A stretch of 64,000 nucleotides of DNA from Sthenelais limicola (lineage: Eukaryota > Annelida > Polychaeta > Phyllodocida > Sigalionidae): assembly GCA_942159475.1 (NCBI GenBank), contig OW804100.1:7022127-7086126 (forward strand), written 5' to 3'. Below are positions 1 to 64,000 of the stretch, piece by piece. Position 1 is the first letter of the stretch. Each line of letters opens with the position of its first letter. A program made the translations under genes and the position numbers. The notes beneath the pieces were generated by a model. The model was not told the origin of the DNA and did no database searches. It worked only from the letters and a program-made list of their open reading frames with translations.

Positions 1-412
1 GCAAGGTTAAAATAATTTGGTTCGAAGAAATTGGGTTTTGGTTACATTAAAGCTGCAAGATCGAGTAACAACTATTTTTCTTCAATTTGTTCATCATTTC
101 ATTAGATCTACTAACACTGAAGATTTTATATTTTAATATCGAATATGAAGAATAAACGAATGTTTAAACATATTTATATTTCATATCAAAAGTTGTTATA
201 TTTTAATTATTGTGCCTTTTGCAATTTAGGGAGAGAAATGATGTCACTGGGGACAGAAGGTCGAAATGTTGGATGGGAAATATCGCTAAGGCATTAATTA
301 AATTAAGTATTCACCTTGGTTTCTCTGCTTTTGCCTACACTTAATAACAATAGAATCTCAAAGTAAAAATGTATGAAGGTTAAGACCCACCCTAGTCACA
401 TGCGTTCTGTAG

Positions 413-3400
413 TTGGCAGTGATGTCCATAAGACCTGAGTCAGCAGGGCCCCATCCTCTCCCCCCACGTGCATCAGCGGCAGGTTGAACGTCTGTACATT
501 AGCCTCTCCTGGACGCTTCATAGTCACCATAGCACACAGCTTGGCTAATGGCAAGGTGCCATGTACACAGAAAGAGTTAGAGTACTATAGGATCTTTCCT
601 CTCAATAGAAATAATTAAACTCCTAAATGGTAAATTCTCTTAGTTAAGCCCATCACGCTATTTAAATTTATAGCAAGAATTCATATTAGTAAATATGGGT
701 GTTATACAGAGCGACTGTAAAATATGGTTGCCACGTTTTTTGTTTAGAGGCGTTTGTATTGTCATCGATAGTATGAGTGTATAACTATTGTAACCTTCAA
801 ACAAATCCCTAATACATGTAATTGCAATCTTGTGTCAGGAGGATTTAAAATCCCCCCCCCCCCCACCCTGATATAATGGTTAATAAAAGTCAATAAAAGT
901 GTGTTTGCTTGCCTTTTGTTAGTAGGTAAGTATTACCTTAGCTATGAGTTGGTCCCTCGTGTTGGGGTAATAGTACCTGCACCACACCTCCATAGGCACA
1001 CCACCTACTCCTCCTCCTGCTCCTGCACAAGCTGAAAAACACACAGAGAAATTGTATTAGAAACTATACTGGTAAATCATGTGACCATCGTAATATTGCT
1101 AACATAAACATTCGCAAAACATTCCTTAACCCCCAACCAAAAATTACTACTTTTAAAACCTCTCCCCTGGTCATTGATTTATAGAAATATAATAAATAAA
1201 ACCCATTTCCATATATAATTCCTAACAGGTGACGTCAAGCCACTCACCAGTGAGTATTTCCCGCTGTACTGGAGTGCCCTCAGGCATGGTAATTTTGTGT
1301 TTGAGTACATCATTAAACACTGGGTCTGGTACACACAGGGTGGTCGCCGTACGGAACGTCTTCAGGCTCAATCCAGCTGTAAGAGGGGTGGGGAAACAGA
1401 ATTAGTTATGTTAAGTATGTTATGTAATTGGAAGTAGATTAGAGTGACAGACATCTTTTATAATTTGTAGCGACTTACTGTAGGAAGTTGAATTAAAATT
1501 AAGATTTTTATTAGCAACACATAGGGTTGTGGGAGTAAATTGTGTACTACATGCTACCTTTTGTGTATATGAAAAGTTTGCCTTTAGTAACGTTTTTATT
1601 GGATCATCTTGTTCACTAAATATGAAGCATGTGAATAAACCTCATCATGTGTTGCACAAGATTTGCACATCAAATCAAAATCTCTTAGCAAACAAAGTTT
1701 CGTAAAGTAGCGGCGACAGAGTTAAAAATTGTCCACACTGATTATGTAATATATAATATATCTCCTCTTAAACTTGTGAGATGAAGAAAACAAAGATATA
1801 TATTATGTATTTACCATGAACGACAGCGGGGCCACTGTGAGGGTGTGTCTGTGTCTGAGAAGGGAAGTGGTACTGGATGAAGCAGTCAGCCTCTCCCCAT
1901 ATCATAGTCTCTAGTAGCTTCAGTCCTCTTACTCCTTCCACACTTACCTCAAACACATGCTCAACTAGAAATACACCAGAAGGTAATATAAGTATAAGTA
2001 GAGTATCTAAATCATGATTAGAACCTGATTGTATATTCAAGTACTAACAATTGATTTACCAAATTCTGGTATAGCTGAACTGGATACAGCCAGGTAAACC
2101 ATCATACAAAAGAGACATAACATATCCGGTGGCACATCATTCACGTCTTATTATTCTAGATTCTAGTTTAAAACCTGAAAGAAAAGTTACGATAAGTAGG
2201 ACTTACTTATATTCTCTGAACTTGTGTGGTGCATGGGACCATGGCCCCCATCATGAAGATCTTTCCTATGAAGAAAAACACGTTTAATGCGATAAAATGT
2301 CAGATAGCTCTACATGTGTATGAATGAGAGTGTGGAATCGTTCATTGACCTAATTCACTTTTTTGAAATTTGAGTAACATACATCCGAGATACTTGAATA
2401 ATTGTTTTTTAATGGGGATTTACCTTGATAAAATATGAGATAACAAGTAAAAGTGTAAAAGATTTGGATACTAACTCTTATTGGAGTTAGTATGAAAGCA
2501 TATGTGTCTGGGGTTGGGGACAGAGGCACTAGGGACGCCAGGAAAGTAATGTGATTCACACCTGCATACATATATACATCCATGCATACATACAGACACC
2601 ATGTATACATTCATACACCCAGGAGGAGGAGGATGTCCGAGAGAGAGGAGAGAGGAGAGAGGAGAAAGAGAGAACCTTAAGAGAATCGACCACAATATTA
2701 ATTATTACAGCTAATTTACATCACACAGCAATGATTCAACCACCCATATTTGTCTCTTCTTTAGTAGAATATTTAGGATGGTAAGTTATTTTGGTATATC
2801 ATAGATTTTTAAAAATTGAAAGAAGTACTGGACAAGCTGTCTGTCAATCTTTCTCAGTTACTAATGGGGCCTAAATAGCTATTAAGATAATGGTATAAAA
2901 TTTATAAAAAAAAAAAAATCCGTCCTAATGGGATTCTTATGACATTTGCGGTTTGGAGCATTTCAATGGCATTTTGCAGTTGGGAGCAAGACCCTAGACA
3001 ATGTAGATGAAAAAAAAATGAAAAAATTTTTTTTTGTCCTAATGGGATTTTAATGACATTTGCGGTTTGGAGCTTTGAATGGCCTTTTGCGGTTGGGAGC
3101 AAGACCCTAGACAATGTAGATGGAAAAAGAATGAAAAAAAGTCAGGAGGGATGGAGGAGGGGGAGGGATGGAGGAGGAGGAGGAGGAGGAGGAGGGATGG
3201 AGGAGGAGGGATGGAGGAGGAGGGATGGAGGAGGAGGAGGGATGGAGGAGGAGGAGGAGGAGGGATGGAGGAGGAGGAGGAGGAGGAGAAGGAGGGATGG
3301 AGGGTTGGAGGGTGCAAGGTCAGATGAGTGCAAGGTCAGATGACTGCAAGGTTAGGGTGGTTGATTTCTGGGAAAAGTGGTGGCACCACATTAGAAACTT

Positions 3401-4400
3401 TATATAAATGTATTTTCAGTTCTAAACATCACACAGTTATGAAAGAAAGACGAAAAGATATTGTTATGATCATTAGAATACTTCTGCATCAGAATTATTT
3501 TTGTACATCCTTAAATTAAAAAGTTGATAGAACAACTCTGTGACAGCTCTGTGTGGACACCTTTCTTTTATTACCATGTGGTCAGACTTTTATTACACTG
3601 ACTGGGGTGCTAGCACTGGGGTAAAGCTGGTGGTGGTGGGATAATCTGATATCAGCATCTGATATCAGGTCAGCCTCTCATACCTCTCTGTCTGCTCCTT
3701 CCTCTACAGTGGGACCACATCACATGGGTTTAATGTATAAAATATTATCTTGGCTTCTAAACAAAATAGAATTATGGAATAAAGACCAAAAGTTTTCTTA
3801 TGTTAAGGAGAATATATTTACACAGGGCTTATTTGTGTACATCCTTTAATTTAAAAAGTTTGACATCTGGACTGTGGACATCTGGAATTTATTACTCTGT
3901 GGTTACACCATCCCCTAGCCTGGACGGGGCTGGACGGGAACCCTGGGGAGATCGGCGCAAAAGGAAGAGGCCCACACCTTATCAGATAAGGCCCACATCT
4001 CATCAGATAAGGCCCGATAAGAGGAGATCAAAGGCGTGTGGGGAATCAGATTTAAATGTTCATTTATTGCAGAGAAATAAAATCCTGGAAACTCATACTT
4101 CTAACAGCATTCGGCGGTGTGGTTAAATTAAATCTTAAAAAAAAAATCAGCTCTGCACCATTAATACTTTCTGCAATCTGAACTTTCTTCTCAACCTTGG
4201 GAACCCTGGATTTGTAACCTGATATGCCGGCGGACACTTCCGGCGGGACTTTTTCAGTAAACATATAGAATCATATGCACACATATGCTTCAATAATGAC
4301 AAGAGTGAAGGAGATACCTTTCTAAATAATGCAGGGGTCTCTCTGGAGACATCACTGCTGTTGTTCCACTATCTTGCTTCATTCGTTGAAGGCAGGCAAT
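413..4400 (-). CDS. Multi-exon host gene, C2-domain-like protein (partial)
   Basis: Exons read on the minus strand at 4400-4318, 2265-2207, 2074-2060 (15-nt micro-exon), 1964-1815, 1376-1248, 1031-937 and about 562-413. Each junction from 4400 to 937 has AG/GT ends, and the phases chain exactly (2,1,1,1,1,0). That is the main evidence that the gene is real. The 1964-1815 exon contains [14 protein letters not shown] and the 1031-937 exon contains [11 protein letters not shown]; both have the look of C2 beta-sandwich strands. The repeated C2-like pieces recall the centriolar protein C2CD3, but this is an impression and not an alignment. The last exon reads [17 protein letters not shown] in the expected frame, but I find no AG acceptor in the right phase. 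The gene continues past the left edge. Upstream exons probably include 22809-22749 and 50651 onward. Confidence 0.7.
3140..3310 (+). repeat. GGA-rich microsatellite/minisatellite
   Basis: About 170 bp of (GGA)n interrupted by GGGATGGAGGA blocks. Open frames over it on both strands are low-complexity artefacts. Nearby, 2920-3010 and 3035-3125 form a direct repeat (tgggattYtWatgacatttgcggtttggag). Confidence 0.9.
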
Positions 4401-5037
4401 CTGGGAAAATAATTATACAAAAATATTAAATCTTAGTGTCTGCTGGTCGTTGGGTTGGTGTAACCCATACAAACTGAGCAGACAAACTCAAAGCAAAATG
4501 TCTGAACGAGAACGGGACTCGGTAGCCATGCCGTAACTGGCGTGACCAAGCAGCTAGAAATAGTTTAGTAATTTGGATTCCCAGGCGGTTTGGGAGGGTC
4601 GTTTTCGCGACAATGCTTCATTTGTATATATAAAAACAATATTAGGCGGTCAGAAATATAACCAAACTATTAGAACAATCCAATTCAAGGCAGTACACTT
4701 TTCTGGACGTCCCCCGTTAGAGCTCGTATGGCGTGAGCCTCGTTTTCGTATCCAATATGGCGGCGCCCTACCCGACACACATTACAAGCGTATACATATT
4801 GTATGAGGTCGATCCGATCAATTCCGATCGTATAAACATACAAATGGTATGTATGTATGTATTCCTTAAGAACATGCTCCTTATAATTATTTCTAAAATT
4901 TGAGATTTTTACAAAATTCCAAAAACATTAAATATCCCGACATGTCTATCTGACTTTCCTAAAGTTTTATGCTTATACAACTATTTCCCTCTTATGTAAA
5001 TTGACCCAGATTTACGCATCAACCAAAGGCTAGGCAG

Positions 5038-5200
5038 GGGGTCGTTTCATAGGTAGTAACGATGGGTAGCGATCCGTAACGATTAACGATGTTAGCGATA
5101 TATCGCTATGCCATTTCATAATCAACGATGATAACGATATATCGTTATACATCGCTATACATCGTAAAAAATAGCGGAGATTATTTTGAGCTCCGCTAAA
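5038..5200 (+). repeat. Harbinger left terminal inverted repeat and subterminal array
   Basis: The 26-bp TIR is followed by about ten aacgat/agcgat units, including palindromic gcgatatatcgc and an ataacgatatatcgttat palindrome. Ends with agcggagattattttgagctccgct. These are likely binding sites for the transposition proteins. Confidence 0.85.
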
Positions 5201-5376
5201 ATTTTAATCATCTGCTAGATGATTTTTAAATGATTTAATATGATGGATAATACTTCTTATTAATATTTTTACCATTTTTTGCCAGTAAATCGTTAAAAAA
5301 ATAATATAAAATTACATAGAAACATTTTCCACGTAATGATGTCACACATTGCCAAGGTCATTCTCCTTGAATCGCA

Positions 5377-8285
5377 ATGGATAACGTCGACGAAGCACCG
5401 GAGAGGAGAGTACGTGAGAGGAAAGTATATCGGGTGAGGGTGGACCCCTTTACCGAATTTTATACACCGAGAAGGTTTATGGCAAGATTTCGGCTAGATC
5501 AGGCAACAGTTGAGATGCTGGCCGACGAGTATGGGGCATCTGCCTATGCCGCAACCTTAGGAACAGGAGTCGGCAAAGGATTGTCGCACAGAGAAAGGGT
5601 AAGATTATATTATTCATGGTAACAGAATTTATTTGATTTTGATAGGAATGATACTTTTAATTGCTATCGTATCAGAACTGAGAAAAAACTGCATTAAAAA
5701 TACATAATGCCTGCTTGGATTTCCACTACCGACTGAATAGTGGCAAGAGTTTGCTCGCGCTTTTATACTTTGTGGAAGTGTCCGGTCCAAAACAAGCCAC
5801 GCCCACTTCTACTGTTTGAGTCGTAGTATTGCCCCGCCTACTTGCCTCCTTACCGAACACTTTCTGCTGTTTACTTATAGGTAACATAATGTGTCATAAT
5901 AGTGGCAAGAGTAAATTCTATGGTAAAGTTGATTAGACATGAAAGAGGGGCCGCAAATCGTTACTTGTTGTCATAAGGTAACATAATGTGTCATAATAGT
6001 GGCAAGAGTAAATTAATTAGTGTTCGTAGAAGTGTTCCTACCAAGACAAATTCCGTCAGCTAGTTAACAACAAGTTTTTTTTATTTATTGTCATTTTTTA
6101 TTTTAGGTTTGCTTGGCTTTGCGCTATTATGCGACTGGGGGGCACTACCGCCTCATCGCCGACACACAGCATGTCTCGACCGCTACTGTTTGTCGTGCCA
6201 TCGCATCAGTTACTTTATACCTCCAGCACAACCATGAGAGATATATCCGATGGCCTGAAGCTGAAGAGTACCCGGCAGTGGCAAGAGGGTTCTACGGAAA
6301 AGCGGGTTTCCCACGGGTTATAGGAGCTATAGATGGTACTCATATACCAATCATGAAGGCAATCGAGGACGAAAGGGTGTTTGTCAACAGGAAGGGGTAC
6401 CACTCTCTGAACGTTATGGTATGTGTTTAAATTTAATCATATTTAAATATTATTAATTAAGTAGACGACAAAATCCGATCCACTTTCTTTATGTTGATGA
6501 ACGTTCTCCACATACATATTGGTGTAGACACTACAACGTGCAAAAGCTGGCTGTACTTTAGTAATACATGTTGCCTGCTTGGCTGCCTACTAGACACTAC
6601 AAAGTGGCAAGAGTTTGCTCGCGCTTTTATACTTTGTGAAAGTGTCCGATCCAAAACAAGCCACGCCCACTTTTCTCCTTAACGTATACTTTGTCTTTGT
6701 TTATAGGTACATTTGCTGGATTTGCAGTAACTTTGCATTGCTATTGCTGTTGAACTAGATTTTTATTACTGAAATATTAATAATGATACATATATTTGTT
6801 CATATATATTCCAGTGTGTTGTTGATTCCCAGATGATTTTTACGTACGTAAACCCCAGGATGCCAGGGGGTTCACATGACGCCTATGTTTTTGGAACCTC
6901 AGGCCTGCACAGGGAGCTAGAGGAGGACGTCGCAGAGGGCTTCACACTGCTTGGGGATTCTGGGTAGGTAGGATTGCACAGTATTGAAACGTTCAAATCT
7001 CTCCTGAAAAACTGGTTAAAAAAACTCTCCTTTAACATGTGATTTGAAACTGTTTTTCAGCTCTGTTTAGTTTGACACTGTTTTCCCCAATGGTGCGGTA
7101 CAAACAACAGATGACCCAATTTCCTCACTAACCTTATGACAACAAGTAACGATTTGAGGCCCCTCTTTCATGTCTAATCAACTTTACCATAGAATTCACC
7201 AATAGTCCGGTTCAAACAATTATGAAGTCTCTGTCACAGCAAGAGGTTTTCGTCTACTATGTATGTTATCTCATCACAGTGATTGGACAATACCAGTGAT
7301 GTTTCGTGATATGTTCATTTACTTTGCATTAATATATTAATATGTGTTAAATATTTTTTCAGATACCCTCTGTGTGATTATTTGCTGACACCAGTACAGC
7401 AACCCGCCAACCCTGGAGAAGAGGCGTACAACCGCGCCCATTGCTCCACCAGGTCAATCATTGAGCAGGCATTTGGCTTGCTGAAGATGCGCTTCAGGTG
7501 AGACCATACCTTGTATATGATATAATATAATATTTTAATTTAATGTCTTTGTGAAAGTGTCCGGCAGGAATGCTACTGTCAATTTTCTGTCATATTAGAA
7601 CTGAGAAAATATTGCATTAATAATACAAGTTGCCTGCTTGGATTTCCAATAGACACTGAATAGTGGCAAGAGTTTTCTCGCGCTTTTATACTTTGTGAAA
7701 GTGTCTGATCCAAACAAGCCACGCCCACCTCTACTGTTTGAGTCGTAGTATTGCCCCGCCCACTTGCCTCCTTACCGCACACTTTGTGATTGCTTATACG
7801 TATTTCTACCCCCAAGTTTATGAATATTAAAAGCTTAGTATGGAATTCGATGCAAATGTGTCAATACAATAATCGGGGCCTAGCTTGGAAATTATTGTGT
7901 CTACGAGGTTAGTTCTTAATGTCTACAGAAGAATTTATTTAGTGGAGCACATATATTTCTGGATTAATATGAATTAACCAAAATAATATGTTTCCTTTCT
8001 TTCCCACTTTAATTTCTCCTCAATTTTTTTAATATTTTCAGGTGCCTGACAGGCTCGGGGGGCTTCATTATGAGCCAGCCCGGTCGATGTAGCGCGATGG
8101 TTTTAGCCATAACATGCCTGCACAACCTGGCGATTCGCCGTGGGGTCCAGCTGGATGGGATAGAGCCGCCAGATGCAGTAGCCATGTACCCACAGCCCAA
8201 CAACGAGCGTGAGAGGGAGATGAGACCCAGGGGTATTGAGCGCAGAAATGTCCTGATCGAGTATTTTGCTGAACCCGATAATTAA
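5377..8285 (+). CDS. PIF/Harbinger DDE transposase (HARBI1-like), five exons, 353 aa
   Basis: Exons 5377-5598, 6107-6418, 6815-6963, 7363-7497 and 8042-8285 have GT-AG junctions, total 1062 nt and are open throughout. The length, 353 residues, is close to vertebrate HARBI1 (about 350). Catalytic acids can be placed: Asp150 in VIGAIDGTHI, Asp226 in LLGDSGYPL, Glu262 in STRSIIEQAFG. The 36-residue Asp-Glu spacing is the one I recall for animal HARBI1. The N-terminal part (about 85-115) looks like a helix-turn-helix. The protein would cut and join the element ends in the nucleus, recruited there by its Myb partner. AATAAA overlaps the stop codon (8284-8289). The gene converges with the minus-strand Myb gene, 43 bp apart. 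Introns 1, 2 and 3 hold dispersed element-specific repeats. No disabling mutation is seen. Confidence 0.93.
5706..5870 (+). repeat. Harbinger-internal dispersed repeat, copy 1 (CACCC/GC-box module)
   Basis: About 160 bp running from tgcctgcttgg through agtttgctcgcgcttttata and aagccacgcccac to ccttaccgaacact. The same module recurs in the same orientation at about 6563-6690, 7621-7790, 9477-9640 and 13369-13525. Shorter pieces lie at 7551-7567, 10757-10835, 11143-11170 and 12936-12975. CCACGCCCAC and CCCCGCC are KLF/SP1-type boxes. I see no copy outside the transposon. Confidence 0.85.
5880..6013 (+). repeat. Short direct repeat in transposase intron 1
   Basis: ggtaacataatgtgtcataa and the following agtggcaagagtaaatt occur at 5880-5914 and 5978-6013. 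The intervening ~60 bp (attagacatgaaagaggggc) recurs inverted at about 7131-7190 in intron 3. Confidence 0.8.
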
Positions 8286-8328
8286 TAAATTTACTGACAA
8301 ACGATTATGTGATTTTCTATTTTTTTAT

Positions 8329-9313
8329 TTACTGTACATGCTCATCAGCTGCTGCAGCTGCCGCCGGCTGTCGTCCTCTGATACTTGACTCCATAGCCCC
8401 GGCAACACCTAAATGAAATACAAAAAAAATAATAAAGTAAATCCCAACTTATCTATAAAGCAATTTATTATTTATTTTTTAGCACATAATTATATAGAAA
8501 CTAGATATGAATGTACCATGACAATAAAAGTGTAGTATGGTACGTAGGAATAGGATGGAATATAACACAAATGTCCATTCATAAAGAATTGTTATTTATG
8601 TACCTTCGATTCCAATTTTGCCATAGTAATCTAAGGCCATCATTTCATTAGGCGTCAATTTAGCCTTGTCTGGCACAGCTCCCGCCCCTGACTTCTTGAG
8701 GTATTTCCCCTCCAGAATTCCGTGCTGCAAAAATAAAAAACAACAATGCACAAACATGAAATTATCAAAAAAAAATTCTAACCCCAGGCAATTCCTAGGG
8801 CGATTTGTAGCAACAAATTTATTATTTCAGAAATAATAACAATTGAGCTCTAACACACCTTAACCTTGGCCTGGGAAATAAAATAGCCTTTCTTCTCTTC
8901 ACACTTCGCTTGTGATCTTCCTACTGTGCTCACAGCATTGACGTTGTCTGTGATCATAAACAGAAGTTGGAAACATAAATAAGAAAATACAGTTTTTCAT
9001 CTCAATGCCAGTAGATATATTATCAGTTGTAATTTGACTTTTAATCGCGTGTTTTTCCGCCTAATGCAAAGAGCATTGTAGCCACAAATCTAGCTTCGAA
9101 TGTCATCTACATAATATAAATATTGACATAACATTGAATTAAATAATGTCACTCACCAACTATCTCCTGCCAAGCCCTCTGCTTCCTTTTTTCGGTCCCA
9201 GAGTGGCCCCGATGGTATGCCTGCAGCGTTTTTTTGTGCCGCAGCAAACCCGTGAAGAGGGCCGTTACCTCTGCTTGTGACCACTTGGGCTCTCTTACTT
9301 TTTGTGAAGATAC
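8329..9313 (-). CDS. Harbinger Myb/SANT-like accessory protein 1 (first exon not found)
   Basis: Exons 9313-9157, 8947-8859, 8724-8604 and 8408-8329 are phase-consistent (0,1,0,1) and give 148 residues plus an unseen start exon. REPKWSQAEVTALF starts a Myb/SANT-like helix and RAWQEIVDNVNAV follows, with the typical basic third-helix region in the next exon. In known Harbingers this partner binds the subterminal DNA and carries the transposase into the nucleus. AATAAA overlaps the stop at about 8329-8324. No convincing ATG exon is visible upstream. Because exon 1 of the second Myb gene (14491-14474) also ends in phase 0, alternative splicing from that exon is possible. Exon lengths 89 and 121 are identical to those of the second Myb gene. 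Confidence 0.8.
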
Positions 9314-9952
9314 CTTATAAAATAAGAAATAGTTGTTGTGAAATATTACAATTTCACGAAATAAAAAACATAAATACCTAAAAGCGCAGAGTCGATTAGA
9401 TTCTTATTTGTCTAGATTTATTTCTATGGGAAGGCAAATTCTGTCCTATGGGACATTTGGTATTCATTATTAATACATGTTGCCTGCTCGGCTTTCCACT
9501 AGAGACTGTATAGTGGCAAGAGTTTGCTCGCGGTTTTATACTTTGTGATAGTGTCCGGTCCAAAACAAGCCACGCCCACTTCTACTGTTTGAGTCGTAGT
9601 ATTGCCCCGCCTACTTGCCTCCTTACCGAACACTTTTATGTTTTAGTAGTGCCTGGACCTTGTACTTGTATATATGTACTAATTGCTTATTGAATTTGAA
9701 TTTGAATCGATTTCTATGCACGCTTCATTGAGTATAGTGAGCTTCTACGGCTACCCGACTGACTAGCCTCGTAAGTAGGTCATAGAAAAGTATTATGGCT
9801 GCCGTGGTGAGTGCAGGTGTTGCTGTACGAATAACTTTTATATTTATACGTGTATTTAAAGATGGAAAGACCATAACACAGAATTAAGCCTTTTTTTTCC
9901 GGAAAAAAAGGCACAAAAAACCAATCCTTTATTGAGATGAACAAAATACGTT

Positions 9953-12900
9953 TCACATGATAAAAGAAGCCAAAAGACGATTGGGCTTCTTTATTTGCCT
10001 CTTAGGCCGCTCCTGGCGTTCATTCTCTGCTGGCACTTTCTGATCTTGCCGTGGTTCCCGTGGTTCCTCCTCCTCCTCCTTCTCCTCGGCCACATCGTCA
10101 GATACGTTGGCCTCTCCCCCCTCTCCCCCCTCATCGAGTGTTACACCTGGAAAAAAAATAGCACAATATACATATGAATTTAACCTACATTTCACAAATT
10201 GCATGAGTGGCAGTTTACTTTCCGTGGAAAAATCAGTAGGTGGTGAAACATTAGTCCAATGTTATCCGATTACCTATACTGCCCGTAGAGGGAGCCACTT
10301 CTGTTTTTTTCGGGGAATTTCCGATCGTGTTTAACAATATGAGAATACATGTTGTTGATTATTGTTTTTGTTACCTACCTTCTATCATTTGGCGGAGGGC
10401 GGACACATCCTTTGCCATTGATGTGGTGGCCTTCAACAATTCGGTTAGCAAACCCTTGCACTCTTCACCAATGGTGCGTGTGGCTGCTATATGCATTGAG
10501 TCCTGTGTCATAAGCTCCTCTCCTGCCTTGACACTATCAAGCACAGCATTAACGTTGTCCCCGACCTTCTTGATAGCGGATCCCAAATCTGTAGTTGACA
10601 CAAAATATGTTCATCTATCTCAGTATCTGTATAGTATCTGTATAATTGTCGAAGCGTTTAATTAAAACATCTGACATTTCTCTATTTGAATTTATGAACA
10701 TTTAAAGTGTATTCTGGAACTGATATCAAATGTGGCTGTACGTTAATAATACATCATTACATGTTGCCTGCGTGGCTGTCGACTGGACACTACAACATTG
10801 CAAGAGTTTGCTCGTGCTTTTATGCTTTATGCCATAATTCAATGTTAAATCTCCAATGGTTCAGTTCAAACTTAGAATCGTGATTAGCATATCAAGATTT
10901 CTATGTTAAATAAATCGATTGTTTTGTACCGCACACATCGTTCTGGTATAAATAGCGGAGAGAATCAGCAGCAACTCATACCGCTATTCGCCGCCAAGCA
11001 CAGGATTCCATGCACTTAGCAGCCACCATAGGAAACCACCTACAGCTTTGATAAGAGTTCTGTTATATTCAATACCTTTCACCGCAAGAAACAACCCACT
11101 GCTTGAGAAAGAGTTTTGTTATATTCAATACACATACCTTATCACGCCCACTTCTACTGTGATTGCTTATGCTGCACGATTAAATGTCAGTAACTATTTA
11201 TTAATTAATTCTTTTATTAATTAATTTTTTATTTTTTTTACGTACCGACTGTAGGCATGTTGGGTTTGTCAGCCATTGGGGTACAGCGCTGCCTGGTAGG
11301 GGCTGCCAGTGGTGTGGAGCATAGTGGCTGGGCCTGGGGCTGTCTGCATGCTGCCACAAACGAGAATTTTTGCCGTACTGGGCTGGCATCAGGGCTGCTC
11401 ACAATGAGGGGTCTTGTCCGGGGTCTCTTGGCGTGCAGGATGGGGGAAGATGTGTTCGAACCACTGCAGTTCTCAGTCCCATTCGCAGTCTCATCCTCTG
11501 GTATGTTGTGTGGGACTGTGAGTTCTGGGTTAGCATTAGCATTAGCAGCAGATTCAGCAGATTCAACCAAGTGGGGGGACACAGGGCGCACCCCCTCCAC
11601 ATGGGACTCGGCGGTATCATTGGCGGTATCATTGGCAGCTGCCACTCTGCGTGTTACTGCAGCAGTCCCAAGGGCCTTTGCCTCTCTTATTTTCAGTTGT
11701 AGAGCAGTCGGGAGGGCTGCAAAAACAGTGAAATTTATGATGTAAAATAGATTCCTGAAATTACACATCAATACATAGTTCACAAGGTTGGCCAGTGAAG
11801 GACATAAAGTTAGCTGATGCGGTAGAGGCGAGAGCTCATTTGAGTCTGTACAGAACTATTGTGATTTGAATATAAGTATTATTATTTTTTTTAGATTTTA
11901 TTTCCACTGGGTACATCACCTCCAAGAGGAGTAGGATTTTACGGTGTAACCCAGCTTGGGTTAAGAATTGATTAAGTACATACGATAGTAGAGGGATACT
12001 ATACAAGGTGAAAGACAACCTCTTGCTTTGAGAGAGACTTCATGTTGTTTGAACTGAACTATTGGAGAAATCAGTGTTAAAGTTGATTAGGTAAGAAAAA
12101 GGGACTTCAAATCGCAACATGTTGTCATATTAGAATGATATAACAGATCATATCTTGTTTGGACTGTACCATTGGGAGAAACAGTGTTAAACTAAAAAGG
12201 AGTGAAATACATCTTCAAATCACATGTTGCCATTGCATTTGTGTGGGAAGATGAACTTTAAAGTAAATAATTGATGTTTTACTTAAGTTATAATATTATT
12301 ATAATATTTTATTATAATTATTGGTATTCATAAGTGATATAGTTTGGCAATACATGTATAAGTACTCACCAAGAATCGGGACCATGTCGAAATAAACAAG
12401 GCACATCATTTCTGAGGCCACCAATCTATCCCGTATTGGGATCAGCTGCGATTCTGTCGATGATCCGTAGTCTTTGTTCAGCGATGAGTGCTGAAGCAAA
12501 AAATAATGAAATACAGCTATATTGTAGTTCTTTGTAGTTCGAAATGAATTTCACAGCCTCACTGGCAAGGTTTCTCTAACTAGTTATACTATATCATGTC
12601 TTCCTTCCAAGATCACATACCCTGTAGTTGAAAGCTATTTTTTAAATACATTAATGATGTGAACCTACCTTGGTGAAGCAGGCTGACTTGTAATAGGTCA
12701 GTTTTGCGGCACACTTTGCAGGCGTCCGCTTATAGTAGGACACAGAATTGATGTGCGCTAAAAAAAATAGTTATTTATTAGTTTGTTATTTATTTCTAGA
12801 AATTAGGGCGGATGAAGGGTGGTTTTGGGTGGGGGCCAGAAATCGTTGTGTTCACAAAGTTTTGAATATTATCTACGGTATCCACTATGTACTAAACATG

Positions 12901-14491
12901 GATTCATGGAAACATAATTTATTTACTTCATAACTACAACGTGGCAACAGTTTGCTCGTGCTTTTATACTTCATGATATAATTCAATGTTAAATCTCCAG
13001 TGGTTCAGTTCAAACTTAGAATCGTGCTTACTATGTCAAGATCTCTATGTTAAATCGCCAATGGGGCGGTACAAACTGAAAAGCATAAACGCTATGTAAA
13101 AATCTCTTATGTTAAATCAACAATAGGGCGGTCCAAGCTGTAAATACAGATGGCGCCACCACCGACTGTTTTGTACCGCACACATCGCTTAGGTATAAAT
13201 AGCGGATAACTTGCGCAGCCACTCATACCGCGTCGCGCCAGCAAGCTGAACACCTCATCATAAGAATCAACCTTGAGAAGAGTTTTGTTATATTCACTAC
13301 CGACCCTCCCATAGCAATACTAACAAACAAGAATCAGGCAACGACCCATTGATTCAGGCTCTTTACATATGTTGCCAGCTTGGCTTTCCACTAGACACTG
13401 ATTACAGTTTTCTCGCGCTTTTATACTTTGTGAAAGTGTCCGGTCCAAAACAAGCCACGCCTACTTCTACTGTTTGAGTCGTAGTATTGCCCCGCCTACT
13501 TGCCTCCTTACCGAACACTTTTTGTGGATTATTTCTATGTACATATTAAACATCCATAAACTTACCAGATGTCTCCTCCCAAGCGGCTTGCTTCAGGACA
13601 CCTACGATCCCCTTCAAGATGTGTTGGAATTGAAAGACGCATGTCATTAGCGCCATCAACTCTTCGGCCAACCATTTAGGCTCACGTGTGAGCCCCGTCT
13701 TGGATTGTCTCTTCTTCTTCGACGTCGACTAAAAAGTAAAAAATAAATAAATAAATAAGACAAATGAATAGAAATGTAACCAGCAATGAATGAACAAAAA
13801 ACATCTAGTGAACTCAAATATTTCCATAGATTAAAGGCAGCAACTGTAATAATAATGTAATAAAAATATAAAAGTAGATTCTTACCTACTGAAATATTCC
13901 CACAATAATGTATTCCTTGCCAAAATAAATTATTCCTTGTCCCAGTTGGTGTGTACGCGCAAAAAATCGCAAAAAACATCGCATAATATCGTCTAACATA
14001 TTCACACATAATACTACATAATTAATGATAATAAATAAAAACTGTAATGATAAAACAGCCCTCCATTGCTGCTGTTCATTTGATATTCATTTGATTATCA
14101 CGAGCAAAATATATTCAATCGTCCCCTGGGTTTATGAACGGGCATTGATTTTTCAGACACCTCTAACTTCTTTGGTCTCTTAGGTCCTAAATTTTATTTT
14201 TATGTGAATTACTTATATAAACATTAATTTATAAACATTAATCTGTAATTAACTACAATATAATAATATTCTAGAAAGTATTCCTGCATGCCTTTCGCAA
14301 GCCGCACTTGACCTCGCATGCCGCCATGTTGGGTGCTCGGACAAACACTCAGCAATATATTTTTTCCCATGACTTTTCCCACGACTTTCCATTCGTTTCT
14401 CAACTAATTAATTATAATAAAAATATTCTACACTGCTTCATTTCAATTGATATTAGGAAAAATAAATACTTACATCATTTTGCTGCGACAT
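9953..14491 (-). CDS. Harbinger Myb/SANT-like accessory protein 2, seven exons, 421 aa
   Basis: Exons 14491-14474, 13728-13566, 12757-12669, 12490-12370, 11716-11246, 10588-10379 and 9953-10146 (read downward) sum to 1266 nt, exactly 422 codons with the stop, and every junction is GT-AG. The protein begins MSQQND. It has a Myb/SANT-like domain at about residues 18-90 (REPKWLAEELMALM, then AAWEETSAHINSV and RTPAKCAAKLTYY). A Ser/Thr/Pro-rich low-complexity middle follows (about 131-285). Next comes a probable coiled coil (about 288-357, DLGSAIKKVGDNVNAVLDSV). The tail is acidic then basic (EEKEEEEEP, later RPKRQIKKPNR), the basic part resembling a nuclear localisation signal. A polyadenylation signal lies at about 9930. 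Likely role: sequence-specific DNA binding and oligomerisation with the transposase. Confidence 0.88.
10835..11130 (+). promoter_or_regulatory. TATA-type promoter-like module A inside Harbinger
   Basis: ggtataaatagcgga at 10945-10959 is followed 30 bp later by an initiator-like ctcatacc, and preceded by a CCAAT-containing unit (tgttaaatctccaatggttc). Downstream, ttttgttatattcaatac is repeated. It matches module B closely. It points in the plus direction, where no gene starts, so it may drive a noncoding RNA or be a regulatory relic. Confidence 0.5.
12960..13330 (+). promoter_or_regulatory. TATA-type promoter-like module B inside Harbinger
   Basis: TATAAATAG at 13194 has the same flanks as module A (tttgtaccgcacacatcg upstream, cactcataccg 31 bp downstream). 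Three tandem CCAAT-like units precede it (variants of tgttaaatcNccaatgg followed by ggtacaaac). The conserved TATA-to-initiator spacing in two divergent copies suggests selection or very recent duplication. Confidence 0.5.
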
Positions 14492-14678
14492 TTTTGGTTT
14501 TTTCCTTCGATTTCTGTAGGGATACTGCTGTTCGCTCTTCTTCTAGCCGGTGGTCAAGGTCGCAACGTACTGTACGTCTCAACAAATGGGACGTCGCGGG
14601 AAGTGTTTTACGGCTTGCAGATAGGTGGCGGTGCGACTAACGCGACGCCATCTAGCGGAAATTAACTGCAAATCATAG

Positions 14679-14886
14679 CGGAGGACAGCGATCTGTAACG
14701 ATCCTTAACGATAAGGGCTCAACGAGCGCTAGCGATGTATAGCGATGCATAACGATGTATAGCGACCCATATTTTAGCGGAACGCAATATACAACGGCTT
14801 AGCGATATATCGCTATTACTTCCGCTATTTATTTTCCGCTATTAGCGATCATAGCGATATATCGTTACTACCTATGAAACGACCCC
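14679..14886 (-). repeat. Harbinger right terminal inverted repeat and subterminal array
   Basis: Mirror of the left end: about fifteen agcgat/aacgat units and several tccgctat/atagcgga motifs, then the perfect 26-bp TIR at 14861-14886 and the CAG duplication at 14887-14889. Confidence 0.85.
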
Positions 14887-15007
14887 CAGAACCGCAAAGA
14901 GACTCCACAAATGCCAATCTTCCCCCATAGGCCTGTGCCTCACCCCTGACCAGTCAACGATCTCCACCACCACCACTCCACCAGAGGTTGTGCCACTGTA
15001 CACAGAA

Positions 15008-15125
15008 GAATATCTCTCTCTCTCTCTCTTTCTCTTTCTCTATCTTTCTCTTTCTCTCTCTCTCTCTCTCCCTCTCTCTCTCTCCTCTCCCTCTCTCACT
15101 TTCTCTCTCACTCTCTCTCTCTACT
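15008..15125 (+). repeat. CT-rich microsatellite
   Basis: (CT)n with occasional ttt interruptions; polypyrimidine on plus. Open frames here are artefacts. Confidence 0.95.
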
Positions 15126-15189
15126 ACCTCAGTACCATACCTGTTACAAACAGGAGAGGTGAAGGGGGGGTGATATAAAGGGGAGGGAA

Positions 15190-15525
15190 ACCAACTTTTT
15201 TTTCCAGACCCAACTTTCTTTTTACCACCCAACTTTTTTTCCGACCAACTATTTTTCCAACCAACCTTTTTTTCGACCAAACTTTTTTTCCGACCAACTA
15301 TTTTTTCCGACCAACTATTTTTACGACCAACTTTTTTTCGACCCAACTTTTTTTTACGATTTTTTTTCGACCCAACTTTTTTTTCGACCAACTATTTTTT
15401 CCGACCAACTATTTTTCCGACCAACTTTTTTCTCGACCTAACGTTTTTTTTTACGACCAACTGTTTTTTTAACCAACTATTTTTCCGACCCAACTTTTTT
15501 TTTTCCGACCAACTATTTTCTTTAC
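15190..15525 (+). repeat. Degenerate ~20-bp minisatellite (cgaccaacttttttt)
   Basis: About 17 copies of a unit reading cgaccaact followed by a T run of variable length. The Lys-rich minus-strand frame it produces is not a gene. Confidence 0.9.
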
Positions 15526-15885
15526 AAAAGAATGTACCTATCCACACCTTACTCATTATTATTAAGGAGGGGGAATAAAAGGGGAGGGAGAGCAAGGGAG
15601 GTAGTCGGGGAGGGGGAGGAGAAGGAAAATTTAGAGATGTGTGTGTGTGTGGGGGGGGGGGGGTGCAAATTTTTTTCCATGAAACTCTTATATCAGTCAT
15701 TCTCATCTCTCCTCTCCCTCTCTTCTCCTCCCCCTCTCTCTGTTGTAATGAAGTTACTTGTTTATAAAGTTATATTTGTATTTCCAATGTTAAAACATTT
15801 TACCTGATATTTATTTACCTGATATTTATTTACCTGGTATTTATTGCATCTGTGATTCTCTGATTAATTATTTGCTTCGTCATAC

Positions 15886-16430
15886 TCTGTTGAAAAAGGT
15901 ATGTCCATGGAATGTTGGATGTTAAGGGTGGTCACGAGTTCCGATAAGGAAACAATAGATGTGTACCTTATCTGGTCACACATCACGTTGCGTGACATGG
16001 GTTTTATATTTTATAAGGTTTATGTAAGTAAATATGAGTCTTTGACCATGACGTAGACACTTGTGGTCATTGTCCACCTTCTAGATGGACCAATCATAAA
16101 TTGGCCTTGACCATCGGGCGATGATCACAAAGTGCTACAGTGGGATATATAGGGCTCGTGGGTTCTGTCAATTGCCAGAACTCTCTGGCTGGCTTTTGGG
16201 ACTGGAACACTGGTTATTCAGTTATTACCAAATAAACAACTAGAAGTTCTTTACTTGCTGGTCTGCTGTCATTCTTTTCCTGCCAAGCCGTACTAGCAAT
16301 TAGGTGTAAATTGTAATCCTACCGACCTGGACTACAGACTAAAGGAGACAACCTAGAGGCCTCTACAACAACCTCTAGAAGCGACCTTCTTTACACTGTG
16401 TCCCTCTCTCTGTCTGTGTTTGGATTCGTA
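15886..16430 (+). mobile_element. Possible solo LTR or LTR-like segment
   Basis: Begins near tgttgaaaaagg and has a TATA-like gggatatatagggc at about 16140. An AATAAA at about 16231 (ccaaataaacaac) lies ~85 bp downstream, the order seen in an LTR (U3, TATA, R, polyadenylation, U5). No coding sequence or second copy is in the window, and no clear target duplication was found. It could instead be the promoter and terminator of a short noncoding transcript. Confidence 0.35.
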
Positions 16431-18470
16431 TAAGAAGTAGAAACACAACTGCCTCTACAATCCAAGTGCCGAAGGCACTTGTCTATCTATTAAAAGGGAT
16501 ATGACGCTTAGACTTTGATATTTTGTCTCCAAATGTAAATAGGGCCCTTGTCGACGTTTCATGAGAAGTGCCCATATACAATAAGGCATTGCGTTGGTTC
16601 TAATTCTATTCAGAATATTTAATAAAGTTGCCCACACTTGCTAGCATAAGTAGGGAATGAAGCACCAGTAATTTCTACAAACTAGGATAGGACCCTAAGA
16701 CATTTTCCATATACAAGTATATTATATATTATCTATACATCTGATGCACGGGAACTGTTTGCAACTTCGACAGTTAATTACAGTAAAACTATTCAATCCC
16801 ATATTTACTGACTTTTGAGTACCACCCATAATTATTGATATCCTAAAATTTCTCGGAAATAAATTGAATATTTCATGGGAAAAACTGTGAAGAGGTACGT
16901 CTAAGCAAGTAGCGACGGTGCTGTGCGGAAGCTGTGTGGGTTTTCGGTGCTGTGCGTCTTTTAGTCATATCGGGTAAGGGTCAAGGGTCGAGGGTCAGGG
17001 TCTCCCTCTGACGAATAGGCCTAAGCGGCTAAGCGACCTGACCTTGACCTGACCGGAAGTGTCTGTTGCTTGGCAACCAGCAACGTTCAAAGCTTCCGTC
17101 CGCCACTCATTAAAAAAAGATGCAATCCAGTCGGACAGTTGTTCTTCCTTTTTTAATTGTCATTTCTCCTACTGAGGGTGATTAAATAAAATATAGAAAC
17201 GAACATGACCGAGCCAAATTAACTCTCTTAGCTCCCTTGTTTGTTGACATTGTTCTCGCGATATGTTCAGCCTAATTTAGAAGAATTAATCATTGTGCAG
17301 AGCTGCATATTGTCGTTTGTTGACTTGACCCATATATACGAGTTGGCCATACCATAATAGTCATTATAACGGTTCCTTGTCAGCAATATCTGACAATACT
17401 ACTTCACTGTATACAGGCCTATCTATGTACGTCTTTGCTGTCTAGTAAAACTATTAGATTCAATTCATTTTCAATAGAGCCTCGCAGGCCCCGTTTATTA
17501 AACTTATTTTTCCTGTTCAAACAAAATTGATAAAAATTGGTGTCAATTGATGAGGTGTATATTCACTGCGCATGTCTATCCCAGTGAACACTGGGATGGA
17601 TTCAGTTAAAATCTGACATACAAATATCTATCAACATTTTTTCGAAAAATACAAGGATCTTTTATACCAATATCATTGCATGTGTAAGTGATCTATAATC
17701 CAAATGTATGATGGGAAATTAAGACACAATCTTGTTTCATGGAAGTATTAACTCATCGCTATCTACACTTATTGGTCATTGTTAAATATTCCATGCTGAA
17801 CATAACATGTATTCTATACATTTTACACCGACAAAACTCCCAGATTCCATACAAATCATTTGCCATTTCTCAGTCTGTTATAAGTATTCTGTTATGTAAC
17901 AGTACATCATCACCCAGCTGATCGAAGAGCATTGATTAATTACTGATTATGTTTACATGCACAGGATTAATAAACACTTTAAATAACTACTCTTCCTCTT
18001 TACATATTGTTATTTCCAAGCTTCGAACCTCCAATATTCAATACAGCTTCTCGAATTATCACATACTGGCAGAGAACTACCAATAATTTGTATTACCTCG
18101 TTGATGTTGATAAATCATGGTTTAACTCGTGACCATTCTATGATAAACAATGTATCCATAGAATCTCCTTAGATGGATGTTATCTTTGTATCAGTGCAAC
18201 TTGTAATAATGTCTCTCCTAGCTGAGTTGCTAAATAAATGCTGCAACACACACACAAATGATAGGCTCGCTGGGGAACTTGTAATCAATATTTATAAGCC
18301 TTTCCGTCACTAGAATAAATATATAATAGTATGAAATATACCGTACATGTGGTGTTAACTGTTAAACCTCAATATCTCTCAATAACCCATTTACAAGATT
18401 GATTTGTTGTGCGTGTCAGAAGTGGGTTTCACTGGGTTTAACATTTCATGGCTTGAACATGTGGAATGAG
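16430..18470. other. Non-coding AT-rich stretch
   Basis: Apart from the X-box region and a fragment at 17265-17335 related to the dispersed MITE family (gaattaatcattgtgcagag), I see no gene or element here. Confidence 0.5.
17045..17085 (+). promoter_or_regulatory. RFX X-box with ETS site (candidate ciliary promoter)
   Basis: gttgcttggcaac (17065-17077) matches the RFX X-box half-site pair GYTRYC/RRHNAC. It lies 3 bp from an ETS/GABP-type ccggaagtg (17053-17061) and next to repeated tgacctgacc. This is a common promoter combination for cilium genes. No downstream coding exon is certain; atgcaatccagtcgg at about 17119 opens only a 20-codon frame. Confidence 0.4.
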
Positions 18471-19374
18471 TGTTGCAGATAAGTCTAGGCCGATCAGACA
18501 AGCCCTCAAGACCCAGTCAGTCTCAAAGGGGTGGAAGTCAGAAGTGTTTGTGTGTTTTCCTTGGGCTTGAAGTGAAATCAATTTCCATATCATCAGAATC
18601 ACTGTTACCAAGAGGATTGGAGAAGTTGGAGATTATAGCGTTGTTGCTTAGCAGGGTAGGGGCAGTCATATCAATTGGACGTTTGCTTCTTGCAGCAGTG
18701 GGATTGTTCATCCAGTGTGTGGAGAGATCGTCATGATAACCATCAGCAATGGCAGCTCATATCTGTGATATTGACCGACTGGTTGTCCCACGGTGGCTAT
18801 GGTGATCCTCCTGTTGCAAGTTGCCCTGATATCAGTAACCTCTGGAACACATTAAAATTTGAAGTTAATCCATGGAATTAAATGAATATCGGTCACTGGA
18901 CATTTCCCAGTTTTAAGAATCAGGCTGAATTTCTAAATTAGTCAATCAAAGCATGTCTTCCCCTTTTATTGGAAGATACAATCATGGAAATGTACCATAA
19001 TCGGGCCCTAGCGGTGTTTCCTCTGTATTCCTTATTGTACTTTAGATATGTATGGATGTCTCTTGCCGAATCCAGAGAAAACACCATAAGCAGTATTCAT
19101 GCAAAAAAATACTACTTGTGGCTTTAACCTAACTATGTTATACCTAACAGCTGTCATGAAAGCCACCACAAGACGGGTAAAACACTTTCCAGATCTAGAC
19201 ATTCTAGTTAGGAAAGGACCATACCCCCCAAAAAAACACTAAAAAATTACTAATTTACCTGCTTATATTTTATACCGTACATATAACCCCAGGGTGGAAT
19301 GGTATTCTATGTAGAGAGAAATAGCATATAATTTCTATGCTACTTCGAAAGGGTCAATGTACGGTAACTATCCT

Positions 19375-19405
19375 GATGTGATGTGATGTGATGTGATGTG
19401 ATGCA
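19375..19405 (+). repeat. Short gatgt tandem repeat
   Basis: Five to six copies of gatgt/tgatg, directly before the 69-bp satellite. Confidence 0.9.
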
Positions 19406-19429
19406 ATTTACAGAATCATGATTATCACA

Positions 19430-20425
19430 CATTTGGTTTATATTAGGCCTATGATGTTTCCCAGGACCTACTTGGGTCATTGGGTGAAAGCCGCAGATAT
19501 TACATCTCTGGTTTATATTATTAATTTTCCCAGGACCTACTTGGGTCATTGGGTGAAAGCCGCAGATATTACATATCTGGTTTATATTATTAATTTTCCC
19601 AGGACCTTCCCAGGACCTCCCCAATGAAATAATGAAACTTGGTGGTTACTAACTTCATAGCCCCCTCTTTTGCCAACTGGCAAGACCGTGAAGTGAGTTT
19701 CCAGAGTTTCAAGGTTGTTTTTATTGTATGAAGGATCAATTTTGCCCATGAGATTTATTTCATGAAACAGAGTATGAGGCCATCTCTGGTTTATATTATT
19801 AATTTTCCCAGGACCTACTCGGGTCATTGGGTGAAAGCCGCAGATATTACATCTCTGGTTTATATTATTAATTTTCCCAGGACCTACTCGGGTCATTGGG
19901 TGAAGGCCACAGATATTACATAATTATCTGGTTTATATTATTAATTTTCCCAGGACCTACTCGGGTCATTGGGTGAAAGCCGCAGATATTACATCTCTGG
20001 TTTATATTATTAATTTTCCCAGGACCTACTCGGGTCATTGGGTGAAAGCTGCAGATATTACATCTCTGGTTTATATTATTAATTTTCCCAGGACCTACTC
20101 GGGTCATTGGGTGAAGGCCACAGATATTACATAATTATCTGGTTTATATTATTAATTTTCCCAGGACCTACTCGGGTCATTGGGTGAAAGCCGCAGATAT
20201 TACATCTCTGGTTTATATTATTAATTTTCCCAGGACCTACTCGGGTCATTGGGTGAAAGCTGCAGATATTACATCTCTGGTTTATATTATTAATTTTCCC
20301 AGGACCTACTCGGGTCATTGGGTGAAGGCCACAGATATTACATATCTGGTTTATATTATTAATTTTCCCAGGACCTTCTCGGGTCATATTATTAATTTTC
20401 CCAGGACCTTCTCGGACATGGGCTG
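19430..20425 (+). repeat. 69-bp minisatellite array
   Basis: Unit of 69 bp: tttatattattaattttccc then aggacctactcgggtcattg then ggtgaaagccgcagatattacatctctgg. About eleven copies, some with a 5-bp variant (ataattatctgg). Since 69 = 3 x 23, it makes an open minus-strand frame repeating TRVGPGKINNINQRCNIC. I regard that as a by-product. The array is interrupted at 19617-19784 by unrelated sequence. Confidence 0.95.
19617..19784 (+). repeat. 168-bp segment duplicated 1.3 kb away
   Basis: ccccaatgaaataatgaaac through tttcatgaaacagagtatga recurs nearly identically at 20919-21086. The left copy sits inside the 69-bp satellite, so the satellite probably expanded or moved around a duplicated segment. 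Confidence 0.9.
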
Positions 20426-21091
20426 GAAGCAGAGTGACTGGCACTGGTTGCCTGGTGTCTGTAATGCGTTTTCCATTACACAACATTATAATAAAATTTT
20501 GGATATTCTAGTTTTTTAAGGGTATGTTTTTGTAGCTACATTGCTAAGCTAGTTTTTTATGTCATTTATGAAATTTGATCCTGGGAGAAAAGGTTATCAA
20601 ATTGAAAAGCTGCAAAGAGAAGGGGTTGAGGAATTAACCTAACAAGATTTTTAAGTAAAAAAGAAATAAAGAAAAAAGGAAAGAAAAGAAAAAAAGAAAA
20701 AGAAGATATTTATTATTTAGCCAGAATTTTACAATGTTATTTCATACATAGTCAGTGTCAGGACATCTTGATACACCACATACATAGGCAATGATTCAAT
20801 TCAATAGATCTCTTTTTTTTCTTGATGGCGGGAAATGTCATGAGGCATCTCCCACCCATAAAATTGAAAGCCCCGTTTTATTTTCACCACCCACCAGGAA
20901 GTCATGATACAGCCCCCCCCCTCCCCAATGAAATAATGAAACTTGGTGGTTACTAACTTCATAGCCCCCTCTTTTGCCAACTGGCAAGACCGTGAAGTGA
21001 GTTTCCAGAGTTTCAAGGTTGTTTTTATTGTATGAAGGATCAATTTTGCCCATGAGATCTATTTCATGAAACAGAGTATGAGGCCAAAATC

Positions 21092-21475
21092 AAATCATAT
21101 CATGCTAGTTCAGCAGTCATACACTGCTGTTCTTCCACTAGTTGTATCTGTATCTGCCACTACTTTTACCGTTATCATGCCATTTAATTTATACTCAGAG
21201 AAGGGGATTAGCAATTAATTTAACAAGATTTGAAATCAAACCATATCATGCTAGTTCAGCAGTCATGCACTGCTGTTCTTCCACTAGTTGTATCTGTCAC
21301 TACTTTTACCGTTATCATGCCATTTAATTTATACTCAGAGAAGGGAATTAGCAATTAATTTAACAAGATTTGAAATCAAACCATATCATGCTAGTTCAGC
21401 AGTCATGCACTGCTGTTCTTCCACTAGTTGTATCTGTCACTACTTTTACCGTCATCATACTATTTAATTTTAAAT
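21092..21475 (+). repeat. ~140-146-bp tandem repeat, 2.7 copies
   Basis: Units start at catatcatgctagttcagca (21096, 21242, 21382) and run through ctgttcttccactagttgta. The first copy has an extra 6 bp (atctgt). Followed by AT-rich DNA and a 30-bp T run at 21583-21609. Confidence 0.9.
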
Positions 21476-21676
21476 AAAAAATAGAAATAAATAAATACAC
21501 TAATATAAATGAATATAAATAAATACACTAAAGAAATAAAGAAAATAAAGAAATAAAGAAAAAGAGAAAATAAAGAAATAATTTTTTTTTTTTTTTTTTT
21601 TTTTTTTTTGTGAAAAAAAAGTAAATAAATGAAAAACCATGGAAACATATAGCGTTTTAGGCCCATTCTCAGAAAA

Positions 21677-21780
21677 GTATGGTTGCATAATACCGCTCCT
21701 GGATACCCTACAGCGGTCGGTGGACAGAAAGTATGGTTGCATAATACCGCTCCTGGGTACCCTACAGCAACACAAGAGAT
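21677..21780 (+). repeat. ~57-bp direct repeat
   Basis: gtatggttgcataataccgc and tcctggRtaccctacagc occur twice, at about 21678 and 21731. Confidence 0.85.
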
Positions 21781-21988
21781 GATTATTATACAACGCACTT
21801 CGACCCCAAGGAGGCACATTAATATTAAAAAGAAAACCACAAGAAGGTCCCACCTACTAACTAGAGTCCATGGTTGGCTGGTCTCTTGAAAAAGCAACAT
21901 TGTGTGCATTGGAATTTGTAATTAGTGGTAGGAATCTAATGCATTGTTTTTCTCATCTCATCCCATGAGAATTTTTCATGAGAATTTT

Positions 21989-22732
21989 TTATGAGCTCGC
22001 ATGTTTTCGATGTTTACGATGTACAATTTGGTACATGTGAAAGATTTTTCTGAGAATGGCCCTGGAGGTGAAATAGGTGGGGGTGGGACGAAGAATGGTT
22101 GAAACATAGGAAAAACAACAAAATGATAGGCCAGGATCCAAGAGCATGGGGAAACAAAAATAATATCTGGGAGGATCGGTAAAACGTGGGGTAAAGACCC
22201 TGCTCATGGACACTGGGAGAAAAGGTAGCGGTGGAGGCCCGTCAGCAACACAGGACAAGACATCGGGGTCGATGCTTGCAGATAAACATCCCTGTGGTTC
22301 AAGGCAAATTGTTGGAAAGGAAACAAAAGAGAGAGTGGCAACCCCTGCGCGGACTGTTGCCAAGGGAGAGGGAGACACCGGAGCCACCGGCTCCACCACA
22401 GGGGCGCGATCAATATCAGGCTCCTGGGTAAGATCCGAATACTCCCATGACAAAGTGTCATCATCCGGCGTCTCGTTAAAGCAACAAGAAAAGAGAGAAC
22501 AGCAAGAATTCAGGACAGCAGAGAAGGTAGGAGCGGGTAGAGGTCCTGGGGAGGGCTGAGGTGAGGAACTACAAGTCGACTCAAGAAGTGAAAGGGCCTC
22601 AACTCCCTCCTGCAGGGGGGGATCCCCAACTACACGGGACGACCCTTCAGTCCAGTTGGTGGACTCGGCCATCTCCAGTGCAGCAGGAACCGGCGGGGGA
22701 ACAACACACAGGGTCGGTTTGTTACCCATCAC
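21989..22732 (-). CDS. Uncharacterised 247-aa open frame
   Basis: A long uninterrupted minus-strand frame from ATG at 22732. It is GC-richer than its surroundings over 22200-22740. The protein is Pro/Ser-rich (PPPVPAALEMAE, CSSSPQPSPGPLPAPTF) with a Cys-rich patch (NSCCSLFSCCF) and a late hydrophobic stretch. It begins 17 bp inside the intron that follows the 22749 exon, so it is not part of that spliced message. It could be a fragment of a mobile-element protein or chance. The overlapping plus-strand 117-codon frame (22206-22559) is an alternative. I recognise no domain. Confidence 0.25.
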   Translation of the reverse strand: MMGNKPTLCVVPPPVPAALEMAESTNWTEGSSRVVGDPPLQEGVEALSLLESTCSSSPQPSPGPLPAPTFSAVLNSCCSLFSCCFNETPDDDTLSWEYSDLTQEPDIDRAPVVEPVAPVSPSPLATVRAGVATLSFVSFPTICLEPQGCLSASIDPDVLSCVADGPPPLPFLPVSMSRVFTPRFTDPPRYYFCFPMLLDPGLSFCCFSYVSTILRPTPTYFTSRAILRKIFHMYQIVHRKHRKHASS

Positions 22733-22748
22733 GTCTATACAGACTCAC

Positions 22749-22809
22749 GAGGTAGAGGTCAAAGTGTGCGGCAGGGTTGGCGGGTTGTACTAGGGCAGTG
22801 ATCGACACT
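22749..22809 (-). CDS. Probable internal exon of the C2-like host gene
   Basis: The acceptor follows a strong pyrimidine tract (tttcttttatttcag) and the donor is GTGAGT. One split base plus 20 codons read VSITALVQPANPAAHFDLYL, ending in phase 0. The next known exon, 4400-4318, starts in phase 0, so the two can splice directly across an 18-kb intron. The incoming phase is 2, which does not match the 50651 exon (phase 0), so at least one exon between them is unseen. Assignment to the same gene is inference from strand, phase and hydrophobic-strand character. Confidence 0.5.
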
Positions 22810-23219
22810 CTGAAATAAAAGAAAAAAATTGTATTTTAGAAGTATTTCTATATTTTATCAAAAGTTTGCAATGTTTCTGGATAGGTAGTTACCAGTAAAG
22901 TAACTAAATATACTCCATACGAAACGCAAGGATATATTTAATACAATGTCCCGAAATGTTCAGTCTAATCTAGCAGAATTTACTAAATGTGTAGATCCCC
23001 CGATAGTACATTTTCTGAAAATATGAGCCATATATAATACATGATATTTTGCAATAAATATGAGAATTATTGTACACATGCTGGTATTGTGGGACGAAGC
23101 TAAACATTGACAGTAGCTGAGGTCACAATGGGTGTCACTACGTAGACCTGGCAACAATCAAATGAGAACGCAAGGCAATGAATTTGAATAAAATAGAATA
23201 AGGATAGTGGGTCCCACTT

Positions 23220-23250
23220 GCTCTGGTGCCCCCCCCCCCCCCCACACACA
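23220..23250 (+). repeat. Poly-C and CA tract
   Basis: A run of about 17 C then acacacac. Low complexity. Confidence 0.9.
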
Positions 23251-23963
23251 CCACCCCTCCCCTCGACAGAAACATTGACAGTAACATCATGAATAATACT
23301 TGATTGTTCTTAAGGCAGGTGGTGGGAAGATCGTCGACACAATACAATGTGTATCACTGCCTGAATAAAAAAAAATGATAATACGTTGCTTGCTTAAATA
23401 AATGCTTGACCGACTGGAGCAGCTTTTGAAATGTCACTCTTTTAGCGGGAGCCTGGTTGCTAGGCACTGTCAACAGTTCCGGTTCACCCAGCCCGCAGTC
23501 GGCAGATATAAACGTATATAATCATAATTCGGGGATGGTAGTCTACCGTGTAAAAAATAGATCGTCACTCTTAAGAAATAAAGAAACAACTATTCGCCTT
23601 AAAGTGCCTTTCTGTCTCTTTTTCTCTGTCTCTCTCCCTTCTTCTCTATCTCTATTTCCTGGGTATGATCATAAACTGCCTCCCTCTCAGCTCTCCCGCC
23701 CTTGATATAACCATATTAAATGTGTTGATAAGGGCGTAAAGCAACCAAACTCACTCACTCACTCCAGGCAATATCTTTTTAACCAATATATAGGAATCGA
23801 TATAGGGAAATGTTCATTACAACGTCATACCATTATGTCTAGTACAAATACTGAGCGACTGACAACCCTGGACTGTGCTCCCGATTTTGAACAGATCTCG
23901 ACACAAGAAAGAAAATATTAAAACTCTTCACATCAAATATACGATGCAGATTCGTCGAGTTTT

Positions 23964-24163
23964 GGGGCAGAAAATGTACAATTCGCCTTCACCAATCCTC
24001 TCAAATAACCCAAATTTAAAACAAAAAATAGGTTCAAAACAGCATAACCGAACAGATGTGTTGGTTCCACGCAACAGATATATTCAGATATGCCAAGTAT
24101 CTCTGTTTTCAGCCTAATTCAGCAGAATTTCTTAAATATGTATATTTTCTGACGGTCTGAATC
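23964..24163 (+). mobile_element. MITE of the gtacaattcgcc family, copy a (degenerate)
   Basis: Starts cagaaaatgtacaattcgcc and ends tatattttctgacggtctga. It shares its interior (caccaatcctctcaaataac, cagatatattcagatatgcc, cagcagaatttctta) with copies at 48330-48541 and 61328-61568. Partial copies lie at 17265, 22965, 27530, 29680, 30600 (inverted), 31630 and 32530. Confidence 0.7.
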
Positions 24164-24199
24164 TTTCAGGTATCCACCCAGTGGCTCGCGCCACGGCGG

Positions 24200-25420
24200 A
24201 TATACGTTTACCGTAATACACGGAACCCCATGACGAAAATATGAAAGCAATGACGTATGTCACGTAAGTATACGAGTTATACATCTAGCAGTCATTGTGA
24301 CACCTGAATTGACCTAGGAGATTCCCGCCCATGCTTCTAAATACTGACCAGTGGACTATCCGACACTGATATTTAATATTTTAATTAATGATAACAAATT
24401 ATAATTATAACAAAACAGTTTGGAATGCATGATAGTAATTGGCATCATAAAAATAGGTACCTTTTAAATAAAACAAGACCTCTTCTACCTGATAATATAC
24501 TGTAAAACCTATATAGTGAACATGTAACCAGTCTAGGCCCAAAGTTGAGAATCCCTTCAAACTAAGGGAAAGCCTCTCGATCCAAACCGCAAAATACCAT
24601 TACAATCCGAAAATACCATTATAATCTCATTAGGGTGCCTAATCCTGGGCCAGAAACGCCATTAGTGTCTAATCACGGACATGTGCTTTCCTGATGACCA
24701 GACCCATATATTATGCAAGTCGGCATTTTAAAGATTTCTTGGCTCACCGAGCGTCACACTGTCTAGGGGCTTTTATTCGACAATACTTAGACCCTACGCA
24801 ATGGCATGCCAAGTGGATATAGCCCCAAAGGTCGAAATTCGTATCAGTATATATCAGTATAATTATTATTATACTTCTTGGGGTTACCATTCTTGTTATC
24901 GTTAAATTGGAAGCCGGGTTTGGATAGTGAATTTTCTGTTCCAACATAGTAGATAACCTGGTCATGCAAGATCAGTAAAGATAAGGGAGGGGGGAAAGAG
25001 ACTCGGATAAAGAATGACAACAACATCAATACACACGCATGGATCTGATAGAAAAATACATAGGGAATAGCATACTAGTAAGACCACCTAATCCTATCCT
25101 GATCTAATCCTGGTAAAAAGTGTGAAAAAAATAATAATAATTCTATATTTATATTCAGTAATATGCTGAAAATGTCCATCGATAGTCATAAATGGATGTT
25201 TTTACTAAAGTAAGAACTCTTTGATGTTTTACTTCTCACTAATAAATTGATCGATAAATCCTAAGGGAGACCAGGGAGGGAAACCGTGTCCAGTAAGGGC
25301 CCACGGGCGGGGGGTCAAGCGAGGAGGCGCCGGCATCAAATAAAGTATAGAGCCGGCGTTTGCGTTCTCCCCGATGACATTTCAAGATCGGCCGGCAAGG
25401 GCGCAACTCATTTTCTTTCA
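24200..25420. other. Non-coding stretch
   Basis: No gene, RNA or element seen. 25290-25390 is unusually GC-rich (ggcggggggtcaagcgaggaggcgccggc), which may mark a small CpG-type patch. Confidence 0.4.
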
Positions 25421-25424
25421 TTAG

Positions 25425-26815
25425 ATTTTACTATTGAGGAACAGCCCGTCTCAACCATTCGTCCCCATAGAGGGAGAGCACCTTGAGACAACAGCTACAA
25501 TTCCACTTATTGCCCATACATAGGCCTACACTAGTTTTTACTGTTGCGGAACAGCCCGTCTCAACCCTTCGTCCCCATAGAGGGAGAGCACCCTGAGACG
25601 ACAGCTTCAATTATTAATGATAACTATGGCAATGAGAAACATTTCAAGGAAACAAGGAAGAGAAAAGATGGATATCCAGACTAAACACGATGGTACCACA
25701 CGGATTAAACATATTGGATTGATCATCCAAAACCTTAGACATTTTCAAACCAACTGGTCTAAAATAATATACATATATATACTGTATTATTAAGGAACAC
25801 CTCGTCTCAACCCTTCGTCCCTATATAGAGAGACAAAACCTTGAGACCACCATTCATTTCCCATACATAATCTTGTTTATTTGTGTGATTTCATCTAGAT
25901 TTTACTATTGAGAAACACCTCGTCTCAACCCTTCGTCCCTATATAGATACAAAACCTTGAGACCACCATTCATTTCCCATACATAATCTTGTTTATTTGT
26001 GTGGTTTCATCTAGATTTTACTATTGAGAAACACCTCGTCTCAACCCTTCGTCCCTATATAGAGAGACAAAACCTTGAGACCACCATTCATTTCCCATAC
26101 ATAATCTTGTTTATTTGTGTGGTTTCATCTAGATTTTACTATTGAGAAACACCTCGTCTCAACCCTTCGTCCCTATATAGAGAGACAAAACCTTGAGGCC
26201 ACCATTCATTTCCCATACATAATCTTGTTTATTTGTGTGGTTTCATCTAGATTTTACTATTGAGAAACACCTCGTCTCAACCCTTCGTCCCTATATAGAG
26301 AGACAAAACCTTGAGGCCACCATTCATTTCCCATACATAATCTTGATTATTTGTGTGATTTCATCTAGATTTTACTATTGAGAAACACCTCGTCTCAACC
26401 CTTCGTCCCTATATAGAGAGACAAAACCTTGAGACCACCATTCATTTCCCATACATAATCTTGTTTATTTGTGTGATTTCATCTAGATTTTACTATTGAG
26501 AAACACCTCGTCTCAACCCTTCGTCCCTATATAGAGAGACAAAACCTTGAGGCCACCAATCATTTCCCATACATAATCTTGTTTATTTGTGTGATTTCAT
26601 CTAGATTTTACTATTGAGAAACACCTCGTCTCAACCCTTCGTCCCTATATAGAGAGATAAAACCTTGAGACCACCATTCATTTCCCATACATAATCTTGT
26701 TTATTTGTGTGATTTCATCTAGATTTTACTATTGAGAAACACCTCGTCTCAACCCTTCGTCCCTATATAGAGAGACAAAACCTTGAGACGACCATTCATT
26801 TTCCATACATATTCT
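25425..26815 (+). repeat. 118-bp satellite array with internal inverted repeat
   Basis: Eight near-identical 118-bp copies span 25891-26815 (attttactattgagaaacac, ctcgtctcaacccttcgtcc, ctatatagagagacaaaacc, ttgagaccaccattcatttc). Divergent founder-like copies precede them at 25425, 25535 and 25785. Each unit contains GTCTCAA...TTGAGAC around a CTATATAG core, able to fold as a hairpin. Some copies carry ttgaggc, which breaks one pair. Confidence 0.95.
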
Positions 26816-27867
26816 TGTTCAGTTAGAATAGAATAGAAAGTCTTTTATTTGCCAATAATTAGTTACAAAGAAAGTGACAAATGGGTTGACATGCCTATGT
26901 GTCAAAGTTCATCAACACATTTCTTCCTGCTGTTACCCTATTTGGAATATGTTATGATTTAAGTATAAGGATAATTAATATCTAACGATAAATATTTGAC
27001 GGAAAACAAACTCGCATGGAATACTTTCTTTCATACATTGGTATCATAAAATAGTTCCGTTCCGTTTTCATGCTAGTGAATTCCATTCCAGAAACTTTTA
27101 CTTTAACCAAAAACAAATCCGTCTCAGAAAGATTCCGAGTGACGGATATAAGGGGTATGCCGGGCGGGCAGCGCTTTGGCGGGAAATCATGGCGTCCATT
27201 GCCCAAATATAATTTCTATAAATCATTTCACCAACAGATTCGTTTTAAGCCCATATTCTCATGCGAAACCTCTATATAGATCTAGAATAGCAATGAGTAT
27301 TGTAAACCTATTCAGAAAACAATTACACTGTCTTGTATATATTCATAAAACTACGCCATAACCGTTATACATAGCCTATCTTTATATATATATCATAGCT
27401 ATACCATGATTAGTTTTCACTCATAAATACCATGATCAATTTTCACTCATAAATACGACGATCAATTTTCACTCACTCATATTCATTCTTCGGTACCACA
27501 ATTACTCAGATATACCATATTATTTCGCAGCCAAATTGATCAGAATTTCATAGATGTGTAGAGCTGCCGATTGTACATTTCTAAGCGATCTGACCCATGA
27601 TATTGAATCAAATGAGCGTATGTCTAAACTGGGTGCAAATGAAATAATTTAAACAATATATATTGCTACCTATATACACGTGCATGTGGGCCCGGAAAGA
27701 CAGATCACTATGAATAAATAGCTGGTGCATGGCCACAAGACTCCTATAACCTTGCCTTACTCACTCACACAGGATGGCATTCAAGTAACACACAACATGA
27801 CAATCGCTCATACATATAATACCAAATGTCCAAGTAATTCTGTGGACCACCAGCTGAAATAAAAGAT

Positions 27868-28260
27868 TATTAGATCTGACCTGCGTCCTTGGATACAACA
27901 ATGATCACCACACACTCATTCCTACGGTGCCTCGCACAGGCAATGACCCCCATGGGGCAATTGGCAAAAGTCTTTTCACATTTGAGCACTAGTGAAACAC
28001 AAGATCTTGAACCCATCCTTGGGAAGATCAACACATATGTCAGGATGCACGTATAAACCACACTCAAGCAATACTCCATACAAATCGCCCAATATGAAAG
28101 CGTTAGGAAAACCCGATATACACTCACCAAAGGCAAGATTGATACACGACGAGCACCGGCGGGCTTTCGGTATTTGTACCCCTGTACCACCTCACCATCC
28201 AATCAGAAGGCAGCGCACTGTTACGTCACCATAGATCGACTTCCGCCGTTCCGCACGAGT
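27868..28260 (-). promoter_or_regulatory. Candidate promoter and short first exons (minus strand)
   Basis: On minus, a CRE-like ggtgacgtaac (28220s) and a CCAAT box (28196-28200 on plus) lie just upstream of ATG at 28202. The frame MDGEVVQGYKYRKPAGARRV runs to a GTGAGT donor at about 28128. A second open stretch, 28019-27881 (CEKTFANCPMGVIACARHRR), ends at a GTCAGA donor. The phases of the two do not join cleanly, so I do not assert a gene. It may be a small gene inside a host intron. Confidence 0.3.
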
Positions 28261-28500
28261 TGTCAACTATAGGTCTCAACCCCACAATAAAACAATCTCA
28301 TAAATATATCTCGTTGGTGGTAGTAAGTTTGTGTCGAATGGGGAGAATGTTTGATTGGGGGGATTTATTATAACAGGTTTGGGTGGACATAAGTATATTA
28401 AATACAAAATAAATATTTAATATGAGTATATTAGGTGTGGATATGTATTGAATATTGCTGGCGTTTTATTTCATATGGGTTTTTTATTTAATACAAAAAG

Positions 28501-28758
28501 GCAACGCTGGAAAATATTGATTGAATAATAACACCACAACCTCAAACTTCAGTATTTGCTGTTGTATTCAGGCATATGTTGTACACGACGTTTCGACTTG
28601 GTATGGTGGTCTTCTTCAGGTGATGTCTACGGTCTTCTTCAGGTGATGTCTACGATTAAGACATTGATCAGAAATATTGATATTTGAGTAGTAAATGAGT
28701 ATCATTGTTCTAATGGAGTGTTGTCGTGGTCCCTTAGATACGCAACGCTGGAAAATAT
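28501..28758 (-). mobile_element. 5'-truncated retro-insertion with 17-bp flanking repeats
   Basis: gcaacgctggaaaatat occurs at 28501-28517 and 28742-28758 and brackets 224 bp. On minus the insert holds two copies of gacatcacctgaagaagacc and then caagtcgaaacgtcg, an arrangement common at the 3' ends of Penelope-like and related retroelements. The long direct repeat fits target-primed insertion. Confidence 0.6.
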
Positions 28759-30261
28759 CCGTGACAAATAATGCGTTTTTTCCCATAACTTGAGTAATGT
28801 ATTGGGCTGTAATGAAAAAAAGTAAAAAAATATATTACAATAATAATCTCTCGTCTATTTTCTCTCCATGGCATGCGGCCGCATAATTCACACATACAGC
28901 CCAGGTTTCAGCCCAGACGTTGGCCCTACAAGACAAACAACTATAACCAAATAGTTTGTTGTTTAGAATATTGCTTTATGATTGTTTCTCTTGTAATCTA
29001 TAGGAGTGCATGTGCTATTTGATGAATCATGTTTTTATTATTATATCATTTTAGAAATAAATGTGAACTTTGAACAGGGTAACGTCGATATTTCTTATAA
29101 ATATATTGCTAAGGGATTATAACTTGGTAGGATTCGTCTCCTAGTTAATCCTTGAGATAAAATGCACAGAAACCAGTTTACACTAGCCGGCGAGTGTTCA
29201 ACCAGAACCAGGAGGTTGGGCGGGTATGGCGAAGGTTGTTTGCGTGCCCCCCTCCCCCCCCCCCCCCCGCCCCACCCTCCAACACCAGCTACGGTGCACC
29301 CACTGTCCCATACATGTATATGTCACTGCAGGGCAGCCAGTCCGGGTGAAGTATCGGCTGATCTGAGGGCGGGGGTGAGGGCGGGGTTATTCTATAAGCA
29401 TTTCTTCTCTATTTCTCTCCATGAATAAAATGTTTATACATTTTGGTCTGACTCTAGACTGTGCGACTATAGTCTCGTGTATCAAGGGGCAACACCGGCG
29501 CGCCTCAATGCCCATGTACATTTCAGTTGTTCATATGGTATGGGAGAAGTATTGGCCGCTCTGCCGGCGGGGAGGGGGAGGGGGCATTCGCGTCTAGCTA
29601 TGGATCGCTATACCTAGCCAAACAGATTGCTAGAATCGATGCAATGCCGAATATTCTCGAACTTACCTAGTATTGACCAAATTTCAGCCTACTTTTGCAG
29701 AATTTACTAAATGTGCACAGCTGCCAATTGTACATGTTGTGTTTATCCGAATAAAGTATGTGTGTCCGTGACTTAAATACTTCAAAGAATTCAACAGTTC
29801 TTTTTTTTTTTTATAAATTTTTAGATAACCGGCTAGAACATCAAGCTTGTAGGGATTTACTTTGTGATTTTATTTCAACTGAAGTCCTTACATTTTGGTC
29901 ATCGATCGTATGACCTTCTACAGAGGTATTGAAAAGGTCGGAGTATTTGTGGCTTTGTATCTACATGTATAGGCTACTGTTTGGGGGAGGATACTACGAC
30001 CCTTTCTTATTTCTGTTGGCAGGTAATTCTATTCAGTACATTTGTTGTGTATCAGTGGTTCCCTAAATGTTGATGATCTTGTGAAGGGTATTGTCAAGAA
30101 TTGGGGTTCTTTTGATTCAACCTTTGGCAGGAATAATTAACTAGCTGAGTGATGATCCCACGCCACGGGCCTTCATAGCTCGGGGGAACTGGGCTCATCT
30201 AAAACACAACCATACATGAGTGAAGTATCCCTGTATTCCTGACAGTATTTTAAATAGAGTA

Positions 30262-30352
30262 TTGATAATTATTGTAGAACAGGCTGGGTATTTACGATTG
30301 TAGAACAGGCTGGGTATTTACGATTGTAGAACAGGCTGGGTATTTACGATAT
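30262..30352 (+). repeat. 26-bp tandem repeat, three copies
   Basis: attgtagaacaggctgggta plus tttacg, three times in a row. Confidence 0.95.
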
Positions 30353-30779
30353 GATGTAAAGTATTGGCTGAGATTCTCTGTCTACTTCAACCCACGTCAT
30401 CCCCAACCCTCTCTATGTAACTATTTAATCTGGATTCTTCCCAATTGATCAGTAGGGAGTGTATGCATCAAATATTCCATTAACATCAATAATTCCACGA
30501 GAGATACAGAATGGAGCCTTACTGCCCGCTTCCCTGGTTCCCAAAGCTTGCATGGAGACTTGTGTGTCTCTCCCATTGTCTCTCTTTAGAGTGAAATACA
30601 AATTAGATCACCAGAAAAAGTAAACTCGGCAGCTCTACACTTGTAAGTAAATTTTGCTAAACTAGACTGGAAATGATAATTAAGATACTCGGTATCTCTG
30701 AGTATATTTGAGATTGAGTCGATTAAAAAAATAGTCGATTGAAAAAATATGTACGGTTATGCTGTAACTTATTGTTGAA

Positions 30780-31135
30780 TCGAATCAGGATTATTTGAAG
30801 GGATTAGTGAAATAGTGGTGTGCGGATAGGAGGGCAATGGGAGGGGGTGGGGTGCCTGGGGGAGGGTGGGTAGAGTGGAATTTCCCCACAAACAACTACG
30901 TCAAAGTTTCTGTATTTCAAACTTTCACACCAACCCTTGGACTGGCCAATGGTGGGAGGGTAGAGAAGTAGATTGATTTCTTTCATAAACAACTCGGTCA
31001 AAGTTTCTGTCTTTCAAAATTTCGCGCCAAAGCTTGCTTCTGACTGGCCAAGGGTGGGAGGGTGGGTGGAGTAGATTTCCTTCTCAAACAACTCGGTCAA
31101 AGTTTCTGGCTTTCAAAATTTCGCGCCAAACAATT
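30780..31135 (+). repeat. Three diverged ~100-bp direct repeats
   Basis: ggccaatggtgggagggtag, ggccaagggtgggagggtgg and the following acaactcggtcaaagtttct / ttcaaaatttcgcgccaa blocks recur about every 105 bp. Confidence 0.75.
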
Positions 31136-33201
31136 ATCTATATGATTTTTCCACTTCCTTCTCTAATCTTTCCCCCTTATGTTTCTTTTTACACCATTTC
31201 TTCCTTTATACACACAAAAGGATGCCAATATATGTTAAGGAATCTGGTGGTAGATTTTCCGGTGCTACTTTGTTAATTATAATGCAAGTCCTATCTTTTA
31301 ACTTCTATCTGTAACTTCGATCTTGACCCACTATTTCATACATTTGTATTTCTTCCTTCTTGGTGTCCAATTTACATGTATTGTTTCGGTCAATAAACGG
31401 CTGAAAGCTCCATGAAACAAAGAAGAACCCGGGACGACAGAATTATGGAGACATGAAAGAGGTCTGGGAGGAGAAATAAATTGAACTGAGAAACGTGTAT
31501 TCCTCGTATGACTGACTACTACTGGATCCCTCCATAGTATCGTCACTAGCCGTGGCTGTAACCTTTGAAGATCTAATTCAATTATTACAACTGTTTAACA
31601 AGCATATACCTATATGGGTGAAGTTGCCAGCAAATGTATTATTTACCTTCATCAATCTTTTCAAATAACACATTTAAGACAAAAAATAGTAACCGAAAAG
31701 AAGTTCAGTGTAACCAAAAAGGTGTATAACCTTCTAACTACCTTTCTAAGTTTACATACATGTACACAAGTATCTGCATTGCTAATAATATGAAATCGGG
31801 CCAGATAGCCTTACATATCTTTTATAAAAAGAAGTGTGTTGTAGACCTTACATGCCTACATAAGTGTTGTAGGATTATAGTCTCCTGTTAAGTTGAATAA
31901 GATGGTATTGATACCAACAATGGAATGAAGATCTAATCAAATTATTAAAAATGATTAACAAGAATACCTAAAAGGAGTGAGATATACCAAGTACATTGTT
32001 TTTATCATCCTTTCTGCTTCATGGATGTCCACTAAATCATTTTCTTAATCTGCGCTAATTTCAAAGTTTGAACTTTAGTGAATTATATAATGAATTCATT
32101 TTCGAGAAAGGGAGAGGGCGAAGTGTGTGTGGGGGGGGGGGGGGAGGGGGGAGGGTAGAAAGAAAGGGCGGCTAAGATAGGCACGAGAGGAAGGCCACCC
32201 AACTGGTAGATACTTTTTTAACCCGACCTATCAGTCAGTAAGTGGTGATTGGTTGGTGGTAGAGAGACCCCCATCCCCACGTGAACAAGCCAAGCTCAAT
32301 ATGAAAACGTCAGAAACCCCATGCGACGGTGGTACGTGAAAGCTGCGAAAACATAAACTAAATTACGCCGATCTTGTGTAGGTGCTCTTGTTACATCATG
32401 TTACGTAATGATGACTTTAACACGTAATGATGACTTTACCTTTCTTATTTCTACAATAATTCTAGGAATATCATAAACCAAGACTAGACAGATCTTCATA
32501 TACCACTCTCAATCAAACTAATTTACTACTAGGTCAGATCTTCAGAAAATGTACCCTTCGCCCTCATCTATCCTCTCACATAATCCAAATGCCCCGATTG
32601 TACATTTTCTGAAAACCCGCTAGCAAGGTCAGCAATTAGTGATTGTCGACCTGTTAGCCTGCTGCAGTGTACAGCTGGTACAACCACACTGCACAAGGGA
32701 ACTCACCCATTCCTGCAACCAAAACCCAATTTTACCCCGTCCACTTCCTCACAGTGTTTGAGGCAACAACAAAATACCCCCACCACCTACTTGAAGGGCT
32801 CTTGAGGCCACAAATTGACAAATTGACATGGCCTTTTCTTAGATGGACAAATCGACAAGGCAGCCAGTGACAAATAACAAAAACACTTTCTTATAGCCTC
32901 ACAAATCGACAAAGACCTTACTAGTCCTTAGCGACAAGAATTCGGCCGTTCTAGGAATATAAATAAATAATTCGGCCGTTCTAGGAATATAAATCAGACT
33001 CCATTGAAGTTGGTGGTTGAATATATTTTCAGTAATGACTTCGTTAGCAAAAGTAGGGAGATATGGAGCAAGATGCAGATCAAATATACAGCCTGCACAA
33101 TATAATTAAAGTGGAATGATGGTTAATATAACTAGGGCTATAGAGAATATGATGAGTCCTCACACGGGGGGAGAATACCGCTTAGATGCCCCTGGTTGCT
33201 A

Positions 33202-33204
<3 letters not shown>

Positions 33205-33260
<56 letters not shown>
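33205..33260 (+). repeat. (TA)n microsatellite
   Basis: Fifty-plus bases of pure alternating TA. A 34-bp direct repeat (gagtcggatgtcggtaaaat) follows at 33413-33480. Confidence 0.98.
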
Positions 33261-33263
<3 letters not shown>

Positions 33264-33599
33264 GAGCTTGACTATGCAGGAAACCTACACCTCTATGGGT
33301 GCCGCTGGAGAAAGAGTTACAATAATACAACGCGTGCCCATCCATTCACATATAGGGAGCAAATGCATAGAAGCGGCACCAACTTCAGTCCCCCAAGAAA
33401 AAAGATACACAAATGAGTCGGATGTCGGTAAAATGCATTTCTAAGCTGAGTCGGATGTCGGTAAAATGCATTTCTAAGCTATGTATTTGACGAGGAAATA
33501 CTTTTGTCTCTGCTTTTGTACATGGTTGTAGCACATCGGGAAGTATTTCTAGTCGCGCGAGGTAGGGCTAATGGGGAGAACCGACACTGAGCTATAGCC

Positions 33600-34340
33600 A
33601 TGGCCAAAGTTTGGGGACTTGTGTTCCATGCGCCGTCCAGGCATCTATATAATTATCCAATTCCAAAGAGATTTAGAACAGGTATTATAAACTGGGATTA
33701 TAACATATACAGAAATCAGTTGGTCTTGTTAATATCATATATTGTACGTTTGTTGAAAAAAAATAAAACAAATACTTATAGACATTCTAAGGTCTCTTTC
33801 AAGGACCACGGGACGTTTACAGAGAAAACTTATAGAAAACTCATTGGCTCAGACGCATTCCAGAAACCAATCAACAGCTACATATCCACTCAGCCTATCA
33901 ACACAGTCCAGCCTTCGCCATATTTGAACCGACCAACCTGCATCACCCCAACAGACCCGGCCGGAGACCGCCGTATGTTAGGACCGCTCACCGACCCCAC
34001 CGCATCACAGCCCGTCACCACTACCCGGGAGGCGGCCGGCCGCATCGCTTCAAACCTGAAACTAGGTCACGAAAGTATGATGGCTGCCGTGGTTGGTGCA
34101 ATCTGCTTTCGTCTCTACAAATGTCCGGAATCGCCCCGGAGTGACCTCCGTGATGACTCTGGCACCAATCCGTCTGAGGCTACCTCTACACCAACTCACA
34201 GCCGCAACATCGAGGCAACAACGCCTGCAACAACGAAACATCATCTTCAAGGCAAAACCAATGGGAGTCTCACCACTGGGGCACCGCTCATCTCACGGCC
34301 AACCACCCAGTCACCTGACCCGACTGACTTATTCTATTAG
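33600..34340 (+). CDS. Uncharacterised 246-aa open frame
   Basis: One of the two longest plain open frames in the window with the 21989-22732 frame, starting MAKVWGLVFHAPSRHLYNYP. The C-terminal half is Thr/Pro/Ser-rich and GC-rich (33900-34320). A second ATG region at 34078 (atgatggctgccgtgg) resembles a YY1-type initiation element. Codon texture changes between the AT-rich first third and the rest, so the frame may be partly accidental. No domain recognised. Confidence 0.25.
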   Translation: MAKVWGLVFHAPSRHLYNYPIPKRFRTGIINWDYNIYRNQLVLLISYIVRLLKKNKTNTYRHSKVSFKDHGTFTEKTYRKLIGSDAFQKPINSYISTQPINTVQPSPYLNRPTCITPTDPAGDRRMLGPLTDPTASQPVTTTREAAGRIASNLKLGHESMMAAVVGAICFRLYKCPESPRSDLRDDSGTNPSEATSTPTHSRNIEATTPATTKHHLQGKTNGSLTTGAPLISRPTTQSPDPTDLFY

Positions 34341-35326
34341 CCAAATGATACACACGAGTTGTGTAGAATGGTCATGGCTGTTGGTAATTGGCTAGTACAA
34401 TTCTACAAGTTACTCTGTCACTAGATTTGCATAGTATTGCGATTAATTACTTTAATTAGGAATAATGATTAGTGTTAATGATAATTTGGAATATAATTGT
34501 TACGCAATCTGTGTGTATACTATTGCGTAATACCTGATATAACCCATGCTCCCTTATATACCACCACACATCTCACCTTAACCCACCCATGCACCTCCCG
34601 ATCATCACATACCCCTGTTTGTCCTCCGTGACCACTCCACATCTCGGCACATCTCATCTATATACTATATACTACTTCACTGGCCAACGTCCAAACTAAA
34701 CTGGGAGGTCTGTTGACTTTCTAGACGAGTGCAGCGACCAGATTTCAAAACACAAGTTATGTAACATTACGTTACATTGCTCAATCTAATGATATTTATA
34801 TTAATTATCACCCATTTATCAGTTGTTATCATATTTCCATAATTGCTAATACAATAGCATTGTTCTATGCAGGTCTACTGATCGGGATCTGTCTCTCAGA
34901 TCTACAGGTGTTCCCCTCTACTTTTAATAGCGAGATACAACGCATCTACCAACGCTACAACGCATCTACCAACGCTAACCGAAACCTATATCACCCTGCG
35001 TTAGGTTCAGACCCTAAGATACCCTACATATATAGCGGTAGCTAGCGGCAGTCTAGGTACACAGGCCATCGGTTAACAGATAGCACTAGTGAACTCGCCG
35101 TTTTAGCATTGTAAAACCTTATTTGAATAAGAATTTGATACTCAGATACTTAGAAAACAGGTTTAACTTTAACATGGAACCATTATTTGCGGGATGAATC
35201 TGACAGATTTGCTTAGAAGAAGATAGGGAATCCAACCGTATCGACGGCCCTTCTTACGTTAATCCCGCAGGGTTGGTGTTCATTACCTATGCATAACGTG
35301 ACATAGTGACCTCTTTAGATATGTTT

Positions 35327-35840
35327 AGGTTAGTGGTGCACTGGATACGTTGCTTGAATTAGGTTAGCGGTGCACTGGATACGTTGCTTGAATTAGGTTA
35401 GCGGTGCACTGGATACGTTGCTTGAATTAGGTTAGCGGTGCACTGGATACGTTGCTTGAATTAGGTTAGCGGTGCACTGGATACGTTGCTTGAATTAGGT
35501 TAGCGGTGCACTGGATACGTTGCTTGAATTAGGTTAGCGGTGCACTGGATACGTTGCTTGAATTAGGTTAGCGGTGCACTGGATACGTTGCTTGAATTAG
35601 GTTAGCGGTGCACTGGATACGTTGCTTGAATTAGGTTAGCGGTGCACTGGATACGTTGCTTGAATTAGGTTAGCGGTGCACTGGATACGTTGCTTGAATT
35701 AGGTTAGCGGTGCACTGGATACGTTGCTTGAATTAGGTTAGCGGTGCACTGGATACGTTGCTTGAATTAGGTTAGCGGTGCACTGGATACGTTGCTTGCA
35801 TTAGGTTAGCGGTGCACTGGATATGTTGCTTGCATTATCT
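35327..35840 (+). repeat. 34-bp satellite array, ~15 copies
   Basis: Unit gcggtgcactggatacgttg + cttgaattaggtta. Internal copies are identical; the two rightmost have cttgcatta, and the last has ggatatg. Near-perfect homogeneity suggests recent expansion. Confidence 0.97.
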
Positions 35841-35869
35841 TGCTAATAATCAGTACATAACACACTCAC

Positions 35870-36064
35870 CAGGCAACCACTGCCTAGGCAGCCAATAATG
35901 TCCAATAATGATATTGATGGCAAGTACAATAACGTCCAATAACGATATTGATGGCTGAAAATTAGCCGCTGGGGGTCCCCCCACCTTGCTGTCGCAACCA
36001 GGCAACAATTCCTCAAGGGGAGAGTCAGCCAACGGTCGCAACAGCCGCAGGTGGAATCCCACAG
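35870..36064 (-). CDS. Possible internal exon (minus strand)
   Basis: This open stretch runs from a GTTAAG acceptor to a GTGAGT donor, 195 nt. It reads VGFHLRLLRPLADSPLEELL near its start and SISLLDVIVLAINIII later. Hydrophobic, domain-like character and a clean donor argue for an exon. A short internal duplication (atcaatatcRttattggac, twice) and the adjacent 34-bp satellite argue for caution. Phases (in 1, out 1) do not connect to the other proposed exons without missing ones. It could be another exon of the host gene or chance. Confidence 0.3.
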
Positions 36065-37097
36065 CTTAACGAGCCCAGACAGCATTGTGGCTTGCGACCA
36101 GGAAATTATCTTTATTGGGAAAGAGATCGTCAATGCATTTGGAAAAGTGCCTTTTTTAATATGAATTTCTAGATCAAAATTAAGTGATTAACGCCAATTA
36201 CGTTTTTGGCACTCGGACGGATTTTGGGCGTGTCCAAACGAATAGTCTTATATTAAGTATTATATTAAGTATTTCGGCGTCAGTACAGACGCAGGGTACT
36301 ATTGACATCGGTAGGGTACTATTGACATCGATAGGGTACATGTGACATTGATAGGGTACTAGCACACCATAACTACTACCGATTGGAGTCATATTAACTG
36401 GATCGATGATATGACATGGGATGACTGATATAGTCTAATACAGTGCAGCTGTCAATAAGATAAATGTATTTCTTTTTAGAAATGTATTGCTGTTTATTTC
36501 ATTAAAGGCCGATAATATATTTAATACATTACAAAGGAAAAACGCTTATATCCGTCAGGGGTGTTTTCTAGCGTCGCCTGCTACAATGAAAAGTTCTACT
36601 AATAGTCCTTGTCACAACTTCTTACATATTAAACCATTCTAAATGAATCCCATACACACTGTTACTTGCTACACATACCATCTTCTCATCTAATTTAACC
36701 TGTCTCAACCTCCATATCTTAGATGGCAAGAGTTATAGGGCGACTCCACTAGAGGGAAAAACGGCGCCGACAAATGTTGTTGTTGCCCACCAATTTGTTG
36801 CAACAACTATCCATATGTAGTGGGTCCGCCACCTGGAATACATCGAGGCTGTCGACCATCGCCAAACACCAACCAGGCTACGACAGCGGGGGCACTTTTA
36901 CCGGAGCCGGAGACGACCACCAGTTCCGGCCACTTCCGTCAGGGGGCTACATTCACCACCGTGCAGACGACACTGCAGACACCCTCCAACGGGCGGTAGG
37001 CGGAGGATACTACTACCTCCGCAAGGGGATCCAGGCTTCGCTTAACACTACAGACTCGAGCCGCGCCGTGGACCGAGATACTTCTGTTGTTCAAATT

Positions 37098-37235
37098 AAG
37101 CACCCTTGTTCAGTGACAATACCTTTGTAACTGTATACCTTTGGGAAATAAACCAGGTTCAAACAAATCTCTTCGTATTCGTGATTCTTTCCGGAATTTC
37201 GTAAACTCGTGCCCACAAATCTGCGGTTCACTACA
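37098..37235 (+). repeat. Gypsy-like LTR, R-U5 part of 5' LTR
   Basis: 138 bp from aagcacccttgttcagtgac to gcggttcactaca with an AATAAA (gggaaataaacc). Repeated at 42914-43051 with about six substitutions. A primer-binding-like ttggtgccgcgagcc starts at 37236, as expected right after a 5' LTR. The U3 part upstream is not found in the 3' copy. Confidence 0.75.
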
Positions 37236-37300
37236 TTGGTGCCGCGAGCCTAGGGCCGAGTAGGGAGGTTCCCGAAAGGATCCCCGATGGTAAGAGTCAG

Positions 37301-39318
37301 GTGATGACTCCTGCCGAGGATGCAGCCAAGGCGACAGCCAAGGCTGATGCTGAGCAGCAGGCATGCGAGGCTCTCGCTCAGATGTTGACGAAACGTCAGG
37401 GCGATGCGCAAACTTTTGCGAACGACTCTTTCACTCAACTAGAGCAAGTAGTTGCACACATAGACGATATGCGTGCTAATGGATTGGCCGTCAATCCGGA
37501 AACACAAAGCTTGGTTGAGAAACTAGTAGCTGCAGTGTTAGGATTGTGCCCGTATTACAACGAGGACAATCTTTGCAAGCTCATAGAGCAGGCGGGCTTC
37601 AGCGTCGAAACAGGCGAGGCGGAGGAAACAGAGGATTCCGAAACTAAAACGCCGAAAGCCGCTGAGACAGCCGCAAATATTGCAGCCCATCCGGGTCAGC
37701 AAGATGACGCAAAAGTCATGATGGACCATCTGACTACCATGCTTTGTTCTTATGATAAGACGTGAGATTCGAGGAACACTCGAACTGCTATGGGTGCTAC
37801 ACGAACAACTTCCATTGAAGCGTGTACAACAGCTATTTCATGGTCTACATGAATATGCGGCTTGCCCACAATATCTGATCGACATGTTGGATCGAAGATA
37901 TCCCGCGCTGCTGCCTCCAGGTAGCCCGGATCCGCGTGTGCAGGTGCAATCGCAGGATACGGATAGCACGGAACTACAAGCCCCACGCTTGCCTAGCACT
38001 CCTGCAGGATTCAAAACTGCAGGAAGAAGAGTCGACTTTGTGGACTCATCTCCGTCGGATAATGGTCTCAACTACTCATTGAGTAATGTTTCAATTCCAT
38101 TATTAGACAATGATCTACGGCCCAAATGAGGTCTGTTAGCTGGTCGTGAGCCAGATAGCCATATGAGGGTAACAACGGGCACTACTAAGAGTAGACGTTC
38201 GATGATGCCAGAAATGGAATCTAGTGTCGTATACAACAAAGACCGCCCTGCGGAAGTTCGTTTGTACGGATCTACGAGCAAGGGAGAAAATCCTAAACCT
38301 AAAAATCTCAAACCTTTCCGTAATGGAGAAGATTGGGAGGAGTTCCTCGCATCAGCGATAAACTACGCCAAACTTTGTGGTTGCTCAGAAGAGATGCTTA
38401 TGCGCGAACTGATAATGGCGACTTCACGACATGTGAACCAGTCAACTTGGGGAGATTCACGATCCCTAACATTAAGTGACATAGTTACGAGGCTTTGTGT
38501 CATCTTGGACACAAAGACCCAAAACAACGCCTGGAAGAGTACCGCGGACATATTCAACAGCCAGGTGAATCACTTCAACACTATGGTGAGACACGGCTTA
38601 CCTTGTGTAAACGTGCGTACAAGGGCCAGTACCTCGAACATATGAAGAAGGAGTCGATCCGTATCTTCTGCACGGGCTTGGAAGATAAGTTCCTTGGCAT
38701 GTGGGTGCAAACTAATCGCCCAAAGTCTATGCAAGATTGCGTAGATCTCGCTACGGATTTCGTGCGAGCAGGTGGCCCGGCAGCATATCAGCGTGTCTTG
38801 GGTTCCACGCCGGGACAGTCCTCTAAATTTAAATCTAGGGGATATAAGTTCTACGGTCAGAAGAAGGACAAGGGGCGAAAAGCTTCTTATGCAGCTGCGG
38901 AAGCAGAGGCACAGTCTGGATCTGACTCATCTGAGGACAAAACTTCGGAGGCGACACCGCACAGGAAGTTTCTGTCTCTGATTCGGAATCGGATTTGGTA
39001 GCTGATTTCGCGGCCTTCCAGGCATTGCGGAAGAACGTGCGAAAGGGAGACGGGAAAAAGTCTGTCCAGAGCACGAAAAAGTTGTGGGATAAAACCAAGA
39101 CTTTGTCTAAATCTTCCAAGAAGACGGTCACAAAGACTGACTACCGGAAGAAGGACCTGAAGGCGACTCGTCCAGAGCCTGCCTGTTGGCTTTGTGGGAA
39201 GACAACCCACTTGCAAGCCAATTGCAATCACCTAAAGAATTTTCGTGCTTTCATCGCGAAAGAAAAGGGTGAGGACGACAATTCCCCTGAGAAAAACAAA
39301 CCGCCTAAGGGAAATTGA
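37301..39318 (+). pseudogene. Gypsy-like gag region, broken
   Basis: Pieces at 37301-37765, 37752-38129, 38163-38550, 38495-39001 and 38995-39318 lie in changing frames. They form a capsid-like helical region followed by a basic stretch and one zinc knuckle (CWLCGKTTHLQANC, CX2CX4HX4C) near 39182. At least one frameshift near 38500 and another near 38990 interrupt it. The products would package element RNA. The element is not functional as it stands. Confidence 0.75.
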
Positions 39319-39859
39319 GATGGGTCTCGCAAGGAAGCGGTGATGAGACCCACGAGTTTGACGGAACTCTTGACAGGGGTGGGCGGGGGGTTGGGGGCAA
39401 TCCTTCCGTAGCCCGCTTGGGCGAGAAAACTCCATATGGGTCTACGATCTGAGGAGGTCAGGTAGGCAGGCAGAACGAAACAGAGAGGAAACTGTTGTGG
39501 TGGAGGGTAAGGACCCTTCGAAACCCACACATACGAAACTTTGGTCGAAGGAGTCGGTTAGTAACATTCGAGCCATCCCGCACGATCGTGGAATGTGTTT
39601 GGATAGTCGCTGTACTGACGCTGGCACGGCACTGCTCGCGGTTAGCTCTACCGTGGGTGGGGAACGCTGTGTTAAAAATTTGACTAGTTCTGCGTGATCT
39701 CTCTATTCCTATCGACGTGGTAGCGATAGTGGATAGATGGTATGTGCCTGTCAGGGTGGGTACTAGGCGAGGAGAATTTTTATACGACATTTCATTTCAA
39801 GAATTCTTTATTATTTCGATGACATTACAATAAGGTTATTCAACAATCTAATTAGGCAA

Positions 39860-40970
39860 ATGCCTAAGAAGTTCTTCCGTCGAGTGCCCGACACGGGTGC
39901 AACTACCTCACTAGTGTCTAAACAGTTCTATGAATCGCTGGCCCGCAAGCCCGACCTGCTCGCTTCGCAGGTTCGGGTCAAACCACTTGTGGGTGGTGCT
40001 CCAGAGACGATGGGGTATGCGGTCTTTGACTTTGAGATCACAGGGCGTTCCAGGGGTGGTACCAGAAGGCAGGTCTAGGGGGGGCACACTTGAGGTCAAA
40101 ATCTTCTGAATTTGCCTGTTTGGAATGTCATTGCAATGCATAACAGTTAATTTGCCTAATGACAATGAAATAAAGCCCCCACAACTCTAATTTGTCTAAC
40201 AAAAATGACAACCCAATTTTCTTGCACCACAAAAAAACTTTTTGAGAAAATAAAATTAACAAAATTAGTTGTCTTTATTGAGACCCTCTTGAGTCCTCAC
40301 ATTTGAGCATATATAGGTTTATTTTTCAAGAATTTAGATTTTACTGGAATCTGTCATATTTCCTTTGGGAAAATGAAATAACTGAAAACCCCAAATTGTC
40401 CAAATGATGAACAAATCCTAACTGTAAATTGTTCACCCTCACTGATTCTTGTTTGAATACCAATTTTGAGACCATCTGAAGTTTAAAACCCTGTTGAGAC
40501 ATCCTGGGTCTAAAAATGCTTTTTGAATAGAGGCCCTGAAACTGAATTATAGAAATATAGTTTAACGTTAAAAGAATTATTAAGCTAAAATAAAATATGG
40601 GTTTATTGGGAGTGTTGTACATGTAGAGTCACCGGTTTGAAGAAAAATGCAAATTCTGGCAGTGCTTTAGAGGCCATTTAGTGGCCCTCTGCCCCTCTGA
40701 GTTAGGGGGGGCACAGGACCATTTTAGGGGGTCTAGGGGGGGCCGGTGGTACCGCCACTGCGTTCGTATCCAAACGCTTGTCTTGTAGTCAGTGGTCTAG
40801 GCGGCGGGGAGGAGGCTGTGCTGGGCCAAGACTTCATGTGGCGCTATGATACTAGCATGACGGGGCCTGGGAAGATGCTCCTGGAAGGAGGCAAGAATCA
40901 CATATTCTGTCGACGGAAAGGTGCGATATCGCATTCCTACGGGAGGATGTGCGGTTGGCCGCGTTCGAGG
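39860..40970 (+). pseudogene. Gypsy-like protease region, split by an inserted element
   Basis: The aspartic-protease DTGATTSLV motif lies at about 39890, and the later LGQDF motif lies at about 40824, in a frame separated from it by the insertion at 40051-40760. A retropepsin of this type would process the polyprotein. Upstream 39500-39780 has more frame changes. Confidence 0.7.
40051..40760. mobile_element. 710-bp nonautonomous TIR element (hAT-like ends) in the protease
   Basis: The ends are caggggtggtacca and its inverse tggtaccgccactg, i.e. CAGKGGYGGTACCA. CGTTC flanks both sides (40046-40050 and 40761-40765). Both protease halves would be in the same frame without the insert, which pins the boundaries. 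CAG-type ends recall hAT, but hAT usually makes 8-bp duplications, so the superfamily is open. No coding capacity. Confidence 0.8.
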
Positions 40971-41214
40971 TGAAGGTCGTGTCTGTGGATGTGTCACTAC
41001 CCGAGAACAACGTTGCCTATATCATGGAGTCGGATGAAGGGTTACAAGTAGACGGTTTCGTGGAGGGTTGCGATACATATGTATCGTCTGCTCACTGCCA
41101 CAAACTTCCTATTATGAACTCAATGGGACTTCCAATAGTCATGCCACGCGGGACGCCCGTGGCATCCGCATACAAGGTTGCGGCAAATTTCACGGGTGAC
41201 TACTCGCATTTGGC

Positions 41215-42914
41215 GTGTGCGAGAGCCGAGTACGTGAACGAGTCCAGCACGGGGGGAAGCGGAAGCTGACCCCTGATAGCTGTTCAATTACTAGCATCTC
41301 TGAACTGGAATCTATCATAGAGGGCGCTGAAGTAGCAGATACTGAAACCTTGAAAGAGGTGCACGAGTTGGTATATGCGAAAAAGCGGGTGTTCAGATTG
41401 CAAGGTGAACAATTGGGGTTTACGAACAGGGTTCTACACTCCATCGACATGGGTGACACTAAGCCTATAAAGTTACCTTTTCGTCGAGTTCCCTTAGCGA
41501 AGCAGGAGGCTCTGGACTCCCAGGTCAGTAAGATGCTAGCGGAGGATAAGATCCGAGGAAGGAAATGGCCCGTGGGCCTTCCCCACCGTTCTTGTTCCAA
41601 AACCGGATGGTTCAACTAGGGTTTGCGTTGACTTCAGGAGACTGAATAACGTGACACGAAAAGACTCGTATCCACTGCTGCGAATAGACGACTGTCTAGA
41701 CGCGCTTGGTGGCAATGTATGGTTTTGTACCCTAGATCTGGAAAGTGGCTATTGGCAAATAGCTATGGATCTGGACAGCAAGGAAAAAACGGCTTTCACT
41801 ACTTCTACAGGTTTATACCAGTTTAAGGTGATGCCGTTCGGCCTTTGCAACGCCCCGGCCACGTTTCAGAAAATGATGACGGAGGTTCTCCGGGGGCTTA
41901 ATGGCTTAATGGCATTTGTGTCGTCTATCTCGACGATGTGATCATTTATTACATACGTACATGATTTAGGGCGCCTGACTCGGGGGTGCGATTAGAATTC
42001 TCGTATCGCATATGTATGTGATTCGGGTTGTCATGGAAGCACGTGACCCAAATAACGTAACATCATTGGTTCATGACGTCGCGCTTCTTAGCGGCAGAAG
42101 CGTAGCGCTGTCTTGCACGTTTCGAAAGTTTTCCGATAATTTGTCAAGAAAAACACTGCTAAGAAGGTAACCATAAGAAATTAATCAATGAATATGTATG
42201 AAATAAATATGTAATAGCCCTCTGTTCGGTTTCAAATCGATCTCGACGTCGGGTCAAATCGTACTCCACCCCTTGGGGGTGTCGTACGATTTGACCCTCC
42301 GTCTCGATCGATTTGAAACCTCCATCGGGCTATTACATATAATTATCGCATGGCGCAACGGTCCATGAGGCTATTACGAACACGGGTTTGGTGTTCGACA
42401 GGTTAATGGCGTACGGCCTAAAGCTGAAACCGAATAAGTGTCGCCTCTTTCGTAAGGAGATACAGTACCTGGGTCGCATCGTATCTAAGGAGGGGATACG
42501 GGCAGATCCGGAGAAGATGCGAGCGGTGGTAACTTGGCCTATTCCGTTGACAGTGAAGGATATCCGGTCTTTTCTGGGTTTCGATTCATATTACCGTCAG
42601 TTCATTCCGAGTTCTAATGATCTCGTACGGCCATTGCAGGAAACTGCAACAGCCGGACAAAAGGTACTACGGTATAAGCTTACTTGGAATAGTGAGCTCG
42701 ATGATGCATTCGAGGCTACGAAAAAAGCCTTGCTTTCCACGTCCGTCTTGGCATATCCGCAAGCAACCAGCCAGTTCATTCTGGATAAGGACGCGAGTGG
42801 TTCAGGACGAGCAAGAGCGAGTGATCGCATATGCTAGTAATTCGCTCTCGAAATCGCAGAAGAACTACTGTACTACGTACAGAGAGCTGTTGGCGGTTGT
42901 ATATTATGTGCGAA
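41215..42914 (+). pseudogene. Gypsy-like reverse transcriptase and partial RNase H, broken
   Basis: RT motifs can be followed: VDFRRLN (about 41628), LDLESGYWQI (about 41734), MPFGLCNAPATFQ (about 41831), the YLDD catalytic box (about 41925), then FDRLMAYGLKLKPNKC after an insertion, and LGFDSYYRQFI. RNase H starts with DKDASG and YASNSLSKSQ and is cut off at 42914. A frameshift near 41576 and the insertion at ~41951-42350 disable it. The motif order is that of Ty3/Gypsy. Confidence 0.85.
41951..42350. mobile_element. ~400-bp insertion in the RT, with a long hairpin
   Basis: Interrupts the RT directly after the YLDD box. Near its right end, 42208-42340 is a hairpin with ~55-bp imperfect arms (atatgtaatagccc ... 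gggctattacatat; ggtcaaatcgtac ... gtcgtacgatttgacc) around a ccccttgggg tip. No TIR is evident. tattacata occurs at both edges but is also part of the hairpin arm, so the duplication is uncertain. Confidence 0.65.
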
Positions 42915-43053
42915 AGCACCCTTGTTCAGTGACAATACCTTTGTAACTGTATACCTTTGGGAAATAAACCAGGTTCAAATGAATCTCCTCGTATTCGTGA
43001 TTCTTTCCGGAATTTCGTAAACTCGAGCCCACGAATCTGCGGTTCACTATACA
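42914..43053 (+). repeat. Gypsy-like LTR, truncated 3' copy
   Basis: Direct repeat of 37098-37235. It joins abruptly to the RNase H coding region, so the integrase region and the 3' U3 are missing, presumably by a deletion. Confidence 0.75.
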
Positions 43054-43264
43054 TATAGAAACAACAGTTTCCGAAGAATGTGGCAACACATCTGACACTC
43101 CTCCATTTGCGTTTTCATTGCAAACATGAAATGAATAGATGTTAGTGGGCAACAAAAGAAATTGTTGCTGCCGTTTTTCCTCTAGTGGGGTCGCCCTATA
43201 AGAGCTACACTGCACATTAAGTAGTGAGCCCCTAAATGCCTAGACGAGTTTAGATCATTAGACA

Positions 43265-43365
43265 ACATATGTGATATGTATACAGGAAAATGATTCACAA
43301 GTTGCAAAATGGATATTTTTCAAAGTCTTATATTCACACTATCTCTTTGTAGCAACGTTCTCATC
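43265..43365 (+). repeat. MITE terminal sequence, duplicated at 45726-45816
   Basis: tgatatgtatacaggaaaat then caaaatggatatttttcaaa and tctctttgtagcaacgttct. It belongs to the same family as the TIRs at 53529-53935. Confidence 0.75.
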
Positions 43366-43390
43366 TTTGGTATGAGACATAATTATATGT

Positions 43391-45242
43391 GGCCAATTCC
43401 ACCAATTTGACAACATTTGGCCCCCAACCGTGGAAAGTGATAAAATGGGCTTAGATCAAATTAATTACCATTAATTTGATTAACTGCTTTGATTGAATGG
43501 TTCTACCAATCTGTGGAACCACATTTTTGGCATTTTTAGCCCAATTTTTTTTTTAATTTATTTCAAAATCACATTTTGGGGGCAAAAATCGTTTTTTTAA
43601 AGTGCCAATAGTCCGTGGAATTGCTAAATTTCTAAATAATCTTCAAAATTGCACTTTTTTTTATATGTTGTGATAGTAGGTTACGTGAATATGATCTGTG
43701 TAAAAAAAACTGCAAAAAAAATATTTTTTGGCCAAAAGCCATCAAAATAAAAAAAAAAATAATGTGGGTACCCCTGGTGAAGATTAATGACCCGTTCATA
43801 AAAGGTGGAATTTAGAAAAAAAAAATGAAAATTATTCAATAATCACAAATAATGATAAAACTAACAGGATTTGATATGTAATGAACATTAACGGTACCCG
43901 GTATTGGTTAAAGTTTTTCTTGGACCCTAGCAGACAAAATGCATGGCCCCAGCCTCATGTGGGAACCCAGGGTGATGAAGATTAACATCCCTAGATTAAC
44001 GATTTTATGGTTTTTTGAGGAAGCAATTTAATAATGAACTTTAAATTTGATATTTATTATTGATTATGAGTAATATCAGTCTATAATGGGCCTCCAGGAA
44101 GATCACTACTGTGAGGATTGTGTCCAATTCCTGATTATATTACTCTGTATATGTAATTTCGAATAAAAGTTTTATATATATATATATAAATATCAATACT
44201 TAGAATTTCCGACTAGGTTTTATATGCTTATTACAGGAAAATGGGTTTTGAAGATTAAGAACATATAAATGTGATGTGTCACGGGAAAATGAGTGACAAA
44301 TACTTGCGCGTAACCATCGTAGAAGGAGAACTATTTACAGTAGGCATTCATGTTATACACCAAACAAACCGCAAGGATGTTAGCATCATCACAGTGAATT
44401 TTGAATTATTCAAATCGGATGAGAATTGATGAGACTATGGCTCCAGTAAATGCATCTTTATTTTTTAAAATGTTAAAATATGCAGTGGTCACGATATGCA
44501 GTGCATAAGACGTTTTTGGCCAAAGTAACATTATTTTGGGGGATAATTTCTGAAATATTGACATTAGATACATGAAAGTATATATGGCATGAATCGTCAT
44601 CCTCTGGCCGATGCATCTGTATATGTAGATTGTCTCTATTCTTAAAACTCACAAACTTATAGCAGGCTAAGGTTACAGAGTAGACAGCAAAAAGCTCTAA
44701 AATTGCTAATTTTTCATGATATTATGTCGTTAATCTTCATTTGCTCCCCATAGCAATGTCTGTATATGAGAGTATCCTGAAATTAATATATTGTGTTTAT
44801 AACATTTAAAATTAATATATCATGAAGTTTAAGACACAAGTCCTTACTGGAAAAAAATATTAGTGTCTAGTAAGATGTTATCACTTTTTAAATCGAATAG
44901 TTTTCTCGCAGTCTATTCCTACACAAATTATATGATATGGTGCTAAATAAAATGAAAATATTAACTCTCCTTGCATTTTATGTTCTTATTCACATATGTG
45001 ATATGTCGTTAATCCTCATGCTGTTTTTAGCCCTTTTTACCTATTTGGGAGCTATTTTCCGACCCCCCCTGTAAAAAAATAACTAATAATCAGAATGGTT
45101 CCATACTTGGCAGTTCAATACACATATATATAAGGTTCATAAAAAATAAAAACTCTTCTGATTAATGCAAGATTTTATTTGGGGGCCCTAAGGGGGGGGG
45201 GCTAGGGGCCCTAATGTTGTCAAATTGGTGGAAATGGCCATG
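43391..45242. mobile_element. 1.85-kb AT-rich TIR element
   Basis: tggccaattccaccaatttg acaacatt at the left is mirrored by aatgttgtc aaattggtggaaatggcca at the right (about 30 bp). The motif gaagattaaYgac recurs at 43781, 43977 and 44252 and inverted at 44730 and 45006, perhaps binding sites. No coding frame. It sits between two copies of a ~60-bp sequence (43300-43365 and 45750-45815). Confidence 0.7.
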
Positions 45243-45401
45243 TACCAAATTTCAAGACAATGAATTAAATATTTGTATGCATTTCATGGTCATCTTATAG
45301 AGTATATTGAGCTACTTCATTAGTAAACATCCAATCAGAAATATTACAAATATTTTCAAAAATAAAAATATCAATCTTAAAATATAGAAGTACTTATTAC
45401 T

Positions 45402-46180
45402 GTGGGGGTCAATAACAACAAAACCTCCAAAAAACGTGCAGGCACTGAATCGGGGTTTGGGAAGCCTCAGAAGAAGCAAAAGGCCGGAACCTATCTGCCC
45501 CCCACCCCCACCCCCGCCCCCAAAATCAAGCAATCCCAAACAATCAAAGTAGGGGTCTTGTGCACCCGGAGCCAATCAAGGCTCGAAAATCACTGATTTC
45601 AGTAGAAATACTGGAGACTTGTATCCATGTTATCACTGCGGTTTACAGTCCTGGGGCTGTAATGATGCCTTTAGGGCAGGGCAGGATTCTAGCACTAGAG
45701 CTGGACACTACACACAATTATTATATGTGATCATGTGTCTCACGAGTCACAAGTCGCAAAATGGATATTTTTCAAAGTCTTATATTCACAAGATCTCTTT
45801 GTAGCAACGTTCTGCACTGAATCAGGGTTTGGGAAACCTCCCCACCCCGCCACCCCCACCCACGTGAAATCCAGCAATCCCAAACAAGCAAACAAGGGCT
45901 CTCATCAGGGCACTGCCCGCACGCCAGCCCCTGCACCTGTAGACACCCCAGGGCAACCAAGAACAGAGCCAACTATTCCCAGCACTGGCCTCCAATCTGA
46001 CCTCAGTTCTGGAGAATTTCCTGAACAAACAAAAGTAAATAACAATTCACTGCCTGTACGTCCAAATGAGGATGACCTTTCTAACCATCTCCAGACTTGC
46101 TATTTGTTCAAATGCACTTGTTCATACCTGCACTGTTCATGTTCACTATACTTGTCAGACGCTGATTGTTGGCAGTCAAT
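45402..46180 (+). repeat. Two related copies of a gene-like N-terminal segment
   Basis: gcactgaatcRgggtttggg occurs at 45440 and 45813, each followed by a Pro-rich frame (TESGFGKP...). The second continues as PAPVDTPGQPRTEPTIPSTG. Possibly the upstream part of the Penelope-like element, duplicated by the insertion between them. Confidence 0.4.
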
Positions 46181-46329
46181 AAAAGAGACCATTAAATGAC
46201 TTGAATAGATTACTTTCCATAAACGGCGTAATCAATCTAAGCAGTCAAATTATGACCCCTTATTGAGGATGTAGAGAAATTCGATGTCACTGTTCGGCCT
46301 GTGACCCACTGAGAACCATCCTGAATTTA

Positions 46330-47250
46330 AGTCCAAACCACATCTACTGGTTCCCCTTTTGAACATTCATTTTTACAAATTCAAACTTCCATCTAAATGG
46401 AACCCCACGTCTCCTGCCTGGGTAGAATATATGTTCATCCGAAATGGAGAAACGCTCCATAATTAAAACGCGCCTCCCCAACGCAGCCATAATTTAATTA
46501 AAGGTGAAAGATCAGCCCTGACTGACCTGAAAAATAACACCTCTATTGTTATCAAACCAGCAGATAAGGGTTCGGTAGAAGGAATCCAAGATAAAGAGGT
46601 GTACATCAATGAAGGCCTCCGCCAGCTCACTGGTAGACAATTCTACTTGGGAACACCATTTTGTCTCCGAGAAACATCACCAAATGCCGAGGCCGAGGTG
46701 ACGTCCATGGTAACCAAGGGAGAGATTCATGAGAACACAGGCGAATATCTACTCGCAGATAACCCCAGAACACCGCACTTGTATATATATATATTATGCT
46801 CCCCAAAGTTCACAAGCAGAAAATCCCCCCTCCTGGTACACCTATCATTTTAGGAAATGGGGGCCCAAAGTTCTGAGAAAATCTCAGCTTTTGTACTTTT
46901 TTGTCAACCCCATTGTCCCAAAACTATCTAGTTACCTAAAGGACACAACTCATTTTCTGCAAACCATAGGGACCTTAATTAGGCCCCCCTACCTACCAGT
47001 ATACTCCTGGTTACCCTGGACGTCACCAGCCTATACACCAATATCCCTCAAATGGCCGGATGTATGGCAATAAGGAACGCCCTATAGCGACCCACAGAGA
47101 TCCCATGGACAATCCCACCAATTTCACCCTGATTAAACTTTTGAAATTGGTTCTCACTTGCAACAACTTCCAATTTGATGGGAAAGATCACTTGCAAGTG
47201 GGAGGGACGGCCATGGGGACCAGGGTAGCACCCTCTCTAGCCAACTTAAC
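46330..47250 (+). pseudogene. Penelope-like element reverse transcriptase fragment
   Basis: The reading shifts frame several times but keeps family landmarks in order: an N-terminal NTSIVIKPADKGS (about 46540), VYINEGLRQLTGRQFY, a PKVHK...PPGTPII block (about 46800), LDVTSLYTNIP (about 47022), and FDGKDHLQVGGTAMGTRVAP (about 47175) followed by SLANL. These are hallmarks of Penelope-like RTs. The RT ends after ANL, without the YIDD box or GIY-YIG endonuclease, so it is a truncated, dead copy. Confidence 0.75.
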
Positions 47251-47354
47251 TAGATCACTAGACTAAAGTCCCTAGTTCCCAATGGTTTAAATATCTTGAA
47301 TTAACATTCCACAAAAAGGCCTGATTGACATATCAAACGTCACTAAAAGTACTC

Positions 47355-47930
47355 TTTAGGTAATCACAACCCTTTTCGGCTACGAGCGCCCATCAGGGTC
47401 CTACCACAGCTTCCACTTACCCCCAACCTGTTACCAGTAGGAGTGGGTTAAACCAGCTCAGACTTACCAAATGGTTTTTATTCAGACCTCTGAAGCCTAG
47501 ACAAAATGGACAATGAGAAACCTATATGTAACATTTCTCTTATGATTATAAATAATTTCATTATATCCTGATCAGCCTCAAACAAACTGAGTCCAGTGTT
47601 ATGATAACAACATAACCAACGTGGCCAAACTATGCGCCTGATGAGACCTTCTGGTCCAAACCATGCACACACCTGAATGTTTATTAAATATCTGGATACC
47701 TATGCTGCATCACAGATCTTAATTCGCCACCAATGGTACTTTTATACAAAGTCCATTAAAGATGATTTATTTTTCTACCAACTGCTATTGAACGGGACTT
47801 TTGTTGACTTTGGATTTTGGAACTTGAAATAAAGTGGACCTGTGGGTGGTTTTTTCTGACTTTCTTTATTTCGTCTTATTCACCAACGTTTCGGCTGACT
47901 CAGTCAGCCTTCATCAGGGTAGACAAAGAA
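47355..47930 (-). repeat. Two ctgatg...gccgaaa tail motifs
   Basis: Minus strand: cctgatgggcgctcgtagcc gaaaag at ~47400-47370, and cctgatgaaggctgactcag tcagccgaaacg at ~47925-47885, the latter followed by AATAAA. A third relative (aggcgaaacgcgttagg) lies on plus at 49472. They are common 3'-tail motifs of animal retroelements. The second has a perfect 7-bp stem (ggctgac/gtcagcc). Confidence 0.6.
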
Positions 47931-48329
47931 GCGAGTCCATTAAAAAAAAGTCCATTAAAATTCGGGTAAATGCTAAACTAAATTGAGCATAAATACTGCT
48001 ACCTCTACCAGGAGAAACATCCAGGTAAGACCTGTGATGTCACAATGGGGCAATCCACAACACCACTCCATGTTGCCTGGCAAGTTACTGTGGAGCGTTG
48101 TTTGCGACTTGTGACTATTTTCCTGAAACTCACTATACGTACGTACACTTTTCCCCCATCTTCTGATGTAGATTACCATGAGAAACGCTCCCCAGAGCGA
48201 TCGATGTATAGATCTGTTTTTAGCTATTCATGAATAAAAATTATATTCTAGACATGTTTTTGATAATCTCCTCTAATTTATCTTCTTACCTTACCTATAC
48301 TAGCAAGCTACATGAGGAAAGTATATCTG

Positions 48330-48541
48330 GGTCAGATCACGTAGAAATGTACAATTCGCCTTCACCAATCTTCTCAAATAAAGAAAATTTTAGTTCAAAA
48401 TTCCGTTTACCACAACCAAACAGATATTCTTAATCAAGGCAATACTTAATATACTCAGATATACCAATAATCTAAAAATGTTCAACAGAATTTACTTAAT
48501 GTGTAGAGCTGCCGACTGTCCATTTTCGGACGATCTAACCC
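48330..48541 (+). mobile_element. MITE, copy b
   Basis: Imperfect TIRs: gggtcagatcacgtagaaat and the inverse of ttttcggacgatctaaccc. Interior matches copies a and c. About 212 bp, no coding. Confidence 0.75.
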
Positions 48542-48779
48542 ATCTCTATATTAATAAAATAAGCGTTTCGAGCCTTAAACCGCTATCTTCTCTGAAACCG
48601 CTGGCCAGATCGCCATTATATTTCAGATGCACATTGCCAAAAATGGTGCCGAACCATTCCACTATGTTCATTAAGAAATTAGGGTTGGAAAGGGGTTAGA
48701 AATGGGTTTACATCGAGCACCCCCATCCAGGGCCCCCAGCACTGCCTAAAAACAAACCTATCAGTGCCCCTACACCTAC

Positions 48780-49010
48780 TCCACGAGGGGGAGAGGGGCG
48801 GGCGAGGAGAGGGAATGGGAGGCAGCAACAATACAACAGTGACAAAAAACATTTTAACAGGGTTCCATTTGAGATATATGGGGCGGGGGGAGGGGGGAGA
48901 GAGGGGCAAGGGGAGGGGAAGGGTGCAGGGGGGAAGGAGGAGAGGGGCGGGGGGGGGGGAGAGGGGTGGGGGGGAGGGGGAGGAGAGGGAATGGGAGGCA
49001 ACAACAATAC
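48780..49010 (+). repeat. G-rich low-complexity tract with duplicated segment
   Basis: gggcggggggaggggggaga-type sequence with G-quadruplex potential. gaatgggaggcaRcaacaat acaacagtgacaaa occurs at 48814 and 48989, bracketing most of it. Confidence 0.9.
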
Positions 49011-49662
49011 AACAGTGACAAAAAAACATTTTAACAGGGCTCCTATGAATGTTGATACAGATACTAACTTACAGAGACAGCTTGAAAGAGAAAGATGGTT
49101 GGAGAGGGAACAAGGAGAGTGGGAAGATGTGGGCCCCACTGTCCCACTAGCAAATCTTGTGCGAAGCACGGGTATTTGCTAGTCTATATTAATCTGAATC
49201 ATATACTAATTTTAAACCAGAAACGCTATGTCCATCTTGAGTGATCTTAGCCACTTTAGATGCATTTTATTATATATAGCCTACCTACGCATTGTTCTAA
49301 GAACAACGTATCTAGAGTCAGTTATGCACAATGCGTATTTTACTAGTGAATTACGTGTGGTAGTCAAGGCGTTTTTTTTAACCAATTTACGACCGAAATT
49401 CAACTGTAAGACGAAAACATGTTTCTATTTATATCATTAAAACCTTATATATAATAAGAAGCCCAAGAAAGGCGAAACGCGTTAGGAACGCCAAATAAAC
49501 CTACAAAATGCCAACTTGATTCATTCCCATGACTGTTTTTGTTGAGTTGCTTTTCCATCAATTTTTTAACTTATATATAATAAATTGAACTACAAGCATG
49601 CAGTGTTCCTTACCAACGGCTTGGCATGAGTTCAATTCACAAGTCACTTTGTAAAAACAGAC

Positions 49663-50428
49663 CTCCCCGACGGGGAATTGAACCCAGGTGTAGCAGGTCT
49701 AATGTACCCCCCATCAGGTGTACCCCCCGGTATAACTAACCTAGGTCTAATGTACCGGGGGTCCAATATACCCCCGGGGGTACTTCAGACCTAGGTTGGA
49801 TATACCTCCTCCAGTTTCAAGGTATTCCCGGGGGTATATTAGACCTTGGCCAAATGTACCCCCAGCAGGTTCAAAGTACCCCTAAAGGGGAAACTAAGCC
49901 TAGGTCTAATATACCCCCAGTATGTGTTACCGATCCAGTACTGATGTACCCCCATTGAAACATTAATTCTTTTAATTATGACAATAAAAGTAATAATAAA
50001 TAAAGTAAAAAATGAATACAGTACAGGCCTGATAGACAGAACTGGAAAGATTTTAGTTGGTTTGTTTTTTATTTGCAATAAGCTTCCATAGTAATTGAGT
50101 TACAATGATATATTCAGTTTAAATAAATAGAAAGAAAAAAGGGTTATTATGCAGAATTACAATAAATTTCATTATTAGACCCTCAAAGTAATCTTTAATT
50201 CATTCCCCATAAGCATTAGATATGAGCTTCTCTCCCAATATGTTCTTTTAGAATTGCTGGTGTAAGATTATCAATGAAACAAAGGGGGGTAATTTGAACC
50301 TAGAGGGGGTCATTTAAACCTAAGGTCTAAATTACCGGGGGGTATATTAGATGAGGGGGGTAATTTAGAACTGTTACACCGGTCTCCCGCGTGACAGGCG
50401 GGGATACTAACCACTATACTATCGAGGA
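49663..50428 (-). tRNA. tRNA-Asp(GTC), interrupted by an insertion
   Basis: The 5' part (50428 down to about 50380) reads tcctcgatagtatagtggtt then agtatccccgcctgtcacgc ggga. It contains the D arm and an anticodon arm with GTC in CCTGTCACG. The 3' part (49685 down to 49663) reads gggttcaattccccgtcgggga then discriminator G. The acceptor strands TCCTCGA and TCGGGGA pair fully (one T-G), and a G discriminator is right for tRNA-Asp. About 694 bp are inserted in the 5' side of the T stem. Without it the gene would be about 72 nt. As it stands it cannot give a mature tRNA, and the A and B boxes are far apart. Confidence 0.88.
49686..50380. mobile_element. ~694-bp TIR element inside tRNA-Asp
   Basis: The ends are aggtgtagcaggtctaatgt acccccc and the inverse of gtaatttagaactgttacacc. 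Many subterminal units of taggtctaatgtaccc occur in both orientations (49743, 49776, 49836, 49893, 50320). Non-coding. The target duplication is too short to define (one or two C). Superfamily unknown to me. Confidence 0.75.
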
Positions 50429-50650
50429 CTCGTGCTAATACATAAAGCTACATGTGAAAATAAATATTGTGTACGAACACTTATTAGATTCTTTTACTAA
50501 GTATTCATCAAGTGAATGTGTCCATGTGCTTTCTGTCTAATTATGTATACATCGCATTGATTATTCAGACCAAGATGGGTTGTTCCATGTAGACATGGGA
50601 CGGGTACCTCTGCTAGTAATATTAAATTGATATTATAAAATAATTCTCAC

Positions 50651-50830
50651 CTCTGGTACACGTCCATCATAGCCCTCGTCATGGTATTCACGGTTTAACT
50701 TCACATCGCCGGAGACAACAATGACATCGGCTCCCAACATGAATCGTCTAGTCAGGGGAGATGGTCCTACATCAGACATAGCTGGTGGTGGTGGTAGTTT
50801 AGTGAGGATGATAGATAGGCTTCTGTCTCA
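50651..50830 (-). CDS. Probable upstream exon of the C2-like host gene
   Basis: The minus-strand frame reads SDVGPSPLTRRFMLGADV and later NREYHDEGYDGRVPE, ending at a GTGAGA donor in phase 0. The sequence is compositionally protein-like and not repeat-derived. The left boundary is unclear: the frame is open back to an in-frame stop near 50842, with a CAG acceptor candidate close by. A methionine codon at 50779 might be a start. A second open minus-strand stretch at about 51085-50866 (rich in His, Pro and Ser, with LERMKPHPNLNHPYQG) lies just upstream in another frame. It may be a separate exon or the same exon with a frame change. Membership in the host gene is inferred from strand and style. 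Confidence 0.45.
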
Positions 50831-51414
50831 CATGGGGCCCTACACTGAGAGGCAGCTGCCTCTCAGTTTGAATGTTGGTCCCTGGAGGAAGATGGGGTCA
50901 TATAGAGAATTAATGGGATGTGGCAGAGGAAAGGAGGCCCCTTGATAGGGGTGGTTGAGGTTGGGGTGAGGTTTCATTCGTTCTAGCCTGGAGAGAGGAG
51001 GGTTGGAGCTAGCTTGCAGGTGTGAGCGTTGTTGAAGGTGTTGCTGTGTTGTTGATGTGAGAGGCTTGGAGTGATGAAGGCTACCGTGGCTGTAGAGTGC
51101 AACAGCTGCTTGTCGACAGCCTAGGTGTATCCCCAGTCAGACTGGATCCGGAGTCGCCACGGAGGTCAGTCTGGGGCAAACACTACTAGGCTTTGACAAA
51201 CAGCGGACTGTATATTGCACCAACCACGGCAGCCATCATACTTCGCTTGACCCATATACACGTAGAGTGGTGTAGCGAAGACCGGTGGCCTCCCTTGAGC
51301 GCTGGCTGGATGTGGCCGAGTACGCGCGGTGCTACAGTTTGTGTGAGCGGCTCAAAATCTGAAAAAGGAGTGCATCAGACATAAAAAGTAACTATTTTTA
51401 TAAGCAGGTGGTCT

Positions 51415-51552
51415 GGAATAGGGGGAGAGAGGACAGAAAGAGAGAGGGAGCGGTGGGACAAGGAGAGAGACGGGCTGGGCAGGGGAAGGGACGAGGAGAG
51501 AGAGGACGGGGAAGGGAAAGGGACGAGGAGAGAGAGGGGCGGGGAAGGGAAA
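51415..51552 (+). repeat. Purine minisatellite, left part
   Basis: gagagagaggggcggggaag gga units (about 35 bp). Continues at 58861-59500 in the same orientation, so both parts look like one array split by the 51553-58860 element. Confidence 0.8.
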
Positions 51553-52155
51553 TAGTCCAGGCAATCTAGCTCAAAAAACCCAAAATGTCAAAAAAACTAG
51601 AACAGAAATGCGTTTTTCACCATGCATTACCTTAAGGTCCCTAGATTAACATACTAAAAATGTAGAAAAATCGTTCGTTGGGAAATAGGGGAAAATAGCC
51701 ATTTTCCAAAATGGCTGCCATGGGCTAAGTGCTAAACCCAAAACCAATGTAACTTTTGATGGAAACACAGCAAATCAATGAAATTGGTGTCTAGGATAGG
51801 GTTTTCAGGTATTGCCAACACAATGGTGACATTTAAAATCATGTAAGACTTGGCCTACTAACCTAAATCCAAGATGGCTCCTACCAAATAATCTTGAAGT
51901 TTTGGGAAAGTTCATAACTTTTGATAGAAAAATAGTATATGGCCAATTTTGGTGTCTATTATGGGGTTTTCAGGTACACCCAACACAAAGGTGACATTTA
52001 GAATTGTTTTAGACATGGCCTGATAACCCATATTCAAGATGGTCACTCCTGAAACTCAGATAGTTATGTTGCAACAATTCATAAATTCGATAGAACCTTA
52101 ATACAAGTTTTAATTTGGTGTCTATTCAGTACATACCTTCAATGGACTGCTATGT
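51553..52155 (+). repeat. Left inverted arm with YY1-like motifs
   Basis: Tandem modules starting ggtgtctaggatagggtttt (51785) and ggtgtctattatggggtttt (51948). Contains ccaaaatggctgcc, ccaagatggctcc and caagatggtcac, close to the YY1 core AAnATGGC. Mirrored at 55365-55640 and 58462-58860. Confidence 0.8.
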
Positions 52156-52159
52156 ATAG

Positions 52160-52865
52160 ATTTTTTTTTTATTATTATTATTCATTTAAGGCCAATACAA
52201 TATTTAAATAGTTCACATGAAAAAACACACTGTCCACTAATTGAGGCGTTGCATTGTTATTAAAATTAGATTCGAGTAAATCTCACTGTGTACTTCATTT
52301 ACATTAGGAATACAGTCCTCTCTCCCACTATCATTTACTACTAAAAATGGCATAATATGGACTGCCTTATTTCATAACTTTCTTTATTTAACTGGCTTCG
52401 TCCAATTAATGCCATACAAACAAAACTAAAATTACCCATTACCAATCACATGAAATCCACTTATATCATACCAAACAAATGCTAAACTATAAGGCTCTTC
52501 CAGAACCAGTCGATATCTCAACCATACAACTACAATAAGGTAATACATTCATTATACAGTTCAAACAATTTCTGCCCTGTAAATATTGTTTTGCCAAGTC
52601 TTAAGTTTTAGCATAAACATATCCAGATCCAGTCTTAGGTCTAACAGCAATTCATTCCATTTAATCTTCCCTGTATAAAAAACACTTCTTCTCATTCTTT
52701 CAGTTCTTGGTCTAATAATGTGTAGAACAGGACCTATACTCTATTCCTGAGATTTAAAGCTTGCTCTACATGGTCAAAATTTCTTTGTCTTTTGTGTATT
52801 AGTTTTAAACATGCGATTTCAGCTCTCTCCAAAATAGGAAGGAGTCTTGACTTGTCTTGTTGGAA
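52160..52865 (-). mobile_element. 5'-truncated LINE tail
   Basis: Minus strand, 52865 down: an ORF2 C-terminus-like reading (AEIACLKLIHKRQRNF, then RRSVFYTGKIKWNELL and LDLRLDLDMFMLKLKTW), typical of CR1/Jockey-like LINE ends. Then 3' UTR and a terminal (aat)n/poly-A tract seen on plus as ttttttttattattattatt at 52161-52183. Inserted downstream of or into the nuclease-like gene. Confidence 0.6.
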
Positions 52866-55260
52866 TTATGACTGCGTGTATAAATGGCAACTGATTGCAC
52901 AATGGCAAGCCAAGTACAGATGTCAAAATGTGAATGTTCCAGACCCCAACCTTTGTTGATCCAAGCTTGGGCTCTGGCTTCAGAAATATTTTCTTGTTGG
53001 TCCTGTTGCAATGGTAGCATAAGAGAATGAGTATATGTGTGTCATGTGCAACAACAATTGTGTCTTTGTGAGCAGCAGCAGCCACAAAAGTTTCGACAAT
53101 AACAACGTCAGCATCACCTCTGGCATGAATAGTCCCACACCCAGCTTGTACCAAGGTGTCACTCAATAAGTTGATGAATCAGTTTGTTTTATGTGCTTCC
53201 CAGGAAGACATCCTTCTTCACAGTCAGAGGCATGTCTGGCTCAAAGTGTACAGGAATAGTGGTTTTTGACGCTCTTCTCAAGTGAGTCCTGTGCTTTACT
53301 GATGGTCCATCACAGTACCCATCAAACACAGTAATGCATGCACCATACTTGGCTTTCACATAATGAACATAATTGCCACAAAGGCAGTAATGCTTGATGA
53401 CACTTTACTTCATTCCAGAGTGCATCTGCTAAAACTGCCTTGTTTGCTAGCCTAGGGTGCCTGCAGATTCAAAAAGAGCTGTAGGGTAGCTGCAAAGCTC
53501 ATACTTACGCAGGTCCTGTGTGCCTATATGTGATGTGTTTCAGGAAAATGAGTCATAAGTCGCAAAAATAGATTTTGAGGTACCATTACATTTGAAAAGA
53601 TGAGATGAAGCTGATTCCAATGGTAGTAAACAGTGTTATAATGCAATAAGTATTTCTAGATTTTAAGTTTGATATTTTCGTTTTTGAAAAAAAAATTCCA
53701 ATATTTCTGGGGGTCAATAAACAGTAAATTAACTAATTGTAGTCCATATGAGGACCTTTAAAACGAAAGGATATATTATATAGATTGTCCTGAAATTTGC
53801 TACACAGATTGACATAACCATAAGTGACATACTCTCCAAAGATCAGAACATTCCAATAATGTGATCTTGTGAAAAAAACGCTTTGAAAAATATCAATTTT
53901 GCGACTTATGACTCATTTTCCTGAAACACATCACATATTATCTCTGGCAGCAACTAGAGTCAACCTCTGAAAGAGCATCTGTGGGTCAATCTGCACAGCC
54001 TCTTTGTTTATCACCAAGGCTGCTTTTGATCCAAGTGTTGTAGCTTGTTGCTTTCATTTGAATGAATATTCTGCTACAGCTTTTCAATGACCTTCTGTCC
54101 AACAACTCCAGCTTGATTGACATTTACTTTTGGTGAAGCCACTACACCTGAGACAATATTATGTAATGTTCCATCAGTCTTTCTGAAGGGGTTTCTTCTT
54201 TCCAGAAAGTTGACTAGCTTTCAGTGTCTTGACAATCACACTTTTGTTGAGTATTTGAAGCTTCTAGTTGCTCACTGGTGTGATATGCGATGCCAGTGAA
54301 TCCCTGCATAGCTTGATTCATGTCAGAACAAGCAGGAATAGAATTGATCCAGGTCACTCTTTGCAACTCTGACATACCCCGCCCTCTAGTCAGACCACCA
54401 GTAGTTTTGATTCTGCGCATCAATACCTGTTCAATTATGAGATTAGTGGAAAGACCGCCCCAAAATCTGTCACTACGGCAAACAACATGTAGGCCATCCA
54501 AGAACATAGCATAGATATCAGGGTGATCTTTTCAAGTCTGGCTATGTTCTGTAAATAGACATATAAGGTTTTGGTATATAAGTTGTGCCCTGCAGCAGCA
54601 AGATATGGAAGCATTTCTTGCAATGATGCAAGGTGGAGTTTCCAATTACCTGTTCTTTCTGCTCTCAGAAAACACTTCAGGTTATTGACCATCTTCATAT
54701 ACTGCAGCCAGAGACAAGCAGTACAACTTTCTTCATTTTTCTCCTTTTCTCCTTCTAATATATCATTGATTTTCTTTAATGTGACTCTTCTTCATCATGT
54801 GAGTCTTCCTCATCTATAATTGTTCCTGAGAGCAACTTATGGAATATTTCCTTTGTATTTGCTATAAGATTTTCCCAATTATTTGTATCACCAAGATAGT
54901 TGTCTTCAGAACTATCGCTTGGTTCAGAAGGGCACTCTATTGGCCCATCTGCTTCAAAAGAAGGTTCAGTCTGTTGCCTCTCTGTTGATCCATCAATTTG
55001 TTCAGCTTGAGAAATGTTTGGCAATGGAAGGTTGAATGCATCTCTGAGCAGTAGCATATTTAAGGCTGCATCCACAAGAAAATGGCCTAGAGCTACGAGC
55101 TCTGGCCATTGCTTTGCCACTGAGCATGTGTCCTACTGCATTGCTGCCATAGACCATTTCAAGGCCCTCATAGAGACCAGAATTCTCCATGAGGTGACCT
55201 ATACATCCCAAGAAGCTCATTTCTGTGTGCAGTCCACCAATTTGCAATACAACCCATTTT
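52866..55260 (-). pseudogene. FEN/XPG-like (PIN-fold) family gene, broken, probably element-encoded
   Basis: Read from 55260 down in several frames: IGGLHTEMSFLGCIGHLMEN (about 55240), an acidic linker, LRAERTGNWKLHLASLQEML (54670s), RSDRFWGGLSTNLIIEQVLM (54480s), TTGGLTRGRGMSELQRVTW, then after the 407-bp MITE ITVFDGYCDGPSVKHRTHLR (53310s), GDADVVIVETFV (53110s) and IVVAHDTHILILLCYH (53040s). FDG..P..K, GDADV and D-T-x-L are in the order of the acidic motifs of FEN1/XPG nucleases (FDGxxPxxK, EAEA, DxD). The usual second Asp of D-T-D is His here. I recall similar multi-copy predicted proteins in many aquatic invertebrates without an assigned function. Frame changes and stops show this copy is dead. 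Confidence 0.65.
53529..53935. mobile_element. 407-bp MITE with TA duplication, inside the nuclease-like gene
   Basis: TIRs of about 40 bp: tgtgatgtgtttcaggaaaa tgagtcataagtcgcaaaa at the left, its inverse at the right, flanked by TA (53527-53528 and 53936-53937). Same family as sequence at 43265, 44270, 45726 and 48090. Interior shares aRggatatattNNNtaNaNtgtc with 22910 and 56420. Confidence 0.85.
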
Positions 55261-55364
55261 AGTTTGCTATTATGAGGCTCATTGGTAATGATCGTATGAG
55301 CCTTCCACCATAATGGTTGACCATTACTGAAGCAGTTTCAGTTCACTCTCAGTTTCACTCTCAG

Positions 55365-55640
55365 CGTCCCTCCAAGTTTTATGACTTAGAGGTGACTATC
55401 TTGGAATCAGGTTATTAGAATGTTTTACATCATTTTAAATGTCACCACTGTGTTTAGCTTACCTGAAAACCCCATGTTAGAGACCGAAATAGGCCCAATA
55501 TTATGTTTCTATCTTTTATTTTGAGCTTTGCCAAAATTATTGAATTTTTGTTGGCGGCCATCTTGGATATGGGCTATTAGGCAAGATCTAGCATGGTTTC
55601 AAGTGTCACCACTGAGTTGGGCATACCTGAAAACCCCATA
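55365..55640 (-). repeat. Right inverted arm, inner part
   Basis: Inverse modules: gtgactatcttggaatcagg, tttaaatgtcaccactgtgt, acctgaaaaccccat, and ggcggccatcttggatatgg. Interrupted at TA (55639-55640) by the 2.8-kb element and resumed at 58462. Confidence 0.8.
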
Positions 55641-58461
55641 CCCGTTGGGCATGATGTGCAATGGTGTGTGCAATATATCAGCAATATAACAGCAATAGAC
55701 TGCAATGCAAAATCTGTTGCACATGTATTGCGGATCCATTGCAGACATGAGAAAAAATGACTGCAAAATTATTTGCAAAATCTTTTGCACTTTTTTGTAC
55801 TTGTTTTATTTTTGGAGAAAATAAGGACTGAAATAACAATATATGATTCATACTCTTAAGTTCCTTTTGGTCGATATAAAAATCAATATCCGGCCTGCTT
55901 GTATCAATGCCTGAGACACAATACTGCAAAATATCTGTATATTTTGAGAGCAAGTTTTGCGCAATGATCTTTGCTGATTCATTGCACTATAATAGACAGA
56001 ATCACATCAACCTGAGAAGTAAATTACTGCAAAATAATTTGCGAATCTTTTGCACCTTTTAACACACTGTTCTGTTTTCTTCTGAAGGGAAAATAACTGC
56101 AAAATATCTGCATAATTTGAGCGCATCTTTTGCGTTTTGATCTTTGCTGTTTTATTGCCTTATATATCATAGGGGGAAAAATTGCACCACAAGGAAAAGT
56201 AGCATATTTCTAATATTGTGACTAGAATTGATTCATACTTATTAGACTGAGAGAAGTTTAACATTAACAGTTACATAACTGGAAAACACTGCACTACGGC
56301 CGCAGGATGTGGGTCGGGGGGGGGGGAGGCTTAATTCTGTAAGTGATATAGCAGCTACGGGCGGAAAAGTGACTGAAGGTTCCTACAAGCTTAGAAATAT
56401 CCCTAGAAATAGGAGGCTTACAATAACCTTCAAAACGCAATGATATATTCAAGGCAATGTCTTGAGATTTGGTATACATATTCATATGACTAGAAGCAAC
56501 AAGCCTTCCAAAAATGGGCACATTCCAAGAAAGAGATCGTGTGAATAAATTACTTAGAAATTAAAAAAAATGTGCAGGGACAGAGTTGGGTGATTTACAT
56601 CGATTCGAACGACTTAATGCGGCCAACGAATATAATTCATTAAGGAGGAACTAACTATCCGATTATAAATCTGAAAGCAGGGCTGTCTTTCTGACAGTCC
56701 AGGGATTCTTGGGCAATTAATTTTTATATATTCAGATTGAAAGCTTTTTGAGGGAGATATGAGCTATCTAGTGGAAAGCAATGCTTTTTAGTTTTCACAA
56801 GTGGTCATGATTGCGGCGATCATGCGCCATCGTCGATGACGCACTTAATATTAAGGTTATATGGGTTGCATAGCCACATTCGCCTCAGCCTACGCTTCCT
56901 TTTGATGGTAAACACTTCACATTCAGACAAATCTGAAGAGAGTAGTTAGTACTTTAATTCAGACAGTTTTAATGGAACGGCAGATTATTTTGCCTAAATA
57001 CACAAAATATTTTAGAATCTATTTTTTAAAAGTTCTGATGTACATGTTGTTTACCAGACACTGCCATTTCGTGCATCAATGCTAGAATGAAATGTGTGTT
57101 CATTTCCACACCTTCATGCGTTGTTCTAGCTACCAAAACTAAGACTAGATTCTCACTCGGCCGTTTTTCTCACTGTAAGGGATTTAAACATCTGTCATAA
57201 GATACCATCAGTTACCAACCTGGGAAAGTCCCCACTAATCCTTTTATAAGCCCCTGAACAAACAACCCATGCAGGGTATAGGGCGGAAATACCGCAACAG
57301 CCATCCACTATATACAAGGCCTGGAAACAAAGGATTCATGGTTTTTGGCGGGAATTATTGGCGTGGATACATCAGCATTACTAGGACATTCACCCTCACC
57401 CTCACTCCAGCCTAAGACTTCAACAAGACTGCACATGTATACTCCCATAGCAGGACGACATGACTTAGGAGGATGAGACTGCAGAGACTAGTGGAGGAAG
57501 ACAACCCCAGAGATGACCATACATGTCATTTATGCAGAATTTGAGTATTTATACCTTGATATTTAAAAAGCTTGTACAGTATAGAAAAAGTAAACTCGAC
57601 TTATCATTCAGAGAGTTTAAAGAGGATTTTAATTAATTTACATCTTTAATGCATTTCCAGTTATTACAGATACTGAGACGGATGTTTTAATAACCAATGA
57701 GCCTGCTCCTTCCTACATCAAGTAAGCCCAGAGTTATCACTCCTTACATCCCTCCAGCTGGATGCAGGCCAATTAAGAAACAGTCGAATATACCAAGACT
57801 TCAGTATGTATTTCTTAATAAGTAATCAGATGATATTTAGCATAACCTATTCATAAGTTAACGTACATCATATTATATATTTGTCTCTTACGACTATAAC
57901 TAAGTAGAAATGGTTCTGGTATTTGCATTGTCATTTTATCCTTTGTCACTCTTATTTAAAAAAGAACAAAGTAAATCCTTAGAAGATAAAAAATGTCACC
58001 AACTGGGGATGTGTATTAAATGTTGTATTTTCTTATTTCAGGTACCGCTATAGATGCTTATAATATGTGCTTGGATCTTGTGTGACCCAAGAAAAAAGAG
58101 AAACTGATGAAATAATGAAAATAAAAGATACTCAATGAAGATGAATCAATAAATAATGTATCAATATATTACCCCATGCCCAACCAGATAATATACGCAA
58201 TTAATAGGCGCAAGAAAAGCGCATATATATGCCATCGAATTGCGCTCAAAATTCGCAATAATTATGCATTATATATGCGCATATTTAAATCAAATAAATA
58301 CACAATAATTGCGCATTATATATGCAAAAAGTATACGCAATTTATGCGTTTTTTAACGCAATTAAAATTGCGCAAAAAATGTAAACTCTCATCTCAGAAG
58401 TATTGCGCATTCAGTTGCACCCGTTTTTTTGCGCATATATTGCGCACAAATGCCCATCGGG
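55641..58461. mobile_element. 2.82-kb TIR element inserted at TA in the right arm
   Basis: Left end cccgttgggcatgatgtgca and the inverse of the right end, cccgatgggcatttgtgcgc, are flanked by TA on both sides. Removing it leaves an arm module of normal length (ccccat..tagacacc). Both end regions are packed with small palindromic tgcaaaat/ttttgca and gcgcaatt/aattgcgc units. An internal end-like taccccatgcccaac at 58164 suggests a nested or rearranged copy. The middle (56200-58150) shows no gene. Confidence 0.75.
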
Positions 58462-58860
58462 TAATAGACACCAGAATTGACTGTATGCCATGTTTCTATC
58501 AATTTTGGGGGGATTTTTCATAAATTATTAGATTTTCAATGGTGGCCATCTTGGATATGGGTAATAAGCAATGTTTAACATGATTTTAAATGTTACCACT
58601 GTGCTGGGCATCCCTGAAAACCCCATCTTAGACACCAAATTCATCTTTTTACTACGGTTCTATGAAAAGTTACATTGACTTCTAGATAGGCACTGACCCC
58701 AAGGCAGCCATTTTGGAAAATGGTCATTTAAACCCATTTCCCAACGAACGATTTTTCTACATTTTAAGTATGTTCATCTAGGGACCTTATGGAAAGGCAT
58801 GGTGAAAACCGCATTTCTGTTCTAGTTTTTTTGACATTTTTCATAAATTGACTGGACTAA
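58462..58860 (-). repeat. Right inverted arm, outer part
   Basis: Inverse of the left arm start: ccattttggaaaatggtcat, ccaacgaacgatttttctac, ctagtttttttgacattttt, ending gactggacta. Contains ccatcttggatatggg and gcagccattttgg (inverse YY1-like). Confidence 0.8.
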
Positions 58861-59510
58861 AAGGGACAAGGAGAGAGAGGACGGGGCAGGGAAAGGGATG
58901 ACGAGAGAGGAGCAGGGCGGAGGAAGGGATTAGGAGAGAGAGGGGGTGGGGCAGGGTAAGGAACAAGGTGAGAGGGGCGGGGCGGGAAATGGATGACGAG
59001 AGAGAGGGGAAGGGGAAAGGATTAGGAGAGAGAGGGGGCGGGGCAGGGGAAGGGACGAGGAGAGAGAGGGGCGGGGCAGGGAAAAGGACAAGGAGAGAGA
59101 GGGGCGGGGGAAAGGATTAGGAGAGGGACAAGGAGAGAGAGGGGCGGGAAAAGGGACAAAGAGAGAGAGGGCCGGGTAAATGGACGAGGAGAGAGGGGTG
59201 GGGCGGGGGAAGGAACAAGGAGAGACAGGGGCGGGTGGGGAAAAGGACACGGAGAGGGAGGGCGGAGCAGGGAAAGGGACGAGGGGAGAGAGGGGCGGGG
59301 GAAGGGATGAGGAGAGGGGGGGGGGGCGGGGAAGGGGAAGGGATAAGGAGAGAGAGGGGCGGGGCAGGGGAAGGGATAAGGAGAGAAATGAGAGGGTAGG
59401 AGAGAGAGACAGGGGGCAGGGGGAGGAACGAGGAGAGAGGCAGGGCAGTGTGGGGAGGGAAAGAGGAGAGAGGGCGGTGCGGAGGAAGGGAACAAGGTAA
59501 TAGAGGGACA
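58861..59510 (+). repeat. Purine minisatellite, right part
   Basis: About 18 units of gagagagaggggcggggcag ggaaagggacgag with variation. Long Ser/Pro or Arg/Gly/Glu frames on either strand are low-complexity artefacts. Confidence 0.9.
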
Positions 59511-59636
59511 GAGGGAGCGTGCGTGAGAATGATTATATCACAACTTACTACAAAGCGATAATACCACCTTTGTTGTTTTATCATTATTCAGGATTTATAT
59601 TAAATATTCCTCCGATATTTTCTTCTAATAGCTATT

Positions 59637-59656
59637 GTTTTTTTTTTAGTTTTGCC

Positions 59657-59690
<34 letters not shown>
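59637..59690 (+). repeat. Poly-T tract
   Basis: Two T runs, the second about 30 bases. Confidence 0.95.
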
Positions 59691-59693
<3 letters not shown>

Positions 59694-60283
59694 TAGGACT
59701 CTTTTTCAAGATTATTTGTTTATATTGATATCAATCGAATTCACTCACCACAGTATATCACACATGGTTAAGCAGGGAGCTTCCCAACCATCTCAGCTTC
59801 TGTGTCAATGGCCTGAAATCATGAAAACCTTATAATTAATACAGAGCAACATACAACTATGACAATTAATGTATATTCCAAATCAATGGAAACAGCTAGG
59901 TGGCAGCATTATTCATATTACGCTGCATCAACTTTTTCCCAGTAAAAACTTGAACTTCCTTTATCGATTATGGGTGAATCTGCCCAAAACCAACATCTAA
60001 AAGGCGATCGTCGATTTTTTGTCACAGATAATCTTGGAATCTGTGATGTTTCCAACCGTAAATTTCCGTCGACGATTTATGCATCGGAATATATCGGGCC
60101 TGGGAAGGTATCTGGGGGGAAAATGTGCTTTTGAAGCCCTTTTTAATCGGGATATCCACGCTCTTTTTTTAGCCTGTTGTATGGACAAATGTTCCATCAC
60201 ATGACCACCACGTGTATGAAAACCTAATGACGTCATGCCTTCATGTCTCACCAATGATCCAAGGGTAATGTGTAACTCTTATA

Positions 60284-60790
60284 ACGGAGAGAGAGAGGGT
60301 GGTGGGGAGAGGAAGGGGAGGAAGAGGGAGGATGGAGTAGAGGGGAGAGAGAAGAGGGGGGAGGTAGGAAGGGGAGAGAGCGGAGCGGCAGAGGGAGAGG
60401 GAGAGAAAATAAGAGGGGAAAAGAGGGTTGGGGAATAGTAGAGTGGAAGGGGATGAAAAAGAAGGGGTGGCATGAGGAATAAAGAGAGAATAAGGGAGGG
60501 AGAGGTGGAGTAGAGGGAGAAGAAAGCGGGAGACAGAAGCGGGAAGGGAAGAGAGAAAAAGAGAGGAGGGGGAGGTGGGGAGGGAGAGAGCAGTGGGGGA
60601 AGGGGAGAGCGAAGACGATGGGAGGGAGAGGGTGGGGAGTAATCTGAAAGGAAGAGGGAGAAGAAAATAGAGGGGGTGGGATATAAGGGATAGAGAGAAG
60701 AGGGGGAGAGAAAAGGATGGGAGGGAGAGGGAGAGGGAAGGGGAAGTGGGAAACGATGGGAGGGGGAAGGGGAGAAAGAAGAGGGGGTAG
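60284..60790 (+). repeat. Purine-rich (GA) low-complexity tract
   Basis: About 500 bp nearly free of C and T on plus (gagagagagggtggtggggag and variants). Triplex (H-DNA) capable. The 187-codon minus-strand frame is an artefact. Confidence 0.9.
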
Positions 60791-61327
60791 TCAGCTTTAA
60801 CATGTGATGGCAGTCTGATCTCTGCCTTATGTATAAGAGCATGTCAGTAGGCGTCCAGGAGCCTACACATGAAGAGACGTGTAGCAGGTTTAATGATCCG
60901 CAACATGTCAGTTATACTTCCGGCCAGACACCCGAAATTCTCTTATTGAAAGGGTCTCGCGGTCAAAGAATCTACGGACATCGAGCAACATGTGCGCAAC
61001 ACTTGCGTCAACGTTTTTCCCTGGGATGAAGATGGATTGTGAGGTTAAGTGGAATGTGATGCCCAACCAAGTGAGAGACAGGGTTGGGTCGACCAGCTTT
61101 TTGCCATAACTGATGAATGTTCAACATTTTAGGGCCATCGCCCATCTGGAGCTACACCTGCCTAAACACCTCCGTCGCATGGCAGGTCTATTCCCTATTA
61201 TTGAGGTTATAAACCAAATATAACTACCATAGGCCTACCACCCAATGCTGACCAATGTTCGAAAACCCTCAGTAGTTGATTAGACTTGTTTTGTCGTAGT
61301 AGCTGAGAATGTAGCTTTAACTCCCAC

Positions 61328-61568
61328 ATAGGTGAAATCCCGAACAAATGTACAATTCGTCTCCACCAATCCTCTCAAACCATCCAAATTAAAGGCAAAA
61401 ATCAGGTTAAAAATACAGTTTAACATAACATAAACAGATAGTTTAAATCAAGGCAATACTAAATATACTCAGATATACCTAGTATTGACAATTTCTCAGT
61501 CTAATTTAGTAGAATTTACTAAATGTGTAGATCTGCTGATTATACATTTTCTGAAGATCTGACCCGTA
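61328..61568 (+). mobile_element. MITE, copy c
   Basis: gaacaaatgtacaattcgtc at the left; tatacattttctgaagatct gaccc at the right. Interior (ggcaatactaaatatactca gatatacc) matches copy b. About 240 bp. Confidence 0.75.
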
Positions 61569-61569
61569 T

Positions 61570-63700
61570 ACAGCATGCTCACGCTGTTCGCACCATGTTG
61601 TATTATGGAATATATTTATTATTGGTAAGCAAACAATACATACAAAGAGCAAATATAGATTTACCTGCTGACTCTAATGATGGTCCACTCGCCCTGGATC
61701 ATAGTGACAAGGACAAGGAACTGCCTATTGACTGATTTTGGGAGGTTCTTGACAAGAGTAGATCAACTGGAATCCATTGCCTTCCAGGAGGATGACGTCA
61801 CGGTTTTATGAACGACATGGAAGACCTGCAGAGAAACCGATTGGAAACCACAGCACAGCTAACATCAACATTACTGATGTCTACTGACTAATGAGCCCAC
61901 ATTTATTGACAAAATGAATTTGTTTACAGGCCAAACAATATTTTTACAATAAACAAGAGCTCTTCATTTTAAGGAATAGTTCGTTTAACTTTGAAAGTTT
62001 TGTAAAAGAGTTTTGGGAAATTGGAAAATTTTGTAAGATTGGAAAGTTTCGTAAAATTTGAGTCTATAGAATAATTTGTGACTACTAATCTATTGAAATG
62101 TTCAGTCAATTAGTGGCCTGGTACAAGCCCATACACCATTCTGTGTGTAGAGTCATGTAGAGTCCACCTCAGCCATACCATTGTAGAGTTTCACTGGTCT
62201 TTTTTTATTTGAATAGGGAGGTATACAATAATATACCTCTCTGATTTGATATATCATGTTTCCTCATTGAGGGGGGTGGAATGAACATTAGGGCCATTCT
62301 GAAATAAAATGCAATTAGAAGGAAGAGCCTACTGGACCCCCTTGAGCCTCAGTGCAACCCATTCACCCCACTACAAGAATAGATGTCCAGACGTGATGAC
62401 TGTAAAGGGTGTTTACTTTCATCAGGATCTGAATCTGTCAATTGTATACTCAAGAGCGCCTAAGAAATTTCCAACTGCCTGACTACTTGCTCTTGAGATA
62501 AACAGTTGAGCTGATTACATACACTTACTTGGAAGGGGAGATAGAGTTAGCAGGTGGTGTCATGGCTCACCTGGAAAATAAACAGAAATTTACTTTATTG
62601 AAACAAATTCTGATCCAAACTGTATACAATGTTCTCATATGGCTTAGTAAAAACAACAAAGGTTAACTTCACAATCTCTCTAGAACTTTCTATCAAACTA
62701 TTTCATTTATTCTCTTACATCCCAATAATCATTGATGTTTAAATCAAATGGTACATTTAATATCAATGATTTCCAAAGAACAAGAGTAAAACCTACACAA
62801 AGTACTTAAGAACAATACAAACTATTAAAAAGATGCATTGCCCTCACCTCTATATATGTAGAACAGCATAGATGGCCTGCCGAACTCATCTCCATCAGTG
62901 TAGCCCACAATAGTCCACCGCAGCAATCAGGCACATACATGACATGACACAGGGATGAAAGTGGGACATGGCAGAAATACTGGAATATTTATGTCAAGGG
63001 GTAAAAGTTTGTGAATTTTGAGTGAAATTCTACAACTTTTTATGTTTCGAAAAATACTGAACACTTTCATCCCTAACAATAACACAACAATGCAAACATG
63101 ATAACATAACAATGCAAACATGACATAACATAGCAATGCAAACCCCCTATTCTAGTTATCAATCGCAACAACGCGCAACCACTCTTGCCTCAGCTGAAAA
63201 ATCAACAAGCAGATTAATATCACCTTTTTCCTTTTGTTCTTGTGCTTGTTCTGTAGGTGGATAGGAGCTGCAATGACCTAGCTTACCTTGTTGCAGACTG
63301 CATTGGCTGCTGGTTGACTTCATCGACTGCATTGGCTGCTGGTTGACTTCATGATCTGCATGGCTCTAAACGATGCTACCAGTTGATCAGTATCTGCAAG
63401 CATTTGGCACCATGATTAAACCAGGAGTCTGGCCATAGTGGATACTGTACTCAGCATGTTAAAGTTAAAGTAGTGATAGCGATCTATGTCAAATAAGAGC
63501 ATCAATCCTGTAATGGATCTATGTCACATAAAAGTCTGTAGTATGTAATTATCTGAAATGAGTTTGGATATTAAATAAAGTATTCATGATAATTAGAACT
63601 GCCTCATTAGTGCAATATTATTTTAAAGCTACTTTCTCTGATATTTTCTATAGAAATGTCAAATGTTATTTAGAGAGCAAATACCAGGCCCCACCTTGTT
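61570..63700. other. Mostly non-coding stretch
   Basis: No certain gene. On minus, 62905-62866 reads WTIVGYTDGDEFGRPSMLFY up to a GTGAGG donor without a clear acceptor. 62571-62530 has an acceptor, ATG and GTAAGT donor. Either could be a 5' exon of a minus-strand gene. A 28-bp direct repeat lies at 63296-63351 (gactgcattggctgctggtt). Confidence 0.35.
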
Positions 63701-63789
63701 TTAAGAGCATGTGTCTCATTCATGACGTTGAAAGTAAATATTCGCAATTAAGTTGTTGGTAATCACAAAAATGTACACCGATACTGTAG

Positions 63790-63997
63790 GATCAGCCATC
63801 TTTGCACTGACATTATAACTAGAATCCGTTAGATGGCAGCCTGGATGGTCACGTGACTCTGCCATCCACACTAGAATCAACAGCATGTTATACAGACTCT
63901 CGTTAGTGGGTCTAAACAGTGCTGCCAGCTGCCGTCTAAAAAAGGCATTTACAAAGGCAGGAAAAAAACATCTATGCTTATGCCGCCATTTACCCAT
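63790..63997 (-). promoter_or_regulatory. Candidate promoter or first exon at the right edge
   Basis: gtcacgtgac (63848-63857) is a perfect palindromic E-box of the USF/MITF/TFEB (CLEAR) type. YY1-like aaagatggctga (minus, about 63800) and aaatggcggcat (minus, about 63985) lie nearby. A 93-codon minus frame starts at ATG 63997 (MGKWRHKHRCFFPAF) but has no recognisable domain. Confidence 0.35.
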
Positions 63998-64000
63998 GAT

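Follow-up and report, generated by a model that had tools for sequence, protein, structure and literature searches.

A probable internally deleted copy of an AcademX-type DNA transposon in Sthenelais limicola and its apparently complete sibling

A locus in the genome of Sthenelais limicola, with long inverted arms around a gene bearing nuclease-like motifs, raises the question of what kind of element it is and which protein mobilises it. A first-pass annotation of the window (the whole stretch of 64,000 nucleotides analysed, C7:7022127-7086126) had called it an undescribed-looking transposon and had proposed that the nuclease-like protein was either the mobility enzyme of a new element class or a cargo gene. 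We followed the element through the genome searched (1.13 Gb, 161 contigs).

The window contains a transposon copy of 7,307 bp (51553-58859) with two modular inverted arms of about 0.6 kb (Table 1); the start given at first pass was correct, but the end, placed at 58860, belongs at 58859. The element terminates in TAGTCCAG at the left and CTGGACTA at the right, its inverted ends being TAGTCCAGGCAAT from 51553 and TAGTCCAGTCAAT (reverse complement) up to 58859, and AAA flanks it on both sides as a 3-bp target site duplication. The arms pair at 83% over 282 nt in their longest ungapped block (51582-51863 versus 58559-58840) and are built of tandem modules of ∼165 bp (repeat families D3, D5, and D7, with spacings of 164-166), which, together with the termini, confirms the sharp-ended modular arms noted previously. 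Insertion into a purine minisatellite with the same orientation on both sides had also been recognized; when the flanks are rejoined without the element and one AAA, they form an unbroken 33-bp array of 19.4 copies (TRF), in which the 66-bp rejoined junction matches array units at up to 91% identity across 65 of its 66 bases. Other tandem arrays in the window have units of 34 bp (35325-35837; 15 copies, 99% match), 118 bp (25788-26819; 8.8 copies, 97% match), and 69 bp (19781-20387; higher-order period of 211 bp at 98%).

Table 1. Features of the window element and of its intact sibling (window positions unless a locus is named)
Feature	Position	Strand	Remarks
33-bp purine minisatellite, left of insertion	51455..51552	+	
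Left target site duplication copy	51550..51552	.	AAA
Left arm	51553..52160	+	Long terminal inverted repeat, ~0.6 kb; ~165-bp modules; begins TAGTCCAG
Stretch between left arm and relic	52161..52866	.	No match to intact protein
Transposase gene relic	52867..55319	-	Residues 621-1336 of P0036 (1,526 aa), eight aligned pieces
MITE-like insert in gene relic	53526..53938	.	Perfect 42-nt inverted repeats; possible ATAT duplication counted in
Right arm, inner part	about 55380..55640	-	
Nested 2,821-bp element	55641..58461	.	Ends CCCG(T/A)TGGGCAT; multicopy repeat; TA duplication 55639-55640 / 58462-58463
Right arm, outer part	58462..58859	-	Terminates CTGGACTA
Right target site duplication copy	58860..58862	.	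AAA
33-bp purine minisatellite, right of insertion	58860..59386	+	
Intact sibling element	L014:3243-9515		6,273 bp; GAG duplications; one 1,526-aa open frame (P0036)

The right arm had been described as a single piece; the arm itself is present, but a nested element divides it. Among the 12 close copies L009-L020, nine have the inner and outer parts of this arm side by side, the exceptions being L011, L015, and L019. Because the junction in L009 and L010 is uninterrupted and holds a single TA where the window has two, the nested element is a later insertion that duplicated TA. When its first 560 bp were searched against the genome, 44 matches were listed (40 of 149 candidates scored), and as 37 of these start exactly at its first base, it constitutes a separate repeat family. 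With longest stop-to-stop frames of about 130 aa or less, it looks like a non-autonomous TA-target element. The smaller MITE-like insert (0.4 kb) is absent at the equivalent point of sibling L009.

That the element is a transposon, as originally annotated, is supported by many copies with the same arms and 3-bp duplications. A 248-bp left-arm query matched the genome at least 40 times, these being all that were scored of 410 candidates. We fetched 20 copies, L009-L028; 18 of them have two recognizable ends, giving 19 with the window copy. L011, whose right end is not clear, and L019, in whose fetched sequence no right end was found, were left out of the duplication count. Perfect 3-bp flanking duplications were found in 16 of the 19 and were longer in none, compared to 19 three-base matches in 342 control pairings of flanks across different copies. 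The copies without a duplication were L010, L012, and L015, and the right end of L012 was positioned with mismatches. Because the duplicated triplets vary (CAT and ATT three times each, TTA and CAA twice each, and six others once each), the target is not strict.

Five of the twenty fetched copies (L009, L010, L011, L012, and L020) match the entire window gene region in two blocks at 97.9-99.1%, a comparison that leaves aside the MITE-like insert and, for L010 and L011, some adjacent bases, and all five have the gene-end deletions of the window copy. Since this internally deleted subfamily went on moving, mobilization in trans is suggested, and we infer that the window copy is a member of a deleted, non-autonomous subfamily moved in this way. 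A second subfamily, at 88-90% identity to the left-arm query, accounts for 26 of the 40 scored matches; the eight members fetched (L021-L028) are 3.1-5.3 kb long and have no long family open reading frame (ORF), but all retain decayed gene pieces, 67-76% identical except for one 65-bp piece at 89%. One of them, L027, contains a 345-aa ORF that by eye resembles a reverse transcriptase/RNase H fragment of a non-LTR retrotransposon.

When ten elements were translated, nine had no frame longer than 398 aa, whereas L014 had one of 1,526 aa. In this sibling, two long modular terminal inverted repeats enclose a single gene, whose product, P0036, has in order conserved N-terminal Cys/His residues, a putative DDE-type RNase H-like domain with a helical insertion, a putative FEN1/XPG-type nuclease, and a Cys-rich C-terminal tail. 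Structure prediction, suggested at first pass as a check of the intact protein, gave the nuclease part a PIN/FEN-type fold, and structural comparison of the predicted C-terminal part showed a resemblance to EXO1, FEN1, and XPG. Profile alignment to EXO1 places D1184, D1254, D1256, D1278, D1280, and D1339 at D78, E150, D152, D171, D173, and D225, which we take to be its active-site (metal-binding) acids; all six are kept in 59 of 59 aligned sequences, and a seventh, D1145, placed by motif only, is kept in 58 of 59. The predicted fold and the seven acids assign P0036, at the domain level, to the FEN1/XPG nuclease superfamily. Pfam found no domain in P0036, and a single-sequence PDB search returned only a Cys-rich peptide (E 5.2); the nuclease match needed a profile, and the same profile search also gave an irrelevant TetR match (E 0.6).

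Upstream of the nuclease, P0036 models as a DDE-type transposase domain, by predicted fold and conserved acids (D460, D463, D620, and E918, each kept in 59 of 59 aligned sequences). In a second-look structural alignment of this middle part, P element, Hermes, and RAG1 ranked at the top with 6-11% identity, although the aligner's own notes advise caution on middling Z scores for helical models. Plain Foldseek with the DDE part gave nothing significant: the best match was a transporter (E 0.54), and RAG1 was at rank 23 (E 2.6).

Compared to P0036, the window gene lacks its first 620 residues, its final 190, and the stretch around D1145; the parts with D460, D463, and D620 are absent, D1280 is replaced by H, and the D-T motif reads H-D-T-H-I-L versus D-D-T-D-I-L in L014. 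What was originally seen as a gene between the arms does match one, but as a relic interrupted by stops and frameshifts, deleted at its ends, and carrying the MITE-like insert. Its FEN1/XPG-like part, correctly recognized at first pass from the sequence alone, is real, but the FDG motif lies in a different reading frame from GDADV and the D-T motif. Among five window ORF pieces, Pfam gave only weak irrelevant matches (NB-LRR, E 0.0079; Tetraspanin, E 0.11). The sole match in an NCBIfam scan was likewise irrelevant (E 0.15). The first-pass annotation had seen no DDE signature because the window copy lost that part of the protein, which L014 appears to encode in the same polypeptide as the nuclease. 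With the transposase half gone from the window copy, the first-pass proposal of a new class was mistaken.

Of 5,304 candidates in a protein search, 415 matched at E ≤ 0.001. The 120 relatives listed include named proteins of Porites, Mytilus, Littorina, Mercenaria, and Patella, as well as three called “5'-3' exonuclease” by a source; when six homologs were scanned with Pfam, two were near the DUF6589 cut-off (26.4 and 27.8 bits versus 27), three were weak, and one gave none. In the animal's own genome at least 57 family matches were listed (31 of 2,211 candidates scored), and full-length stop-free frames besides that of L014 occur at C3:21.27 Mb (1,500 aa, 47% identity) and C7:45.05 Mb (1,486 aa, 46%). 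The C3 relative carries 518-bp inverted repeats that share the TAGTCCAG terminus and is flanked by a TCC duplication. Another relative, at C5:110.03 Mb, is 79% identical but contains two stops; its ends are the same, and its duplication is TGA. For the C7 relative, no inverted repeat was seen when 2 kb was read to either side. Thus, of the three divergent relatives whose flanks were read, two keep the terminal signature and the 3-bp duplication. The question posed at first pass, whether other copies flank genes of this family, is answered by arms around same-family genes with 3-bp duplications, and the converse concern, that family genes might lack arms, applies at C7:45.05 Mb but not at the other two loci and does not refute a transposon.

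We consider it probable (roughly 0.87) that the window holds an internally deleted, non-coding, non-autonomous copy of an AcademX-type cut-and-paste DNA transposon, AcademX being assigned by domain content and duplication length. The nuclease of AcademX is of the XPG type. The lineage, part of the Academ superfamily, was reportedly defined by Kojima in 2020. According to PMC10045372, target duplications are 3 or 4 bp long in AcademX and 9 or 10 bp in AcademH, a difference that seems related to the helicase and nuclease they encode. Here duplications are 3 bp in 16 of 19 copies, with TCC and TGA at two of three divergent relatives; a nuclease is encoded by the intact sibling, although broken in the window copy; and the predicted fold and conserved acids point to a DDE/D transposase, for which plain Foldseek gave no significant match. 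With its nuclease and 3-bp duplication corresponding to AcademX as described there, calling the element undescribed is not supported; it fits best as a new AcademX family rather than a new element class, pending comparison with Repbase. Against this reading stand, besides the Foldseek and Pfam results on P0036, the three of 19 copies without a duplication and the one of three divergent relatives without inverted repeats within 2 kb. The occurrence of relatives in gastropods and corals also counts against the Academ label beside a bivalve survey (PMC10294476), which reports that Academ was amplified in bivalves and is found in hardly any other molluscs. None of the listings and passages covered by our literature search described an XPG domain in Academ, and in that search no paper mentioned Academ, XPG, and transposons together.

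The window copy by itself, which easily shows only nuclease-like motifs and is missing the parts with D460, D463, and D620, would suggest a new element class with a FEN/XPG-like nuclease as its only mobility enzyme. This is barely credible, and we rejected it, given that in L014, which has the same arms, a DDE-type fold precedes the nuclease within one ORF, that D460, D463, D620, and E918 are kept in 59 of 59 aligned sequences, and that the duplications are fixed at 3 bp. A cargo or captured host gene caught between the arms of an unrelated MITE-like element is also very improbable: the arms do enclose the short copies without a long family ORF, and no arms were found at the divergent gene at C7:45.05 Mb, but all eight short copies keep gene pieces, L014, C3:21.27 Mb, and C5:110.03 Mb each have both the arms and the gene, and the protein is predicted to contain a transposase-like fold. 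Because the L014 polypeptide has its DDE-type part upstream, both roles proposed for the nuclease at first pass, sole mobility enzyme and cargo, are most likely wrong.

That the Academ label depends on domain content and duplication length, along with Pfam matches that were weak and only to the uncharacterized DUF6589, speaks for a DDE+XPG transposon superfamily distinct from Academ and not yet named. AcademX, however, carries an XPG-type nuclease. As PMC10045372 also ascribes a nuclease and 3-4 bp duplications to AcademX, we regard a separate superfamily as unlikely. A slightly bolder version, in which such a separate superfamily would use the flap nuclease as an obligatory second catalytic centre, processing the non-transferred strand or hairpin ends within the transpososome, is about as unlikely.

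The analysis establishes the element's anatomy and copies, its 3-bp duplications, the predicted folds, and the conserved acids. In the reaction that we propose, the protein would bind the modular arms, the DDE centre would cleave and transfer the strands with a stagger of 3 bp, and the FEN1/XPG-type nuclease would process branched intermediates, trimming or opening flaps or hairpins at the element's ends. The window subfamily has lost residues of both catalytic centres and was probably spread in trans by intact copies. The apparent tie between duplication lengths and helicase or nuclease on which PMC10045372 remarks fits a role for the nuclease in the reaction.

The window itself is ordinary, being a dead, nested, internally deleted transposon copy, and the architecture is of a known kind. 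Its value lies in what it leads to: a multicopy, mostly unnamed coral and mollusc protein family can be explained as a probable transposase with a built-in flap-type nuclease, and the apparently complete L014 is a place to test the role of that nuclease.

Among known systems, P element, hAT (Hermes), and RAG1/Transib share with P0036, by model, an RNase H-like fold with a large helical insertion, but they differ in sequence (the 6-11% identity above). Their target duplications are 8, 8, and 5 bp, respectively, and their transposases are not known to have an XPG domain. AcademX, known here by description, resembles the family in its DDE-type transposase plus nuclease, 3-bp target duplication, terminal inverted repeats, and animal host. 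AcademH, from the same superfamily if the AcademX assignment is right, has a helicase and target duplications of 9-10 bp (PMC10045372); it was ruled out, as Pfam detected no helicase domain in P0036 and the duplications, 3 bp in 16 of 19 copies, were never longer. The FEN1, EXO1, XPG, and GEN1 nucleases share the predicted fold and the seven metal-binding acids of P0036; unlike in these enzymes, the nuclease of P0036 is fused to a probable transposase and carried by a mobile element.
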